DNA from: Roseovarius mucosus DSM 17069
GTDB taxonomy: Bacteria; Pseudomonadota; Alphaproteobacteria; Rhodobacterales; Rhodobacteraceae
Reading direction: 5' to 3'
NCBI RefSeq assembly: GCF_000768555.3
Contig: NZ_KN293991.1
Coordinates: 62,001 to 126,000 of the forward strand
DNA length: 64,000 bases
Numbering within the stretch: position 1 is the stretch's first letter; every line of letters begins with the position of its first letter. Position numbers and translations under genes: made by a program. The notes beneath the pieces were generated by a model. That model did not search any database. It saw only the letters and a program-made list of their open reading frames with translations, and was not told where the DNA came from. Shown here one piece after another: positions 1 to 64,000 of the stretch.

Positions 1-68
1 GGGCGCGGCAGCCCGACAAGGGCGCTGGCCCCCATAGCCGCCAGAATCTGGCGTCGGTGCAAATTCAT
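1..68 (-). CDS. Tat-exported protein, N-terminus only (truncated by window edge)
   Basis: Only the first 22 codons are inside the window. They read MNLHRRQILAAMGASALVGL and then proline-rich residues: a twin-arginine pair followed by a hydrophobic stretch, so a Tat-type signal peptide is likely. A strong Shine-Dalgarno (GGGGGAGGAAATC before the ATG) fixes the start. It is divergent from the PBP-domain regulator and near the tungstate transporter, so a molybdo- or tungsto-enzyme subunit is possible, but the mature protein is not visible and no function can be assigned. Confidence 0.6.
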   Translation of the reverse strand, partial: MNLHRRQILAAMGASALVGLPR

Positions 69-86
69 GATTTCCTCCCCCTTATT

Positions 87-104
87 TATTCGCATTTGTG
101 AATA
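87..104. promoter_or_regulatory. Imperfect palindrome between divergent genes, candidate operator
   Basis: TATTCGCA-TT-TGTGAATA is an inverted repeat with one mismatch in eight. It lies just upstream of the Tat-protein start and ahead of the divergent regulator gene. Intergenic symmetrical sites of this kind usually bind the adjacent regulator. That this one binds the PBP-domain protein is an inference. Confidence 0.35.
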
Positions 105-224
105 TGATGCTCTGACATGTGTCAAAACACAAGTCAAAACAAGGCTGCGTTTGATGCTGATTTCCACGCAGAGATGCGGTAGGAACGCTGCATCGAACCT
201 CTTAATGCGTGATCATCAAAGCCC

Positions 225-1094
225 ATGGACAGTGAACTTCCCGCCTATCTGACAACCAAGGAGGTCGCAGACCTGCTTCGGGTGAAGGAGCGCAAGGTTT
301 ACGACATGGTCGCCACTGGCGAGATTCCGCATCGCAAGATCACCGGCAAGCTCTTGTTTCCCCACAACGAGTTAATGTGCTGGATTGAGGGAACAGGCGT
401 CACCCTGCCCTCCGAGCGCCCGGCGCTTGTGACCGGCTCGCACGATCCGCTCCTGGATTGGGCGCTGCGCGAGAGCGGCGCAGGGCTTGCAACCCTCTGG
501 AACGGAAGCTGCGACGGGCTAGAGGTATTTGCCGAGAGTCGTGCGGTTTTGGCGGGGCTGCACATCCCCGGCGATACAGATTGGAACATCCCCGCGCTTG
601 AGGCGCGCGGACTGCGCGACGCCGTTCTGATTGGCTGGGCAGAGCGGAGGCGCGGACTGATCCTGACACCTGCCGTGGCGGATATGGTCCAGGGGATCGG
701 CGATCTGCGCGGACGTCGTGTGATCTTGCGACAGGAGGGGGCAGGCACCACGGCGCTCTTTGCAAGCATGATGGCCGAAGCGGGTATGACAACGGATGAC
801 ATCCTGACGCCAGCTAGCCCCGCCCATACCGAGAGCGATGCCGCCGCCGCCGTCGCCGCAGGCGAGGCCGAAGCGACCCTCGGGATAGAGTCCATGGCGC
901 GGCAATTTCGGCTGGTGTTCCGTCCCTTGGTGCAAGAGCGCTTTGACCTCTTGATCGACCGTCGCGCCTATTTCACCGACCCCGTGCAACGCCTGGTCGC
1001 CTTCATGCGTTCCGAAACGATGGTTGCCAAAGCCTCAGCGCTCGGCGGTTATGATCTGAAGGGACTGGGCGAGGTGCGCTGGATCTCCGCCTGA
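225..1094 (+). CDS. Excisionase-type HTH regulator with PBP-like ligand domain (oxyanion-responsive candidate)
   Basis: A 289-residue cytoplasmic protein. Residues about 7-55 (LTTKEVADLLRVKERKVYDM, then a conserved GKLLFP turn) form a MerR/excisionase-type winged helix. Residues about 75-285 resemble a periplasmic-binding-protein fold without a signal peptide, including RGRRVILRQEGAGTTALF and TLGIESMARQFRLVF. This two-domain family is commonly found beside molybdate or tungstate uptake genes, where the PBP domain is thought to sense the oxyanion or a molybdenum-cofactor-related ligand. Here tupA lies convergently 90 bp downstream. Control of the tup genes or of the divergent Tat protein is inferred from position only. 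Confidence 0.8.
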   Translation: MDSELPAYLTTKEVADLLRVKERKVYDMVATGEIPHRKITGKLLFPHNELMCWIEGTGVTLPSERPALVTGSHDPLLDWALRESGAGLATLWNGSCDGLEVFAESRAVLAGLHIPGDTDWNIPALEARGLRDAVLIGWAERRRGLILTPAVADMVQGIGDLRGRRVILRQEGAGTTALFASMMAEAGMTTDDILTPASPAHTESDAAAAVAAGEAEATLGIESMARQFRLVFRPLVQERFDLLIDRRAYFTDPVQRLVAFMRSETMVAKASALGGYDLKGLGEVRWISA

Positions 1095-1125
1095 ACCGGC
1101 CTTTTTCAGACAGGTTACAAATGCA

Positions 1126-1156
1126 TTGGGCGGAACTCTCTCGAAGTTCCGCCCAG
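1126..1156. terminator. Inverted repeat between convergent genes, probable bidirectional terminator
   Basis: GGGCGGAACT (1128-1137) pairs perfectly with AGTTCCGCCC (1145-1154) around a 7-nt loop. It sits between the convergent regulator and tupA stop codons. There is no strong T tract on either side, so termination efficiency is uncertain. Confidence 0.65.
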
Positions 1157-1181
1157 TTTCAGAAACGCTTGGAAAACAAGC

Positions 1182-2009
1182 TCAGCCGTTCGCGTTCGGG
1201 AAGAACAATTGCTGACCGTCGATCTTGTAATCCGCGATGGCCTGTTGACCTTCGGCGGACAATACCCAATCGATGAACGCCTGACCGGCTTCGGCCTTGA
1301 CGTTCTCGTGCTTTTCCGGGTTCACGAGGATGATCCCATACTGGTTGAACAGGCGATCATCACCCTCGACTGCGATCTGGTAGTCACCCTTATTGCCAAA
1401 GGAAATCCATGTGGCACGGTCGGTCAACACGTAGGCCCCCATTGCGGTGCCTGTGTTGAGCGTGGCCCCCATGCCGGAGCCGGTTTCGCGATACCAATCG
1501 CCAGACGCGGCGGCGGCATCAATGCCCGCCTCTTTCCACAGTTTCAATTCTGCCTTGTGGGTGCCGCTGTCATCCCCGCGCGACGCAAAGGTCGCGCCGG
1601 TTTCCGCAATCTTGGTGAGGGCCGCGACGATGTCCGTGGTCCCCGCAATACCGGCCGGATCGTTGGGCGGGCCGACGAGGATGAAATCGTTATACATCAC
1701 GTCCGACCGTTGCAGCCCATGTCCCTCGGCCACGAATTTTTCCTCTGCCGCCTTGGCATGGACAAAGAGCACGTCGCCATCACCATTCTCGGCATTCTTG
1801 ATCGCCTGCCCGGTGCCCACCGCCACCACGCGCACCTCTATGCCGGTCTTGTCCTGAAAGATCGGAAGAATATGGTCAAAGAGACCCGAATTCTGGGTCG
1901 ATGTGGTGGACTGCACCACGATGAACTGATCCTGCGCCTGCGCGGCCCCAGACAGGCCCAAGGCAAGAGCCGCACCTGCGGCAAGCGAGAAAAGATGACG
2001 TCTGAGCAT
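1182..2009 (-). CDS. tupA: Tungstate ABC transporter, periplasmic substrate-binding protein
   Basis: A 275-residue protein with a Sec signal peptide (MLRRHLFSLAAGAALALGLS, cleavage after AQA). It captures tungstate in the periplasm for the TupB-TupC transporter. The mature N-terminus carries the TupA signature STTSTQNSGLFDHILPIFQ, whose Thr/Ser residues bind the oxyanion. GTGQAIKNAENGDGDVLFVH and VMYNDFILVGPP are also characteristic and separate it from ModA. It is the last gene of a tupB-tupC-tupA run on the minus strand, 24 bp after tupC. Family assignment is firm; tungstate over molybdate preference follows from the family. Confidence 0.92.
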   Translation of the reverse strand: MLRRHLFSLAAGAALALGLSGAAQAQDQFIVVQSTTSTQNSGLFDHILPIFQDKTGIEVRVVAVGTGQAIKNAENGDGDVLFVHAKAAEEKFVAEGHGLQRSDVMYNDFILVGPPNDPAGIAGTTDIVAALTKIAETGATFASRGDDSGTHKAELKLWKEAGIDAAAASGDWYRETGSGMGATLNTGTAMGAYVLTDRATWISFGNKGDYQIAVEGDDRLFNQYGIILVNPEKHENVKAEAGQAFIDWVLSAEGQQAIADYKIDGQQLFFPNANG

Positions 2010-2033
2010 GAAATTGTCCCTGTCTTTTGGATG

Positions 2034-2804
2034 TCAGAAAGTTGTGCCTGTGTAGAGCCGCCCTTGGGTCCAGGCGCGCGCGGCTTCGGACCGGGGTTTG
2101 CCGAGAACCTGATCAATCGGGCCGCATTCGGCCACTTGTCCAGCATGCAGGAAAATCACCTCGTCCCCCATGCGCCGCGCCTGCCCCATGTCATGCGTGA
2201 CCATGACGATTGTGACACCCCGCATGTGGGCCGCGTTGATCAGATCCTCTATCCGTTGGGTCGAGGCCGGGTCGAGGCTGCTGGTCGGTTCATCCAGGAA
2301 CAAGAGGCGCGGCTTGCAGACCAGAGCGCGCGCCAAGGCAAGGCGCTGTTGCTCGCCGCCCGAGAGGACACGCGCGGGATGTCGCGCCAGCTCGCTGAGC
2401 CCGGCCAGTTCGAGTGCATGCGCCGCCTCTGCCGCACGCTCTGCCCCGCGCACGCCATGTACCGAAAGCGCAAAGTTGAGATTGGCCAGCACCGACCGCC
2501 GCAGCATCACAGGGCGCTGAAACACCATCGCCTGCGCGCGGCGCGCTTTCTCGTCAGGGGCTTGCCCCTGCCAGAGCACTTGCCCGGCGGAAGGCGTCAA
2601 GAGACCATGCAGCAAACGCAAAATCAGGCTCTTGCCAGCGCCATTCGCGCCCATGATCAAGAGGCGCCGACCCTCGGGAATCGAGAGAGACAGATCATGG
2701 ATCAGCCGCGTGCCTCCTGCGTCGAATGACAGGCCGCGCGCCTCTAGCAGCGGGATGCGCGTAGCGACCTCAGCGGGGGTCATATCCATCACCGTGTCAC
2801 GCAT
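2034..2804 (-). CDS. tupC: Tungstate ABC transporter, ATP-binding protein
   Basis: A 256-residue single-domain ABC ATPase that energises tungstate import. Visible motifs are Walker A GANGAGKSLILRLL (about residue 53), signature LSGGEQQRLALARAL, Walker B LLFLDEPTSSLDP and switch His in MVTHDMGQARRM. The start ATG at 2804 overlaps the end of tupB by 8 bp, indicating translational coupling. No extra regulatory TOBE-like C-terminal domain is present at this length. It is placed between permease and binding-protein genes in the usual tup cluster. Confidence 0.9.
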   Translation of the reverse strand: MRDTVMDMTPAEVATRIPLLEARGLSFDAGGTRLIHDLSLSIPEGRRLLIMGANGAGKSLILRLLHGLLTPSAGQVLWQGQAPDEKARRAQAMVFQRPVMLRRSVLANLNFALSVHGVRGAERAAEAAHALELAGLSELARHPARVLSGGEQQRLALARALVCKPRLLFLDEPTSSLDPASTQRIEDLINAAHMRGVTIVMVTHDMGQARRMGDEVIFLHAGQVAECGPIDQVLGKPRSEAARAWTQGRLYTGTTF

Positions 2805-3483
2805 AGGCCGCCCGCACCGCAGAGGCCCGGAGCGCCATCACAACCGCGTTCACGAGCACCGCAAGAACCAGCAAGACCACGCCTAGGGCCAGCGCCAGCT
2901 CCAGGTTCCCTTTGGACGTCTCGAGGGCAATGGTCGTGGTCATCACGCGGGTCACATGATTGATATTGCCGCCCACGATCAGCACCGCGCCTACCTCGGC
3001 CACGGCGCGGCCAAACCCCGCCAGCGCCACGGTCATCAGGCTATAGCGCGCATCCCAGAGCAGGGCCGCAATACGCTCTTGAGGACGCAGGCCCATAGAG
3101 GCGAACTGCTCGGCATATTCGCCGTGCAAATCCTCGACCACCTGCTTCGTGAGCGCCGCCACGATCGGTGTTACAAGTATCGTCTGTGCGATGATCATCG
3201 CCGCAGGGGTATAGAGCAACTGAAGGGGCCCAAAAGGGCCGGAGGCGGACAGCATGAGGTAGACAAACAGCCCAACCACCACCGGCGGCAATCCCATCAA
3301 GGCATTAAGGATAACCGTCATCACCCCGCGCCCCGGAAAACGGAACGCACCCACCATGGCCCCCAAGGGCAGGCCAATCAGGCAGGACAAAAGCACTGCG
3401 GAAAGCGTTACATAGAGAGACAGTCCGACAATCTCGCTCAGGTTCCGATCCCAATTGAGGATCAGGACAAAGGCCTCTGACAT
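2797..3483 (-). CDS. tupB: Tungstate ABC transporter, permease
   Basis: An integral inner-membrane permease of about 228 residues. It contains several hydrophobic helices (for example LSLYVTLSAVLLSCLIGLPL and the C-terminal LELALALGVVLLVLAVLV) and the EAA-loop region around EYAEQFASMGLRPQERI that contacts the ATPase. I chose ATG 3483 (MSEAFVLIL) because the 19 residues before it are basic, Cys/Ser-rich and unlike the family N-terminus. It begins the minus-strand tup operon and overlaps tupC by 8 bp. Confidence 0.88.
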   Translation of the reverse strand: MSEAFVLILNWDRNLSEIVGLSLYVTLSAVLLSCLIGLPLGAMVGAFRFPGRGVMTVILNALMGLPPVVVGLFVYLMLSASGPFGPLQLLYTPAAMIIAQTILVTPIVAALTKQVVEDLHGEYAEQFASMGLRPQERIAALLWDARYSLMTVALAGFGRAVAEVGAVLIVGGNINHVTRVMTTTIALETSKGNLELALALGVVLLVLAVLVNAVVMALRASAVRAAYA

Positions 3484-3577
3484 GATGTCGCCAAAGCTGA
3501 ACACGTGCGATTTCTCCCCTCGACAGGAAAAAAAACACAAAAATACATGGAAAGCCAGCCCTGAACGCGACAGCGGC

Positions 3578-4267
3578 TCAGAGTTTTGCGGCCCGCAAAC
3601 GCCAAAGGCGGAGCGGTTGGCTCAACTCTGGGCCGTTTGGCCCAACGGTGATATGCGCCGCATAGAGCCGCGCCAGCGTCTCGCGCTGCGCTTCGGCCAA
3701 TACGCGACGCGTGGGATCGACGCGGGCCAGATACTCGACGAAGGCGTCCAAATCGGCCACCGGCGTGGGACGATGATACGTGACCGGCGCAGGTCCAGTC
3801 GCCGCGCCCGCTGCCAGAACGGCATCAATCGCCCGAATCGCCGCGTGACGCATCTCGGTCTCATCCTCGACCGGGCGCATGACCTCGAAGAAAGCACCCT
3901 CTGCCAAGGGCTCTACAATGACGACTTCTCCGCCGGGGCGCAGAACACGCAACGCCTCAAGCAGGGCGCCCCGCATCAGTGGCAAGGGCACATGATGCAG
4001 CGCGTTCAGGAAAATACAGGCGTCAAAGGATTCTGCGGCAAAGGGCAATTGCTCTGCCCCGCCAACCTCGAAACGGGCCTCGGGCACAGCCAGACGTGCG
4101 GCATCCACGGCCTCGGATGCCGGATCAATGCCGGATACGTCATAACCCGCCTGCACCAGATTGCGCGCAAGCGCTCCATGACCACACCCGATGTCGAGCA
4201 CCCTATGCGCCCCGATCTCGGAGAGGATCGCGCGTATCCGCGCAGGCGTATCCTGAGGCTCAGCCAT
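3578..4267 (-). CDS. Class I SAM-dependent methyltransferase
   Basis: A 229-residue methyltransferase of the UbiE/MenG-like (Methyltransf_11) type. The SAM-binding motif I is VLDIGCGHGALARNL, followed by the acidic loop GIDPASEAVDAAR and motif III VLRPGGEVVIVEP. ATG 4267 (MAEPQDTPARI) is chosen because it overlaps the upstream CoA-transferase stop by 8 bp, the normal coupled arrangement; a start at 4345 would overlap much further. Co-transcription suggests a shared pathway, but the methyl acceptor cannot be read from sequence. Confidence 0.82.
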   Translation of the reverse strand: MAEPQDTPARIRAILSEIGAHRVLDIGCGHGALARNLVQAGYDVSGIDPASEAVDAARLAVPEARFEVGGAEQLPFAAESFDACIFLNALHHVPLPLMRGALLEALRVLRPGGEVVIVEPLAEGAFFEVMRPVEDETEMRHAAIRAIDAVLAAGAATGPAPVTYHRPTPVADLDAFVEYLARVDPTRRVLAEAQRETLARLYAAHITVGPNGPELSQPLRLWRLRAAKL

Positions 4268-5387
4268 CGCCAAACTCTGCACGCAGTGCATCGCTTTGCG
4301 CGCCCAGACCAGGCACGGCCCCCAATTCCGCCTCAACTCCGTCAATCTGCGCGCCAGGGGCCAGCATCCGAACCGGGCCTGTGGGGGTCTCGACCGTCAC
4401 ATACCGGTTCTGCGGATGGCCCACCAGATCCTCCATTTCGCTCACGCGGCCATAGGCAATGCGCGCGGCGCGCAGCCGGTCCGCCATGGCATCGCGGGAA
4501 ATCGCGGCAAAGACTGGGCGCAGAATCGCATCGAGGGCCTCGCGATTGGCAACGCGGTTCGAATTGCTGTCGAAGCGCGGATCGCGGGCGAGCGTCGCAT
4601 CGCCCAGGATTGTGTCGCAGAACGTGGCCCATTCGCGCTCGTTCTGGATCGAGATCAAAACCGCCTTGCCATCGCTGCCCTGATAGACGCCATAGGGGGC
4701 GATCGTGGGGTGATTGAGACCGGCGCGCGGTGGCACCTTGCCGCCGTAAGCATATTGCAGATAGGGCACATTCATCCAGTCGCTCAGCGCATGGAACAGT
4801 GACACCGCGATGTGCCTGCCCTCGCCCGTTGTCGCACGCCCGACCAAGGCCTCCAGAATGGCCTGATAAGCGGTCATTCCCGCAGCGATGTCGCATACTG
4901 AAACCCCGGTACGCGCCGGGCCATGCTCATTTCCAGTAATCGACGAGAGACCGGTTTCGGCCTGCACCAAGAGATCGTAGGCCTTGAGATCCGCCAGCGG
5001 CCCCTCTTCGCCATAGCCCGAAATCGAGACCGTGATCAGACGCGGGTAATCGGCACGCAAGCGGGCGGGCGCAAATCCCAGCCGATCAATCGCCCCCGGC
5101 GCGAGATTCTGGATGAACACATCGGCCTTGCTGAGCATCCGCTCCATCAACGCGCGGTCCGCCTCTTGCCGCAGGTCGAGGCAGAGCGATTCCTTGCCTC
5201 GGTTGAGCCAGACGAAATAGGCGCTTTCGCCATGAACCAAGGCGTCATAACCCCGCGCGAAATCGCCTTCGGGTCGCTCGACCTTGATCACCCGCGCACC
5301 GGCCTCTGCCAGACGGCCTGACGCATAGGGCGCGGCGACCGCCTGTTCGACGGAAACAACCAATAATCCGGCAAGGTCAGTGCGCAT
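4260..5387 (-). CDS. CaiB/BaiF (class III) CoA-transferase family protein
   Basis: A 375-residue family III CoA-transferase, which moves CoA between acyl-CoA and carboxylic acid through an aspartyl-CoA anhydride. Typical family segments are VKVERPEGDFARGYD, FVWLNRGKESLCLDLR, ADVFIQNLAPGAIDRLGF and SGYGEEGPLADLKAYDLLVQAETGL, where the Asp of KAYDLL is the expected nucleophile. ATG 5387 is preceded by AGGAGA. It is divergent from the LysR gene, so it is probably LysR-controlled together with the acyl-CoA dehydrogenase and hydratase genes. Donor and acceptor are unknown; C4/C5 dicarboxylates are common for such clusters. Confidence 0.88.
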   Translation of the reverse strand: MRTDLAGLLVVSVEQAVAAPYASGRLAEAGARVIKVERPEGDFARGYDALVHGESAYFVWLNRGKESLCLDLRQEADRALMERMLSKADVFIQNLAPGAIDRLGFAPARLRADYPRLITVSISGYGEEGPLADLKAYDLLVQAETGLSSITGNEHGPARTGVSVCDIAAGMTAYQAILEALVGRATTGEGRHIAVSLFHALSDWMNVPYLQYAYGGKVPPRAGLNHPTIAPYGVYQGSDGKAVLISIQNEREWATFCDTILGDATLARDPRFDSNSNRVANREALDAILRPVFAAISRDAMADRLRAARIAYGRVSEMEDLVGHPQNRYVTVETPTGPVRMLAPGAQIDGVEAELGAVPGLGAQSDALRAEFGDG

Positions 5388-5425
5388 CGCGGTCTCTTCT
5401 CCTTTGGGGGCAGTCTGGCCGGACC

Positions 5426-5500
5426 ATGCATTATTGCATCGGCTGTGGGAAATACCCGTCTTTTTGAACGGGTATAAGGCCCGACTATGGGCAACCATAG
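5426..5500. promoter_or_regulatory. Divergent LysR-type control region with three inverted repeats
   Basis: Between the divergent CoA-transferase and LysR genes are ATGCA-TTAT-TGCAT (5426-5439), ATACCCGT-N8-ACGGGTAT (5452-5475) and CTATGG-GCAA-CCATAG (5485-5500). The middle one is a perfect 8-bp inverted repeat and also fits the T-N11-A pattern of LysR sites. LysR regulators normally bind upstream of their divergent target, so these are good operator candidates. Which arm is the recognition site and which the activation site cannot be decided. Confidence 0.6.
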
Positions 5501-5540
5501 CCTTGCGTTCTAGCATTCGGCTTTGATAGGCTTTTTGCCT

Positions 5541-6476
5541 ATGGATATTCGCCAACTCCGCTACTTCATTGCCATCGCCGAAGCCCCCTCGCTCTCGGCG
5601 GCGGCGCATCGGCTGGGTGTGGCGCAACCCTCGCTCTCGCAGCATGTCGCACGGATGGAAACTGAGCTTGGCGTGCGCCTGATCGACCGCTCGCCGCGCG
5701 GCTCGATGCTGACCGCCGAAGGACAGGTTCTCTTGCGCCACGCGCGCGAGATCAGCGCCGCGATGTCACGCTGCGTGGACGAAATGCGCGATGCTTCGGG
5801 CGCACCGCGCGGCAAGGTTGGTTTCGGTTTGCCGCCCTCGGTGTCGATGGTGCTGTCCGTGCCCCTGGCCGAAACCGTGCGGGTGGAGCTACCCGATATT
5901 CGCCTGCGCGTGGTCGAGGCCATGAGCGGCTATATCAAGGCATGGGTCAGTGATGGCACCGTTGACATGGGCCTGATCTATGACCTTCAGGACGCGGATC
6001 ATTTCCGGATCACGCATGTTCTGGATGAGCGTCTGCATGTCTATTCCGCCCCGGACAACTGGCCCTTCGGCACGCCCCCCGGCACCCCCGTGCCGCTCCT
6101 TGCACTGGAACCGCTTGACATGATCCTGCCTCAGGCCGCCCACGGCCTGCGCAAGACGATCGAGAGCTATGCCGCCCCGCTTGGCCTGCACCTCAACGTG
6201 CCCGTTGAGATGGACGCGATGACACAAATCAAGGAACTCGTGGCGCGCGGCTCGGGTCATGCGATCTTTTCCCCCTCGGCGGTGCATGACGCGGTCGCAC
6301 GGGGCGAACTTGTCGGAGCACCGATCACGGCCCCTGACATGGTGCGGCCCGTCTATCTTGTCTCGAATCCCGCCTTTCCAACCAGCCGCGCCAGCCGCGC
6401 GGTCGAGGCGATCACACTCGACGTGCTGCGCGATCTGGTGCGGCGAGGCATCTGGCAAGGTGAGCTGCGGCTATAG
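5541..6476 (+). CDS. LysR family transcriptional regulator
   Basis: A 311-residue LysR-type regulator. The N-terminal winged HTH is MDIRQLRYFIAIAEAPSLSA followed by AAHRLGVAQPSLSQHVARME; the remaining ~220 residues are the two-lobed inducer-binding domain (GKVGFGLPPSVSMVL onward). ATG 5541 is preferred to 5523 because the family starts at MDIRQL. It is divergent from the CoA-transferase and precedes the acyl-CoA dehydrogenase by about 90 bp. It resembles Nac/CbbR-like regulators of small organic acid catabolism. The inducer is probably a pathway acid or CoA ester, by inference. Confidence 0.88.
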   Translation: MDIRQLRYFIAIAEAPSLSAAAHRLGVAQPSLSQHVARMETELGVRLIDRSPRGSMLTAEGQVLLRHAREISAAMSRCVDEMRDASGAPRGKVGFGLPPSVSMVLSVPLAETVRVELPDIRLRVVEAMSGYIKAWVSDGTVDMGLIYDLQDADHFRITHVLDERLHVYSAPDNWPFGTPPGTPVPLLALEPLDMILPQAAHGLRKTIESYAAPLGLHLNVPVEMDAMTQIKELVARGSGHAIFSPSAVHDAVARGELVGAPITAPDMVRPVYLVSNPAFPTSRASRAVEAITLDVLRDLVRRGIWQGELRL

Positions 6477-6564
6477 GCCCGCTCAATGGCCGCAAGCGGG
6501 CATTGATATTTCCGCTGGCATCAAAAACCTGTCACCTAGGGGCCGAGTATTGTGAGAGACGGAC

Positions 6565-7749
6565 ATGACATCTTTTGATCCAACAGCAGACTATGCCGAC
6601 ATCCGCGCAGGTGTAGCCCGCGTTTGCGCCGAGTTTCCCGGCGCCTACTGGCGCGATCTGGATGCGCGACGCGCCTACCCCAAGGACTTTGTCGATGCGC
6701 TGATCCGCGAGGGGTATCTGGCGGCGATGATTCCCGAGAAGTTCGGTGGATCTGGTCTTAACCTGACAGCGGCGGCGGTCATTCTCGAGGAAATTCATCG
6801 CTCGGGCTGCAACGCCGCCGCCTGCCATGCGCAGATGTATACGATGGGCACCGTGCTGCGCCACGGGTCAGAGGCACAGAAGGCCGCCTATTTACCCGGC
6901 ATCGCCGATGGTTCCTTGCGGCTTCAGGCCTTTGGCGTGACCGAGCCGACAAGCGGCACCGACACTCTGGCGCTAAAAACCACGGCGCGGCGGGACGGCG
7001 ATGACTACGTGATCAACGGCCAGAAAATCTGGACCTCCCGGGTGGAACATTCCGATCTGATGGTCCTCTTGGCGCGCACGACCCCGCGCGAAGAGGCGAA
7101 ATCGAAAACCGATGGCCTGTCGGTATTCCTGATCGACCTGCGCGGCCAAGTCGGGAACGGAATCGACATCCGCCCCATTCGAACCATGATCAACCACGCC
7201 ACCACCGAAGTGTTTTTTGACAACCTGCGTATTCCGGCGGACTGCCTGGTCGGCGAGGAGGGCAAAGGGTTTCGCTACATCCTCTCGGGCATGAATTCCG
7301 AGCGTATTCTCATTGCCGCCGAATGTATCGGGGATGCCAAGTGGTTCCTCAAGACCGGCGCAGACTATGCCCGCGAGCGGGTGGTGTTTGGCGCGCCCAT
7401 CGGGGTCAATCAGGGCGTGCAGTTTCCGCTGGCCCGCGCACATGCGCATCTGATGGCCGCCGAAGCGATCGTTTATCGCGCTGCCGCAATGTATGATGCA
7501 GGGCTGAATCCCGGTGTCGAGGCCAATACTGCAAAGCTTCTTGCGTCTGAGGCAAGCTGGGAGGCGGGCGAGGCCTGCATGCAGACCCATGGCGGCTTTG
7601 CCTTTGCCGAGGAATATGATGTCGAGCGCAAGTGGCGCGAGGCGCGGCTCTATCAGATTGCGCCGATTTCGACCAATCTGATCCTGTGCCATATTGCAGA
7701 GCAGGTACTGGGCCTGCCAAAGTCCTACGGACCGGGACGCGGGCAATAG
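6565..7749 (+). CDS. Acyl-CoA dehydrogenase family protein
   Basis: A 394-residue FAD-dependent acyl-CoA dehydrogenase expected to insert an alpha-beta double bond into an acyl-CoA. FAD/substrate loop FGVTEPTSGTDTLALKT and GQKIWTSRVEHSD are standard, as is HGGFAFAEEYDVERKWREARLY. The usual catalytic Glu of the C-terminal YEGT motif is absent: the segment reads LYQIAPISTNLIL. The base may instead come from another position, as in isovaleryl-CoA dehydrogenase, or the chemistry may differ. It is followed 9 bp later by a MaoC-like hydratase, so oxidation then hydration is a sensible order. Substrate unknown. Confidence 0.88.
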   Translation: MTSFDPTADYADIRAGVARVCAEFPGAYWRDLDARRAYPKDFVDALIREGYLAAMIPEKFGGSGLNLTAAAVILEEIHRSGCNAAACHAQMYTMGTVLRHGSEAQKAAYLPGIADGSLRLQAFGVTEPTSGTDTLALKTTARRDGDDYVINGQKIWTSRVEHSDLMVLLARTTPREEAKSKTDGLSVFLIDLRGQVGNGIDIRPIRTMINHATTEVFFDNLRIPADCLVGEEGKGFRYILSGMNSERILIAAECIGDAKWFLKTGADYARERVVFGAPIGVNQGVQFPLARAHAHLMAAEAIVYRAAAMYDAGLNPGVEANTAKLLASEASWEAGEACMQTHGGFAFAEEYDVERKWREARLYQIAPISTNLILCHIAEQVLGLPKSYGPGRGQ

Positions 7750-7758
7750 GGGAACGGA

Positions 7759-8577
7759 ATGAACGATTACGCGGATTGGATCGGGCGCAGCTATAGCCGG
7801 TCAGAACCAATTTCCGAGCGCTTGGTACGGGAATACCGTGCCACGCTGGCGGGCACTTTGGCCGAGGCAGAGATGCCGGTTGGGCTGCATTGGTGTCTGG
7901 TTCCCGATACGGTCACGCCGGATCAGCTGGGACGCGATTGTCATCCCAAAACGGGGATTTTCCTACCTGCCCTGCCCCTGCCCCGCCGAATGTGGGCTGG
8001 GGGAGAGATCGAGTTTCACGCGCCTTTTGCCCCCGGTGATCTGGTGACACGAGAGACGACGATTGACGATGTGACGTTCAAGGAGGGGCGCAGCGGCAAG
8101 CTGGGCTTTGTCACGCAGCGGCACGTTTATACAGTGGCCGGCGCGGCGCGCCTGACGGAGCGGCAGGATATCGTCTATCGCGAGGACCCCAAGCCGGGAC
8201 AGGCCAAGGCGCCAGAGCCCGCCGAGGAATGGACCAACGCAACCGCGTGGCAGATTACGCCGGATTCGACCCTGCTTTTCCGGTTCTCGTCGCTCACTTT
8301 CAATGGCCACCGCATTCATTACGACCACCCCTATGCAACCGGGGTTGAGGGATACGAGGGGCTGGTTGTGCATGGTCCGATGCAGGCGGTCTGGATGATG
8401 AATCTGGCGACGCATATCTTGGGCCGCCTACCCACGCGGTTCACCTATCGCGGCCTCACCCCGCTCATCTGCAACCTGCCCGTGGCGATCGAGGCGCGCG
8501 AGGCTGAGGGTGGTCTTGATCTGCGGGTGCGGCGCATCGGCGATGGGGTGGCGACCATGGCCGCGCGGGCCGAATGA
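7759..8577 (+). CDS. MaoC-like / FAS1-type double-hotdog dehydratase-hydratase
   Basis: A 272-residue protein of the MaoC N-terminal (FAS1_DH) and HTD2-like group, which includes mesaconyl-C4-CoA hydratase and itaconyl-CoA hydratase relatives. The C-terminal hotdog carries RFSSLTFNGHRIHYDHPYA, with the Asn/His/Tyr/Asp cluster near the active site, then GYEGLVVHGPMQAVWMM. It lies in the same operon as the acyl-CoA dehydrogenase and near the CoA-transferase. Together they could activate, oxidise and hydrate a branched or C5 dicarboxylic acid. That substrate class is inferred from homologous neighbourhoods. Confidence 0.82.
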   Translation: MNDYADWIGRSYSRSEPISERLVREYRATLAGTLAEAEMPVGLHWCLVPDTVTPDQLGRDCHPKTGIFLPALPLPRRMWAGGEIEFHAPFAPGDLVTRETTIDDVTFKEGRSGKLGFVTQRHVYTVAGAARLTERQDIVYREDPKPGQAKAPEPAEEWTNATAWQITPDSTLLFRFSSLTFNGHRIHYDHPYATGVEGYEGLVVHGPMQAVWMMNLATHILGRLPTRFTYRGLTPLICNLPVAIEAREAEGGLDLRVRRIGDGVATMAARAE

Positions 8578-8583
8578 GATAGA

Positions 8584-8611
8584 TTGACATAACTAGAAAA
8601 TTAGTTATATT
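8584..8611 (+). promoter_or_regulatory. sigma70-like promoter with ArsR operator palindrome
   Basis: A -35 TTGACA (8584-8589) and a -10 TATATT (8606-8611) are 16 bp apart. Between and over them lies a perfect inverted repeat, ATAACTA (8589-8595), 6-nt spacer, TAGTTAT (8602-8608), the typical form of an ArsR/SmtB operator. Binding there would block RNA polymerase. The predicted transcription start falls at about 8617-8618, i.e. on the ArsR start codon, and no Shine-Dalgarno is present, suggesting a leaderless mRNA. Confidence 0.7.
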
Positions 8612-8617
8612 AGATCC

Positions 8618-8935
8618 ATGAGCACGACAAGCCCCACCGCCCGCGCCCTTGCCGCTCTTGGCCATGACACGCGCCTTGCAGTCTTTCGACTGTTGGTGCG
8701 CGCGGGCGAAGAAGGGCTGAACGTGGGCGAGATTGGGCAGCATCTGGATCAGGCGCCCTCGACCCTCGCGCATCACCTGTCGGCCTTGGTCGACTCTGGT
8801 TTGGTGATGCAAGAGCGGCAGGGGCGTACGGTGATCAATCGCGTGGACTATGCTGCCATGAGGCGAACACTGAGTTTCCTGACATCGGAATGCTGCACCG
8901 GGGTAAAACTGACCAAGACTGAAAACGCTGCCTGA
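8618..8935 (+). CDS. ArsR family metalloregulator
   Basis: A 105-residue winged-helix repressor: LAALGHDTRLAVFRLLVRAGEEGL, recognition region QAPSTLAHHLSALVDSGLV, then wing VMQERQGRTVINRV. A Cys pair near the C-terminus (SECCTGVKL) could bind As(III), Sb(III) or another thiophilic metal; the classical alpha3N CxC site is absent. The operator lies inside its own promoter and an ArsP-like permease follows 40 bp downstream, so autorepression released by metal is likely. The exact inducer is unknown. Confidence 0.88.
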   Translation: MSTTSPTARALAALGHDTRLAVFRLLVRAGEEGLNVGEIGQHLDQAPSTLAHHLSALVDSGLVMQERQGRTVINRVDYAAMRRTLSFLTSECCTGVKLTKTENAA

Positions 8936-8975
8936 CTTCAATTTTTTACCTCAATTAAACGACTTTTCTAGGGAT

Positions 8976-10031
8976 ATGGACATGACAGACTCGAGCCAGC
9001 CTCACCCCCGCGCTGCCGTATTGCTACGGCTCATTTGGAAAGACCATCGCATCTGGATCATCTCGGCATTGATCCTGATCCTGCTTGCGATTTTCGACAC
9101 GACACAGGCGCGCGCCACGCTCGCCTTTACGGCCGAGGCGCTACTCGGCACCGCGCCGTTTCTCTTGCTCTCCATCGGCATCGCCGCCTGGGCCACTGCA
9201 ACCGGTGCGGATAATCTGATCGCCCGCGCCTTTACCGGCGCGCCCGCCGTGATGATCCTTCTTGCGGCCTTGGCGGGGGGCCTTTCGCCCTTTTGCTCGT
9301 GTGGGGTTATTCCGCTGATCGCCGCCTTGTTGGCAATGGGCGTACCACTCTCGGCGGTCATGGCCTTCTGGCTTGCATCGCCGGTGATGGACCCGTCGAT
9401 GTTCGTGCTGACCACCGGCGTTCTGGGGTTGGAGTTTGCCATTGCCAAAACACTCGCCGCAATCGGCCTGGGGCTTATGGGGGGATGGGTCGTGCATCTG
9501 TTGGGTCGCGCCGGGGGGCTGAGTGATCCGCTGCGCGATGGAATCGGCAACGGAGGTTGTGGCGGCAGCAAACTGCGCGCACCCAAACCTGTCGTCTGGC
9601 GCTTTTGGACCGATCCGGCGCGCAGGGCCAAGTTTGGCCGTGAAGCGCTGAATGTGACCCTGTTTCTGCTGAAATGGCTCACTCTGGCCTTTATACTCGA
9701 GAGCCTCATGCTCGCCTTTATCCCGGCGGAGACCATCACGCAGGCGCTTGGGGGCACCGGCATTATCCCGATCCTGTTGGGCACTCTGATCGGCGTGCCT
9801 GCCTATCTGAATGGTTACGCCGCCCTCCCGCTGGTCGGTGGGTTGATTGGTCAGGGCATGGCCCCCGGTGCCGGTCTGGCCTTTCTCGTGGCCGGTGGCG
9901 TCACGTCCTTGCCTGCGGCCATCGCCGTCTGGGCCTTGGTCAAACCACGGGTTTTCGCGCTCTACATCGCCCTGTCGCTCACCGGGGCGTTTGCGGCGGG
10001 GCTGATCTTTCAACTCTGGAACATGGCATGA
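8976..10031 (+). CDS. ArsP-type (UPF0718/DUF318) permease
   Basis: A 351-residue polytopic inner-membrane protein with two homologous halves. The family motif FCSCGVIPLIAALLAMGVPL is present in the first half (about residue 105) and GTLIGVPAYLNGYAALPLVG in the second. A cytoplasmic loop carries GNGGCGGS. Characterised relatives (ArsP) export trivalent organoarsenicals, and others are linked to metal tolerance. Control by the ArsR gene immediately upstream fits metal or metalloid efflux. It overlaps the next gene by 4 bp (ATGA), showing translational coupling. Confidence 0.82.
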   Translation: MDMTDSSQPHPRAAVLLRLIWKDHRIWIISALILILLAIFDTTQARATLAFTAEALLGTAPFLLLSIGIAAWATATGADNLIARAFTGAPAVMILLAALAGGLSPFCSCGVIPLIAALLAMGVPLSAVMAFWLASPVMDPSMFVLTTGVLGLEFAIAKTLAAIGLGLMGGWVVHLLGRAGGLSDPLRDGIGNGGCGGSKLRAPKPVVWRFWTDPARRAKFGREALNVTLFLLKWLTLAFILESLMLAFIPAETITQALGGTGIIPILLGTLIGVPAYLNGYAALPLVGGLIGQGMAPGAGLAFLVAGGVTSLPAAIAVWALVKPRVFALYIALSLTGAFAAGLIFQLWNMA

Positions 10032-10861
10032 GACAGTTGCAGATCGAAGTGAGCGGCCTTGAGCCCGGCGCGCGCCTGCTGGCCCCGGCCGGCATGTGCA
10101 GCCCCGAAGACGCCGTTTCGGCCACAACCGTGACTGGCGGAGACATCGTTACCGTAGCGCTCGAGCCTGAATTGGGTCTTACCGCGCTCTGGATCGAGGC
10201 GGCGAACGAAACTGTCACACTCACCCATACCATCACCCCCGCGCCCAAAGACCAAGGCTATCCCGAGGCGGTTTATACTTCGCGCATCAACCGCTATACC
10301 GTCGCTGCCGATGATCTGACCGAGGCCAGCCGCACCATTGCGGCCAAGGCAGGCGGCGGGCGCGCGGGCATCGACGCATTGGTCGCCGAGGCTGAGGCGC
10401 GTTTCACCTACGATCATCCTGAGGCGCGGTTCAATGATGGGGCCGAAGCAGTGCCCTACCTCTCATGCGGCACAACGCCCGGCTCTTGCGTGGATATCAA
10501 CACCTATCTCGTCGCCAGCCTGCGCGCGGCAGGCTATGAGGCGGGCTATGTCTATGGCTACTTCTTTCCGGCGGAAAAGGGGGGCGTCACCCATGACATG
10601 CATTGCTGGGTTGTCACCCGCCATGACGGCGAGGTGCTCGACTGGGACATCGCGCATCACATGAAGGCGGGGCTTGGCCCGACAAAACCCGGTCTCAATC
10701 CGCGTCCGGGTTGGCGGGTCGCACTCGGGCATTCGATGGGGCATACCTATCGTATGGGTGAGACACTGGCCCAACTAAAGCTTCTGGCCGAACCGATGAA
10801 AAGGGGGCCGGGCGGCACATGGCAGAAACTGCCCATCATTGCGCGGCTGCCCGCGACCTGA
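10028..10861 (+). CDS. Transglutaminase-like cysteine hydrolase family protein
   Basis: A 277-residue protein with no signal peptide. The catalytic triad of the transglutaminase-like fold is visible: Cys in TPGSCVDINTYLVASLRAAG, His in GVTHDMHCWVV, Asp in EVLDWDIAHH. Such proteins are usually proteases, amidases or peptide-processing enzymes rather than true transglutaminases. The ATG overlaps the permease stop by 4 bp, so I chose it over longer in-frame extensions that would run inside the permease gene. Its coupling to an ArsR-controlled permease is unexpected and its substrate is unknown. Confidence 0.75.
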   Translation: MRQLQIEVSGLEPGARLLAPAGMCSPEDAVSATTVTGGDIVTVALEPELGLTALWIEAANETVTLTHTITPAPKDQGYPEAVYTSRINRYTVAADDLTEASRTIAAKAGGGRAGIDALVAEAEARFTYDHPEARFNDGAEAVPYLSCGTTPGSCVDINTYLVASLRAAGYEAGYVYGYFFPAEKGGVTHDMHCWVVTRHDGEVLDWDIAHHMKAGLGPTKPGLNPRPGWRVALGHSMGHTYRMGETLAQLKLLAEPMKRGPGGTWQKLPIIARLPAT

Positions 10862-10891
10862 CCCTTGCAGAGCTGCCCGCAATTTGAGCAT

Positions 10892-10928
10892 AAACCGCTG
10901 GGAGTCTGCCTCTCAGCGGTTTAGTTTT
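10892..10928 (+). terminator. Rho-independent terminator
   Basis: AAACCGCTG (10892-10900) and CAGCGGTTT (10914-10922) form a 9-bp stem, extended after one mismatch by GAG/CTC, followed by AGTTTT. It ends the arsR-permease-transglutaminase operon. Confidence 0.75.
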
Positions 10929-10967
10929 GCCCAATGGTAAATTTCTGTAGAAAATTGACCGGATAAA

Positions 10968-10989
10968 TTTTACCAATTGGTAAAACCAA
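10968..10989. promoter_or_regulatory. Overlapping palindromes upstream of BMP transporter, GntR/FadR-type operator
   Basis: TTTTACCAATTGGTAAAA (10968-10985) is a perfect 18-bp palindrome. It overlaps TTGGT-AAA-ACCAA (10977-10989), a perfect half-site arrangement of the FadR subfamily of GntR regulators (TGGT-N3-ACCA). A degenerate copy, CCAATGGTAAATTT, lies at 10931-10944. The sites are 33-54 bp ahead of the transporter start. No GntR gene is in the window, so the regulator must be elsewhere. Confidence 0.65.
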
Positions 10990-11021
10990 AAAGACTGCCC
11001 ACTGACAACATGGAGAGCAAC

Positions 11022-12038
11022 ATGACACGCCTGCCACTTTCCCGACGTCGCTTTATGGCCACCACGGCCGGCGCCGCGCTCATCGCCGGGGCCTCTGGCC
11101 TGCGCTCGCCGCTGCGCGCCGCCGAACCGATCAAGACCGCCGGTATCTACACGGTGCCCGTCGAACAACAATGGGTCAGCCGGATTCACAAAGCCGCCAT
11201 GACCGCGCAAGAGCGGGGCGATGTCGAGTATGTCTATTCCGAGAATGTCTCGAATACCGATTATGCGCGCGTCATGCGCGAATATGCCGAACAGGGCTAC
11301 AAGCTCATCATCGGTGAGGTGTTCGCAGTCGAGCAAGAAGCGCGCGAAGTGGCCGCCGACTATCCCGACATCGCCTTCCTGATGGGGTCGAGCTTCAAGG
11401 AGGACCCGGCGCTGGCGAATTTCGCGGTGTTCGACAACTATATTCAGGACGCCTCTTACCTCTCGGGAATCATTGCAGGTGCGATGACCAAGACCGCCAA
11501 TATCGGCATGGTCGGCGGCTTCCCGATCCCCGAGGTCAACCGCCTGATGCACGCCTTCATGGCAGGTGCCCGTGAAATGAACCCCGAGATCAAGTTTCAA
11601 GTGAGCTTTATCGGGTCTTGGTTCGATCCCCCCAAGGCCAAGGAAACCGCCTTTGCCATGATCGAGGGGGGCGCGGACATGCTCTATGCCGAACGCTTTG
11701 GCGTCTCGGACGCGGCAAAGGAAAAGGGGGTGCTGGCCATCGGCAACGTGATCGACACCCAAGCCGACTATCCCGAAACGGTCGTGGCCTCGGCCATCTG
11801 GCATTTCGAGCCGACGCTTGATGCCGCGATTGCCGCTGTTAACGCGGGCACGTTCACCGCTGCCGATTACGGCGTCTATTCCTTCATGAAGGCAGGCGGA
11901 TGCTCTTTGGCGCCGCTTGGGACCTTTGAGGGCAAAGTGCCCGAGGCAGCCTTGGCGCTGGTGGCAGAACGCGAGGCGGCGATCAAGGCGGGCACCTTTA
12001 CCGTCGAGATCAACGACGAAGAGCCGAAATCCTCGTAA
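11022..12038 (+). CDS. BMP (basic membrane protein/PnrA-like) family ABC transporter substrate-binding protein
   Basis: A 338-residue periplasmic binding protein with a Tat-type signal, LSRRRFMATTAGAALIAGAS. Family members (PnrA, Med, BmpA) bind purine or pyrimidine nucleosides. ADMLYAERFGVSDAAKEKGVLAIG and the SGIIAGAMTKTANIGMVGGF region match the family. ATG 11022 has GGAG 6 nt upstream; the ATG at 11010 lies over that site. It is the first gene of a five-gene operon with an ATPase, two permeases and a deaminase-like enzyme, so a nucleobase or nucleoside ligand is likely. Confidence 0.86.
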   Translation: MTRLPLSRRRFMATTAGAALIAGASGLRSPLRAAEPIKTAGIYTVPVEQQWVSRIHKAAMTAQERGDVEYVYSENVSNTDYARVMREYAEQGYKLIIGEVFAVEQEAREVAADYPDIAFLMGSSFKEDPALANFAVFDNYIQDASYLSGIIAGAMTKTANIGMVGGFPIPEVNRLMHAFMAGAREMNPEIKFQVSFIGSWFDPPKAKETAFAMIEGGADMLYAERFGVSDAAKEKGVLAIGNVIDTQADYPETVVASAIWHFEPTLDAAIAAVNAGTFTAADYGVYSFMKAGGCSLAPLGTFEGKVPEAALALVAEREAAIKAGTFTVEINDEEPKSS

Positions 12039-13586
12039 ATGACAGGCGCAGACACGGCGCAGGTCGTTCTGCGCCTTGACAGGATTACCAAGCGTTTCGG
12101 CGCGCTCACCGCGAATGACGCGGTGAGCCTCAGCCTGCACCGGGGCGAGGTCGTGGCCCTCTTGGGTGAAAACGGTGCGGGCAAGACCACGCTGATGAAC
12201 ATCCTGTTCGGCCAGTATACTGCCGATGAGGGACAGGTGATGGTGATGGGGCGGGCGCTGCCCCCCGGCAATCCGCGCGCCGCACTCGAGGCGGGCGTAG
12301 GCATGGTGCATCAGCATTTCACGCTGGCCGACAATCTGACTGTGCTGGAGAACGTGACACTCGGCACCGAGCCGCTCTGGCGTTGGCGGTCTGATCGTGC
12401 CGCCGCGCGCGACAAGATTGCCAAACTCTCTGCCGATTTTCATCTGGCGGTTGACCCTGACGCGCGTGTCGGCAGCCTCACCGTGGGGGAACGGCAGCGG
12501 GTCGAGATCCTAAAGGCGCTCTACCGCGAAGCGCGTATTCTCATTCTCGATGAGCCGACCGCCGTTCTGACTCCACAAGAAACCGACGATCTCTTTGCCA
12601 CGCTGCGCGAGGCGGTGGCCAAAGGCCTCTCGATCGTGTTCATCAGCCACAAGCTGCATGAGGTGATGGATATTGCCCACAGGGTCGTGATCCTGCGCCA
12701 TGGCAAGGTGGTGGCCGAGATGGACACCGCCAATACAGACCGTCACGCGCTAGCCGCTGCTATGGTCGGCAGTGACGTCAGCGCACCACGGGTGGCCCCC
12801 GGCACGGCTGGCGCGCCACTCTTGCAATTGCACGCCGTCACCACGGCAGACCGGGGCAGCGCGCCGGGGTTGAAATCCCTGAACCTCGCCCTGCGCGCTG
12901 GCCAGATCACCGGCCTTGCCGGAGTTTCCGGTAACGGGCAAGCGGCGCTGGCCGATCTTATCGCCGGTCTTGGCGCGCCCGCTTCAGGGCGGCTTGATCT
13001 GGGCGGCGCGGAAATGGCGCAATGGAGCCCGCGCGCTGCGGTCGAGCATGGGATTGCGCGCATCCCCGAAGACAGGCACAAAACCGGCACAATCGCCGAT
13101 TTCTCCCTCACCGAGAATGCCATTCTGGAGAGCTATCACAAACCCCCGATGAGTCGCGCGGGTTGGATGAGCTGGCCCCGCGCCGAGGCCGAAACACAGG
13201 CGATCATCAAAGGCTACGACATTCGCTGCCCAGGGCCAGATACACGCATCCGCCTGCTCTCGGGCGGCAATATGCAGAAACTGATCCTTGGCCGCGTGCT
13301 CGAGGCCAATCCGCGTATCATCCTCGCCAACCAGCCCGTACGCGGACTGGACATCGGTGCCGTCAACTATGTGCATGAACAGTTGCTCAAGGCCCGCGAC
13401 CGGGGCGCGGCGGTGCTGCTGATTTCCGAGGATCTGGACGAGATCATGGCGCTCTCGGACGTGATCCATGTGATGTCCGAAGGTCGCCTCTCGCCCGAGT
13501 TTGCGCGCGGCACGATGACCCCTGCCGAACTGGGCGTTTGGATGGCGGGTCATGGGTTTGATGCGGGGTTGGCACATGCGTCTTGA
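12039..13586 (+). CDS. Nucleoside-type ABC transporter, tandem ATP-binding protein
   Basis: A 515-residue protein with two ABC domains in tandem. The first has Walker A GENGAGKTTLMNILFG, signature LTVGERQRVEILKAL and Walker B ILILDEPTAVLTPQE. The second has a degenerate Walker A (GVSGNGQAALADLIAG, no Lys) and signature LLSGGNMQKLILGRVLEA, the normal asymmetry of YufO/RbsA-like proteins. The start codon follows the binding-protein stop directly and its end overlaps the next permease by 11 bp. It powers import of the BMP ligand. Confidence 0.88.
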   Translation: MTGADTAQVVLRLDRITKRFGALTANDAVSLSLHRGEVVALLGENGAGKTTLMNILFGQYTADEGQVMVMGRALPPGNPRAALEAGVGMVHQHFTLADNLTVLENVTLGTEPLWRWRSDRAAARDKIAKLSADFHLAVDPDARVGSLTVGERQRVEILKALYREARILILDEPTAVLTPQETDDLFATLREAVAKGLSIVFISHKLHEVMDIAHRVVILRHGKVVAEMDTANTDRHALAAAMVGSDVSAPRVAPGTAGAPLLQLHAVTTADRGSAPGLKSLNLALRAGQITGLAGVSGNGQAALADLIAGLGAPASGRLDLGGAEMAQWSPRAAVEHGIARIPEDRHKTGTIADFSLTENAILESYHKPPMSRAGWMSWPRAEAETQAIIKGYDIRCPGPDTRIRLLSGGNMQKLILGRVLEANPRIILANQPVRGLDIGAVNYVHEQLLKARDRGAAVLLISEDLDEIMALSDVIHVMSEGRLSPEFARGTMTPAELGVWMAGHGFDAGLAHAS

Positions 13587-14625
13587 ACCCATCGCCAACC
13601 CGAGCCTCGCGCGCAGCACCCTGCCGCCCGTTCTGGCGATTGCCGCAACGGTGATCGTGGCCTCGCTCTTGGCGATGCTGGCGGGGGCCGATCCCTTTGC
13701 CGTATTGGGATTGATCCTCAAAGGCGCGGCAGGATCAAAATTCGCCGTGTTAGAGACACTCAATCGCGCCACGCCGCTCATTTTCACCGGGCTTGCCGTG
13801 GCGGTGGCATTCCGTGCCCGGCTCTGGAACATCGGCGCGGAGGCGCAGCTTTATGCAGGGGCACTGATGACGGTGGTTCTTGGGACTGGCGCGTTGCCAT
13901 GGTCTGCCACGGCGCTCTTGCCAACGCTGGTCCTCGTGTCGATGTTGGCGGGCGCGGCTGTTCTGCTCGTCCCCGCGCTGCTCAAGGTGCGGTTCGGCGT
14001 TGATGAGGTGGTCACGACGCTCCTCTTCAATTTCATCTTTCTCCTCTTCATCTCACTCCTGCTTGAAGGACCGCTCAAAGACCCGATGGGCATGGGGTGG
14101 CCCAAATCCGAACGCCTGATCGCCGAGGCACGCCTGCCGCGTATCGTCGAGGGTCTGCGCCTGCATTGGGGCTTTGCGCTGGCTCTCATCTCGGCCGCGC
14201 TCGTTTGGGTGATCCAGCGACGAACAACCCTGGGCTATGAAATGCGCGCCGTTGGCCTCAATCGTGAGGCAGCGCGCTTTGCGGGTATCCCGGTCAACGC
14301 GGTGCTGATCAAGACGGCGCTTCTGTCGGGTGGCCTTGCGGCGCTCGCCGGTTTCTCGGAGGTGGCAGGCGTCAAGGGCAGCCTCACGCTCGATCTCAGC
14401 CCCGGCTTTGGCTATACCGGGATCATTGTGGCGATGCTGGCGCTGCTCAATCCGCTCGGTGTCATCGCTGCCGCCCTCTTCGTGGCGGGTATCTTCGTGG
14501 GTGCCGACAGCATGAGCCGCGCCGTGGGCGTGCCGACCTATCTGGCCGATATCATGCTGGCGACAGCCCTCTTGCTCATGGTGCTGGCGATTTTGCTCAC
14601 GCGGTTCCGGGTGGTGAGGGAATAG
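13576..14625 (+). CDS. Nucleoside-type ABC transporter permease 1
   Basis: A 349-residue multi-pass permease of the BPD_transp_2 (LivHM/RbsC-like) family, of the YufP type found in BMP transporters. RARLWNIGAEAQLYAGAL and GLNREAARFAGIPVNAVLIK are diagnostic. ATG 13576 (MRLEPIANPSL) is selected over an upstream start inside the ATPase gene; it still overlaps that gene by 11 bp. It pairs with the following shorter permease as a heterodimer. Confidence 0.86.
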   Translation: MRLEPIANPSLARSTLPPVLAIAATVIVASLLAMLAGADPFAVLGLILKGAAGSKFAVLETLNRATPLIFTGLAVAVAFRARLWNIGAEAQLYAGALMTVVLGTGALPWSATALLPTLVLVSMLAGAAVLLVPALLKVRFGVDEVVTTLLFNFIFLLFISLLLEGPLKDPMGMGWPKSERLIAEARLPRIVEGLRLHWGFALALISAALVWVIQRRTTLGYEMRAVGLNREAARFAGIPVNAVLIKTALLSGGLAALAGFSEVAGVKGSLTLDLSPGFGYTGIIVAMLALLNPLGVIAAALFVAGIFVGADSMSRAVGVPTYLADIMLATALLLMVLAILLTRFRVVRE

Positions 14626-14628
14626 CGC

Positions 14629-15573
14629 ATGGACATACTTGATATCCTCCTCTCCGCCAGTTTCTGGGCCGCCGCGATCCGCATTGCGAGCCCGCTGATC
14701 TTTGCCACCTTGGGCGAGCTGATCTGCGAGCGCGCGGGCGTGCTCAATCTTGGCATCGAGGGGATCATGGTCGCAGGTGCCTTTGCCGGATGGATGGCAG
14801 TCTATTCCGGTCTGGGTCTCTGGCCGGGTGTTGCGGTGGCGATGGTCGTCGGCATGGGCTTTGGCGCGGTGCATAGCCTCTTGACCGTGCCTTTCGGCCT
14901 CTCGCAGCATGTGGTGGGGCTTGGCGTCACGCTACTTGCTACCTCCTCGACCTATTACGCCTATCGCCTCGCTCTGCCAGAGGTGACAAGCCCGCCGAAA
15001 ATCACGGCCTTTCAGCCATGGGAGATCCCGCTGCTGTCCGACATTCCGCTGATCGGCCCAGCGTTCTTTTCACAAACCCCGCTGACCTATCTGGCCTTCC
15101 TCCTTGTGGGCGTGGTCAGCCTCGTGCTCTATCGCACGCCGCTTGGCCTTGCGCTGCGCGCGGCGGGCGAGAATCCGGCGGCGGTGGCAGCACAGGGCCT
15201 GTCTGTCACGGGGCTGCGCATGGGCGCGGTCATCGTCGGATCGGGGCTGATGGCCATGGGGGGCGCATTTCTGACCATGTCGGCCTTTGACTCCTTTTTC
15301 TTCGAGATGGTCAACGGGCGCGGCTGGATCTGCATCGCGCTGGTGGTGTTTGGCGCTTGGAAACCGGGCAAGGCGCTGTTGGGCGCGGTGCTCTTTGCTG
15401 CCTTCGACGCGCTGCAAATCCGGGTTCAGCAAACACCGCTTGGCGCAGACATTCCCTATCAAATCTTCCTGATGACGCCCTATGTCCTCTCGATCCTCGC
15501 GCTCATCGTCATGTCGCGACGTGCCGAGGTGCCCGCCGCCCTGATGGTAGCCTTCAACAAGGGAGAACGCTGA
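14629..15573 (+). CDS. Nucleoside-type ABC transporter permease 2
   Basis: A 314-residue YufQ-like permease, the partner of the preceding one. The N-terminal FATLGELICERAGVLNLGIEG and AAGENPAAVAAQGLSVTGLR are family hallmarks, with about eight hydrophobic helices. It starts 3 bp after permease 1 and its TGA shares a base with the ATG of the deaminase gene (TGATG), so the operon is tightly coupled. Confidence 0.87.
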   Translation: MDILDILLSASFWAAAIRIASPLIFATLGELICERAGVLNLGIEGIMVAGAFAGWMAVYSGLGLWPGVAVAMVVGMGFGAVHSLLTVPFGLSQHVVGLGVTLLATSSTYYAYRLALPEVTSPPKITAFQPWEIPLLSDIPLIGPAFFSQTPLTYLAFLLVGVVSLVLYRTPLGLALRAAGENPAAVAAQGLSVTGLRMGAVIVGSGLMAMGGAFLTMSAFDSFFFEMVNGRGWICIALVVFGAWKPGKALLGAVLFAAFDALQIRVQQTPLGADIPYQIFLMTPYVLSILALIVMSRRAEVPAALMVAFNKGER

Positions 15574-16850
15574 TGTTCGATCTGATCATCAAGGGGGGCA
15601 CGCTGCCCGATGGCACCGTGGCCGATATTGGCATCACCGGCGACCGGATAACAGCGATGGGGCGGCTTGAAGGGGCCGAGGCTGGCCAAGTGATCGACGC
15701 CACCGGCGATCTCGTGAGCCCACCCTTTGTCGATCCGCATTTTCACCTAGATGCAACGCTGAGCTATGGTCTTCCGCGCATCAACGCCTCTGGCACGCTG
15801 TTGGAGGGGATCGGTCTCTGGGGTGAATTGAAGCAGATCGTCACCGAGGAAGAGATGGTCGCTCGCGCGCTCGAGTATTGCGACTGGGCCGCCTCGATGG
15901 GTCTCTTGGCGATCCGCAGCCATGTCGATACCTGCGACGACAGCCTCAAGGGCGTGGCGGCGATGCTAGAGGTGCGCGACAAGGTCAAAGGCTATATCGA
16001 CCTGCAACTCGTGGCCTTTCCGCAGGACGGGTTCTACCGCGACCCAACCGCGCGCGACAACACGCTCCGCGCCCTCGACATGGGTGTCGACGTGGTGGGC
16101 GGCATCCCGCATTTCGAACGCACGATGGCGGATGGTGCGGCGTCTGTGCGGGAATTGTGCGAGATTGCGGCGGCGCGCGGCCTGCGCGTGGACATGCATT
16201 GCGACGAGAGCGATGACCCGATGAGCCGCCATATCGAAACGCTGGCCTATGAGGCCCAGCGCCTCAGGCTTCAGGGCCGGGTCGCGGGATCGCATCTCAC
16301 CTCGATGCATTCGATGGACAATTACTATGTGTCGAAACTCTTGCCGCTGATGGCCGAGGCTGGCGTCGCCGCAATCCCCAACCCGCTGATCAACATCATG
16401 TTGCAGGGGCGGCACGACACCTTTCCCAAACGGCGCGGTCTGACGCGGGTCAAGGAAATGCAGGCGCAGGGCATCACCGTGGGTTGGGGGCAGGATTGCG
16501 TGCGCGACCCGTGGTACAGCCTCGGCACCGCAGACATGCTCGATGTCGCCTTCATGGGGCTGCATGTGGCGCAGATGAGTAGCCCCGAAGAGATGCGGCG
16601 CTGTTTCGACATGGTGACGATTGAGAACGCGCGCATTCTGGGGCTTACGGATTATGGCCTGCATGTGGGTGCCGTGGCTTCGCTCGTCGTACTCGACGCG
16701 GGTGATCCGATCGAAGCGGTCCGCCTGCGCGCCGCGCGCCTTGCGGTCGTGTCCAAGGGGCGGGTGATTGCGCGCAATCCACGCGGAGATGCCACACTAG
16801 AGATCGCGGGGCGGCCCGGTATGGTACGACGGCGGCACCCGGTCGCATAG
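15573..16850 (+). CDS. codA: Cytosine deaminase-like amidohydrolase
   Basis: A 425-residue metal-dependent amidohydrolase close to E. coli CodA. Metal ligands are the HFH of VDPHFHLDATLSYG, His of DMHCDESDD and the Asp of GWGQDCVRDPWY. AFPQDGFYRDP, SHLTSMHSMDNYYVSKL and HDTFPKRRGLTRVKEM match CodA. CodA makes uracil from cytosine. The Asp after the QD pair in CodA (GHDDV) is Cys here (GQDCV), so a related base such as a methylated or oxidised cytosine, or another cyclic amidine, is possible. It is translationally coupled to the transporter genes, so it probably acts on the imported compound. Confidence 0.8.
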   Translation: MFDLIIKGGTLPDGTVADIGITGDRITAMGRLEGAEAGQVIDATGDLVSPPFVDPHFHLDATLSYGLPRINASGTLLEGIGLWGELKQIVTEEEMVARALEYCDWAASMGLLAIRSHVDTCDDSLKGVAAMLEVRDKVKGYIDLQLVAFPQDGFYRDPTARDNTLRALDMGVDVVGGIPHFERTMADGAASVRELCEIAAARGLRVDMHCDESDDPMSRHIETLAYEAQRLRLQGRVAGSHLTSMHSMDNYYVSKLLPLMAEAGVAAIPNPLINIMLQGRHDTFPKRRGLTRVKEMQAQGITVGWGQDCVRDPWYSLGTADMLDVAFMGLHVAQMSSPEEMRRCFDMVTIENARILGLTDYGLHVGAVASLVVLDAGDPIEAVRLRAARLAVVSKGRVIARNPRGDATLEIAGRPGMVRRRHPVA

Positions 16851-16946
16851 GCGTATCCCGGCCTATCGCCTCGGATGACCACGCGACAGGCTTGCACCTC
16901 GGGCGACAAGTCGGGAACATCAGGCAAACTGTTCAGGAGCTTTAGC

Positions 16947-18566
16947 ATGCGTGCCCTTTGTCTTGTTCTGCCTCTGGCGTCGCTCGCCCTGCCCGCAATG
17001 GCCGAGGATATCGCCCTCTCCAGCCGCGTCAGCGCCGTGACCCTCTATCCGCAAGGCGCAACCGTGACCCGCGAAGTGGCCTTTAGCGCCCCGGCGGGTC
17101 AGCATGACCTGATATTGGCCGATTTGCCAAAAGGCACGCCCCTCGCCTCTGTGCGGGTAGCTGTTGAGGGCGCGCGTATGGGAGGCCTCACCACGCGCAA
17201 CGATTACGTACCGCCCCGCGATGCCCCCGACAGTGCGGCCCTGATCGCGGCCCGTGCCGAGGTCGAGCGGCTAGAAGAGGCATTGCGCCTTGCCCGCGAG
17301 GGCATCGCCGACATAGAGATCGAGGCTGAGGCTGCACGCGCGCGCATCGCCTTTCTGGCGCAGATCGGTCAAGGGGACGGGACCGCAACCCTGACGCCAG
17401 ATCAACTGCGCGACCTGAGCGCCATGATCGGCAGCGAGACCTTGCTGGCCCGTCAGACCGAAGCCGCCGCCACCCGCCGCGCCGAGGCCGCCAAACGTGC
17501 CCTCAAGGACCAGATCAAGGCGCGCGATGCCGCGCGACAAGCGTTGAACGCACTCGTGCCCGAGGACGAGGCCCGCGCCATGCTCGCCGTGGCGATCACC
17601 TCGGATGCAGACACCCAAGGCACGCTGACCGTAACCTACACCATCCCCGATGCCGGTTGGCAGCCGCTCTATGATCTGCACCTGGCGCGCGACAGCGGCG
17701 CACTCAGGATCGAACGCGGTGCGTTTGTGCAGCAATCCACCGGTGAGAATTGGCAAGACATCGCGCTCACCCTCTCGACCCTGCGACCGTCGGAACAGAC
17801 CGAACCGGGACAAATCTGGCCTTGGATCGTGCGGATTGATGATCCCAAGGCGATTCAACCGATGGCGCGCGGCAAGGCCGAAGCGGTGTTCATGGCCGCA
17901 CCCGTGGCAGAGGCCGCAACCTCTGACATGGCCGTTGCCAGCTTTAATGGGCTATCGGTCAGCTATAGCTATCCCGCCCCTGTCAGTGTCACCACCGGGG
18001 CCGATAATGTGCGCCTCATGCTGGCCCCGATGGAAACCAAGGCCGAGGTCGTGGCACAGGCGGTGCCGATGCTGGATCAGACCGCCTATCTTATGGCGCG
18101 CCTGACGAATGACACCGGCGAGATACTCTTGCCCACATCCGAGGCGCGGTTCTACCTCGATGGGCGCTATGTCGGGCAACGCTGGCTCAACCTGATCGCG
18201 GACGGGGACAAGGCCGACGTGTCCTTTGGCCCGATCGAGGGGCTGCGCCTGACCCGTCTGGTGCGCGACCGCAACGAAGGCGACCGGGGCATCCTCACGA
18301 AATCCAATGAGCAGACAGAGACAGTCGAGATCACCGTCGAGAACCTGACAGGAGAGGTATGGCCGCTGCGCCTGATCGACCGCGTGCCAGTGTCCGAACA
18401 AGAGGATCTGGAGATAACCTGGACTGCCGAGCCGATGCCCGCCGAGCGGGACATTGAGGGCGCGCGCGGGATTTTGGCGTGGACATTTGATCTACCTGCC
18501 CGAGAAACGCAGACAATCACGGTAAAAACGCGGATGACATGGCCCGAAGGCAAGGTGCTGCAATGA
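16947..18566 (+). CDS. Exported DUF4139 (mucoidy-inhibitor MuiA-like) protein
   Basis: A 539-residue protein with a Sec signal peptide (MRALCLVLPLASLALPAMAE). After an N-terminal DUF4140-type strand-rich segment (VTLYPQGATVTREVAF) comes a coiled coil (about residues 95-200: EVERLEEALRLAREGIADIE and QTEAAATRRAEAAKRALKD). The C-terminal DUF4139 region contains YTIPDAGWQPLYDLHL and FVQQSTGENWQDIALTLST. AGGAG lies 7 nt before ATG 16947. The biochemical role of the family is not established; an envelope location is expected from the signal peptide. Confidence 0.82.
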   Translation: MRALCLVLPLASLALPAMAEDIALSSRVSAVTLYPQGATVTREVAFSAPAGQHDLILADLPKGTPLASVRVAVEGARMGGLTTRNDYVPPRDAPDSAALIAARAEVERLEEALRLAREGIADIEIEAEAARARIAFLAQIGQGDGTATLTPDQLRDLSAMIGSETLLARQTEAAATRRAEAAKRALKDQIKARDAARQALNALVPEDEARAMLAVAITSDADTQGTLTVTYTIPDAGWQPLYDLHLARDSGALRIERGAFVQQSTGENWQDIALTLSTLRPSEQTEPGQIWPWIVRIDDPKAIQPMARGKAEAVFMAAPVAEAATSDMAVASFNGLSVSYSYPAPVSVTTGADNVRLMLAPMETKAEVVAQAVPMLDQTAYLMARLTNDTGEILLPTSEARFYLDGRYVGQRWLNLIADGDKADVSFGPIEGLRLTRLVRDRNEGDRGILTKSNEQTETVEITVENLTGEVWPLRLIDRVPVSEQEDLEITWTAEPMPAERDIEGARGILAWTFDLPARETQTITVKTRMTWPEGKVLQ

Positions 18567-18576
18567 TACTGGCGGT

Positions 18577-19398
18577 TTAGCGCCGCGCTTCCCAACTGCT
18601 CGACGCATACTGGCGGGTGTAGAATTCCGCCATCAGCCCGATCATCAGAAGTGCAATACCGACGTAATACGGATACTCAAGCGAGGTCCGGTGCGGAAAA
18701 TAGTTGATGAACACGAAACCGCGCGTCTGGTCGATGATGTGAAACAGTGGGTTCCAGTCAAACATGTTCATCATGAATGTGGGCAAGGTGTTCACCACGA
18801 ACATCTTGCCTGAGGCGATCATATTGGCCCGCTGATAGATCATGGCAAAGATCGTCACGAAGCCCGGTGCCCATGGCTTGATCGCCAAGAGCACGAGACC
18901 TACAGCAACACCTATGAACCACGCGGTCAGGATCATGCCAAAGGCCTGAATGGGCTGGTAGATGGTGATCGGCACGAAACCCACATGGTAAACGAAAAGC
19001 ACCACAAAAAGCGATAGAACTTGAATGTAGAGCGAGCTGAGCGCCGCCGAACAGATCGCGATGACCGTGTTCATCGGCGCGTGTTGCATCATGGGAGATG
19101 CTGGCCCCTCGGCCCCCATGACCGCGCTCATCGCCTTGATATGGGTGATGTAAACAAAGATGCCGGACATCATGAACAGTAGGAAATCACCACGAATTTT
19201 CATGCCTTTGAGGCCAAGCACCGAGAACATGAAGTAAAACGCGAGCACCATGATGACCACGGTCATGATATTCTTGACCAATGCCACTACCGCATTGCCA
19301 TCGCTCTTGCGGACATCCCGCACGGCGGCATGATAAATCAGCTCTGCAATGGTGATTGCCGAGTGCAGATTTGATCTGGGGCGGGTGGTCTTGAACAT
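18577..19398 (-). CDS. ABC-2 type permease, polysaccharide export (KpsM-like)
   Basis: A 273-residue membrane protein with about six hydrophobic segments, related to KpsM/Wzm permeases that move capsule or O-antigen polysaccharide across the inner membrane. The C-terminal region FDWNPLFHIIDQTRGFVFIN, then a helix, is typical, as is HAPMNTVIAICSAALSSLYI. The partner ATPase (KpsT/Wzt) is not in this window. It is divergent from the cysQ-kdsB-like pair, which fits Kdo-containing surface polysaccharide, but it has no adjacent export gene. Confidence 0.75.
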   Translation of the reverse strand: MFKTTRPRSNLHSAITIAELIYHAAVRDVRKSDGNAVVALVKNIMTVVIMVLAFYFMFSVLGLKGMKIRGDFLLFMMSGIFVYITHIKAMSAVMGAEGPASPMMQHAPMNTVIAICSAALSSLYIQVLSLFVVLFVYHVGFVPITIYQPIQAFGMILTAWFIGVAVGLVLLAIKPWAPGFVTIFAMIYQRANMIASGKMFVVNTLPTFMMNMFDWNPLFHIIDQTRGFVFINYFPHRTSLEYPYYVGIALLMIGLMAEFYTRQYASSSWEARR

Positions 19399-19532
19399 GG
19401 CGCGGTGCCGCTGGTCTCTGATTTTGTGGTCCGGGTTTCTTGCTGTCCTTGCGAGAGCGTATCATAAGGGCGCAGGTATAATCCATCGGTTAACGGCGCA
19501 AAGTGGCGTCTTGGCGGCAAAGGAGCGGCGAT

Positions 19533-20330
19533 TTGGAGTATGACAAGCTGATTTCGGTGATGCGCACATTGGCGCTCGAGGCCGGGACGAAAATCATGGA
19601 CATCTACGAGGCGGATGATTTCGCGGTCAAAGTAAAATCCGACGCAAGCCCCGTCACAGAGGCGGATGAGGCGGCGGATGCGATCATCTCTGCCGGGCTG
19701 CGCGCCGCTTTCCCCGAGGTTCCACTGGTCACAGAGGAACAGGCGACGTCCCATGGCGAGACGGCCAAGACCTTTTTGATCGTTGACCCCTTGGATGGCA
19801 CCAAGGAATTCATCAACCGGCGCGGTGATTTCACAGTCAATATCGCCTATGTCGAGGCAGGCGTGCCGACCAGAGGCGTGGTCTATGCCCCGGCCAAAGG
19901 GCGCATGTTCTACACGCTGGCCGATGGAACATCCGTCGAGGAAGAAGGCCCGTTTTCCAAGGATGCGCCCGGCTCTCTGCACCCCGTTCGGGTGACGCAA
20001 CCGGACAATACCGCGCTCATGGTCGTGGCGAGCAAATCGCACCGCGATCAGGCTACCGACGACTATATCAGCAAATACTCGGTCAAGGACATGACGAGCG
20101 CGGGCTCCTCGCTCAAGTTCTGCCTTGTCGCGACCGGCGAGGCCGATCTCTATCCCCGTTTGGGGCGCACGATGGAATGGGATACCGCCGCCGGGCATGC
20201 TGTGCTGAATGGGGCAGGTGGGCAGGTGGTGCGCTTCGAGGATCACCAGCCGTTCACTTATGGCAAGGCAGATTTTGCCAATCCGTTCTTTATCGCCCTC
20301 GCCCCCGGCGTGGTTCTGAAAGGAGCATAA
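19533..20330 (+). CDS. cysQ: 3'(2'),5'-bisphosphate nucleotidase
   Basis: A 265-residue member of the inositol-monophosphatase superfamily. It hydrolyses PAP (and PAPS), removing the by-product of sulfotransferases and PAPS reduction. Metal-site motifs are VTEEQ, DPLDGTKEFINRRGDFTVNIA and MEWDTAAGHAVLNGAGG. A TTG at 19533 is the best start because AGGAG (19521-19525) lies 7 nt upstream; a GTG at 19503 has no such site. The KdsB-like gene begins 1 bp after its stop. It could serve the sulfotransferase at 41.5 kb. Confidence 0.88.
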   Translation: MEYDKLISVMRTLALEAGTKIMDIYEADDFAVKVKSDASPVTEADEAADAIISAGLRAAFPEVPLVTEEQATSHGETAKTFLIVDPLDGTKEFINRRGDFTVNIAYVEAGVPTRGVVYAPAKGRMFYTLADGTSVEEEGPFSKDAPGSLHPVRVTQPDNTALMVVASKSHRDQATDDYISKYSVKDMTSAGSSLKFCLVATGEADLYPRLGRTMEWDTAAGHAVLNGAGGQVVRFEDHQPFTYGKADFANPFFIALAPGVVLKGA

Positions 20331-20331
20331 G

Positions 20332-21132
20332 ATGAGCGTCGTCATCGTCATTCCTGCGCGCTATGCCTCGACCCGCTATCCCGGCAAACCGCTGGTGGCC
20401 CTGACCGGGGCCACGGGCGAGGCCAAGAGCCTGATCCAACGCTCATGGGAGGCCGCCTGTCAGGTGCAGGGTGTCGACCGGGTTGTTGTGGCCACCGATG
20501 ACGACCGTATCCGCGCAGCCTCCGAGGCATTCGGTGCAGAGGTCGTCATGACCTCTGAAAGTTGCGGCAATGGCACCGAACGCTGTGCCGAGGCACTGGA
20601 GGTCATGGGCGGCAGCTATGACATCATCGTCAACCTGCAAGGCGACGCACCGCTCACCCCGCATTGGTTCGTCGAGGATCTGATCGCGGGCCTGCGCTCA
20701 GATTCCGGGGCAGAGGTGGCGACGCCCGTTCTGCGATGCGACGGCCGCGCCCTCAACGGCTTTCTCGACGACCGCGCAAATGGCCGGGTCGGCGGCACAA
20801 CGGCGGTCTTTGGCGAGGGCGCGCGCGCGCTCTATTTCTCCAAGGAGGTGATTCCCTACACCCCTCGTCGCTATGAGGCCGAGGAGGAGACGCCCGTCTT
20901 TCACCATGTCGGTGTCTACGCCTACCGCCCGCAAGCGCTGCGCGACTATGCCACCTGGCCCATGGGGCCGCTGGAAAAGCTCGAAGGGCTAGAGCAGTTG
21001 CGGTTTCTCGAACGCGGTCGCGCCGTGCTATGCGTCGAGGTCGCAGCGCAGGGACGACAATTCTGGGAGCTGAACAACCCCGAGGATGTGCCCCGGATCG
21101 AGGCGATGATGCAAGAAATGGGCATGGGCTAA
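20332..21132 (+). CDS. kdsB: 3-deoxy-manno-octulosonate (Kdo) cytidylyltransferase family protein
   Basis: A 266-residue nucleotidyltransferase that activates Kdo as CMP-Kdo for LPS or capsule linker synthesis. The N-terminal IPARYASTRYPGKPLVAL and VVVATDDDRIRAASEAFGAE are hallmark KdsB/KpsU motifs, as are NGTERCAEAL and VNLQGDAPL, where the usual NVQGDEP has Ala in place of Glu. Coupled directly to cysQ and followed by galU and galE, it fits surface polysaccharide synthesis. The variant NLQGDAPL makes a related keto-sugar possible. Confidence 0.8.
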   Translation: MSVVIVIPARYASTRYPGKPLVALTGATGEAKSLIQRSWEAACQVQGVDRVVVATDDDRIRAASEAFGAEVVMTSESCGNGTERCAEALEVMGGSYDIIVNLQGDAPLTPHWFVEDLIAGLRSDSGAEVATPVLRCDGRALNGFLDDRANGRVGGTTAVFGEGARALYFSKEVIPYTPRRYEAEEETPVFHHVGVYAYRPQALRDYATWPMGPLEKLEGLEQLRFLERGRAVLCVEVAAQGRQFWELNNPEDVPRIEAMMQEMGMG

Positions 21133-21246
21133 AGGCCGCTCATCAATACCCTGCCAAATCGCAACATTTCGCGAATTTTCCCCTTAACACGATGCAAAAG
21201 ACGTCGCTGTTGTGTAAGGTGACCAAAAGTTTTCCAGGAGCATTCC

Positions 21247-22140
21247 ATGCGTAGCAAAGTAACCAAGGCAATCTTTCCAGTCGCCGGGCTTGGAACACGG
21301 TTCCTGCCAGCCACGAAATCGGTGCCCAAGGAAATCATGACGCTGGTTGATCGTCCCTTGGTGCAATACGCCATAGATGAGGCGCGCGCCGCCGGGATCA
21401 AGGAATTCATCTTCATCACCTCGCGCGGCAAAGGTGCGCTTGAGGATTATTTCGACTACGCCCCTCAGCTTGAGGCCGAGCTGCGCCGCAAAGGTAAGGA
21501 TGACCTGCTCGAGATCTTGAAATCCACCAACATGGACAGCGGCGAAGTGGCATATATGCGCCAGCACAAGCCGCTAGGTCTGGGCCATGCCGTGTGGTGC
21601 GCGCGGCGGCTCATCTCGAACGAACCCTTTGCCGTGATCCTGCCGGATGACGTGATTGCCGCGGAAAAACCCTGTCTTGCACAGATGGTCGAGGCCTTTG
21701 AGGAAACGCAGGGCAATATCGTGGCGGCGATGGAAGTGCCAGATTCCATGACGAGCTCTTACGGTATTCTCGATATCAAAGAGGATATGGGAAGCATCGT
21801 GTCGACCAAAGGCATGGTGGAAAAACCAGCCGCAGGCACGGCCCCCTCGAACCTCGCGGTGATCGGGCGCTATATCCTGACCCCTACCGTCTTGCAGAAA
21901 CTCAACCGCAAGCAGGCTGGCGCAGGTGGCGAAATCCAACTGACCGATGCCATTGATGCCGCGCGCGAAGATGGCGAGGAGGTTTACGGTTTCCGCTTTC
22001 AGGGCCAGCGGTTCGATTGCGGCTCTAAAGCAGGGTTCTTGCAGGCAACCGTGGCTTTTGCGCTGGCGCGCGACGAGTTGCGGGATGAACTTTGGAATTA
22101 TATTTCGGACGTGGTTCACTCTGAAAAAGCGGCTCAGTAA
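21247..22140 (+). CDS. galU: UTP-glucose-1-phosphate uridylyltransferase
   Basis: A 297-residue GalU making UDP-glucose from UTP and glucose-1-phosphate. N-terminal KAIFPVAGLGTRFLPATKSVPKEIM is the nucleotide-binding loop; VDRPLVQYAIDEARAAGI and GLGHAVWCARRLI follow, with the GRYILTP active-site region later. AGGAG lies 6 nt before the ATG. It supplies UDP-glucose for galE directly downstream and for UDP-sulfoquinovose synthase at 39 kb. Confidence 0.93.
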   Translation: MRSKVTKAIFPVAGLGTRFLPATKSVPKEIMTLVDRPLVQYAIDEARAAGIKEFIFITSRGKGALEDYFDYAPQLEAELRRKGKDDLLEILKSTNMDSGEVAYMRQHKPLGLGHAVWCARRLISNEPFAVILPDDVIAAEKPCLAQMVEAFEETQGNIVAAMEVPDSMTSSYGILDIKEDMGSIVSTKGMVEKPAAGTAPSNLAVIGRYILTPTVLQKLNRKQAGAGGEIQLTDAIDAAREDGEEVYGFRFQGQRFDCGSKAGFLQATVAFALARDELRDELWNYISDVVHSEKAAQ

Positions 22141-22161
22141 GACACCACGAAAGGACTACTG

Positions 22162-23145
22162 GTGACGCATATTCTGGTCACAGGCGGGGCGGGCTATATC
22201 GGCAGCCACGCCTGCAAGACATTGGCGGCTGCGGGCTATACGCCCGTCACCTACGATAATCTGTGCACCGGGTGGCAGGACGCGGTGAAATTCGGCCCCT
22301 TCGAGAAGGGCAATCTGACGGACCGTGCGCGACTTGACGAGGTGTTTGCCACCTATCGGCCCGCAGCCGTGATGCATTTTGCAGCACTCAGCCAAGTGGG
22401 CGAGAGCATGCGCGATCCGGGTCTCTATTGGCACAACAACGTCGCCGGGTCGCTGTCGCTAATTCAGGCGGCGGTGGCAGCGAACTGTCTCGACTTTGTG
22501 TTCTCCTCGACCTGCGCCACCTATGGCGATCAGGACAACGTGCTGCTTGACGAGGGGTGCGCGCAGTATCCGATCAATGCCTATGGTGCCTCCAAGCGCG
22601 CCATCGAGGATATGCTCCACGATTTCGGGGCCGCATATGGCCTGCGCCATGTGATTTTCCGCTATTTCAACGTCGCGGGTGCCGACCCAGAGGCAGAGAT
22701 CGGTGAATTCCACCAACCCGAAACCCACCTTATCCCGCTGATGCTGGATGCAATCGACGGCAAGCGTGATGCGCTGACGATCTTTGGCACGGATTACGAC
22801 ACGCCCGACGGCACCTGCATCCGCGATTATGTGCATGTCAGTGACCTGGTTGATGCACATGTTCTTGGCCTCAAATGGCTGGAGGCAGGCAAGGGCAGCC
22901 GCATTTTCAACCTTGGCACCGGCACCGGATTTTCCGTGCGCGAGGTGATCGACCAATCTGCGGCCGTGACCAACCGGGCTGTGCCCGTGGTCGAAGGCGC
23001 ACGGCGGCCAGGCGATTGCACGCGGCTTGTTTCGGGATCGACCCGCGCCGCGGCAGAGCTGGGCTGGCAACCGAAACGCTCCACGCTCATACAGATGATC
23101 GGGGATGCGTGGCGCTGGCATCAGACTGGACATTACGACAAATAG
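22162..23145 (+). CDS. galE: UDP-glucose 4-epimerase
   Basis: A 327-residue extended SDR enzyme interconverting UDP-glucose and UDP-galactose. NAD-binding GGAGYIGSHACKTL, catalytic Ser/Thr in FSSTCATYG, YGASKRAIE (Tyr-x3-Lys) and FRYFNVAGADPE are all present. The start is GTG at 22162, placing the Rossmann motif five residues in. It follows galU by 21 bp, clearly in the same operon. Confidence 0.92.
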   Translation: MTHILVTGGAGYIGSHACKTLAAAGYTPVTYDNLCTGWQDAVKFGPFEKGNLTDRARLDEVFATYRPAAVMHFAALSQVGESMRDPGLYWHNNVAGSLSLIQAAVAANCLDFVFSSTCATYGDQDNVLLDEGCAQYPINAYGASKRAIEDMLHDFGAAYGLRHVIFRYFNVAGADPEAEIGEFHQPETHLIPLMLDAIDGKRDALTIFGTDYDTPDGTCIRDYVHVSDLVDAHVLGLKWLEAGKGSRIFNLGTGTGFSVREVIDQSAAVTNRAVPVVEGARRPGDCTRLVSGSTRAAAELGWQPKRSTLIQMIGDAWRWHQTGHYDK

Positions 23146-23181
23146 CGCTGACTCTGCCGCTTGGGGGATCACGGGGACCGC

Positions 23182-24213
23182 ATGGCCACAGGCGAGAGGA
23201 TCAGCGATCTGGCGATGACCTATCGCCTACGGTGGAAGCGGCGGCGCCTGCTGTGGCGTAGCTTTCGCAAAAGGCGGCAATTGCGCAGTGTTCGTGACAA
23301 AACAGCCCAGATCAAACCCGGTGATATCCTCTGCTTCAGCACAGTCCGAAACGAGGTGGTGCGACTACCCTATTTTCTTGACCATCACCGTCGCTTGGGT
23401 GTGCGGCATTTCCTGATTGTCGAAAATGCCAGCGACGATGGCACACGTGACTATCTGGCCGCGCAACCCGATGTCTCGCTCTGGAGCACGGACCATAGCT
23501 ACAAGCTGTCGCGCTTTGGCGTCGATTGGCTGACTTGGTTGCAGATGAAACACGGCCACGGCCACTGGTGCCTGACCTTGGATGCCGATGAATGCCTGAT
23601 CTATCCCTATCACGACACCCGCCCCCTTCCCGCGCTTTGTGAATGGCTGGAGGGGCAAAAGCGCCGCTCTTTCGGCGCGCTGATGCTGGATATGTACCCC
23701 CAAGGCCCGCTATCGCAACATCCCTATGAGGCCGGATCATACCCGTTCGCGGCGCTGTGCTGGTTCGATGGCGGTAATTATGGAATGCGGCAAAAACGGG
23801 ATTTGCAGAACCTTTGGATTCAAGGCGGCCCACGCGCCCGAATGTTCTTTGCCAGCGATCCACGCCGCGCACCGACCATGGGCAAGGTGCCTTTGGTCAA
23901 ATGGAACCGGCGTTATGCCTACGTGAGTTCCGCGCATGCACTCCTGCCCCGACGGCTAAATCATGTCTATGACACGGCTGGGGGCGAGTTGACGTCCGGC
24001 ATCCTGTTGCACAGCAAGTTCCTCAACACCGTGGTCGAACGCTCTGCCGAAGAAAAGGCCCGACAAGAGCATTTTGCCAATAGTAGTCTCTATGACGGCT
24101 ACTATGACGCCTTGCAGGCAGACCCGGATCTATGGTGCGAAGGTTCGACCCGGCTGGTTGGCTGGCGCCAACTCGAGGCAATGGGCCTCATGTCGCGCGG
24201 CGGTTGGATCTAG
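23182..24213 (+). CDS. Glycosyltransferase family 2-like protein (Glyco_tranf_2_4 type)
   Basis: A 343-residue putative glycosyltransferase. FSTVRNEVVRLPYFLDHHRRLG and FLIVENASDDGTRDYL are the GT-A nucleotide-binding parts; LTLDADECLIYP carries the DxD metal motif. An N-terminal run of Arg/Lys (RLRWKRRRLLWRSFRKRRQL) may associate with the membrane. I choose ATG 23182 over a TTG at 23161, without a strong ribosome site for either. It follows galE by 36 bp. Its last bases overlap the convergent HD gene by 4 bp. Sugar donor unknown. Confidence 0.78.
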   Translation: MATGERISDLAMTYRLRWKRRRLLWRSFRKRRQLRSVRDKTAQIKPGDILCFSTVRNEVVRLPYFLDHHRRLGVRHFLIVENASDDGTRDYLAAQPDVSLWSTDHSYKLSRFGVDWLTWLQMKHGHGHWCLTLDADECLIYPYHDTRPLPALCEWLEGQKRRSFGALMLDMYPQGPLSQHPYEAGSYPFAALCWFDGGNYGMRQKRDLQNLWIQGGPRARMFFASDPRRAPTMGKVPLVKWNRRYAYVSSAHALLPRRLNHVYDTAGGELTSGILLHSKFLNTVVERSAEEKARQEHFANSSLYDGYYDALQADPDLWCEGSTRLVGWRQLEAMGLMSRGGWI

Positions 24214-24803
24214 CCCATCTCGGCGATAAGGGCCTGATATCGCGCAGTGTAGTCCTGCCGCGTCTCGACCGGGGGACGAAGAGCGATGCAAAGCCCCTGC
24301 AGCAGCGCAGGATCAGGTTTGCCAAAAAAACGATCCGCCTCAGCCACTGTGAACCCCGCGATCTCCGTCGCTTCCATCCAGGCGCTTATTTTATCGGCCT
24401 GCTTGATCTGTTTCTTGATCGCAGGCGGGATCGTGGCAGGCAGGCCAAAGCGGATGTGGATCGCCGCCGCAAGCCGTTTGTCAAGTTCATCATATCCCGG
24501 CCCGACCGCGTTCTTGACCGGGGAAATCATGTCGCCGATCACGTATTCCGGCGCATCATGCAAGAGCGCGGCCAGTCGCCATTTGGCGGGCGCAGCAGGC
24601 GTCAGGCGGGAATAGAGCCTTTCTACCAACAAGGAGTGCTCGGCCACGGAATAGGCAAAGTCACCCAAGGTCTGCCCATTCCAACGGGCAACAAAGCTGA
24701 GCCCATGAGCAATATCCTCAATCTCGATATCCACCGGAGTGGGATCGAGTAAATCGAGCCTACGGCCCGAGAGCATCTTTTGCCAGGCGCGGGGTTTGGG
24801 CAT
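24210..24803 (-). CDS. HD-domain hydrolase (YfbR-like)
   Basis: A 197-residue HD-superfamily phosphohydrolase, similar to YfbR-type 5'-nucleotidases and related proteins. Metal ligands are His in SVAEHSLLVERL, the HD pair in LAALLHDAPEYVIGDM, and a later Asp in IKQADKISAWMEATE. Its stop codon overlaps that of the convergent glycosyltransferase. It is a housekeeping-type gene with no functional link visible to its neighbours. The substrate may be a deoxynucleotide, by family. Confidence 0.8.
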   Translation of the reverse strand: MPKPRAWQKMLSGRRLDLLDPTPVDIEIEDIAHGLSFVARWNGQTLGDFAYSVAEHSLLVERLYSRLTPAAPAKWRLAALLHDAPEYVIGDMISPVKNAVGPGYDELDKRLAAAIHIRFGLPATIPPAIKKQIKQADKISAWMEATEIAGFTVAEADRFFGKPDPALLQGLCIALRPPVETRQDYTARYQALIAEMG

Positions 24804-24833
24804 GCGGCCTCCGGAAATGTTGGACGATCCTGC

Positions 24834-25754
24834 CTAGCGCGGCACGGCCGATTTTGCAAAGCCCTGCATGATCCCCGCCAGAAGAGGCGAGTCAGCGCGC
24901 GCGGCAACAAAGTTGTAACCCTTGAATGGATCGCTCTTGAGAGCCCGGATTGTGGCAATGTCGGGCATGGCAGTCAGGCCATTTTCGCTGGAGTAGACAC
25001 TAAGCCCAGGCTGTGCCAGCAAATGCGCGCTCACCGTGCAGTCCGGATCGCTGCCATGATCCTCGTAGATCAGAACCGATCCTTCGGCGATGGCGCGGGC
25101 GGCACCCGAAATGGCCGCAATTTCTGCTCCTTCGACATCAAGCTTGATCAGCGCGGCAGTGCCGGGGGGGACAAGATCGTCGATGGCAAGCGTCGTCACG
25201 GTCTCGGTCCGGTCCTGCGCACTCGCTGGGATGTCGCCCATCAAGCGGGCAGAGGCATGGCTGAGATGGGTATTCACAAAAGTCAGAACCTGACCAGACA
25301 GCGCATGGATCGCCGCACGGTGAAGCGTGACACCCGGCAGCGCGGAGGCATTGCCCCGCAACCGATCGAATGTCCGCGCTGAAGCCTCGACCGCGATCAC
25401 GCGCTCAAAGAGCGGCACGGCGCGGGTGGTCCAATACCCCATATTTGCGCCGAGATCGCAAAAGAGCGGCGTCGCCCCGGCGGCAGCGCGCAACACCGCG
25501 TCAACCTCGGGCTCATAGGGCGCAAGATAAAGCGCGAAGCGAGTCCAATAGCCATCGTTGAGGAGGATACGATAGGGTGCCGCCTCCTCGTCATGCAGGA
25601 TCACCGCATTCTCGGGGTCGAAAAGCCGCCCAAGCCCACGCGCAAACCGGCCATAGAGCCCGCGTGTCACGGCAACGCGAAAGAGCCCCATCAAGAGCGT
25701 GTATTGCAGCCGCGCGGCAGGGCTGGAGAAGGTGAGGCGAGGTGAGGCGATCAT
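24834..25754 (-). CDS. FkbM family SAM-dependent methyltransferase
   Basis: A 306-residue FkbM-type O-methyltransferase, a family often acting on sugars of surface polysaccharides. SAM-binding LFCDLGANMGYWTTRAVPLF and VIAVEASARTFDRLRGN are clear, then ALIKLDVEGAEIAAISGAAR. ATG 25754 (MIASPRL) is preferred over a TTG twelve codons upstream. Close to galE and the glycosyltransferase, it may methylate a polysaccharide residue; this is positional inference. Confidence 0.82.
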   Translation of the reverse strand: MIASPRLTFSSPAARLQYTLLMGLFRVAVTRGLYGRFARGLGRLFDPENAVILHDEEAAPYRILLNDGYWTRFALYLAPYEPEVDAVLRAAAGATPLFCDLGANMGYWTTRAVPLFERVIAVEASARTFDRLRGNASALPGVTLHRAAIHALSGQVLTFVNTHLSHASARLMGDIPASAQDRTETVTTLAIDDLVPPGTAALIKLDVEGAEIAAISGAARAIAEGSVLIYEDHGSDPDCTVSAHLLAQPGLSVYSSENGLTAMPDIATIRALKSDPFKGYNFVAARADSPLLAGIMQGFAKSAVPR

Positions 25755-25913
25755 GGCGACAGACCTAGGCAATGGTCGATCCGGGTGCAAACCCTAAACA
25801 CAGGGGTAACACGCGCTTGTGCTCGGAGTTTTAGTGTCACGCGATCCTCGACCACCCAGATTGATGGCATGGACACCCGGCGCAGTCATGCGCCAGAGTT
25901 GAGGAGAAAGGCC

Positions 25914-26220
25914 ATGTTCAAACGTCTCTGTTCCACCGCTGTCATCTTTGGTGCCGCAGCGCTCGTACCGCTCACCCACGTGCAAACGATGACCTGCCTG
26001 CCGCGCGCCGATCTGATTGAACACCTCGAAGCGCTATTGCGAGCATCTGGCAGGCGGCGGCCTGCAAAGTGCGCAACAGTTGCTTGAAATCTGGGCGTCG
26101 GATCAGACAGGCGGCTTCACCGTCTTTGTGATCCGGCCTGATGGGTTGAGTTGTGTGATCGCCACGGGCCAGAATTGGCAGGACGCCGCACCAACCCACC
26201 CAGAGGGGGTGGCGGGCTAA
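25914..26220 (+). pseudogene. Small secreted protein gene interrupted by a frameshift
   Basis: ATG 25914 opens a signal peptide (MFKRLCSTAVIFGAAALVPL) and the start of a mature region, TCLPRADLIEHLE, which then runs into a stop. From about 26022 the +1 frame continues with RYCEHLAGGGLQSAQQLLEI, WASDQTGGFTVFVIRPDGLS and [11 protein letters not shown] to the stop at 26218. The two halves resemble one short alphaproteobacterial secreted hypothetical protein. The break lies at GAAGCGCTATTGC: gain of one GC pair (GCGCGC) would restore HLEARYC. It is either a genuine pseudogene or a sequencing error. Confidence 0.7.
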
Positions 26221-26223
26221 TCG

Positions 26224-26281
26224 CGCATTGTCCAGAGGGGATGCGAGTGCTATCTGCCTTGCAAATTCATCATGCAAGGAG
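26224..26281 (+). promoter_or_regulatory. Structured leader of ahcY masking the ribosome binding site
   Basis: Hairpin 1 is CGCAT/ATGCG (26224-26228 with 26241-26245). Hairpin 2 is CCTTGCA (26257-26263) with TGCAAGG (26273-26279), a perfect 7-bp stem with a 9-nt loop. Its 3' arm overlaps the Shine-Dalgarno AAGGAG (26276-26281), so folding would hide the ribosome site of ahcY. It does not match the SAH or SAM/SAH riboswitch consensus that I know. Function is a hypothesis. Confidence 0.4.
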
Positions 26282-26290
26282 CCACTCCAG

Positions 26291-27679
26291 ATGGCAAAAG
26301 ATTACATCGTCAAGGACATCAACCTCGCCGCTTATGGGCGCAAGGAACTGGACATTGCGGAAACCGAAATGCCGGGCTTGATGGCTCTGCGCAAGGAATA
26401 CGGCGAAGTCAAACCGCTCAAGGGTGCACGGATCGTCGGAAGCCTGCACATGACCATTCAGACGGCCGTGTTGATCGAAACGCTGGTGGATCTGGGCGCA
26501 GATGTTCGTTGGGCGTCTTGCAACATTTTTTCGACACAGGATCACGCGGCGGCGGCGATTGCCGCAGGGGGAACCCCGGTTTTTGCGATCAAGGGGCAGA
26601 GCCTTGAGGAGCACTGGGATTATCTCGACAAATCCTTCATGTTCGAGGACGGCCCGAACATGATCCTCGACGATGGCGGCGATGCGACGCTCTATGTCCT
26701 GCTTGGCGCGCGCGCAGAAGCGGGCGAAGACATCATCCCGGTCCCCGCCTCGGAAGAGGAAGAAGTGATCAAGGCGCAAATCGCCAAGCGGATGAAGGCC
26801 AGCCCCGGTTGGTTCACAAAGGTGCGCGATCAGATCAAAGGCGTATCCGAGGAAACCACAACCGGCGTTCATCGTCTCTATGACCTGCACAAGAAGGGGC
26901 AACTGCCCTTCCCGGCGATCAACGTCAACGACTCTGTGACCAAGTCGAAATTCGACAACAAATACGGCTGCAAGGAAAGCCTTGTGGACGGTATCCGCCG
27001 CGCCACCGACACCATGATGGCAGGCAAGGTTGCCGTCGTCTGTGGCTATGGCGATGTCGGCAAAGGCTCTGCCGCGTCACTGCGCGGCGCCGGTGCGCGT
27101 GTGAAAGTCACCGAAGTAGACCCGATTTGCGCCCTTCAGGCGGCGATGGACGGGTTCGAAGTGGTCGTGCTTGAAGACGTGATCGACACTGCCGACATCT
27201 TCATCACCACCACCGGCAACAAGGACGTGATCCGCATCGAGCATATGCGCGCGATGAAGGATATGGCGATCGTCGGCAACATCGGCCATTTCGACAACGA
27301 AATCCAGGTTGCTGCCCTCAAGAACCACAAGTGGACCAATATCAAGGACCAGGTGGACATGATCGAGATGCCTTCTGGCAACCGGATCATCCTTCTGTCC
27401 GAAGGCCGCCTGTTGAACCTCGGCAATGCCACCGGCCACCCGTCGTTCGTGATGTCGGCTTCCTTCACCAATCAGGTGCTGGCGCAGATCGAGCTTTGGA
27501 CCAAGGGCGACCAATACGGCAACGAGGTCTATGTCCTGCCGAAACATCTTGACGAGAAAGTCGCGCGTTTGCATCTTGATCGCATTGGCGTCAAGCTTAC
27601 GCAGTTGCGGCAAGATCAGGCGGATTACATCGGCGTTGGCACTGATGGCCCGTTCAAGCCGGAGCATTACCGATATTAA
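26291..27679 (+). CDS. ahcY: Adenosylhomocysteinase (S-adenosyl-L-homocysteine hydrolase)
   Basis: A 462-residue NAD-dependent enzyme that splits SAH into homocysteine and adenosine, relieving methyltransferase inhibition. [15 protein letters not shown] and [15 protein letters not shown] form the substrate pocket, [20 protein letters not shown] binds NAD, and [11 protein letters not shown] and [20 protein letters not shown] are conserved. The C-terminal KPEHYRY is typical. ATG 26291 has AAGGAG 9 nt upstream, inside a predicted hairpin. Confidence 0.95.
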
Positions 27680-27706
27680 CCAAATCAGCTATTGGACAGG
27701 AGACCG

Positions 27707-28201
27707 ATGTTGAAGAAGAGCTTTTTTAATGTCGGTGTCCTGGCCCTTGGCCTGACACTCGGCTTGGGTGGCATCTCGGCGGCGCACGCCAAGCCGAAAG
27801 TCACCGAAACAATCAAAACCTACCCGGTTTCGGCCACCTCGCTTGCAGGATTGGCGCAGGAAATGGATAAAAAAGGCCCCAAGAGCTATTGGGCCTATAC
27901 CACGTGGTATGTGAAGTGGACTGGCGACTGTAAATTGAGCGTCACGGTCGACATCATCCTGCCAAAGCACAAAAACCCCTCTAAAATGCCCGCAGACGTT
28001 CGTAAGAAATTCGATAGCATGCTGGCAGCACTGACCGAGCATGAACGGCAGCACGGGCGTCATGGTATTGCGGCCGCCGAAGAGATCGAGCGCGCCGGGT
28101 GCGCGGGCGGCGACGCAATCATCAAGAAATACAACGCCGTCGACATAAAATTCGACAAGACCACCGACCATGGCCGAAAGAAGGGTGTAACGCTCAACTA
28201 G
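27707..28201 (+). CDS. Exported DUF922-type putative zinc protease
   Basis: A 164-residue protein with a signal peptide (MLKKSFFNVGVLALGLTLGLGGISAAHA). The mature part contains TYPVSATSLAGLAQEMDKKG, WYVKWTGDCKLSVTVDIILP and LTEHERQHGRHGIAAAEEIE, whose HExxH-like HERQH motif is the expected zinc site of DUF922 proteins. GGAG lies before ATG 27707; an in-frame TTG at 27692 is less likely. Located 27 bp after ahcY, but no functional link is known. Confidence 0.78.
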   Translation: MLKKSFFNVGVLALGLTLGLGGISAAHAKPKVTETIKTYPVSATSLAGLAQEMDKKGPKSYWAYTTWYVKWTGDCKLSVTVDIILPKHKNPSKMPADVRKKFDSMLAALTEHERQHGRHGIAAAEEIERAGCAGGDAIIKKYNAVDIKFDKTTDHGRKKGVTLN

Positions 28202-28371
28202 GGTCTTCTTCGTGGTCGATCGCTGCTTTGACAGGGTTTTCGCCCAAGGGGAGGATTAGGGAAGATTTCCCTTTGTCTTCGAAAAATCCCCGGCTATCGT
28301 GCCCGAAGCGTCATTTGTGGGGCTTGGTAAAACGATGGGCCGGTCTTTTGCCGGAAAATGGGAGAGAAGTG

Positions 28372-28713
28372 ATGGGAAAGCGTGACGACCTGATCGCGAA
28401 ATACGCGGATGATCTGCGGAATAAATGCGGGATGGAACCGGATATGGATCTGCTGACCAAGGTGACGATTGGCTGCGGTCCGGCGATTTACAATGCCGAT
28501 GCCTCGACAGTTGCGGGCAGCCAACCGGCAGAGCTTGAGACGGTCAAGACGAATTTTCTCGTCAAGAAACTGGGGCTGGCCGACAGCCCGGCGCTGATGG
28601 ATGCGATCAATCAGGTGATCGAGACGTATGGCAAATCCGAGCGCAACAAATATCGTGCTGTGATCTATTACATGCTGACCAAGCATTTCGGCAAGGAAGC
28701 CGCGTATCGCTAA
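28372..28713 (+). CDS. DUF2853 family protein
   Basis: A 113-residue cytoplasmic protein beginning MGKRDDLIAKYADDLRNKCG and ending in a conserved KYRAVIYYMLTKHFGKE. It matches the small DUF2853 family seen in alphaproteobacteria and Bacteroidetes; function unknown. GGAGAGAAGTG precedes the ATG. A 170-bp gap separates it from the DUF922 gene and a GC hairpin follows, so it is probably monocistronic. Confidence 0.8.
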   Translation: MGKRDDLIAKYADDLRNKCGMEPDMDLLTKVTIGCGPAIYNADASTVAGSQPAELETVKTNFLVKKLGLADSPALMDAINQVIETYGKSERNKYRAVIYYMLTKHFGKEAAYR

Positions 28714-28741
28714 GACGATGATCCAACCAGATATCAGAGCG

Positions 28742-28770
28742 CCCGCCCCCCGGCGGGTGTTCTTGTTTCT
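28742..28770 (+). terminator. Rho-independent terminator
   Basis: CCCGCC (28742-28747), CCCC loop, GGCGGG (28752-28757), then TGTTCTTGTTTCT. It ends the DUF2853 transcript, next to the convergent MarR gene. Confidence 0.7.
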
Positions 28771-28773
28771 GGT

Positions 28774-29310
28774 TCAGGAATGGGTGCGGAAATCGCCAGT
28801 ATCAAGCACCGGGGCCGCATCTATATCCTCAGCGTCAAGCAGGGTGGCGACCCGCTCAAGAGACGCCACAAGCTGCGCCTGTTCCCAATCCGCAAGCGCC
28901 TCGAACTTGCGCACATAACGCTGCTGAAGCGCGTCAGGCGCACGGCGGATGGTCTCATGACCTGCATCGGTGATCACGATATTGGTCTGGCGGCGGTCGG
29001 TCTGCGACTTTTCCCGCGTCACCATCCCGTGTTTCACCAGTTTGTCCACCAGGGCCGTAATGGTCGCCTGAGACACGCGCATCTGGTGCGCGATGTGGGT
29101 TGCGGTGCAACTGCCCCGTTCAGCCACGATCTGTAGCACGCGGAATTGCACCGCCGTCAGCCCCGCAGCGGTAGCGAGCTTGCGCCCATAAATTTCAGTT
29201 GCGCGCAGGATGCGACGCAGGGCGATCAAGCTTTGGTCTGTGCGGTCCATCCGAGCCCCTCTTGTAATGGCTGTAATGGTCGCAAAGCTGTCGCTCAATT
29301 GCAATTTCAT
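28774..29310 (-). CDS. MarR family regulator, candidate ectoine-operon regulator (EctR/CosR-like)
   Basis: A 178-residue MarR regulator, longer than the usual ~150. The winged HTH includes GLTAVQFRVLQIVAERG, ATHIAHQMRVSQATITALVDKL and the wing REKSQTDRRQTNIVITDAG. It lies divergent from ectA, the position of EctR/CosR regulators, which repress ectoine genes at low salt. The start is uncertain: AGGAGG directly abuts ATG 29310, too close for good initiation, while a TTG at codon 3 has ideal spacing and MDRTDQSLIALRR at codon 21 resembles the family start. Confidence 0.82.
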   Translation of the reverse strand: MKLQLSDSFATITAITRGARMDRTDQSLIALRRILRATEIYGRKLATAAGLTAVQFRVLQIVAERGSCTATHIAHQMRVSQATITALVDKLVKHGMVTREKSQTDRRQTNIVITDAGHETIRRAPDALQQRYVRKFEALADWEQAQLVASLERVATLLDAEDIDAAPVLDTGDFRTHS

Positions 29311-29321
29311 TCCTCCTGAGA

Positions 29322-29334
29322 AACTAATTTAGTT
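29322..29334. promoter_or_regulatory. Inverted repeat in the ectA-marR control region
   Basis: AACTAA-T-TTAGTT is a perfect palindrome (29322-29334), overlapping TTAG-TTCG-CTAA. A second symmetrical element TTAGCTAA lies at 29448-29455, just after a candidate -10 TATATT (29443-29448) for ectA. MarR proteins bind such short palindromes. Assignment to the adjacent regulator is inferred. Confidence 0.45.
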
Positions 29335-29483
29335 CGCTAATTAAATATATAGTGCAGTTAGGGCAAGAAATTAAGGGTTTTTATGAAAAAACCACTGTAA
29401 ACTCTATTTTGATCGGAAAGGTTGATTTATGAGCGGTCTTGTTATATTTAGCTAAGCGAAGCAAATAGAGAGGTCACTCAGCG

Positions 29484-30014
29484 ATGCGACATGCGATGGA
29501 AATGTTTCGGAAAGCTCTGCCAACCCTACGCAAGCCCTCGTCCGAGGATGGCGCGGCTATCTGGGAGCTGATTCAGGCCTGCAAGCCGCTCGATGAGAAT
29601 TCGATGTATTGCAACCTGATCCAGTGCGATCATTTCCGCGACACCTGCATCGTGGCCGAGTTGGACGGCGAGATTGTCGGCTGGGTGTCAGGCTATATCC
29701 TGCCCGATGACCCCGAGACGTTCTTTGTCTGGCAAGTGGCCGTGTCGGAGAAGGCGCGGGGCACCGGCCTTGGTACGCTGATGCTGCGCGGGCTGCTGTC
29801 GCGTGACATCTGCAAGGATGTGACCCGGGTACAAACCACGATTACCCGCGACAACGCCGCAAGCTGGGCGCTTTTCCGCAAGTTCAGCGACCTGAACGAC
29901 GGCGAATTGTCGAGCACGCCGTATTTCTCCAAGTCGCTGCATTTCAACGATCTGCACGATACCGAATACATGGTCACCATCGCCATGAAAGAGCGGATGA
30001 AGAAGGCGGCCTGA
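29484..30014 (+). CDS. ectA: L-2,4-diaminobutyric acid acetyltransferase
   Basis: A 176-residue GNAT acetyltransferase. It acetylates diaminobutyrate to N-gamma-acetyl-diaminobutyrate in ectoine synthesis. IWELIQACKPLDENSMYCNL, then CDHFRDTCIVAE, is diagnostic; acetyl-CoA binding is VSEKARGTGLGTLMLRGLL. First gene of ectABC-ask, transcribed away from the MarR regulator. The N-terminus has several close in-frame ATGs (29484, 29496, 29505); I keep the first. Confidence 0.95.
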   Translation: MRHAMEMFRKALPTLRKPSSEDGAAIWELIQACKPLDENSMYCNLIQCDHFRDTCIVAELDGEIVGWVSGYILPDDPETFFVWQVAVSEKARGTGLGTLMLRGLLSRDICKDVTRVQTTITRDNAASWALFRKFSDLNDGELSSTPYFSKSLHFNDLHDTEYMVTIAMKERMKKAA

Positions 30015-30063
30015 TCCTCAGGCCCCTGCCCGTCCAATTCCCAATCACATGAAGGAACACGTT

Positions 30064-31356
30064 ATGACGACTGACATGTCAGCCGACCTGGAAATTTTTG
30101 CCCGCCGCGAGAGCGAGGCACGCAGTTATTGCCGCAGCTTTCCGACCGCCTTTGTCAAGGCGCAGGGGTCCGAGATGACCGATGCGCAGGGCAACACTTA
30201 TATCGACTTTCTCGCCGGGTGCTCGTCGCTCAACTACGGGCACAATGACCCGGACATGAAGGCAGCTCTGATCGAGCACATCACGGCCGATGGGGTCACC
30301 CATGGTCTCGACATGCACACAGGCGCCAAGGCCGATTTCCTGCGCGCGTTCGAAGACATCATCCTGAAACCGCGCGGCATGGATTACAAGGTGATGATGA
30401 CCGGGCCCACAGGCACCAACGCGGTTGAGGCCGCGATGAAACTGGCGCGCAAGGTCACGGGGCGGCGCAATATCGTTGCCTTTACCAACGGGTTTCACGG
30501 CATGACCATGGGTGCGCTCAGCTGCACCGGCAACGCAGGCAAGCGCGCGGGCGCGGGTAGCGGATCGCTCTGCGGCACCACGCACATGCCTTACGAGGGG
30601 GCCTTTGGGCCGGACGTGGACAGCCTGCGCATCATCGAGGAAATGCTGGGCAATCCGTCGAGCGGCGTCGATGCGCCGGCCGCCTTCATCATCGAGCCGG
30701 TGCAGGGCGAGGGCGGGCTGAATGCCGCCTCCACCGCCTTCATGCAGGGGGTCGCCCGGCTCGCCAAAGAGCATGGCGCGCTGCTGATCGTCGATGACAT
30801 CCAGGCCGGGTGCGGGCGCACTGGCACTTTCTTCAGCTTTGAAGAGATGGGCATCGAGCCGGATCTTATCCCGATGGCCAAGAGCTTTTCTGGGATGGGC
30901 CTGCCGTTTGCCGCGCTGCTGATCAAGCCCGAGCATGACATCTGGGGCCCGGCCGAGCATAACGGCACGTTCCGTGGTAACACCCATGCCTTTGTCACGG
31001 CGCGTGTGGCGATCGAAAAATTCTGGGCGGATGATGCGTTCCAGAAATCCATCGCCGCCAAGTCGGAAATCCTGCGCGACGCACTCATGCGGATTGCCGA
31101 TGCTATTCCCGGCTCCTCCCTCAAGGGGCGCGGCATGATGCAGGGGGTCGATGTGGGCTGTGGCACGCTCGCTGCGGCGATTTGCGCCCGCGCCTTTGAA
31201 AAGGGGCTCATCATCGAGACCTCGGGCGCCCATGACGAGGTGGTCAAGGTGCTGGCCGCGCTGACAACGCCTGAAGCGACCCTGAAAAAGGGCTTGGACA
31301 TCCTCGAAGCGGCGGCGCGTGAGGTGACACAAACACATAAACTTGCAGCGGAGTGA
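30064..31356 (+). CDS. ectB: Diaminobutyrate-2-oxoglutarate (glutamate) transaminase
   Basis: A 430-residue class III PLP aminotransferase forming L-2,4-diaminobutyrate from aspartate-semialdehyde. [20 protein letters not shown] binds cofactor, [14 protein letters not shown] carries the PLP Asp, and [14 protein letters not shown] the Schiff-base Lys. ATG 30064 (MTTDMS) has AAGGA upstream, so I prefer it to the ATG at 30049. Second gene of the operon. Confidence 0.95.
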
Positions 31357-31361
31357 CAGCA

Positions 31362-31754
31362 ATGATTGTCAGAGACTTTAACAAGATCATCAAAGACGAA
31401 CGCGAGCGCGTCGTGTCGGACGCGCAATGGTCGAGCGTGCGGATGCTTCTGGCCGACGACGGGATGGGGTTTTCTTTCCACATCACGTTCCTTGAGCCGG
31501 GTTCGGAACATACGTTCGAATACAAGAACCACTTTGAGAGCGTCTATTGCATGCAGGGCAAAGGCTCGATCACCGATATCGCCACGGGCGAAACGCACGA
31601 GATCAAGCCGGGCGTGATGTATGCGCTCGACAAGCATGATCGCCACATTCTGCGCGCCGAAGAAGAGCTGGTCATGGCCTGCTGCTTCAACCCGCCGGTG
31701 ACAGGCAAAGAGGTGCATCAGGCCGATGGCTCTTACGCGCTGGAAAGCGCCTGA
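31362..31754 (+). CDS. ectC: L-ectoine synthase
   Basis: A 130-residue cupin enzyme that cyclises N-gamma-acetyl-diaminobutyrate to ectoine. [20 protein letters not shown], then [20 protein letters not shown] and [17 protein letters not shown], are characteristic, including metal-binding Glu, Tyr and His positions. It starts 5 bp after ectB. No ectD hydroxylase follows, so the product is ectoine unless ectD is elsewhere. Confidence 0.95.
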
Positions 31755-31790
31755 CAAGAGGGTCCGGGCAGCAGCCCGGATAAGAGGAAT

Positions 31791-33227
31791 ATGACTTTTC
31801 CAGATCACACCGTCGAAAAGATCGGCGGCACATCGATGAGCCGTGTAAACGAGCTTCTCGACACGCTCTTTATCGGGAGCCGCGAGGGCGGCGCGCTCTA
31901 TCACCGTATCTTCGTGGTCTCGGCCTTTGGCGGGATCACCAACAAGCTGCTGGAGCACAAGAAATCCGGCACACCGGGGGTCTATGCGCGCTTTGCCAAC
32001 GGGGATGACGATCACGGCTGGCTGGACGCGCTGACCGAGGTGGGCGCGGCGATGCGCGAAGCGCATCGCGACATCCTCGACAATCCCGGCGACCGCAGCA
32101 TGGCGGACGAATTCGTGCGCGAGCGGATCGAAGGCGCGCGCTCGTGCCTCTTCGATCTGCAACGGCTGTGCTCCTACGGTCATTTCCGCCTGAGCGATCA
32201 CATGCTGGTCATCCGCGAATTGTTGTCCGGTCTGGGCGAATCCCATTCGGCCTTTGTCACCACGCTCCTGTTACAGCGGGCTGGCGTGAATGCGCGGTTC
32301 ATCGACCTCAGCGGTTGGCGCGACGAGAGCGAGCACAGCCTGTCCGAACGCATCGCGGCAGGCCTACAAGACGTGGACCTGTCCAGCGAAATGCCGATTG
32401 TCACCGGCTATGCCCAATGCACCGAAGGGCTCATGCGCGAATTCGACCGGGGCTATTCCGAGGTGACATTCGCCACTATCGCTGCCTACACGAGCGCGAA
32501 AGAGGCGATCATCCACAAGGAATTCCACCTGTCCTCTGCCGATCCCAAGCTGGTGGGCGAAGAGGCGGTGCGCAAGCTGGGCCATACCAATTATGACGTG
32601 GCGGATCAGCTCTCGAATCTCGGGATGGAGGCGATCCATCCCAAGGCGGCCAAGACGCTGCGTCAGGCGGATGTGGCGCTGCGGGTGACGAATGCCTTTG
32701 ATCCCGGCGATCCGGGAACGCTGATCGACGATCAGCCGACCGATACCCCAAGTGTCGAGATCGTGACTGGCCTCAAAGTCGTGGCGCTGGAACTCTTCGA
32801 ACAGGATATGGTGGGCGTCAAAGGCTATGACGCGGCCATTCTCGAGGCGCTCAAGCGGCACAATGTCTGGATCGTGTCCAAGACTTCGAACGCCAATACG
32901 ATCACCCACTATGTTCAGGCATCGCTCAAGGTTGTCCGGCGCGTGGCGCGGGATTTGGAAGAGATTTACCCCTCGGCCAAGGTCTCGGCCCGCACGCTAT
33001 CGCTCGTGTCGCCCATCGGGCGTGATCTGAGCGGACTGCGCGTGCTGAGCCGGGGTCTCGCGGCGCTGGAAGAGGCGGGCATCGAGGTGATCGCCGCGCA
33101 TCAGACTCCGCGCAGCGTGGATGTCCAATTCGTCCTTGCCGCAAATGAGATGGAGGCAGGCATCACCGCGCTGCACCGGGTTCTGATCGAAAGCACGGTG
33201 GCGCAACTCCCTAGAAAGGCCGCCTGA
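31791..33227 (+). CDS. ask: Ectoine-associated aspartate kinase (Ask_Ect)
   Basis: A 478-residue aspartokinase of the specialised type linked to ectoine operons, supplying aspartyl phosphate and relieving feedback limits. The kinase motif is VEKIGGTSMSRVNELL; later VSAFGGITNKLLEHK and FDRGYSEVTFATIAAYTSAK are typical. A C-terminal ACT-type region spans about residues 345-475. It follows ectC by 36 bp. The feedback-insensitive property is known for the family, not shown here. Confidence 0.92.
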   Translation: MTFPDHTVEKIGGTSMSRVNELLDTLFIGSREGGALYHRIFVVSAFGGITNKLLEHKKSGTPGVYARFANGDDDHGWLDALTEVGAAMREAHRDILDNPGDRSMADEFVRERIEGARSCLFDLQRLCSYGHFRLSDHMLVIRELLSGLGESHSAFVTTLLLQRAGVNARFIDLSGWRDESEHSLSERIAAGLQDVDLSSEMPIVTGYAQCTEGLMREFDRGYSEVTFATIAAYTSAKEAIIHKEFHLSSADPKLVGEEAVRKLGHTNYDVADQLSNLGMEAIHPKAAKTLRQADVALRVTNAFDPGDPGTLIDDQPTDTPSVEIVTGLKVVALELFEQDMVGVKGYDAAILEALKRHNVWIVSKTSNANTITHYVQASLKVVRRVARDLEEIYPSAKVSARTLSLVSPIGRDLSGLRVLSRGLAALEEAGIEVIAAHQTPRSVDVQFVLAANEMEAGITALHRVLIESTVAQLPRKAA

Positions 33228-33269
33228 GCGCGGCCGATTCACCGGGTGCGCTGAGCACAATTTGAAATG

Positions 33270-33306
33270 AATGCGCGGCAGTCTCTGTTTGGAGAGGCCG
33301 CGCATT
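33270..33306 (+). terminator. Terminator hairpin after the ectoine operon
   Basis: AATGCGCGGC (33270-33279) pairs perfectly with GCCGCGCATT (33297-33306), with an inner TCTC/GAGA pairing. A long, stable hairpin 40 bp after ask; no T tract follows. Confidence 0.65.
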
Positions 33307-33440
33307 TCGCGTATGGTGGGATTGTTCGGGCCAGTATGGCCGAGACCTGATCAAGTTACACGTGTGGTGCGTAGGGAGCACGTGGGGAACGGAGGGTGTC
33401 GGCATCTGCTGGCATTCTCCGTTTGGGTCTTTCACAGGCG

Positions 33441-34403
33441 CTATCTGCTCCGCGTCAGCTCCAGGAACACATCCTGCAAATCCGCCTGTTCGGTTTTCAC
33501 GTCGCGGATGGTGATTCCGGCTGCATGAACGGCAGCAAGCACCTCTTCGGCAGAGGTGGCACCCGATTTATAGGTGATGACCAGCGCCCCGTCGCCGCGC
33601 TTGGTCACGCTCAACCCTTCAGCTTGCGGCAGGGTTGCGGCTGGCGTGTCCGGCTGAATGATCATCGTCTTGGCATCCAGCCTGCCCAAGAGATTGGCGG
33701 TGCTGTCGCGCGCCACGACCTCGCCCAGATTGATGATCGCGATCTCGTCACACATTTCCTCGGCCTCTTCGAGGTAATGGGTGGTGAGAATGATGGTCAT
33801 GCCCTGCTGGTTCAGCCGCCGCACATTTTCCCACAGCATCTGACGCAATTCGATGTCAACGCCGGCGGTCGGTTCGTCCAGCACGAGGATATGCGGATGA
33901 TGCACCAACGCCTTGCCCAGCAAAAGCCTGCGCCGCATGCCGCCCGACAGCGTGCGCGCATAGGCCTCGGCCTTGTCCTCTAGCCCGATAAGGCGCAGAA
34001 TTTCGTCGCTGCGCCGTTCGCGCCGGGGCACGCCGTAAAGCCCCGCCTGCACTTCGAGCGCGCCGCGTGGGGTAAAGAACGGATCGAGGTTCAATTCCTG
34101 TGGCATCACCCCAATGGATGCTCGGCTCTGACGCGGGTTGCGATCCTGATCGAAGCCCCAGATCGTCACCTGCCCCGCGGTTTTGACCACCAAGCCCGCC
34201 AGAATATTGATCAGTGTCGATTTGCCCGCGCCATTCGGCCCCAACAGGCCAAAAACGGACCCCTGCGGCACGTCAAGGTCGATCCCTTTGAGCGCCTGTT
34301 TGGCCGGGCTGTTGCGCCCCCCGCCATAAGTCTTGGTCAATCCGCGGATTTCAATGGCATTGGACGCCATGCTGCTCTTGCCCCTCGGCTTGTGTTCACT
34401 CAT
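33441..34403 (-). CDS. ABC-2 type transporter ATP-binding protein (YadG-like)
   Basis: A 320-residue ABC ATPase. Walker A is [20 protein letters not shown], signature [16 protein letters not shown], Walker [16 protein letters not shown], switch His [12 protein letters not shown]. The ~70-residue C-terminal extension with [20 protein letters not shown] is usual for ABC-2 export ATPases (YadG, CcmA-like). ATG 34403 (MSEHKPRG) has AGGTG upstream; [11 protein letters not shown] at 34370 is an alternative. The permease is not in the window and 200 bp of noncoding DNA follow its stop. Exported substrate unknown. Confidence 0.83.
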
Positions 34404-34444
34404 ATTCGCACCTAGTGGAAAGCACGGCAAAAGGAAACGCCCCG

Positions 34445-34624
34445 ATGGTAACGCAGGCACCGGAAACCCGCATTGTGGACAGCTACCGCGTCGCCTGCGA
34501 CGGGGGCGAGGGTGCCTTGGGCCACCCCCGCGTCTGGCTTCAAATCCCGCATGAGACGGGCTTTGTCGAATGTCCCTATTGTGATGCCAAGCTCGTCCAC
34601 AAGGACTTTGAAGGCAAAGTCTAA
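34445..34624 (+). CDS. CHCC-type zinc-finger protein
   Basis: A 59-residue protein of the zf-CHCC family, related to the mitochondrial complex I subunit NDUFS6. The zinc ligands are visible: Cys in [19 protein letters not shown], His in the same segment, and the CPYC pair before [18 protein letters not shown] stands 9 nt before ATG 34445. It may serve an NDH-1-associated zinc site, as in mammals; this is inferred. Divergent from the ABC ATPase and upstream of polA. Confidence 0.85.
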
Positions 34625-34635
34625 GCCTTCGACCA

Positions 34636-34686
34636 AGCGCCCGGATCGGGCGTTGGAATTTGAGTATTTTCGCCAAGAAGAAGCCT
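34636..34686 (+). repeat. GC hairpin with conserved tag (type A intergenic element, copy 1)
   Basis: Hairpin CGCCCG-GAT-CGGGCG (34638-34652) followed by GAGTATTTTCGCCAAGAAGA. The same 20-base tag recurs after gltB (55746-55766). It probably acts as a terminator for the CHCC gene and belongs to a dispersed family. Confidence 0.65.
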
Positions 34687-34703
34687 GATCGGGAGGGCAA
34701 TCC

Positions 34704-37508
34704 ATGTCATTCGGAAAAGGCTGTCACCTGCATCTGATCGACGGATCGTCGTTCATTTTCCGCGCCTATCATGCGCTGCCACCGCTCACCCGCAAATCCG
34801 ACGGGCTGCCTATCGGGGCGGTGTCTGGCTTTTGCAACATGCTGCAACGCTATGTCGAGGGCAACAACGGCCATGACGCGCCCACGCATGTCGCCGTCAT
34901 CTTTGACAAGGGCAGCCATACGTTTCGCAACGATCTCTACCCCGACTACAAGGCCAACCGAGAGGCGATGCCCGAGGATCTGCGCCCGCAGATTCCGCTG
35001 ACGCGCGAGGCCACGCGCGCCTTCAACATCGCCTGCGAGGAAAAAGAGGGCTATGAGGCCGATGACATCATCGCCACGCTCGCCTGTCAGGCGCGCGACC
35101 TGGGTGGACGGGTCACGATCATCAGTTCAGACAAGGATCTGATGCAGCTTGTCGGCGACGGGGTCGAGATGCTGGATGCGATGAAGAACCGGCGCATTGA
35201 TGTCGAGGGCGTGCGCGAGAAGTTCGGCGTGGCCCCGGACCGGGTGGTCGATGTGCAAGCCTTGGCCGGGGACAGCGTTGACAATGTGCCCGGTGCGCCG
35301 GGGATCGGGATCAAGACGGCAGCGCTCTTGATCAACGAGTTCGGCTCGCTCGAGGCGCTGCTCGACCGCGCCGAAGAAATCAAACAGCCCAAGCGGCGCG
35401 ATACACTTATTGAGAAGCGCGCGCAGATCGAGATGTCCAAGCGCCTGGTGCAGCTGGATTGCAAGACACCGCTCGACTTTACGCTCGACGATCTCGAGGT
35501 GCGCGATCCGGATCCCGAGGTCTTGCTGGGTTTTCTGGCGCAGATGGAGTTTCGCACCCTGTCGAAGCGTATCGCCGAGGCCTTGGGCAAAGAGGCTCCG
35601 ACCATTCCCGAGCCTGTCGCGCGGCCCTCGGATGCCACGCCAGAGCAAACAGCCGATTGGCCCGCGATAGAGCCCGATAAATACCACTGTGTTTCGGATC
35701 GTGCCGCGCTGGACGCCTGGATCGCCACCATCCGCGCCCAAGGCTATGTGGCCTTCGATACCGAGACCACCTCGCTCAACGAGATGCAGGCCGATCTGGT
35801 CGGGATTTCACTGGCCACGGCACCGGGCCGCGCCTGTTACATCCCGCTGGCGCACAAGGACGGGACGGCGGATGATCTTTTTGGTTCGGACAAGCGGGCC
35901 GAGGGGCAATTGTCGCTTGAAGAGGCTCTGAACGCCCTCAAATCCGTGCTCGAGGATGACGCCATCCTCAAGATCGGGCAGAACATGAAATATGACGCCA
36001 AGATCCTGGCAGCCCATGGCATCACCGTGGCCCCCATCGACGACACCATGCTGATGTCCTACGCGCTGCATGCCGGTCTGCATGGGCATAGCATGGACAC
36101 ACTCTCGGAGCGCTATCTGAGCCATAGTCCGATTCCGATCAAATCCCTGCTGGGCAGCGGCAAATTGGCTGTCACCTTTGACCGCGTGCCGGTCGCGGAG
36201 GCGGTCAATTATGCCGCCGAGGATGCGGATATCACCCTGCGCCTCTGGCTGACGTTCAAGCCGCAATTGCACCGTGCCCAGGTCACCACTGTCTATGAGA
36301 CGCTGGAGCGTCCGTTGGTGCCGGTGCTAGCGCGGATGGAGAGGCACGGCGTCTTGGTCGATCGCGACACGCTGCGCGCCATGTCAGGCAAGTTCGCGCA
36401 AAAAATGGCCGCGCTCGAATCCGAGATTCACGAATTGGCGGGGCGCAGCTTCAACGTCGGATCACCCAAACAGTTGGGTGAGATTCTCTTTGACGAAATG
36501 GGTTTACCGGGCGGAGAGAAGGGCAAGACAGGCGCCTATGCCACCGGTGCCGACGTGCTGGAGGATCTGGCAACCGAGCATAATCTGCCGGCGCGCGTGC
36601 TGGACTGGCGGCAGTTGAGCAAGCTCAAGTCCACCTACACAGACGCGCTTCAGGATCATATCGACCCGGACACGGGCCGTGTGCACACCTCTTATCTGCA
36701 AACCGGGGCCAGCACGGGACGGTTTTCCTCATCCGATCCCAATCTGCAAAATATCCCCGTGCGCAGCGAAGAAGGGCGCCGTATCCGAGAGGCTTTTGTC
36801 GCCGCGTCCGGTAACCGTCTTGTCAGTCTCGACTATAGCCAGATCGAGCTTCGAATTCTGGCGCATATCGCAGGAATAGAGACACTCAAGCAAGCGTTCC
36901 GGGACGGGCATGACATTCACGCGATGACCGCGTCAGAAATGTTCAACGTGCCGCTCGACCAGATGACGCCCGAGATCAGGCGTCAGGCCAAGGCGATCAA
37001 TTTCGGGGTGATCTATGGCATCTCCGGCTTTGGTCTTGCGCGCAATCTGCGCATTCCCAGAGGCGAGGCGCAGGGATTCATCGACCGCTACTTTGAACGG
37101 TTTCCGGGCATCAAGGATTACATGGACGCCACCATCGCCTTTGCCAAGGATCACGGCTATGTCCAGACTCTGTTCGGGCGGAAAATCCACACGCCCGAGA
37201 TTGCCGCCAAGGGCCCGCGCGCCGGCTTCGCCCGCCGCGCCGCGATCAATGCGCCGATTCAGGGAACGGCGGCGGACATCATCCGCCGCGCCATGATCCG
37301 CATGCCCGAAGCGATCGAGGGGCTGCCTTGCAAGATGCTGTTGCAGGTTCATGACGAATTGATTTTCGAAGTGGCCGAGGACAGCGTAGATCGCTTGATC
37401 GACGTCGCGCGTGCCGTGATGCAAGGGGCCGCGGACCCGGCGGTGCATCTCGATGTGCCCCTAGTGGTGGATGCGGGCCATGGCAAGAATTGGGCCGAGG
37501 CGCATTAA
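34704..37508 (+). CDS. polA: DNA polymerase I
   Basis: A 934-residue full-length Pol I for Okazaki-fragment maturation and repair. N-terminal 5'-3' exonuclease: HLHLIDGSSFIFRAYHALPP, YEADDIIATLA and GDSVDNVPGAPGIGIKTAALL. A 3'-5' exonuclease follows (about residues 325-530) with the ExoI motif AFDTETTSLNEM and YAAEDADITLRLW, so proofreading residues are intact. Polymerase motifs are VSLDYSQIELRILAHIAG (about residue 707), the RQAKAINFGVIYGISGFGL O-helix and LQVHDELIFEV. GGAGGG precedes the ATG. Confidence 0.96.
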   Translation: MSFGKGCHLHLIDGSSFIFRAYHALPPLTRKSDGLPIGAVSGFCNMLQRYVEGNNGHDAPTHVAVIFDKGSHTFRNDLYPDYKANREAMPEDLRPQIPLTREATRAFNIACEEKEGYEADDIIATLACQARDLGGRVTIISSDKDLMQLVGDGVEMLDAMKNRRIDVEGVREKFGVAPDRVVDVQALAGDSVDNVPGAPGIGIKTAALLINEFGSLEALLDRAEEIKQPKRRDTLIEKRAQIEMSKRLVQLDCKTPLDFTLDDLEVRDPDPEVLLGFLAQMEFRTLSKRIAEALGKEAPTIPEPVARPSDATPEQTADWPAIEPDKYHCVSDRAALDAWIATIRAQGYVAFDTETTSLNEMQADLVGISLATAPGRACYIPLAHKDGTADDLFGSDKRAEGQLSLEEALNALKSVLEDDAILKIGQNMKYDAKILAAHGITVAPIDDTMLMSYALHAGLHGHSMDTLSERYLSHSPIPIKSLLGSGKLAVTFDRVPVAEAVNYAAEDADITLRLWLTFKPQLHRAQVTTVYETLERPLVPVLARMERHGVLVDRDTLRAMSGKFAQKMAALESEIHELAGRSFNVGSPKQLGEILFDEMGLPGGEKGKTGAYATGADVLEDLATEHNLPARVLDWRQLSKLKSTYTDALQDHIDPDTGRVHTSYLQTGASTGRFSSSDPNLQNIPVRSEEGRRIREAFVAASGNRLVSLDYSQIELRILAHIAGIETLKQAFRDGHDIHAMTASEMFNVPLDQMTPEIRRQAKAINFGVIYGISGFGLARNLRIPRGEAQGFIDRYFERFPGIKDYMDATIAFAKDHGYVQTLFGRKIHTPEIAAKGPRAGFARRAAINAPIQGTAADIIRRAMIRMPEAIEGLPCKMLLQVHDELIFEVAEDSVDRLIDVARAVMQGAADPAVHLDVPLVVDAGHGKNWAEAH

Positions 37509-37800
37509 AACTGCGCTTTAATGCCGAGAATCAGGTAATTTTCCGACAGAAGCAATCCGCAAGAGGATAGCGGAGCTCAGGCGAGGCTGCTTGCTCTATG
37601 CCCCAAAGGCGGTGTTCGTCGTCATGTTCGATCCGGGGGCAATGACCATTGTATGTCGCAATGTTTGCCATAAATTCACCGCCACTTGGTGTGCCCGGTT
37701 TCGATCCATTTCCGCTTTCGTGAAGACTCGGAAAGGGTGAATGTTTTCCGATTTTTTCCTGAATTTGCGTGAAACGCTCCACCAAACGCAAAGGAGCACG
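37509..37800. other. Noncoding stretch at the left side of the accessory block
   Basis: About 290 bp between polA and the coiled-coil gene. I see no convincing gene; short open frames on the minus strand lack recognisable features. No direct copy of the tRNA-Leu 3' end is visible here. Base composition becomes more AT-rich from about 37.5 kb. Confidence 0.5.
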
Positions 37801-38745
37801 CTACCGCCTAAAAAGTCTAATGATAGCGCGCGCGGGAGCGGTTATACGCCATGAGGTCGAAGTGTAGACTGATTGGAGTGCATAAGTCAGTTCTTCTACG
37901 CGGCGCTGATACTCCGTCTCAAGATCTTGTTTCGCGCTCTCGATTACCCGCATTTCCAACACAGCATTCTGGTGATCACGGTCTAAGGCAAGAAGGGCAG
38001 CTTCGAGATCGACTACCTGCTCCTGCAACTTGGAGCCAATATGTTTTTCATTCTCTAGTTCGGTATGAAGTTCTTCTACTTGGCCTTGCGACTCCGGGCA
38101 CCGTTCCGACAGCGTCGCCAATTCTTGAAGGTCTGCCTCAAGCCGAATTATGGTTTCCTGAGCCTGGCGCTCTGATATGAGTTGAGCGCTCAATGCCGAC
38201 GCTAGAGCTTCTAGAGCTTCAGTATTGTCAGGCGTGTCAATAAACCCGCCACGGGTTGCAGCCTTTAGCTCTTCGGCCAACTCCCGAGTGGTAATATCCA
38301 AATCCAGTAGAAGTGCAGCTAGAGGTTCAAAGGTCTTGGCTCGTGCGGACCAATTCTGACACTTGGGCAGGGCTGTAGATTTTACTGCCTCGCCAAATGC
38401 CGCTTTCGCCTCAAGGTTGGGATTCTCCTCGTCGGGCGCTTCGAAAAAACTCATCCGGCGGCGGTACTTTCGCTGAAGTTGCAGCAAACTTGCTACGACC
38501 TTAGTCCAACCAGTCAAAGCATCAGCCGTGCTTGCACTGGCGCTTAGCTCTGCCCCCAGAGCCTGAACCGGTGGCCGATAAAGTACTGACAGGTTTGAAT
38601 CAGGCTTTTCCCGCAGAATAGAAGCCGCTTCGGATACGGTACAAGCGATTAACTTATCAGGTGTTCCAGTACTGGCAAAAATGCAAAAGCCATATCTGGA
38701 CAAAGTGTCTTCGTTGTTGAGGAACGATGTCCAGTTTTTGTCCAT
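37801..38745 (-). CDS. Coiled-coil protein with glycosyltransferase-associated C-terminal tail
   Basis: A 314-residue protein starting at ATG 38745 (MDKNWTSFLNNEDTLSRYGF). The N-terminal ~100 residues (FCIFASTGTPDKLIACTVSE) are unfamiliar. Residues about 190-295 form a long coiled coil, such as QAQETIIRLEADLQELATLS and HTELENEKHIGSKLQEQVVD. The end, YTSTSWRITAPARAIIRLFR, matches the SWR-x-TAP-R tail often found on polysaccharide glycosyltransferases and methyltransferases after a coiled coil. No catalytic domain is recognised. It is divergent from sqdB and may act as a length-control or scaffold protein, which is speculation. Confidence 0.7.
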   Translation of the reverse strand: MDKNWTSFLNNEDTLSRYGFCIFASTGTPDKLIACTVSEAASILREKPDSNLSVLYRPPVQALGAELSASASTADALTGWTKVVASLLQLQRKYRRRMSFFEAPDEENPNLEAKAAFGEAVKSTALPKCQNWSARAKTFEPLAALLLDLDITTRELAEELKAATRGGFIDTPDNTEALEALASALSAQLISERQAQETIIRLEADLQELATLSERCPESQGQVEELHTELENEKHIGSKLQEQVVDLEAALLALDRDHQNAVLEMRVIESAKQDLETEYQRRVEELTYALQSVYTSTSWRITAPARAIIRLFRR

Positions 38746-39049
38746 GGTGTTGCCTACTCTCTTCGTTTGGGTGTCAAAGCCTAGTTCGGTGTATTGCTTT
38801 CTTTTATGAAGCAGCAAGACTATCTGGCGCAATGAGCGTTTCGGATGGTTGCCTCTCGAACTCCGACTCGTGCCTTGGACTTGTCGACCGCAAGTATCAA
38901 AACTGCGATCACTTTTGCAGCCATTCGGTCTGCGTAGATAAAATCTAGCGCCAGCCTGTACGGCAGTTGCATTTAATTTATCGCTTTTGCTTTTAGCGTC
39001 GACTTGCTAATGCCCGTCCAAGACGGCAGTTGCAAAAAGGGAAATTGAC
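38746..39049. other. Divergent intergenic region, coiled-coil gene / sqdB
   Basis: A 304-bp AT-rich region with no credible gene. It must hold promoters for both directions; AAGGGAAATTGAC lies just before the sqdB ATG. No clear palindromic operator was found. Confidence 0.5.
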
Positions 39050-40207
39050 ATGAAAGTGATCATTCTGGGCGGGGACGGATTTTGTGGCTGGCCCAATGCA
39101 TTGTATCTCTCCAACCGAGGGCATGATGTAATAATTGTCGACAATTTATCGCGTCGGAACATTGATGTTGAGCTAGAGGTCGAAAGCCTCACCCCGATTC
39201 GCCCTATTGGGGAACGGATTCGTGTCTGGAAAGAGTTGACCGGCAAGGAAATCAAATTTCATAACTTCACAGTAGGCGAGAATTATCATCGACTCCTGAC
39301 GCTATTCAAAGAAGAACAGCCCGATGCGGTAATCCATTTCGCTGAACAGCGCGCGGCACCCTACTCGATGAAATCGAGTTATCATAAACGGTACACCGTC
39401 AACAATAATCTCAATGCCACCAATGACGTGTTGGCCGCAATCGTGGAATCCGATCTGGATATTCATCTTGTGCACTTGGGCACTATGGGCGTCTATGGCT
39501 ACGGCACCGCCGGCATGAAGATCCCCGAGGGTTATCTCAAGGTCAAGATCGACACGCCCGAGGGCGAGGCTGAGCAGGAAATACTGTATCCGACCAACCC
39601 CGGCTCTATTTACCACATGACCAAGTCGCAGGATCAACTGTTCTTTCACTTCTACAACAAAAATGACCAGGTCAAAATCACCGATTTGCACCAGGGAATT
39701 GTCTGGGGCACCCAGACAGCAGAAACACGGATGGATGAGCGGCTGATCAACCGGTTCGATTATGACGGAGATTATGGCACTGTTTTGAACCGGTTCATTA
39801 TGCAGGCAGCTGTGGAATATCCGATGACAGTACATGGCACAGGTGGACAGACCCGTGCGTTCATACACATTCAGGATACGTGCCGCTGCATCGAACTTGC
39901 GCTGGAGAATCCTCCGCAAAAGGGAGAGCGCGTGAACATCCTCAACCAGATGACCGAGACCCACAGGGTGCGCGATCTGGCGCAGATGATTCACGACATG
40001 ATGGGTGCCGAGATCGCATACCTTGAGAATCCCCGTAATGAGGCGGCAGAAAACGATCTGCATGTGGCCAATGACCGCTTTCTCGGTATGGGTCTGGAGC
40101 CAATCAAACTCTCCGAAGGCGTGATGGACGAGGTACGTGAGATTGCGCAGAAGTATGCCGATCGGTGCGACAAGACTAAGATCCCTTGTGTGTCGCTCTG
40201 GCGCTAA
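39050..40207 (+). CDS. sqdB: UDP-sulfoquinovose synthase
   Basis: A 385-residue extended SDR enzyme that joins UDP-glucose and sulfite to give UDP-sulfoquinovose. NAD-binding is [20 protein letters not shown], followed by the SqdB-specific [30 protein letters not shown], the catalytic Thr in [13 protein letters not shown], Tyr-x3-Lys in [13 protein letters not shown] and [13 protein letters not shown]. All match plant SQD1 and bacterial SqdB. It is followed by a cysH-type reductase that can make sulfite. The usual sulfolipid partners (sqdD/sqdX/sqdA/sqdC) are absent here; glycosyltransferases are present instead. Identification is firm, the fate of sulfoquinovose is not. Confidence 0.93.
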
Positions 40208-40360
40208 CCGATAGACTGAAGACCCAGATTGCCCAGTTTTTGGGCAATCTACACCCACCAAGACCGTGGACCCAGTTTAAGATTGATCCTGCTGCACTGC
40301 GGCAATATCAACGATTTCGATCAGATGAGGAATCTGTCCCCGCATCGGCAGGGAGAACCA

Positions 40361-41101
40361 ATGGTACCTTTGGAGACCACAGCCAGGCTGGAAATGCGCA
40401 AGCGTGCGCAAGAGTTGACTACCAGGCATGAGGGGCTGAGAGCCGAACAGGTTCTGAAGGAGGTCATCCGCCGGGACTTCCCAGGCCGGATCGGGCTTGT
40501 GTCCTCATTCGGCGCAGAGGCAGCAGTGCTCTTACACATGGTGGCGCGGATCGATCCCTATGTGCCGGTGATATTTCTAAACACTTGGAAGCATTTTCCT
40601 GAGACGCTTGACTATCGTGACCGGCTGATTGCCGATCTAGGTCTGTGCAACATCCAGACTGTACTACCGCGTCCCGACAGCCTGCGAGCCGAGGACCCCG
40701 ATGGCACATTGTACGTGCGCAATGCCGACCTGTGCTGCCATGTGCGCAAGACACTGCCGATGATTAAGGCGCTGCGCGGTCTCGATTGCTGGATCACTGG
40801 GCGCAAGCGGGGACAGGCCGTAACTCGCTCCGACATGGAGCTCTTCGAAACACAAGACCGCTGGATCAAGGTAAATCCACTGATCGACTGGACGCTCGAC
40901 GATGTGGCCGCCTATTTCGCGGCCCATTCCCTGCCTGAACACCCGCTCAAGGCGCAGGGCTATCCGTCGATCGGATGTGCGCCCTGCACCCGTGCGGTGC
41001 GTCCCGGCGAGGATGCGCGCTCAGGGCGTTGGGCTGACAGCGACAAGACCGAATGCGGCATCCATTTCGAGAATGGCAAAATCGTCAGGAGACCGGTATA
41101 A
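40361..41101 (+). CDS. cysH: APS/PAPS reductase (assimilatory, 4Fe-4S type)
   Basis: A 246-residue reductase making sulfite from adenylyl sulfate. The iron-sulfur ligands are the CC pair in RNADLCCHVRKTLPM and the CxxC in YPSIGCAPCTRAV, which mark the APS-using type; the redox Cys is in TECGIHF. Substrate-binding LVSSFGAEAAVLLHM and WITGRKRGQAVTRSDM are conserved. ATG 40361 is chosen for GGGAG five bases upstream; an earlier frame opening at 40229 has no family similarity. Placement 153 bp after sqdB suggests dedicated sulfite supply rather than cysteine synthesis. Confidence 0.88.
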   Translation: MVPLETTARLEMRKRAQELTTRHEGLRAEQVLKEVIRRDFPGRIGLVSSFGAEAAVLLHMVARIDPYVPVIFLNTWKHFPETLDYRDRLIADLGLCNIQTVLPRPDSLRAEDPDGTLYVRNADLCCHVRKTLPMIKALRGLDCWITGRKRGQAVTRSDMELFETQDRWIKVNPLIDWTLDDVAAYFAAHSLPEHPLKAQGYPSIGCAPCTRAVRPGEDARSGRWADSDKTECGIHFENGKIVRRPV

Positions 41102-41522
41102 TCCGCAGCGATTGACACCAGAGCGTACCGAACTGGATCAGTTTGCGAGGATCAGGCCAGAAGCCGGAAAAATCTGCCTTCGGGCGGCACAGGGCTGTGG
41201 TTCTGATCAAGGTTACGCGGACTCTGAGTCAGAGTGTGGCATCTCGCGGGGGCGCAGCTCATACTGAAGGCCGCGTCGGCAACAAAACTGGCATCTATAA
41301 CCGTTTCTGGAGCTGAATAGTTGAACTCAGTCAATGCTTTGGTTAAGCAACGTGACTAGCCTAGCACTCAAACCTAGATTCCAAAAATCATGCGACGGAA
41401 TGTTGACAACACGAGACATTCCAGCATTTTGCGAAAGCATTCGTGAATAAATACGCTGTATGATCAAGCGGTTAATGCTTGTGAACGCCGACATCTAGAG
41501 CAACCTGAAGACAGGAAGAAAT
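41102..41522. other. Noncoding stretch between cysH and the sulfotransferase
   Basis: About 420 bp without a supported gene. No transposase fragment, tRNA or strong hairpin was recognised. The right half (41340-41520) is AT-rich and probably holds the sulfotransferase promoter; AGGAAG lies just before that start. Confidence 0.5.
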
Positions 41523-42260
41523 ATGGCCGACAAAAGCATCATCAGCACGTCCATGCACAAGGCTGGCAGCACGATCGCCGACAGTATAATCATGGATATC
41601 CTCGCCGCAAAGGGCATGGAACTCGATCGTATCGCTCTTCAGGTGCCGGCATCGACATTGTCTGAGGCTGAAATTTTCAAGAACTACCAAACTCAGATGA
41701 AGGAAACCGGTGTCTATTACGGCATTGCACGTGGGCCATATGTGTCGGACATGCCTATTCTGGACAAGTTGAAAGTCATTGTCCAAGTACGTGATCCGCG
41801 TGATTGCCTGACCTCAGCGTATTTTTCGTTCAAGAAATCTCATGTTCCTCCGAAAGACCCTGAAAAACTTAAGCAGTTCATGGAGCGCCGCAAAAAACTC
41901 GAGACGCTCGACATAAACCAGTACGCGCTACAAGAGTCGGGCGGGTACAAGACTCGCTTGCGTATTCTTCGGGAACTCGTGCGGCGGCATGACGATGTAT
42001 TGGTTCTGAAATATGAGGATATGGTCGAGCGGACGGAGCAGTGGCTTGAACAAATCGCGAAATTCGTAGGGCAGCCGATAACACTTGCATTACGGGATAA
42101 ACTCGCTGGCAAAATCGATTTCGCCGTCGACCAAGAGGACATCTCCAAACACAAGCGTCAGGTTTCTCCGGGCGATCACAAACGCAAGCTATCTGAGAAG
42201 ACCATTCGCCAGATTTCTGACAAGATGGCTGATGAGATGGCGTTTTTCGGATACGTTTGA
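41523..42260 (+). CDS. PAPS-dependent sulfotransferase family protein
   Basis: A 245-residue cytosolic-type sulfotransferase. The 5'-phosphosulfate loop is IISTSMHKAGSTIADSI; the 3'-phosphate motif is VIVQVRDPRDCLTSAYFSFK, followed by a GYKTRLRILRELVRRHDDVL region and LKYEDMVE. It would transfer a sulfuryl group from PAPS to a hydroxyl of a sugar or lipid. It lies between the sqdB-cysH pair and a large glycosyltransferase, so a glycan acceptor is likely. CysQ at 19.5 kb could clear the PAP by-product. Acceptor unproven. Confidence 0.82.
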   Translation: MADKSIISTSMHKAGSTIADSIIMDILAAKGMELDRIALQVPASTLSEAEIFKNYQTQMKETGVYYGIARGPYVSDMPILDKLKVIVQVRDPRDCLTSAYFSFKKSHVPPKDPEKLKQFMERRKKLETLDINQYALQESGGYKTRLRILRELVRRHDDVLVLKYEDMVERTEQWLEQIAKFVGQPITLALRDKLAGKIDFAVDQEDISKHKRQVSPGDHKRKLSEKTIRQISDKMADEMAFFGYV

Positions 42261-42313
42261 AGCGGTCGAAGTCGGATTCTTTATGATTTTGAACGATTTT
42301 ATCAGAGGTCTTG

Positions 42314-45300
42314 ATGTCAACATCAAAAGCATTTGTCGGCCGCCACACCCGCTATCCTGACCTGACTGGTAAGCGTCAGGCTGAGGGAGGAAAGCGCCTT
42401 CAAGGCGAATTCCCAGAAGGGCGGGAAGGCACGCCGCTGGTGACAATCATCACCGTATGCTGGAATTCGGCTAAGACGATCGAACAGGCCTTCCAATCAG
42501 TCCGCAATCAGACCTATTCCAACATCGAGTATGTAGTGGTCGACGGAGGATCATCCGATGGCACGGTCGCTCTTCTGAAAGCCCATGAAGACCTGATCGA
42601 CTACTACGTCTCAGAACCGGACAAAGGCCTATATTTCGCTATGAACAAAGGGCTGGAGCTGGCCCGGGGCGATTACATCCTGTTTCTGAATTCCGACGAC
42701 TGGTATGAACTGGAAACCGTAGAAAAGCTGGTTCAAGCCCATCAGGATAGTGGTTCCGATTTCGTTTCGGCCTTGGCCAACTACGTTGATGGCAACGGGC
42801 ACTTCATCCGGGTGCAAGCACCATCGCCCTTCGATGCCGGGGTGGATTTCCGTATGCCCCTGCGTCATGAAACAATGCTGGTACCGGCATGGCTGTATGA
42901 CGAATTTGGCCCCTATGACACATCCTATAGGGTGATTGCAGACCGGGTTTATACAGCGGGATTGTTCTGGAAGGGATACTCCCACTCTCTCTTATCCGAA
43001 CCGCTGCTGAACTTTTCGATGGAAGGCGTGTCGAGCGTCAACCTCGACCAACTTTATGAAGAGCGCGAGCGGGCACTGCGCGACCGTTACCCCAGCATGT
43101 CGGTGATGGCGATGCGTGACCTCACGGATCTCGAGCGGGTTTCGCCCGAGCGTCTGTGCGAAATTTCGCGCAATTATCGCAACCCGGAATTTCGCGCCGC
43201 CGCCACTGCCTATGCGTTGGATCGCGAGGCACAGGGCCACAAAGCCTGGCAGGACATAGATCTCAATGCCTTCTCCCCTACGCTGAAGCCCCGCTCGGTC
43301 AATAATCAAGCCTCGGCCGCCGAGCGCCGCGCCACTGACAGAAGACCCATCCCGACTGTCAGTGTGATTCTGCCGATCTACAACGCTCAAGAGACGTTGA
43401 GCGACTGCCTCAATAGCTTACTTGCCCAGACCCTTTCGGATATTGAGATCATCTGTATTGATGATGCCTCGCCGGACGGATCGGCTGCAGTCCTCGCCGA
43501 TTATGCGCGTCGGGATAACCGCATCAGAATCCGCCGCAACGAAATTAACGTGGGCCTAGGGTCGACACGCAATCGGGGCATCGCTCTGGCCCGTGGAACG
43601 TACATCTTTCATATCGATCCAGACGATGTGATTCCGCCCGATGCGCTAAAGTCACTGGTTGAGCAGGCAGACAAAGATGGCGCCGACATGGTGCGGGGTG
43701 CTTTCATGCACGAACAGCTGTTGCTTGGGCAAGCATCCAAAGCCGTGCGCAAAGGGATTGATCCATCCGAAAGCCCTATCGTCAACACTTCCTTGGCCGC
43801 TCATCCAGACCTGCTGAAGTCGACTGAAGGGCACTGGTCGTATATTTACCGCACCAGTTTCGCAAAACGGGTGTTCTACCCTGAAGATTTGAAAATGGGG
43901 CAGGACAGTATTTTTCTTGTTCAGGCCCTCTGCCGAGCGCGAAAAGTCAGCGTGATCGCAGATGTCGTTTATAAGTATCGTGCAAATCCCAATAGTGCGA
44001 TGAACGTGTTCAATTTTCGTAAATACCTTGACGAGATTGAGTGGCGGTATCGCGCTTGGACAGAACTGGTGGATAAGGGACACAGATCCCTCGGCGAACA
44101 TCTGCTTTGCAACTATTGGAACATGAGGTTTTTCGAAACCCTGGATAGCCGGTTTGACGCCACGCAGAAATGCGATTTCTTCCGCCGCCTCGCCTATACG
44201 TTTCAGGCTGCGGGAAATGGAGACCTTTCGAAAACCCGCAACTCAGCCCTTAGCTCATACTTCAAAGAGCGTCTGAACCATTTTGCTAAGATACCAGCGC
44301 GACAGAAGAAAACCGCCCAGATTAATGATACCTTGCGTATCGCCGTTCTCTCATCCAGCGACCATGGCGGTGCCGGTCTGGCTTGTTTGCGCAGCGTTGA
44401 AGCGCTACGGGCAAGGGGACATGAGGTGACGCTATACACTGTCTTTCCCCGCAAGAATGCGCCTTATATCTGGCGTGTGCCGATCAAAAGTGCTCATCAT
44501 GCCATGGGTATCGAGGAAGAAACCCTTCGCAGTTCTTGGCGACGCATGGGTGTATTGAACCGGCAGGAAGAACCCGCTCTTTCCGCACGAGAGCTATTTT
44601 CGAAAACTGGCAGCGTCGTCGACCCCACCGCTCTAGGAGCCGTGATCGCCAATGCCGATATCGTGCATCTTCACTGGGTAGTGGGAATGCTCGACTATGA
44701 TCGGATTGCCGAGTTGCTACGGGACAAACCCGTGGTCTGGACTTTACACGACATGAACTCGATCACCGGCGGATGTCATTATTCAGAAGGCTGTACGGGC
44801 TATGAAAAGGAATGCGACAACTGTCCACTTTTGACGGGACCCAGTGATCTACCACATAAGGCTTGGAAGAAAAAACAGCAGGCATTCGCAAAAATAAAGT
44901 CGCTGGATGTAATCTGTCCGTCTGAGTGGCTGGCAGGATGTGTGCGGCAATCATCGTTGTTGGGGAATCGGCAAGTCCATGTCATTCCTAACCTTTTCCC
45001 GTCAGATGACTTTGAGCCCATTAATAAGATAGTCGCACGTCGCACCCTTGGGCTGCCCCTGAATAAAAAGCTGATCGTTTTCGGCGCTGATAGTCTGGAC
45101 AACCGACGCAAGGGTGGAGACATCCTGCGCGCGAGCCTGAAGCATCTGCGTGTAATGCCTAGAATGGCGGACGTAGAAGTCGTGTTTTTTGGGGGTAGCC
45201 AGCTAGACCTTGATATGCCAGTTCATAGCATGGGCTATGTCAATGATCCACACCGCCTATCACTGATCTATGCTGCAGCAGATGTGTTTGCTTTCCCATC

Positions 45301-45619
45301 GCGCGAAGACAACGCGCCGCAGACCCTTATCGAAGCCATGATGTCAGGCACCACCGCAGTAGCCTTCCCGGTTGGAAACGTCATCGAACTAATTAAGCAT
45401 AAAGACACCGGATATATCGCGCGCTACGAAGATGCCGAAGATTTTGCCAAAGGTCTGGTCTGGGCACTTGCAGCCCCGCGCTCGCAGGAGGCGCTTGCGC
45501 GTGGCTTGCGCAGCCACCTCGTGGCACGTACGCACAACGATCCTGCCACCGCAGTTGCCCGTCATCTTCGCCTCTACCAAGAGATTTTGGAGAGCACACA
45601 ACAGCCCCCAGGGGCCTGA
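42314..45619 (+). CDS. Three-domain glycosyltransferase (GT2-GT2-GT4)
   Basis: A 1101-residue multidomain protein. Domain 1 (about 40-250) is GT-A/GT2: LVTIITVCWNSAKTIEQAFQ, VVVDGGSSDGTVAL, FLNSDDWYEL. Domain 2 (about 345-580) is a second GT2: VSVILPIYNAQETLSDCLNS, IICIDDASPDGSAAV, FHIDPDDVIP. Domain 3 (about 674-1100) is GT-B/GT4: SSSDHGGAGLACLRSVEALR, VVWTLHDMNSITGGCHYSEG, FPSREDNAPQTLIEAMMSGT; it resembles WcaC-like enzymes. No membrane helix is visible. Three catalytic sites could add successive sugars of one repeat unit. Two possible starts (TTG 42311, ATG 42314); I take the ATG. Confidence 0.88.
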   Translation: MSTSKAFVGRHTRYPDLTGKRQAEGGKRLQGEFPEGREGTPLVTIITVCWNSAKTIEQAFQSVRNQTYSNIEYVVVDGGSSDGTVALLKAHEDLIDYYVSEPDKGLYFAMNKGLELARGDYILFLNSDDWYELETVEKLVQAHQDSGSDFVSALANYVDGNGHFIRVQAPSPFDAGVDFRMPLRHETMLVPAWLYDEFGPYDTSYRVIADRVYTAGLFWKGYSHSLLSEPLLNFSMEGVSSVNLDQLYEERERALRDRYPSMSVMAMRDLTDLERVSPERLCEISRNYRNPEFRAAATAYALDREAQGHKAWQDIDLNAFSPTLKPRSVNNQASAAERRATDRRPIPTVSVILPIYNAQETLSDCLNSLLAQTLSDIEIICIDDASPDGSAAVLADYARRDNRIRIRRNEINVGLGSTRNRGIALARGTYIFHIDPDDVIPPDALKSLVEQADKDGADMVRGAFMHEQLLLGQASKAVRKGIDPSESPIVNTSLAAHPDLLKSTEGHWSYIYRTSFAKRVFYPEDLKMGQDSIFLVQALCRARKVSVIADVVYKYRANPNSAMNVFNFRKYLDEIEWRYRAWTELVDKGHRSLGEHLLCNYWNMRFFETLDSRFDATQKCDFFRRLAYTFQAAGNGDLSKTRNSALSSYFKERLNHFAKIPARQKKTAQINDTLRIAVLSSSDHGGAGLACLRSVEALRARGHEVTLYTVFPRKNAPYIWRVPIKSAHHAMGIEEETLRSSWRRMGVLNRQEEPALSARELFSKTGSVVDPTALGAVIANADIVHLHWVVGMLDYDRIAELLRDKPVVWTLHDMNSITGGCHYSEGCTGYEKECDNCPLLTGPSDLPHKAWKKKQQAFAKIKSLDVICPSEWLAGCVRQSSLLGNRQVHVIPNLFPSDDFEPINKIVARRTLGLPLNKKLIVFGADSLDNRRKGGDILRASLKHLRVMPRMADVEVVFFGGSQLDLDMPVHSMGYVNDPHRLSLIYAAADVFAFPSREDNAPQTLIEAMMSGTTAVAFPVGNVIELIKHKDTGYIARYEDAEDFAKGLVWALAAPRSQEALARGLRSHLVARTHNDPATAVARHLRLYQEILESTQQPPGA

Positions 45620-45645
45620 CCACTATTCTAAAGAGGACTGTGGTT

Positions 45646-45969
45646 ATGAAAATTGCCATTCTTGGCGCGTCTGTCAGCGCGCAAACCATAACACACAACA
45701 CTGGCGAGGTCACCGGCTACGCAGAGGTGATGCGCCGCGAACATACGGGTGCACTCGGGACCTGCGTGATTAAACAGTTCACTTATCCTGGTAACCGTCT
45801 GTCTGATGGTGGATTGCTGCGATTATCCTTCGGTTCAGGTTGGCTCAGCAACCCGACCCTACCGAAAAACCCGATGGCCACCGATAGCTACACCACGACT
45901 TGGGACGTCACCGATCTTGTTACCATCGACATGGGCCAGCGCACGCTCGATAGCAAAGGGGTTCCATAG
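45646..45969 (+). pseudogene. Truncated SGNH/GDSL-hydrolase-like gene
   Basis: ATG 45646 begins MKIAILGASVSAQTITHNTG, then EVTGYAEVMRREHTGALG and PGNRLSDGGLLRL. The early G-x-S motif with a downstream conserved Gly-Asn-Arg segment resembles exopolysaccharide-associated SGNH acyl-hydrolases, which are normally 250 residues or more. From about 45830 the frame reads into unrelated sequence that overlaps an integrase fragment on the other strand, stopping after 107 residues. It appears cut by recombination. It sits 26 bp after the glycosyltransferase. Confidence 0.55.
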
Positions 45970-46068
45970 GCCACTTTCATTGGCCAAGGTCAAGAATGTG
46001 GCGCGGAAACCGTACGCCGCCATCGCATGACCATCGTAAGCGCTTTGCGCGACCTCGTAGAGAGCCAT
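45859..46068 (-). pseudogene. Tyrosine-recombinase (phage-type integrase) C-terminal fragment
   Basis: The minus strand reads GHAMAAYGFRATFLTLANES, then GLWNPFAIERALAHVDGNKI. This is the catalytic core of P4-type integrases, normally HGFRATFRTW...ALAHVVGDK. The first His is Tyr here and the terminal Tyr nucleophile region is lost. No upstream part of the gene is readable. It is a remnant lying about 450 bp from the 3' end of tRNA-Leu, the usual target of such integrases. Confidence 0.7.
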
Positions 46069-46515
46069 TGACTATGTCGAAAATAACCGAGGAAGACCCC
46101 GCTGTCGTCTGACCTACACCGCCCGGAATCGCGCGCCTGCGCTAGGCCAGCACGTCGTGTTCGGCCTACTCCATGATGTAGTGAGTTTCGGTAACTTGGG
46201 CCGGATTTGATGACCTTGAAAGAGCGCTCGATAGCCTCGACCGGCAACAACCAAGCCTACAAACCTACTTCGGGTATTGCGCGAGAAATTGTTTAGCCTA
46301 GGGCGAATGGGCCGGGGCTGATGTTGCGCCCGTTTCGCGATGATGAGGCGATGAAGATCAGCCGCGCCCCATGCTGAAATCACAGCAGAAATGCGAACTG
46401 GGTTTCGCGCCAATGTTCAGAGATGACCAATGCACAAGGGGTGTATAATTGGGGGGATACGATAAGTTTGCTTATCAATTTTTTTGTTATAAAACAATAA
46501 CTTATCTGTTTTATA
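46069..46515. other. Decayed noncoding segment between integrase remnant and tRNA-Leu
   Basis: Contains only short, unrecognised frames on both strands. With the integrase fragment it looks like degraded mobile DNA. The last 70 bp before the tRNA are strongly AT-rich. Confidence 0.5.
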
Positions 46516-46601
<86 letters not shown>

Positions 46602-46747
46602 AGGTGTCGTGAGGCAGGCGTTTATCGCTCGGCTCGGATGGTGTCAACGGCGATTTTGTCGCTTGGCTGGAATTGCCTTATCGTCTTGTCCAAATCGCGC
46701 GAGAGCGATAGGAACGTGAGGATACGCGCATAGCCTCGGAGGCCCGA

Positions 46748-47731
46748 ATGTCAAAGCTTGTCACCATCTACGGCGGATCTGGGTTCGTTGGCCGCTATAT
46801 CGCGCGGCGCATGGCGCAGGCCGGTTGGCGGGTGCGGGTAGCGGTGCGGCGCCCCAATGAGGCGATGCATGTCAAACCCTATGGCGTTGTCGGTCAGGTC
46901 GAACCGGTGTTCTGCAACATCCGCGATGATGCCTCTGTACGTGCCGTAATGCAGGGGGCCGATGCGGTGGTAAACTGCGTGGGCACCTTTGACCGCAAGG
47001 GCAAGAACAGCTTTGACGCAGTGCAGGACAAGGGCGCCACACGGATCGCTCGGATCGCCACAGAAGAAGGGGTGACGCATCTGGTGCATTTGTCGGCGAT
47101 TGGCGCTGATGCCACGTCGGACAGCCACTATGCCCGCTCCAAGGCGGCAGGCGAGGCAGGTATTCTCAAGCATTTCCCGGACGCTGTGATCCTTCGGCCC
47201 TCGGTGATCTTTGGCCCCGAAGATCAGTTTTTCAACCGATTTGCCGGGATGACGCGCTTTGGCCCCATTCTGCCCGTGGTGGGTGCCGACACGCGGTTTC
47301 AGCCGGTTTATGTGGATGACGTGGCACAGGCTGCGGTCATGGGGGCCATGGGCCGCACCGCGCCGGGCATTTACGAGCTTGGCGGGCCGGAGGCGATCAG
47401 CTTTCGTGACCTCATGCAGCAGATGCTGCAGGTGATCCGGCGGCGGCGCTTGATCATCAATATTCCCTTTGGAGTGGCCGCGCTGATGGCGGGGGCGATG
47501 GAACTGGCTCATACAGTTACCCTTGGCCTTGTGCCGCCGCAAATCACCCGCGATCAGGTGCGCAGCCTGCGTCGGGATAATGTCGTGGCAGAAGGGGCCA
47601 AAGGCTTTGACGCGCTTGGCATCACGCCGGTTGCGGTTGGGGCGGTGTTGCCGGATTACCTCTGGCGGTTCCGTCCGGCAGGGCAATATGCGGCAATCAA
47701 GGAATCGGCCAAGAACCTTCGTGCGCGCTGA
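46748..47731 (+). CDS. NDUFA9-like NAD(P)-binding complex I-associated protein
   Basis: A 327-residue atypical SDR protein related to mitochondrial complex I subunit NDUFA9 and its alphaproteobacterial homologues. NAD(P) binding is [39 protein letters not shown] and [19 protein letters not shown] are typical. Its role in complex I assembly or stability is inferred from family. It lies convergent with uppP (3-bp gap) and begins about 150 bp beyond tRNA-Leu, marking return to core genome. Confidence 0.85.
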
Positions 47732-47734
47732 TCC

Positions 47735-48538
47735 TTAGCTATAGGCGATGGCCAGCAGGGCCACGCCAAGCACCATGCGATAGATCACATAGGGCGTAAA
47801 GCTGACGCTGCGCAGGAGGCGCATCATGAGGCTGAGCGCCAAGAGCGCGGCGACAAACGCCAATACGGCGGCAATCGCGCCGTCGTGGATCACGCCCATA
47901 TCCGCGTGCATCGCCGCCTCTGCGCCCAGCAATACACCGCTGGCAATGATCGTCGGCACTGACATGAGCATCGAGATACGCGCAGCATCTTCGCGCGCAA
48001 AGCCCATCACCCGCGCCCCGGTGATGGTGATGCCAGAACGGGACGTGCCGGGAATGAGCGCGATGACCTGCCACAGACCCAGCAGAATGGCATCGCGCAG
48101 GGTCCAACCTTCGCTGGTTTTGACAGTTTCGCCTTTCTGATCCGCCCAATAGAGCAGCACGCCAAAGACAAGCGTGGCCCACCCGATCACCGCAATGGAC
48201 CGCAGCGCGTCATTGAACCCAGACAGCTTGAGCAACAGGCCAGCGAGCATCACTGGAACCGCCGAAACGATCAAAAGCAGCGCAAGCCGCGCGCCGGGTG
48301 TGTCAGCGCGGCCCGTGATGAGGCGAGGCAGGCCAAGGATCGCACCGCGCAGGTCGGACCAGAAATAGAAGATCACGGCAAAGAGCGTACCCACATGCAC
48401 CGCCACGTCGATGATCTGGCCTTGATCTGGGATGTGCAAAAGATTCGGCAACAGGATCAGATGACCAGACGAGGAAATCGGCAAGAACTCGGTGATTCCC
48501 TGCACGATGGCGACAAGAAAAATGTGAAAGAGCGCCAT
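47735..48538 (-). CDS. uppP: Undecaprenyl-diphosphatase
   Basis: A 267-residue multi-pass membrane phosphatase (BacA family) that recycles undecaprenyl pyrophosphate for peptidoglycan and polysaccharide synthesis. GITEFLPISSSGHLILLPNL and ALIPGTSRSGITITGARVMG are the two catalytic motifs. ATG 48538 (MALFHIFLVAIVQ) is chosen because the upstream extension is not family-like. About eight hydrophobic helices. Confidence 0.93.
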   Translation of the reverse strand: MALFHIFLVAIVQGITEFLPISSSGHLILLPNLLHIPDQGQIIDVAVHVGTLFAVIFYFWSDLRGAILGLPRLITGRADTPGARLALLLIVSAVPVMLAGLLLKLSGFNDALRSIAVIGWATLVFGVLLYWADQKGETVKTSEGWTLRDAILLGLWQVIALIPGTSRSGITITGARVMGFAREDAARISMLMSVPTIIASGVLLGAEAAMHADMGVIHDGAIAAVLAFVAALLALSLMMRLLRSVSFTPYVIYRMVLGVALLAIAYS

Positions 48539-48680
48539 GTTGCCTGTCCCGAGTCTGTTTTTGAAATCGTATAAAGCATTGGCACAAAAAGGCAAAGTTG
48601 ATTGTAGGTCCGAAACGGTATTAATTTATGAAAAAATACCGAGTAATGCGGACGGATGGTTTGAGAATAATTCATAATAG

Positions 48681-48695
48681 GTCATAGTTTATGAC
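48681..48695. promoter_or_regulatory. Palindrome upstream of gltD
   Basis: GTCATA-GTT-TATGAC is a perfect 6-bp inverted repeat 60 bp before the gltD start in an AT-rich stretch. It could be an operator for glutamate synthase genes; the binding protein is unknown. Confidence 0.35.
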
Positions 48696-48755
48696 TTTTA
48701 ATCCAGAATGGAGTGCTGTAAACCTGCGCAACCAGTTGACTCGGGAGGAAAAGCC

Positions 48756-50189
48756 GTGGCCAAGCAACCCATGCTGAAATTCGTGACCGTTGAGCGGGAC
48801 ATGCCCGAGAAACGTGGCGCGGAGGATCGGCGGCAGGATTTCCATGAAATCTACGCCGAATTTGCAGATGCCAAGGCCAAGGAACAGGCCGGACGGTGCA
48901 GCCAATGCGGCGTGCCCTATTGCCAAAGCCATTGCCCGTTGCACAACAACATCCCCGACTGGCTGCGCCTGACGGCCGAGGGGCGGCTGAAGGAAGCCTA
49001 CGAAATCAGCCAGTTGACCAATACTTTCCCCGAGATTTGCGGGCGTATCTGCCCTCAGGACCGGCTCTGCGAAGGCAACTGCGTGATCGAGCAATCAGGT
49101 CATGGCACGGTCACGATTGGCGCAGTCGAGAAATACATCACTGACACCGCTTGGGAAGAAGGCTGGGTTGAAACCATCAAGCCGAGCGTCGAACGTGTTG
49201 AATCCGTTGGGATTATTGGCGCGGGCCCCGGTGGTCTTGCGGCGGCTGATGTGCTGCGGAGGGCAGGGGTGCAGGTCACGGTTTATGACCGCTATGACCG
49301 GGGCGGCGGCTTGCTCACCTATGGCATCCCCGGCTTCAAGCTGGAAAAGGACGTGGTCATGCGCCGGGTCGAACAGCTTGAGCAGGGTGGCGTGAAATTC
49401 GTGCTCAATTGCGATGTGGGAACGGACATCAGTTTTGACGAAATTCGCAAGAAACACAACGCCTTGCTGATTGCCACCGGGGTCTACAAGAGCCGCGATC
49501 TGGGAGGACCGGGGGCCGGCGCCAAGGGGATCGTGCGGGCGATTGATTACCTCACGGCGAGCAACCGGGTGTGCTTTGGCGATCAGGTGCCGGAATATGA
49601 AAGCGGCGAGTTGAACGCGGCGGGCAAGCGCATTGTTGTGGTTGGCGGCGGCGATACCGCTATGGATTGTGTGCGCACGGCCATTCGGCAAGGGGCCAAA
49701 TCGGTGACATGCCTCTATCGTCGTGACCGCGAGAACATGCCCGGCAGCCAGCGTGAAGTGGCCAATGCCGAGGAAGAAGGCGTTAAATTTGAATGGCTTA
49801 GCGCGCCTGTTGGCTTTGTCGGTGATCCGGTAACGGCAGTGAAGGTGCAGAAGATGCGTCTTGGTGCGCCGGATGCCACCGGGCGGCAGAGCCCGGAGCC
49901 GATTGAGGGCGCAGTCGAGGATGCGCCTGCCGATCTGGTGATCAAGGCGCTTGGATTTGAGCCTGAGGACCTGCCAAGCCTTTGGAATCAAAAAGAATTG
50001 GAAGTCACTCGTTGGGGCACGATCAAGGCGGAATTCACCACCGGGCAGACCGCGATGGAGGGAGTCTTTGCCGTGGGCGATATCGTACGCGGTGCCTCCC
50101 TCGTGGTCTGGGCGATTCGGGACGGGCGCGATTCGGCGGCGGCGATTCTGAATTACCTGAACGGCGCGACCGCCGTCGCGGCAGAGTGA
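48756..50189 (+). CDS. gltD: Glutamate synthase (NADPH) small subunit
   Basis: A 477-residue flavoprotein that delivers NADPH electrons to GltB. Iron-sulfur Cys clusters CSQCGVPYCQSHCPLHNNIP and CGRICPQDRLCEGNC are at the N-terminus; FAD-binding VGIIGAGPGGLAAADVLRRA and NADPH-binding VVVGGGDTAMDCVRTAIRQG follow. The start is GTG 48756, with GGAGG seven bases upstream; an earlier ATG at 48708 lacks such a site. It heads the run gltD-GFA-GFA-gltB. Confidence 0.93.
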   Translation: MAKQPMLKFVTVERDMPEKRGAEDRRQDFHEIYAEFADAKAKEQAGRCSQCGVPYCQSHCPLHNNIPDWLRLTAEGRLKEAYEISQLTNTFPEICGRICPQDRLCEGNCVIEQSGHGTVTIGAVEKYITDTAWEEGWVETIKPSVERVESVGIIGAGPGGLAAADVLRRAGVQVTVYDRYDRGGGLLTYGIPGFKLEKDVVMRRVEQLEQGGVKFVLNCDVGTDISFDEIRKKHNALLIATGVYKSRDLGGPGAGAKGIVRAIDYLTASNRVCFGDQVPEYESGELNAAGKRIVVVGGGDTAMDCVRTAIRQGAKSVTCLYRRDRENMPGSQREVANAEEEGVKFEWLSAPVGFVGDPVTAVKVQKMRLGAPDATGRQSPEPIEGAVEDAPADLVIKALGFEPEDLPSLWNQKELEVTRWGTIKAEFTTGQTAMEGVFAVGDIVRGASLVVWAIRDGRDSAAAILNYLNGATAVAAE

Positions 50190-50327
50190 GCGACCTTACG
50201 AACCGTACATAACTTACGTGGATTTTGTACAAGATTACACGACGCACGATGACCGGCAACGAGAACGGCGCGATATGACAGGCAGGGCAGCGTCCCTGAC
50301 CCACCGCGAAAGGAAGGGCTAAGATCG

Positions 50328-50750
50328 ATGACGGGAAGCATGACGGGACATTGCCTGTGCGGCGCTGTGACGCTCTCGGCCCTGTCGCATGCCGGGACTG
50401 TCAGCGCCTGTCACTGTTCCATGTGCCGCCGCTGGAGCGGCGCGGCGATGTGGGTTCTGGAGGCGCCGGTAGGCGCGGTCGAGGTGGCGGGACCGGTGGA
50501 GCGCTATCGCTCGTCGTCTTTTGCCGAGCGGGCCTGGTGCGGCGCTTGTGGAACGCAACTTTGGATCAAAGACGATGACGGACCCTACGAATTGATGCCG
50601 GGATTGTTCGACGATGCGCGGGACCTGAGCCTGTCGCATGAGATCTACGTGGATCAGGCATTTGTCTCTGTCACGCTGTCTGGCGGGCATCGACGCATGA
50701 CGCAGGCCGAGTATGAGGCGGCGGAACGGCATGTGGGGGGTGAGAAATGA
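50328..50750 (+). CDS. GFA/CENP-V family zinc protein 1
   Basis: A 140-residue protein of the glutathione-dependent formaldehyde-activating (GFA) family, a small zinc fold. Zinc ligands CLCGAVTL, ACHCSMCRRW and CGACGTQLWI are intact. Real formaldehyde-glutathione activity is doubtful for most members. It overlaps the next gene by 4 bp (ATGA) and stands between gltD and gltB. Confidence 0.82.
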   Translation: MTGSMTGHCLCGAVTLSALSHAGTVSACHCSMCRRWSGAAMWVLEAPVGAVEVAGPVERYRSSSFAERAWCGACGTQLWIKDDDGPYELMPGLFDDARDLSLSHEIYVDQAFVSVTLSGGHRRMTQAEYEAAERHVGGEK

Positions 50751-51172
50751 GCGGGACCAAACGGATCGAAGGCAGGTGCCTGTGTGGCGCGGTGACAGTG
50801 AGCGCCTTGGTCGAAGCGCCCAACCTGCGGGCCTGTCACTGTGAAATGTGCCGCAAGCACACCAGTGGCATGTTCATTTCGGTGTCCACTCTACCCGGCA
50901 GCGTCGAGGCCACCGGCCCGTACACCTCTTTTCCGTCGTCGGCATGGGCGGAGCGTGGGTTTTGTCAAACCTGCGGATCGACGCTTTGGTACGGGACGGT
51001 TGCGGATGGTGTGCGCCACCCGTCGGCAGGATTGTTCGAGGACGCCGCGGGTGGCGAGATGACGCTCGAATTCTATGCCGACAAGTGCCCGCAGGGATAC
51101 AAACTGGCCGGTGAGCACCGGAAACTGACGACAGAAGAAACCGAAGCGCTGTTTGCGCCGAATGAGGAGTGA
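50747..51172 (+). CDS. GFA/CENP-V family zinc protein 2
   Basis: A 141-residue paralogue of the preceding gene, with CLCGAVTVSALVEAPNLRAC, ACHCEMCRKHTSGMF and CQTCGSTLWYG as the zinc-binding segments. It is coupled by ATGA overlap with copy 1 and ends 5 bp before the gltB ATG, so both are in the glt operon. Probably a tandem duplication. Function unknown. Confidence 0.82.
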   Translation: MSGTKRIEGRCLCGAVTVSALVEAPNLRACHCEMCRKHTSGMFISVSTLPGSVEATGPYTSFPSSAWAERGFCQTCGSTLWYGTVADGVRHPSAGLFEDAAGGEMTLEFYADKCPQGYKLAGEHRKLTTEETEALFAPNEE

Positions 51173-51177
51173 TCGCG

Positions 51178-54100
51178 ATGTCAAACTTCGATAGCAATTG
51201 GGCGGCACGCGAGGCAGCCAAGCGCACTTGGATGGCTGAGAACGGGATGTATGCCGAAGAAGAGGAACATTCCTCTTGCGGCGTCGGTCTGGTGGTGTCG
51301 ATTGATGGCAAGCCGAGCCGCAAAGTGGTCGAGGCGGGTATCAACGCGCTCAAGGCGATCTGGCACCGGGGTGCTGTCGATGCCGATGGCAAGACCGGTG
51401 ACGGGGCGGGTATTCACCTGCAGATTCCGGTGTCGTTCTTTTACGATCAGATTCGCCGCACCGGGCATGAGCCGAACGAGAGCCGGTTGGTTGCCGTGGG
51501 ACAGGTGTTCTTGCCGCGCACCAATTTTGGCGCGCAGGAACAGTGCCGGACCATCGTGGAAACCGAAGTGCTGCGCATGGGCCATACGATCTATGGCTGG
51601 CGGCATGTGCCGGTGGATATTTCCTGTCTGGGCGAGAAGGCCAATGCGACCCGCCCCGAGATCGAGCAGATCCTGATTTCCGATGCCAAGGGGCTGGACG
51701 AGGAATCCTTTGAGCGGGAACTCTACGTTATCCGCCGCCGCATCGAAAAGGCGGTGCAAGCGGCCGGAATCATGGGATTCTACATGGCAAGCCTGAGCTG
51801 CCGCAGCATCATCTACAAGGGCATGATGCTGGCCGAGCAGGTGGCGGTGTTCTACCCGGACCTCATGGACGAGCGGTTCAAGAGCGCCTTTGCGATCTAT
51901 CACCAGCGCTATTCGACCAACACCTTCCCGCAATGGTGGCTGGCACAGCCGTTCCGCATGCTGGCGCATAATGGCGAGATCAACACGCTCAAGGGCAATA
52001 CCAACTGGATGAAGAGCCATGAAATCCGCATGGCAAGCGGGGCCTTTGGCGATCTGGCCGAGGATATCAAACCGATCATCCCGCAAGGATCAAGCGACAG
52101 CGCGGCGCTGGATGCCGTGTTCGAGGTGCTGGTACGCGCCGGGCGGTCGGCACCCATGGCCAAGACCATGCTGGTGCCGGAATCCTGGTCGAAGCAGGCC
52201 GAGGAGCTGCCGCAGTCGTGGCGCGATATGTATTCCTATTGCAACTCGGTGATGGAGCCGTGGGATGGCCCGGCCGCGCTGGCGATGACCGATGGGCGCT
52301 GGGTCTGCGCCGGGCTTGACCGCAACGGCCTGCGCCCGATGCGCTATGTGGTGACGGGCGACGGGCTGGTGATTGCCGGGTCCGAGGCCGGGATGGTGCC
52401 GATTGACGAACGCACCGTCAAGGAAAAGGGCGCGCTTGGGCCCGGTCAGATGCTGGCCGTGGATATGACCGAGGGCAAGCTCTATCACGATGCCGAGATC
52501 AAGAACCGGCTGGCGGATGCACAGCCCTTTGGCGAGTGGGTCGGCAAGATCAACGAACTGGACGACGCGCTCTCGGGTGTGAGCGAAGCGCCGCTCTATA
52601 CCGGGGCGGAATTGCGCAAGCGCCAGATTGCCGCCGGTTACAGCATCGAGGAACTGGAGCAGATTCTGGCCCCCATGGCCGAGGATGGCAAAGAAGCCGT
52701 GGCAAGCATGGGCGACGACACGCCGAGTGCCGTTCTGTCCAAGCAGTATCGCCCGCTGAGCCATTTTTTCCGACAGAATTTCAGCCAGGTGACGAACCCG
52801 CCCATCGACAGCCTGCGCGAATACCGGGTGATGAGCCTCAAGACGCGGTTCGGGAACCTCAAGAACGTGCTGGATGAATCGAGCGCGCAGACCGAGATTC
52901 TGGTGCTCGAAAGCCCGTTCGTGGGCAACGCCCAATGGGCCGAGATGATCAAGCAGTTCAACGCCGATGTGACCGAGATCGACTGCACCTTTGCGCCCGG
53001 CAAGAACGCGCTGCAAGAGGGGCTGGAGCGTATCCGCGCCGAGGCAGAGGATGCCATCCGTTCGGGCACCGGGCACCTGATCCTGACCGATCAATACCAG
53101 AACGAAAACCGCATCGGCATGCCGATGATTCTGGCGACGAGCGCAGTGCATAGCCACCTGACCCGCAAGGGATTGCGCACCTTTTCGAGCCTGAACGTGC
53201 GGTCCGCCGAATGTATCGACCCGCATTACTTTGCGGTGCTCATCGGGGCGGGGGCGACAGTGGTCAACGCCTATCTGGCCGAGGACAGCATCGCCGACCG
53301 CATTGCGCGCGGCCTGATTGACGGCAGCCTGACCGAGGCGGTCGCGCGTTATCGCGCGGCAATTGATCAGGGCCTGTTGAAGATCATGTCGAAGATGGGG
53401 ATTTCAGTGATTTCCTCGTATCGCGGCGGTCTGAATTTCGAGGCCGTGGGCCTGAGCCGCGCCATGTGCGCGGAATATTTCCCCGGTCTGACCAGCCGCA
53501 TCAGCGGCATCGGTGTGTCGGGGATTCAGGCCAAGCTGGAAGAGGTGCACAGCAAAGGCTGGCGCGGGACGCAGGATATTCTGCCCATCGGCGGGTTCTA
53601 CAAGGCGCGGAAATCGGGCGAAACCCATGCCTGGGGCGCGCAGACGATGCATATCCTGCAAACCGCCTGCAACAAGGCGAGCTATGAGCTCTGGAAACGC
53701 TACAGCGCTGCGATGCAGGCCAATCCGCCCATTCATCTGCGCGACCTGATGGCGATCAAGCCGCTGGGCAAGGCGATCCCGATCGAAGAGGTCGAGAGCG
53801 TGACCGCGATCCGCAAGCGCTTTGTCACGCCGGGCATGTCGCTGGGGGCGCTCAGCCCCGAGGCGCATAAAACGCTCAATGTGGCGATGAACCGGATCGG
53901 CGCACGTTCCGACAGTGGCGAGGGCGGCGAAGACCCGGCGCATTTCACGCCGGAGGCCAATGGCGACAACCCGTCGGCCAAGATCAAGCAGGTGGCCTCG
54001 GGCCGCTTTGGCGTGACGGCGGAATACCTCAACCATTGCGAGGAGCTGGAAATCAAGGTCGCCCAGGGCGCCAAGCCTGGCGAGGGCGGGCAGTTGCCGG

Positions 54101-55710
54101 GGATGAAGGTGACGAAGCTGATTGCACGGCTGCGCCATTCGACCGAGGGCGTCACGCTGATTTCGCCGCCGCCGCATCACGATATCTATAGTATCGAGGA
54201 TCTGGCACAGCTCATCTATGACCTCAAGCAGATCAACCCGAACGTGAAGGTTTGCGTCAAACTGGTGGCGCAATCGGGTGTCGGCACGATTGCCGCCGGG
54301 GTGGCCAAGGCCAAGGCGGATGTGATCCTGATTTCCGGCCATAACGGCGGCACCGGCGCGAGCCCGGCAACGAGCATCAAATATGCCGGCCTGCCTTGGG
54401 AAATGGGGCTGACCGAGGCGCATCAGGTGCTGAGCATGAACAATCTGCGCGAGCGGATCACGCTGCGCACCGATGGTGGGCTGCGCACCGGGCGCGACAT
54501 CGTCATGGCGGCAATGATGGGGGCCGAGGAATATGGTATCGGCACCGCCGCACTCATTGCCATGGGCTGTATCATGGTGCGTCAGTGCCAGTCGAACACC
54601 TGCCCCGTCGGTGTCTGCACGCAGGATGAGGCGCTGCGCGCCAAGTTCACCGGCAATGCCGACAAGGTGGTCAACCTCATCACCTTCTACGCGCAGGAGG
54701 TGCGGGAAATCCTGGCCTCTATCGGTGCGCGCAGCCTCGATGAGGTGATCGGGCGGGCGGATTTGCTGACGCAGGTCAGCCGCGGGTCGGCGCATCTGGA
54801 TGATCTAGACCTCAACCCGATGCTGATCACCGTCGATGGGGCGCAGCATCAGCGCTATGACCGGCTCAAGCCGCGCAACGAGGTGCCCGATACGCTGGAC
54901 GCCGAAATCGTGCGCGACGCGCAGCGGTTCCTGAACGATGGTGAAAAGATGCAGCTGCATTATGCGGTGCAGAACACGCATCGGACGGTGGGCACGCGGG
55001 TATCCAGCCATATCGTACGCAAGTTCGGGATGCGCAACAGCCTGCAACCGGATCACCTGACGGTCAAACTGACGGGGAGTGCGGGGCAATCGCTGGGCGC
55101 CTTTGCGGCCCCCGGCCTCAAGATCGAGGTGTCGGGCGATGCCAACGACTATGTCGGCAAGGGCCTGTCGGGCGGGACCATCGTGGTGCGCCCATCCATG
55201 GCGAGCCCGCTGGTCGCGGCCGAGAACACGATCATCGGCAATACCGTGCTCTATGGTGCAACCGACGGCTATCTCTTTGCTGCCGGGCGCGCGGGCGAGC
55301 GGTTTGCCGTGCGTAATTCGGGTGCCAAGGTGGTCATTGAGGGCTGTGGCAGCAACGGCTGCGAATACATGACCGGCGGTGTGGCGGTGATCCTCGGCGA
55401 CATCGGCGCCAATTTCGGCGCGGGTATGACCGGCGGCATGGCCTATCTCTATGATCCGCAAGGCCGGGCGCCGACGCTGGTCAATGGTGAAACCCTGGTC
55501 AGTTGTGCCGTGACAGAGCCGCATTGGGAGGCCGAGTTGAAAGGCCTGATCGAGCGGCATGTCGCCGAAACCGGAAGCCGCCGTGGGCAGGATATCCTGC
55601 AATACTGGGACCGGGAGCGGGCGCATTTCATCCAGCTTTGCCCCAAGGAGATGCTCAACAAGCTGAGCCACCCTCTTGGCATGACGCCAGAGGCGATTCC
55701 GGCGGAATAG
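51178..55710 (+). CDS. gltB: Glutamate synthase (NADPH) large subunit
   Basis: A 1510-residue GOGAT alpha subunit, normal length. A short propeptide precedes the amidotransferase nucleophile Cys in EEHSSCGVGLVVSIDG. The synthase domain carries EGGEDPAHFTPEANG, LISGHNGGTGASPATS and the 3Fe-4S Cys motif GCIMVRQCQSNTCPVGVCTQ. The C-terminal beta-helix is GXGXG-rich (GDANDYVGKGLSGGTIVV). ATG 51178 has GAGGAG eight bases upstream. It converts glutamine and 2-oxoglutarate to glutamate with GltD. Confidence 0.95.
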   Translation: MSNFDSNWAAREAAKRTWMAENGMYAEEEEHSSCGVGLVVSIDGKPSRKVVEAGINALKAIWHRGAVDADGKTGDGAGIHLQIPVSFFYDQIRRTGHEPNESRLVAVGQVFLPRTNFGAQEQCRTIVETEVLRMGHTIYGWRHVPVDISCLGEKANATRPEIEQILISDAKGLDEESFERELYVIRRRIEKAVQAAGIMGFYMASLSCRSIIYKGMMLAEQVAVFYPDLMDERFKSAFAIYHQRYSTNTFPQWWLAQPFRMLAHNGEINTLKGNTNWMKSHEIRMASGAFGDLAEDIKPIIPQGSSDSAALDAVFEVLVRAGRSAPMAKTMLVPESWSKQAEELPQSWRDMYSYCNSVMEPWDGPAALAMTDGRWVCAGLDRNGLRPMRYVVTGDGLVIAGSEAGMVPIDERTVKEKGALGPGQMLAVDMTEGKLYHDAEIKNRLADAQPFGEWVGKINELDDALSGVSEAPLYTGAELRKRQIAAGYSIEELEQILAPMAEDGKEAVASMGDDTPSAVLSKQYRPLSHFFRQNFSQVTNPPIDSLREYRVMSLKTRFGNLKNVLDESSAQTEILVLESPFVGNAQWAEMIKQFNADVTEIDCTFAPGKNALQEGLERIRAEAEDAIRSGTGHLILTDQYQNENRIGMPMILATSAVHSHLTRKGLRTFSSLNVRSAECIDPHYFAVLIGAGATVVNAYLAEDSIADRIARGLIDGSLTEAVARYRAAIDQGLLKIMSKMGISVISSYRGGLNFEAVGLSRAMCAEYFPGLTSRISGIGVSGIQAKLEEVHSKGWRGTQDILPIGGFYKARKSGETHAWGAQTMHILQTACNKASYELWKRYSAAMQANPPIHLRDLMAIKPLGKAIPIEEVESVTAIRKRFVTPGMSLGALSPEAHKTLNVAMNRIGARSDSGEGGEDPAHFTPEANGDNPSAKIKQVASGRFGVTAEYLNHCEELEIKVAQGAKPGEGGQLPGMKVTKLIARLRHSTEGVTLISPPPHHDIYSIEDLAQLIYDLKQINPNVKVCVKLVAQSGVGTIAAGVAKAKADVILISGHNGGTGASPATSIKYAGLPWEMGLTEAHQVLSMNNLRERITLRTDGGLRTGRDIVMAAMMGAEEYGIGTAALIAMGCIMVRQCQSNTCPVGVCTQDEALRAKFTGNADKVVNLITFYAQEVREILASIGARSLDEVIGRADLLTQVSRGSAHLDDLDLNPMLITVDGAQHQRYDRLKPRNEVPDTLDAEIVRDAQRFLNDGEKMQLHYAVQNTHRTVGTRVSSHIVRKFGMRNSLQPDHLTVKLTGSAGQSLGAFAAPGLKIEVSGDANDYVGKGLSGGTIVVRPSMASPLVAAENTIIGNTVLYGATDGYLFAAGRAGERFAVRNSGAKVVIEGCGSNGCEYMTGGVAVILGDIGANFGAGMTGGMAYLYDPQGRAPTLVNGETLVSCAVTEPHWEAELKGLIERHVAETGSRRGQDILQYWDRERAHFIQLCPKEMLNKLSHPLGMTPEAIPAE

Positions 55711-55719
55711 AGACGAAAT

Positions 55720-55768
55720 CCGGGGGCACCGCCCCCGGACCCCCGGAGTATTTTCGCCAAGAAGAAAA
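55720..55768 (+). repeat. GC hairpin with conserved tag (type A, copy 2) and gltB terminator
   Basis: CCGGGGGC-ACC-GCCCCCGG (55720-55738) is a perfect 8-bp stem; ACCCCCG and then the tag GAGTATTTTCGCCAAGAAGA follow. The tag is identical with that at 34662-34682. It probably terminates the glt operon. Confidence 0.7.
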
Positions 55769-55821
55769 CAGCCTGCGCCAAAGGTGTTTTGCCCAGGCGC
55801 AGGGAGCGCTATAGCTGGGCC

Positions 55822-56529
55822 ATGGCACGCGCGCGCAAATCCGCCCCCTCCCGGGCAAGGCCCCGATGGACCCCGACCGCATGGCTGATGCGGTGGGGCA
55901 TTGTTGCGGTGCTGATCGTGCTGGGAGTGATCGCCCTGCATCGCGAGGTTGCGCCGCCCAAGACCTATTACATGGGTCAGGAAGAGCGGCGGCTGGGGCG
56001 GATCGCGCACGACTGGGTGCCAATGACGCGGATCGCGCCGGTGATGGCCCGGTCATTGGTCGCGGCGGAGGATGCCAATTTCTGCCAGCACTGGGGCTTT
56101 GACATGGCCGCCATTCGCACCGCGATTGCCGAAGGGTCTGGGCGCGGAGCCTCGACCCTCAGTCAGCAGGTGATCAAGAATGTCTATCTCTGGCACGGGC
56201 GCAACTGGGCACGCAAGGCGCTGGAGGCGAGCCTGACACCAGCGCTGGAAACGCTCTGGCCAAAGCGGCGGATCGTCGAGGTTTATCTCAACGTGGCGGA
56301 GTTCGATGAGGGGGTTTTCGGGATCGAGGCCGCAGCACAGCACTATTTCGGCGTGAGTGCCGCCGATCTGAGCGCGGTGCAAGCGGCGCGGCTGGCGGCA
56401 GTACTGCCCGATCCCAAGGGGCGTTCGGCGTCAAAACCAACAAAGGCGTTGCGCAATCGGGCCGCCGGAATCCTCGACGGGGCGGCAACGATTGACCGAG
56501 ATGGGCGCGCGGCCTGTTTCGAGGATTGA
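55822..56529 (+). CDS. mtgA: Monofunctional biosynthetic peptidoglycan transglycosylase
   Basis: A 235-residue GT51 enzyme polymerising lipid II. An N-terminal basic stretch precedes one membrane helix (WGIVAVLIVLGVIAL). Catalytic motifs are AAEDANFCQHWGFDMAAIR (the Glu of AED), RGASTLSQQVIKNVYLWHGR and EVYLNVAEFDEGVFGIEAAA. ATG 55822 (MARARKSAP) is preferred to 55789. No transpeptidase domain is present, as expected for MtgA. Confidence 0.92.
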   Translation: MARARKSAPSRARPRWTPTAWLMRWGIVAVLIVLGVIALHREVAPPKTYYMGQEERRLGRIAHDWVPMTRIAPVMARSLVAAEDANFCQHWGFDMAAIRTAIAEGSGRGASTLSQQVIKNVYLWHGRNWARKALEASLTPALETLWPKRRIVEVYLNVAEFDEGVFGIEAAAQHYFGVSAADLSAVQAARLAAVLPDPKGRSASKPTKALRNRAAGILDGAATIDRDGRAACFED

Positions 56530-56586
56530 AAATCACGGCCAAAGGGGGCATTGAGGGGCGACCCCCGAGACCACAGGTAATCGTCA

Positions 56587-57252
56587 ATGGCCAAGCTCTA
56601 TCATGTCCCGCTCTCGCCCTTTTGCCGCAAGGTGCGGCTAAGTCTGGCGGAAAAGCGGATCGAGTGCGAGCTGGTAGAAGAGCGCTATTGGGAGCAGGAC
56701 CCCGATTTCCTGCGCCGCAACCCGGCAGGCAAGGTGCCGGTGCTGCGGATCGACGGCAAGACCATGTCGGAGAGCGCGGCGATCTGCGAATATCTGGAAG
56801 AGAAATATCCCGAACCATCCCTGATGCCCAAGGGCACCGATGCCCGCTACGAGGTGCGGCGGCTGGTGGGATGGTTCGATGACAAGTTCCACCGCGACGT
56901 GACAGCCAAGCTGGTGTACGAGCGGGTGAACAAGAAGGTGATGAAACTGGGCTTTCCCGACAGCCGCAATGTCAAGGACGGGGCAAAGGCGATCAAGTAT
57001 CACCTCGATTACATGGCATGGCTGTTGGATCACCGGCGCTGGTTGGCCGGAGATGTGATGACGCTGGCGGATTTCGCCGCCGCCGCGCATCTGAGCGCAC
57101 TGGACTACATCAGCGACGTGGATTGGACACGCAGCGAGGCGGTCAAGGATTGGTACGCCAAGATCAAGTCGCGCCCGGCGTTCCGGGGGATTCTGGCGGA
57201 TCAGGTGCCGGGATTCCCACCGCCCGCGCATTATGCCGATCTGGATTTCTAG
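56587..57252 (+). CDS. Glutathione S-transferase family protein
   Basis: A 221-residue two-domain GST. The thioredoxin-like N-terminal domain has YHVPLSPFCRKVRLSLAEKR, with Ser/Cys near the glutathione thiol, NPAGKVPVLRIDGKTMSESA (cis-Pro) and the ESAAICEYLEEKYP Glu-Ser pair. The helical C-terminal domain has RRWLAGDVMTLADFAAAAHL. Preceded by 60 bp after mtgA. Electrophile substrate unknown. Confidence 0.88.
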   Translation: MAKLYHVPLSPFCRKVRLSLAEKRIECELVEERYWEQDPDFLRRNPAGKVPVLRIDGKTMSESAAICEYLEEKYPEPSLMPKGTDARYEVRRLVGWFDDKFHRDVTAKLVYERVNKKVMKLGFPDSRNVKDGAKAIKYHLDYMAWLLDHRRWLAGDVMTLADFAAAAHLSALDYISDVDWTRSEAVKDWYAKIKSRPAFRGILADQVPGFPPPAHYADLDF

Positions 57253-57255
57253 ATC

Positions 57256-57292
57256 GGGGGGCGCTGCCCCAGAGGTATGTTGCGCCAGATGA
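57256..57292 (+). repeat. GC hairpin with type B tag, copy 1
   Basis: GGGGGGCGCTGCCCC is followed by GAGGTAT (57272-57278) and CCAGATGA (57285-57292). The same elements occur at 60398-60462. The possible queG start codons lie inside this tag. Confidence 0.6.
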
Positions 57293-58341
57293 CTATTGGG
57301 CTGAAACAGAGACTGATTGCGCAGGCGAAGGCCGAAGGGTTTGACGCCTGTCGTTTGTGTCGTCCTTGGGATGTGGGGCATGTGCCGGAGCGTTTGGCGG
57401 CCTTTCTCGGGCGGGGCTATCACGGGCAGATGGGCTGGTTGGCGGAGCGCAGCGCGTGGCGCGGCGCGCCTGACCTGCTCTGGCCCGAGGCGCGCACGGT
57501 GATCATGCTGGGCGAAAGCTATACGCCTGAGGAAGATCCCCTGGCCGGGCTGAAGCGGCCGGATTGCGGCAATATCTCGGTTTATGCCCGTAACAGAGAC
57601 TATCACGACACGGTCAAGAAGCGATTGAAGCGGCTGGCGCGCTGGCTGATCGAGGCAGGCGGCGGCGAGGTGAAGGTGTTTGTGGACACCGCCCCCGTGC
57701 CCGAAAAGCCGCTTGGACAGGCAGCGGGGCTGGGATGGCAGGGCAAGCATACCAATCTGGTGAGCCGTAATCTGGGAAGCTGGTTCTTTATCGGATCGGT
57801 GTTCACGACCCTCGAAATAGAGACTGATCCGGCGGAAGTGGATCATTGCGGTTCGTGCCGCGCGTGTCTGGATGTCTGTCCGACCAGGGCGTTTCCGGCA
57901 CCCTATCAGTTGGACGCGCGGCGCTGCATTTCCTATCTGACGATCGAGCACAAAGGCCCGGTGGACGAGGAATTGCGCCCCGGTCTGGGCAACCGGATCT
58001 ATGGCTGTGACGATTGTCTGGCGGTCTGTCCGTGGAACAAGTTTGCCGTGGCTGCGCGCGAGGTGAAGTATCACGCGCGCGACGACCTGCTGGCGCCGCG
58101 GCTGGCGGACCTGGCCGCGCTCGACGATACGGCGTTTCGCGAGCGATTTTCCGGAAGCCCCATCAAGCGGATCGGGCGCGACCGGTTCCTGCGCAACGTG
58201 CTCTATGCGATTGGCAATTCCGGCGACGGATCGCTGCGCCGTGTGGCGCAGGGCCATTGCGACGATCCCGATGCGGCGGTGGCGGATGCGGCGCGCTGGG
58301 CCGTACTGCGACTGGATCGTGACGCAAACGGGCTGGAATAG
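57289..58341 (+). CDS. queG: Epoxyqueuosine reductase
   Basis: A 350-residue cobalamin- and iron-sulfur-dependent enzyme for the last step of tRNA queuosine synthesis. Two 4Fe-4S motifs are [19 protein letters not shown] and [37 protein letters not shown] and [17 protein letters not shown] are typical. The start is uncertain: ATG 57277 or 57289, both in a repeat tag and without a clear ribosome site. I give the second. Confidence 0.9.
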
Positions 58342-58391
58342 GCGGCAAAACCCGCTACACCCCTAGCCTGGCAGGCAAAGAGGGCAGGCAG

Positions 58392-60392
58392 ATGGCATTG
58401 TTGTTGGGCGTGGACACGGGTGGCACCTATACCGATGCCGTGCTGATCCGGGATGAGCGCGAGGTAATCGCAAGCGCCAAGGCGCTGACGACACGGCACG
58501 ATCTGGCGATCGGGATCGGAGAGGCGGTTGAGGCGGTCCTGCGCGAGAGCGGGGCGGATGTGGCCGAGATCGGACTTGCCTCGCTCTCGACCACCTTGGC
58601 CACCAACGCGCTGGTCGAGGGGCAAGGCGGGCGCGCAGGCCTCGTCTATATCGGGTTTCGCGCGGCGGATTTGCAGACGCATGGTCTGGCCGAGGCGCTG
58701 GGCGGTGACCCGGCGATTGTCCTGACGGGCGGTCACAACCATGCCGGGGGCGAGGCACAGCCACTGGACAAAGATACGCTTTTGGCTTGGTTAGAGACTG
58801 GAACAGGGGCAGAGGCCTATGCGGTGGCCTCGCTCTTTGCCACGCGCAATCCGGCGCATGAACTGGCGGCGGCCGAAATGATACGTGCGGTCACGGGGCG
58901 GCCCGTGAGCCTGTCGCATCACCTGTCGGCCAAGCTCAACGGGCCGAAACGGGCGCTGACCGCGCTGCTCAATGCGCGGCTGATCGGGATGATTGCGCGG
59001 CTGATTGACCGGGCCGAAGGCAAGCTGGGCGAGTTGGGCATCCATGCACCGCTGATGGTGGTGCGGGGCGACGGGGCGTTGATCAGCGCGGATCAGGCGC
59101 GGGAACGGCCCATCGAGACGATCCTGAGCGGTCCTGCGGCAAGCATTGTGGGCGCGCGCTGGCTGACCGGGGCGGAACATGCGCTGGTGTCCGATATTGG
59201 CGGCACGACGACCGATGTCGCCGTGCTGCGCGAGGGGCGACCGGCGATCGACCCCGAGGGGGCGCGCGTGGGCGCGTGGCGCACCATGGTCGAGGCGGTC
59301 GCGATGCGGACCTTTGGCCTGGGCGGCGACAGCGAGGTGCATGTGCGCGACGAGGGGCTGGAAGGGGGCGTGACCCTTGGGCCGCGTCGTGTGGTGCCGG
59401 TGAGCCTGATGGCGGCGGAGGCCGGCGCGGCGGTGCGCGCCGTGCTGGAGGAACAGCTGCGCGCGACAGCGCCCGGAGAGCATGACGCAAGGTTCGTTCG
59501 TGCGGTGCCGGGGATCGAGGCCGGGGGCCTTGGCGAGCGTGAAGAGGCGCTGTTGGGCCGGATTGGTGACGATGTGCGCCCTGTGGGCAAGGTGCTCAAG
59601 ACCCGGATGGATGGTGCGGCGCTGACGCGGTTGGTGCGGCGCGGGCTGGTGCAGGTTGCGGGCATCACGCCGTCGGATGCAAGCCACGTCTTGGGCGGAT
59701 TGGACAGTTGGGATGCCGAGGCCGCGCGCATGGCGCTGGAACTGGTGGCACGCAAGAGGACGGGATCGGGCAACCGGCTGGCCGAGGGGCCGGAGCAGTT
59801 GGCACGGATGATTGTGGATCGGTTGACACATCAGACAAGTTTGGCCTTGTTAGAGACTGCTTTTGCCGAGGAAGAGATGGATTTCGGCCTCTCGCCCGCG
59901 ACCCTGGCAGAGCATGTTCTGATGCAGCGGGGCCTTGATGGGCATCGCGGTCTGGTGCGGATCGAAAGCGGGCTGGCGGTGCCGGTGATCGGGCTGGGGG
60001 CCTCGGCGGCCAGCTATTACGGCGCGGTGGGGGCGCGGCTGGGATGCGAGATGATCCTGCCCGCGCATGGCGGCGTGGCCAATGCGATCGGCGCGGTGGT
60101 GGGCCGGGTCACGATCCGGCGCGGCGGCACGGTGACATCGCCGTCCGAGGGCAAGTACCGCGTGCATCTGGAGAGCGGGCCGCAGGACTATGCCGCCTCT
60201 GACGCGGCGATGACGGCGCTGGAGACGGTCCTGCGCGCCGAGGCGCAAGCCGAGGCCGAAGCGGCAGGGGCGGTCGATATTCATGTCACCGCGCGACGGG
60301 AGGTCAAGGAAGCGCAGGCCGAAGCGCGACGGGTGTTTCTGGAGGCGGAAATCGTGGTAGAGGCGAGTGGGCGGCCACGTATCGCCGTCTGA
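58392..60392 (+). CDS. Hydantoinase/oxoprolinase A-subunit family protein
   Basis: A 666-residue HyuA-type ATPase-fold protein. The N-terminal phosphate-1 motif GVDTGGTYTDAVLIRDERE and the central DIGGTTTDVAVLREG are intact. Family members cleave hydantoin or 5-oxoproline rings or carboxylate ketones with ATP. These enzymes usually need a HyuB subunit; none is in the window. GC-rich, well-coded gene following queG. Substrate cannot be assigned. Confidence 0.83.
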   Translation: MALLLGVDTGGTYTDAVLIRDEREVIASAKALTTRHDLAIGIGEAVEAVLRESGADVAEIGLASLSTTLATNALVEGQGGRAGLVYIGFRAADLQTHGLAEALGGDPAIVLTGGHNHAGGEAQPLDKDTLLAWLETGTGAEAYAVASLFATRNPAHELAAAEMIRAVTGRPVSLSHHLSAKLNGPKRALTALLNARLIGMIARLIDRAEGKLGELGIHAPLMVVRGDGALISADQARERPIETILSGPAASIVGARWLTGAEHALVSDIGGTTTDVAVLREGRPAIDPEGARVGAWRTMVEAVAMRTFGLGGDSEVHVRDEGLEGGVTLGPRRVVPVSLMAAEAGAAVRAVLEEQLRATAPGEHDARFVRAVPGIEAGGLGEREEALLGRIGDDVRPVGKVLKTRMDGAALTRLVRRGLVQVAGITPSDASHVLGGLDSWDAEAARMALELVARKRTGSGNRLAEGPEQLARMIVDRLTHQTSLALLETAFAEEEMDFGLSPATLAEHVLMQRGLDGHRGLVRIESGLAVPVIGLGASAASYYGAVGARLGCEMILPAHGGVANAIGAVVGRVTIRRGGTVTSPSEGKYRVHLESGPQDYAASDAAMTALETVLRAEAQAEAEAAGAVDIHVTARREVKEAQAEARRVFLEAEIVVEASGRPRIAV

Positions 60393-60397
60393 CGGGA

Positions 60398-60462
60398 TTG
60401 GGGGGCGCTGCCCCCCGTCGCCCGAGGGGCGACTCCCCCCGAGGTATTTGACGGCCAGATGA
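60398..60462 (+). repeat. GC hairpin with type B tag, copy 2
   Basis: GGGGGGCGCTGCCCCCC, a second GC-rich arm GAGGGGCGACTCCCCCC, then GAGGTAT (60441-60447) and CCAGATGA (60455-60462). It separates the HyuA gene from kbl and may act as a terminator. Confidence 0.65.
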
Positions 60463-60475
60463 ATGGGAGGGGACG

Positions 60476-61668
60476 ATGAGCGCGGCGGATCGGTTTGAGG
60501 CGGACATGGCGGGGCGGCTGGAGGGGTTGCGCGCCGAAGGACTCTACAAGAGCGAGCGGGTGATCGCCTCGATGCAGGCGGGCGAGGTGCGGCTGGCGGA
60601 TGGGCGCGCGGTGGTGAACCTCTGTGCGAACAACTATCTTGGGCTGGCGGGTAACCCGGAGGTGATCGCGGCGGCGCATGACGCGCTTGATCGCTACGGG
60701 TTCGGCATGGCCTCGGTGCGGTTCATCTGCGGCACGCAGGAGGAGCACAAGGCGCTGGAGGCACGGATCGCCGGGTTTCTGGGCAAGGAGGATGCGATCC
60801 TCTATGCGGCGGCGTTTGATGCCAATGCCGGCCTCTTCGAGACCCTGCTGGGGCCAGAGGATGCGATCATTTCGGACGCGCTCAACCATGCGAGCATCAT
60901 CGACGGCGTGCGGCTGTGCAAGGCGGAGCGCTATCGCTATGCCAATCGGGACATGGCCGATCTGGAGCGCTGTCTGAAGGAGGCGCAGGGCGCGCGGCAT
61001 CGGATGGTCGCCACGGATGGCGTGTTCTCGATGGATGGCTATTACGCGCCACTGGACGAGATTTGCGATCTGGCCGCGCGTTATGATGCGATGGTTATGG
61101 TGGATGACTGCCATGCCACCGGGTTTGTCGGACCGACCGGGCGCGGCACTCCGGAGCGGTTCGGGGTGATGGACCGGGTGGATATTCTGACCGGCACGCT
61201 GGGCAAGGCGCTGGGTGGCGCCTCGGGCGGCTATACGGCGGCAAGCGCGCGAGTGGTGGATTGGCTGCGGCAACGCTCGCGGCCCTATCTGTTCTCGAAC
61301 ACGCTGGCGCCGGTGATTGCGGGGGCCTCGCTCAAGGTCTTTGACATGCTGGAGGACGGCGCGGAACGGCGCGCGCAGCTGTGGGAGAATGCGCGGCATT
61401 TCCGCGAGAAGATGAGCGCGCTCGGGTTCGAGCTTTTGCCCGGAGAACATGCGATCATTCCGGTCATGCTGCGCGATCCGAAACTGGCGCAAGAGATGGC
61501 GGCACGGCTGAACGCGCGGGGTGTCTATGTGACCGCCTTCAGTTTTCCGGTTGTTCCCAAGGGGCAGGACCGGATCAGAACGCAAATGAGTGCCGGGCTG
61601 AGCCGCGAGATGCTGGACCGGGCGATTGATGCCTTTGGCACCGTGGGCCGCGAATTGGGGGTGATCTG

Positions 61669-61669
<1 letters not shown>
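60476..61669 (+). CDS. kbl: Glycine C-acetyltransferase (2-amino-3-ketobutyrate CoA ligase)
   Basis: A 397-residue PLP enzyme that cleaves 2-amino-3-ketobutyrate with CoA to glycine and acetyl-CoA. [40 protein letters not shown] and [19 protein letters not shown] (Schiff-base Lys) are diagnostic. GGGAGGGG precedes the ATG. Its TGA overlaps the tdh start (TGATG), so threonine degradation enzymes are made together. Confidence 0.95.
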
Positions 61670-62703
<1,034 letters not shown>

Positions 62704-62707
62704 GGGA

Positions 62708-63166
62708 TCAGAGCGGCAGCGCCGTGGTTTTGAACACGGTGCGCAGGGCAAAGCTCGATTGCATCTTGGCCACGCCGGGCAGCCGGGTCAGGTATTGCCG
62801 GTGGATACGCGCGAAATCCTCGGTATCCTCGGCCACGACCTTGAGAATGTAATCGGCGGTGCCGGCGGTGAGATGGCATTCGAGCACGTCCGGCACCCGC
62901 GAGACCGCCTTTTCAAAGGCGTCGAGCACCTCGTCGGCCTGCGTGGTGAGGGTAATCTCGACAAAGATCGTGGCGGGAACGCCCATCTTGCGCGCGTCGA
63001 GCAAGGCGACATAGCCCTTGATATACCCCTCGGATTCGAGCCGCTGCACGCGGCGGTGGCAGGCGGAGGCGGAGAGATTGACCTCTTCGGCGAGGTCGGC
63101 ATTGGAAATACGGCCACGCCGCTGAAGAACATGCAACAAGCGACGATCTGTCGGATCAAGGGACAT
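62708..63166 (-). CDS. Lrp/AsnC family regulator (AldR-like)
   Basis: A 152-residue Lrp-type regulator. N-terminal HTH LDPTDRRLLHVLQRRGRISN, then LAEEVNLSASACHRRVQRLE; the C-terminal RAM domain includes VEITLTTQADEVLDAFEKAV and PDVLECHLTAGTADYILKVV for amino-acid binding. Divergent from alanine dehydrogenase, the usual arrangement of AldR-type activators that respond to alanine or other amino acids. The kbl-tdh pair is convergent and need not be its target. Confidence 0.88.
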   Translation of the reverse strand: MSLDPTDRRLLHVLQRRGRISNADLAEEVNLSASACHRRVQRLESEGYIKGYVALLDARKMGVPATIFVEITLTTQADEVLDAFEKAVSRVPDVLECHLTAGTADYILKVVAEDTEDFARIHRQYLTRLPGVAKMQSSFALRTVFKTTALPL

Positions 63167-63208
63167 TCACGCAAGACCTTTCCAACTAATCACACAATTC
63201 CCGAAGGA

Positions 63209-63221
63209 TATTCACAGAATA
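63209..63221. promoter_or_regulatory. Inverted repeat in the Lrp-ald intergenic region
   Basis: TATTC-ACA-GAATA is a perfect 5-bp inverted repeat in the 139-bp gap between the divergent genes. Lrp/AldR sites are often short, repeated and AT-rich like this. Binding by the adjacent regulator is inferred. Confidence 0.45.
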
Positions 63222-63305
63222 CCGTGAAAGGCGAGCAAAATTTCAATCTCCTTGCGTGCGTTCCGGTGCAGACTCCGCGCCAAATCTCGCAGGGAGGAGT
63301 TTACC

Positions 63306-64000
63306 ATGAGAATCGGATGTCCGACAGAAATCAAGCCGCAGGAATTCCGCGTGGGCATCACGCCTATTGCCGCAAAAGAGGCCGTGGGCCATGGCCACGA
63401 AGTTCTGATCCAATCCGGCGCAGGCCTTGGGGCCGGGTTTGACGATGCGGCCTATCAGGCGGCCGGGGCCAAGATCGTTGGCACCGCCCAAGAGATTTTC
63501 GCGCAAGCCGACATGGTGGTGAAGGTCAAGGAACCGCAGGCCGTCGAGCGCAAGATGCTGCGCGAGGGGCAGGTTCTGTTCACCTATCTGCATCTGGCAC
63601 CGGACCCGGAACAGACCAAGGATCTGTTGGCCTCTGGGGCCACCTGCATCGCCTATGAGACAGTGACGGATCGCGCGGGCGGCCTGCCTTTGCTCGCGCC
63701 GATGTCTGAAGTTGCCGGACGCCTGGCACCGCAGGTCGGCGCCTGGACGTTGCAAAAGGCCAATGGCGGGCGCGGCGTGCTGATGGGCGGCGTGCCCGGT
63801 GTCGGCCCGGCGCGCGTGATCGTGATCGGCGGCGGTGTCGTGGGCACCCATGCCGCCAAGATCGCGGCGGGCATGGGCGCGGATGTGACCGTGCTGGATC
63901 GCTCACTGCCGCGTCTGCGCTATCTCGATGACGTGTTTGGTGGCACGTTCAAGACCGGCTATTCTTCGGCCGGGTTGCTGGAAGAATTGCTGCCGCTGGC
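63306..64000 (+). CDS. ald: Alanine dehydrogenase, N-terminal part (runs off window)
   Basis: The first 231 codons. MRIGCPTEIKPQEFRVGITP is the Ald N-terminus. The pyruvate/alanine-binding Lys is in MVVKVKEPQAVE and the catalytic His in FTYLHLAPDPEQT. NAD-binding GVGPARVIVIGGGVVGTHAA is seen before the end. It interconverts alanine and pyruvate plus ammonia. GGGAGG lies 8 bases before ATG 63306. PntA-like transhydrogenases share the fold, but the N-terminus is that of Ald. Confidence 0.9.
   Translation, partial: MRIGCPTEIKPQEFRVGITPIAAKEAVGHGHEVLIQSGAGLGAGFDDAAYQAAGAKIVGTAQEIFAQADMVVKVKEPQAVERKMLREGQVLFTYLHLAPDPEQTKDLLASGATCIAYETVTDRAGGLPLLAPMSEVAGRLAPQVGAWTLQKANGGRGVLMGGVPGVGPARVIVIGGGVVGTHAAKIAAGMGADVTVLDRSLPRLRYLDDVFGGTFKTGYSSAGLLEELLPL

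Follow-up and report, generated by a model that had tools for sequence, protein, structure and literature searches.

A transglutaminase-fold cysteine enzyme recurs as the third gene of ArsR-ArsP cassettes and in phosphonate operons

In the window, meaning the whole 64-kb stretch of Roseovarius mucosus DSM 17069 DNA analysed here, genes for an ArsR regulator, an ArsP-family permease and a transglutaminase-fold cysteine enzyme (TG) followed one another on the + strand (8618-10861). This cassette is almost certainly a real unit; its overlap and gene order go beyond chance because both recur in other genera. ArsP permeases, which export trivalent organoarsenicals, are widespread. The ArsR-ArsP pair itself is known, and what is new here is its association with an unrecognised enzyme. 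The presence of TG in phosphonate operons as well points to an unrecognised step common to the handling of organic arsenic and organic phosphorus. Our preferred reading, put forward tentatively, is that the cassette is an ArsR-controlled resistance unit for organoarsenicals, most likely trivalent ones, in which TG would cleave or transfer an acyl or amide bond.

Results

Organization of the cassette

The arsR gene (8618..8935, + strand) encoded a 105-aa ArsR/SmtB regulator that scored 63.6 bits against NF033788, over the curated subfamily cut-off of 55. It was followed on the same strand by the permease gene (8976..10031; 351 aa), recognised by its Pfam match to ArsP_1 (PF03773), and by the TG gene (10028..10861; 277 aa), recognised by PF01841 and a fold model and carrying the triad C154-H192-D207. 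The ATGA at 10028-10031 was common to the permease stop and the TG start, a 4-bp overlap that bears out the translational coupling claimed in the first-pass annotation. The intact Cys-His-Asp claimed there was equally well founded, since C154, H192 and D207 were invariant in 67 of 67 aligned homologues, phn- and EamA-linked members included; C147 and C193 were invariant likewise. A mechanical ORF finder listed a longer 395-aa ORF in the TG frame (9674-10861); TG homologues aligned from the ATG at 10028 and not from the start of the longer ORF.

A sigma-70-like promoter match (TTGACA-16 nt-TATATT; 8584..8611, + strand), which is a consensus match only (11 of 12 positions), stood before arsR. 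Within it lay the palindrome ATAACTAgaaaatTAGTTAT (8589..8608, no strand), a putative ArsR operator proposed from inverted-repeat scores and motif recurrence. Because of the shared ATGA and the promoter-like site with its palindrome before arsR, it is probable that arsR, the permease gene and the TG gene make up a single ArsR-controlled unit. One weaker promoter-like match was present inside the permease gene (9669-9697; 9 of 12 positions, with about 0.9 such matches expected by chance), and from it TG might also be transcribed separately from arsR. Two terminator-like matches both fell inside coding sequence, with 2.5 expected by chance. Genes of a BMP-type transporter (10977 onward) were rejected as members of the unit because they followed TG only in L060-L064 among the 80 TG loci described below, and because they were present at 7 of 29 genus loci, one of which (L191) was without TG.

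Regulator, operator and likely inducer

The only cysteines of the window ArsR were the adjacent C92 and C93. An adjacent C-terminal cysteine pair was present in all 46 cassette ArsRs; in 28 these were the sole cysteines and in 18 there were further ones, with a third cysteine six residues on, as in AfArsR, in some of the 18 (mainly Roseibium). According to excerpts of PMC11868830, AfArsR binds As(III) via Cys95, Cys96 and Cys102, and SpArsR, which is without AfArsR's third cysteine, responds to MAs(III) and not to As(III). The window ArsR had the arrangement by which the same excerpts define the SpArsR type, a C-terminal cysteine pair with no third cysteine. By analogy, cassette ArsRs with the third cysteine may sense As(III).

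Inverted-repeat scores upstream of arsR averaged 6.7, compared with 3.7 for shuffled sequences (47 rows). An operator-like motif, composed after the sequences had been viewed, was found at 25 of the 47 TG loci linked to ArsP and at none of the 32 others; within the 64-kb window it occurred at a single site.

Judging from these sequences, the inducer is probably a trivalent organoarsenical. Arsenic is the likeliest cue because the ArsR has only the SpArsR-like cysteine pair and because a 75% identical permease sits in a plasmid arsenic island, and the same cysteine site and island support the earlier supposition that arsenic is what the operon senses. The R. mucosus genome had a separate ACR3 elsewhere, and its best ArsM match (64.7 bits) stayed under the cut-off of 263, so that an organoarsenical would have to come from outside the cell.

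The permease and its relatives

The permease matched PF03773 over residues 47-346 with 127.4 bits (cut-off 32.3). Its best NCBIfam matches were CuZnOut_SO0444 (NF033936; 81.3 bits, curated equivalog cut-off 300) and SaoE (NF040736; 77.4 bits, curated equivalog cut-off 325), and it was rejected as an orthologue of SO_0444 or SaoE because both scores were far below the curated cut-offs. No match among PDB sequences was obtained by phmmer with the permease at E up to 1. A C107-S-C109 pair was conserved in 123 of 123 aligned permeases and the loop cysteine C195 in 119 of them (residue numbers counted by hand).

A 75.5% identical permease and its ArsR were located approximately 15 kb from arsA, acr3 and arsC on the Cereibacter azotoformans plasmid pORIO3. 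The pair directly adjoined pst-phoU-phoB, and near the permease there was a molybdoenzyme operon that we take to be arx-like. A window-type pair also adjoined pst-pho in Pseudosulfitobacter. Of the five plasmid permeases belonging to the window's type, four had no named arsenic gene within 6 kb. Some related permeases at the family loci adjoined copper- or zinc-type ORFs, as identified by translation reading.

Fold of the TG enzyme

TG scored 37.3 bits against PF01841 (Transglut_core; cut-off 23), with the triad in order, and PF01841 was the only Pfam family matched at E up to 1. In the AlphaFold2 model, which was confident (mean pLDDT 96.2), the transglutaminase core came after an N-terminal part rich in beta structure. 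Among solved structures, the closest was 3ISR (Z 14.1, 236 residues, about 12% identity), ahead of 3KD4 (Z 9.8) and then human transglutaminase 3 and TgpA (both Z 8.6). Arylamine N-acetyltransferases and amide synthases appeared at Z 6-7, a commonly reached level, and neither phytochelatin synthase nor a glutathione hydrolase was named among the 50 structure matches listed, an absence that does not count against such a role. Searches of PDB sequences with phmmer and with an alignment profile gave no match at E up to 1, and the single NCBIfam match (E 0.11) was far below its cut-off. Given the transglutaminase fold and the nearest structures, TG is likely a thioester-forming cysteine enzyme, either a hydrolase or a transferase. 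By eye, no export signal was seen in TG.

Recurrence of the cassette across genomes

When a five-member TG alignment was scanned against one genome per species (84,980 GTDB species), 118 relatives were found and the best 80 were kept. An ArsP permease was directly upstream of TG, on the same strand, in 47 of the best 80 of the 118 loci (46 by profile search, plus L073, whose contig starts inside the permease). ArsR preceded the permease in 45 of the 47; L073 was cut by the contig end, and none was found at L125. The other settings were phosphonate (phn) operons (8 loci), a LysR/ATP-synthase locus (12) and assorted surroundings (11), besides L107, where ArsR stood directly before TG with no permease between, and L123, which was cut. 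In the window's genus, TG was detected in 15 of 84 genomes, 13 of them with all three genes and the other two cut by contig ends. Conservation of the permease-TG pair, which the first-pass annotation had left to a survey of genomes, was thus confirmed at 47 of the best 80 TG loci and for 13 of 15 genus hits; recurrence in other genera ruled out a pair unique to this strain.

The ArsP-linked permeases fell into two lineages. Lineage 1, the window's type, belonged to Rhodobacterales and accounted for 20 of the 47 (Roseovarius, Marivita, Loktanella, Rubrimonas, Rhodosalinus and others), and lineage 2 for 27 (Roseibium/Labrenzia, Oricola, Ahrensia, Bauldia and others). Permease and TG overlapped by 4 bp in 18 of 20 lineage-1 pairs and in 0 of 27 lineage-2 pairs, counts that depend on a scripted choice of TG start codons close to where the window protein would place them. 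Gaps in the 27 lineage-2 pairs ranged from -1 to 51 bp. At L084 (the same locus as L017), counted as a 20-bp gap, an earlier GTG would give the 4-bp overlap. In one genome (L029) the order was ArsR-TG-ArsP, with ArsR and TG overlapping by ATGA.

The 12 TG copies in the LysR/ATP-synthase locus formed one clade, and 11 of them came directly after an EamA gene, whose identity was checked in L122 only. The EamA label (12 rows) takes in L135, which has the same LysR/ATP-synthase locus and lies outside the 11-locus EamA cluster. At one of the assorted loci (L133, Aliishimia), TG followed a verified xsc gene (sulfoacetaldehyde). A cytidine-deaminase-like ORF after TG in L024, recognised by translation reading, was taken as coincidence.

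TG is rare overall and patchily distributed. It was present in 15 of 149 genomes of the family sample, adjoining ArsR-ArsP in 4 of them, and in 2 of 385 genomes of the class sample at E 1e-25, one being the window's own. All 15 family hits and all 15 genus hits had a single TG match. A plasmid search with the window TG and the TG of L079, which may omit near records, returned no match.

TG as an optional third gene

Lack of TG is the usual condition of ArsR-ArsP pairs, and TG is accessory. The permease search matched 96 of 149 family genomes, and the best 30 loci included 3 with TG and 29 with ArsR (the remaining one was cut); in the class sample 50 of 385 genomes had a match, and the best 30 loci included 2 with TG and 30 with ArsR. 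Among 22 window-type permeases in the genus, a count that omits L207 (permease cut by a contig end), 13 were accompanied by TG and 9 were not. The family, class and genus loci without TG ruled out TG as part of every ArsR-ArsP unit, and the large number of such pairs indicates that TG is not needed for efflux as such. The flanks of L191 were as in the window (MaoC-like, ArsR, permease, BMP-type), with TG missing. By eye, the bases past the permease stop of L191 look like a TG start.

Other ORFs 3' of the permease varied by locus across the 30 family loci (MFS, metal-ATPase-like, universal-stress-like, cytochrome-P450-like and others, by translation reading). Only TG overlapped the permease stop by 4 bp, at 2 of the 30 loci, and the third TG started 94 bp on; the nearest non-TG ORF, a universal-stress-like one in L042, had its first ATG 2 bp past the stop.

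A quick tree of 112 permease rows showed 16 changes of the TG label, suggesting that TG joined or left the ArsR-ArsP pair many times. Nine of the changes were forced by starred branches, and such stars are less trustworthy when long rows are present, as they were in this tree. Seven repeat loci and matches under about 250 residues had been dropped, and a 97% identity threshold had reduced 123 rows to 112; this reduction presumably also accounts for the absence of the window permease from the printed tree.

Association with phosphonate operons

Eight of the best 80 TG genes were located in phn operons. In L079 (uncultured Roseicyclus), TG lay between phnJ, with which it shared an ATGA overlap, and a histidine-phosphatase-like gene that was followed by phnK; PhnG, PhnK and PhnM of this locus were over NCBIfam cut-offs, and PhnI and PhnJ over Pfam cut-offs. 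TG came directly after a phnE frame in six loci (L116, L126, L130, L131, L137 and L138), and in L114 a phosphatase-like gene was interposed between the two. Near the phnE-linked TGs there was a phnC, phnD, phnM or phn_thr-fam gene. Representatives scored from L130, L126, L114, L116 and L138 passed cut-offs, the models passed overall including phnC, phnD, phnE, phnM and phn_thr-fam; PhnM of L126 passed NF011988 and not TIGR02318, and for L131 and L137 the phn genes were identified solely by similarity. Two phosphatase-like proteins of the phn loci were below all NCBIfam cut-offs. The window TG was not among phn genes, and the phnJ of its own genome was on another contig.

A careful TG tree was built from 57 rows after 26 of 83 had been dropped (long branches, near copies); L123, at a contig end, was left out of the TG trees. 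L118 (Rhodosalinus sediminis, ArsR-ArsP-TG) fell inside the phn group (support 100/96, 98/91, 96/81 and 100/97), adjoining L139, which had neither partner. Conversely, L079, with its C-P lyase operon, fell inside the ArsP group (100/100, 100/97, 100/96 and 98/82), adjoining L072 and L077, both with neither partner. Because ArsP- and phn-linked TGs nest in each other's groups with starred support, this tree implies that TG switched between the two settings more than once; this tree and the permease tree are both unrooted, so they give no direction of switching.

Discussion

Proposed mechanism

We favour, tentatively, the resistance-unit reading given at the outset. An organoarsenical would bind C92-C93 of ArsR and free the palindrome, and permease and TG would then be produced together in the cytosol by coupled translation. 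TG would use C154-H192-D207 to cleave or transfer an acyl or amide bond of a small organoarsenical conjugate, yielding a form that ArsP can export. The equivalent reaction in phn operons would take place ahead of C-P lyase, on a phosphonate carrying an acyl or peptide group. As a reaction class, we propose, short of calling it probable, a cysteine-dependent amidase or acyltransferase activity of TG, directed at a conjugate of whatever compound the linked transporter or pathway handles. The phosphonate setting argues against a substrate that is purely arsenic-specific or glutathione-specific, and favours a type of bond found in both compound classes over a glutathione adduct. The first-pass annotation, which took in neither the phosphonate loci nor the pairs without TG, had suggested that TG may process a peptide or thiol conjugate of the metalloid. 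A broader proposal, which we regard as unlikely, is that a single step, performed by one TG family, serves for carbon-arsenic and carbon-phosphorus compounds alike, with sulfonates perhaps included; the amide or peptide linkage of a conjugated amino-organoarsenical or aminophosphonate might be opened, for example, and the enzyme would have moved between export and catabolic operons.

Several observations run against the preferred reading. The 12 LysR/EamA and 11 assorted TG loci mean that some members may have an unrelated role, and for the 18 of 46 cassette ArsRs with further cysteines inorganic arsenite is possible. The many ArsR-ArsP pairs without TG, the plasmid permeases with no named arsenic gene nearby, the lack of an ArsM over cut-off in the R. 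mucosus genome, the copper- or zinc-type ORFs next to some relatives and the weak promoter-like match inside the permease gene also weigh on this side.

Alternative explanations

The strongest competitor, which we consider doubtful, is that TG acts as an all-purpose amidase or peptidase of the cytosol, tending to lie downstream of transporter genes, and that its adjacency to ArsP reflects hitch-hiking in compact operons and is irrelevant to arsenic. Several unrelated settings (ArsP, phn, LysR/EamA, singletons), the one copy per genome in every family and genus hit, and the loss of TG from L191 with the rest of the locus kept would all fit such an enzyme. However, across the 30 family loci no downstream ORF except TG overlaps the permease stop by 4 bp, the others being variable, and both the TG and the permease trees point to repeated joining of TG to these settings. 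An ArsP permease was also present in 10 of 11 genomes with TG elsewhere, compared with 82 of 134 without TG, a weak difference (one-sided p 0.04).

It is improbable that the permease serves to export a different soft metal or thiol compound, such as copper or zinc (like the SO_0444 family) or whatever SaoE transports, with TG belonging to that pathway. This would agree with the identity of the two top NCBIfam matches (81 and 77 bits) and with the heavy-metal ATPase-like or zinc-binding-like ORF that adjoins some relatives (translation reading), but those matches reach nowhere near 300 and 325 bits, and the arsenic-island context of one relative and the SpArsR-like cysteine site both point back to arsenic.

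We rate slightly lower still a role like that of phytochelatin synthase or a glutathione hydrolase, in which TG trims glutathione or another thiol off an arsenical conjugate and ArsP expels the free arsenical. A papain-like Cys-His-Asp fold and a regulator with a dithiol site are compatible with it; however, it leaves TG in C-P lyase operons unexplained, and PF01841 alone was recovered when TG was searched against Pfam.

ArsD hands arsenical to ArsA, and by that model TG could be a chaperone rather than an enzyme, with C147, C154 and C193 holding the arsenical and passing it to ArsP; the invariance of all three cysteines (67/67) accords with this, but phn- and EamA-linked members are among the 67 proteins, and the invariance extends to H192 and D207, as catalysis would require, making such a role very improbable.

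Significance

A literature search covering few subscription journals found ArsP, transglutaminase-like and permease never together, and likewise never transglutaminase, phosphonate and C-P lyase. Among the matches listed, there was no published ars operon with such a hydrolase, in keeping with the first-pass annotation, which had placed the enzyme outside known arsenic systems; transglutaminase was named, among those matches, only once, in a very long review (PMC12857756). Were a conserved cysteine enzyme to act next to ArsP under the control of ArsR, it would add a new enzymatic step to organoarsenical resistance, and exchange of TG with C-P lyase operons would connect arsenical resistance with phosphonate use. 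If the shared step on C-As and C-P compounds were true, there would be acylated or peptidic organoarsenicals in the sea, so far unnoticed. TG thus offers one enzyme in two operons, testable in culturable marine bacteria.

Comparison with known systems

TG shares an N-terminal beta domain and the transglutaminase core with 3ISR from Cytophaga hutchinsonii, an entry described only as a putative cysteine protease; in TgpA, the matched region is a periplasmic domain. The window ArsR resembles SpArsR of Shewanella putrefaciens 200 in having the same cysteine pair and no third cysteine, a likeness drawn from the description in excerpts of PMC11868830 rather than from alignment. The C-P lyase/phn operons of Rhodobacterales are home to 8 of the 80 TG relatives, whereas the window copy lies outside any phn operon. 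According to excerpts of PMC6205960, C. jejuni ArsP exports organoarsenicals in trivalent form but does not export inorganic arsenite, and ArsM, ArsH and ArsI are the other organoarsenical proteins named with it. With ArsP operons such as that of Campylobacter jejuni arsP, the window has in common a PF03773 permease over cut-off, an ArsR-type regulator and one relative in an arsenic island; the permease is under both NCBIfam equivalogs, and its likeness to C. jejuni ArsP is through PF03773 rather than direct sequence comparison. The window cassette differs from those operons by its third gene, the transglutaminase-fold enzyme.

Permease copies and their neighbors

When Roseovarius genomes were searched for the ArsP-type permease at a threshold of E 1e-60, 64 had a match, and two matches were found in only 2 of these 64 (G607 and G580). 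In the remaining matching genomes, the permease was either of the window's type or one approximately 50-58% identical. ArsR-permease pairs of the window's type adjoined pst-phoU-phoB in NZ_CP089969.1 (46909-58293) and NZ_CP022417.1 (179430-187102). On the Cereibacter azotoformans plasmid pORIO3, a thioredoxin/rhodanese/CcdA group was flanked by two different ArsR-permease pairs.

The permease match of Bauldia litoralis (L094, 3981-4929) was split over two frames and looks frameshifted; the frame of its transglutaminase-fold gene (TG) was open. In Roseibium aestuarii (L107, 4569-5819), TG directly followed ArsR and the permease was absent, the opposite of the usual loss. An in-frame TGA was reported in the TG frame of G283 (locus L141, contig C8, 39182-40015). 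Genome G383, carrying the same genus code as G283, had the permease followed by a second ArsR-like gene, with no TG adjoining the permease.

Neighbors of the transglutaminase-fold gene

Directly downstream of TG in the window lay genes for a BMP-type protein and an ABC transporter (10977-15573), named by reading of the sequence; closely related loci retained them, including one without TG. In two phosphonate (phn) operons (L079, 5001-6427; L114, 4345-5852), a histidine-phosphatase-like gene adjoined TG, downstream in one and upstream in the other. Its top match was alpha-ribazole phosphatase, under the cut-off; this gene is possibly another phn accessory, the second so far uncharted. In Aliishimia ponticola (L133, 3155-5768), TG started 4 bp after an xsc gene (sulfoacetaldehyde acetyltransferase), which scored above the cut-off; with this single case, a sulfonate context is a possible third setting for TG.
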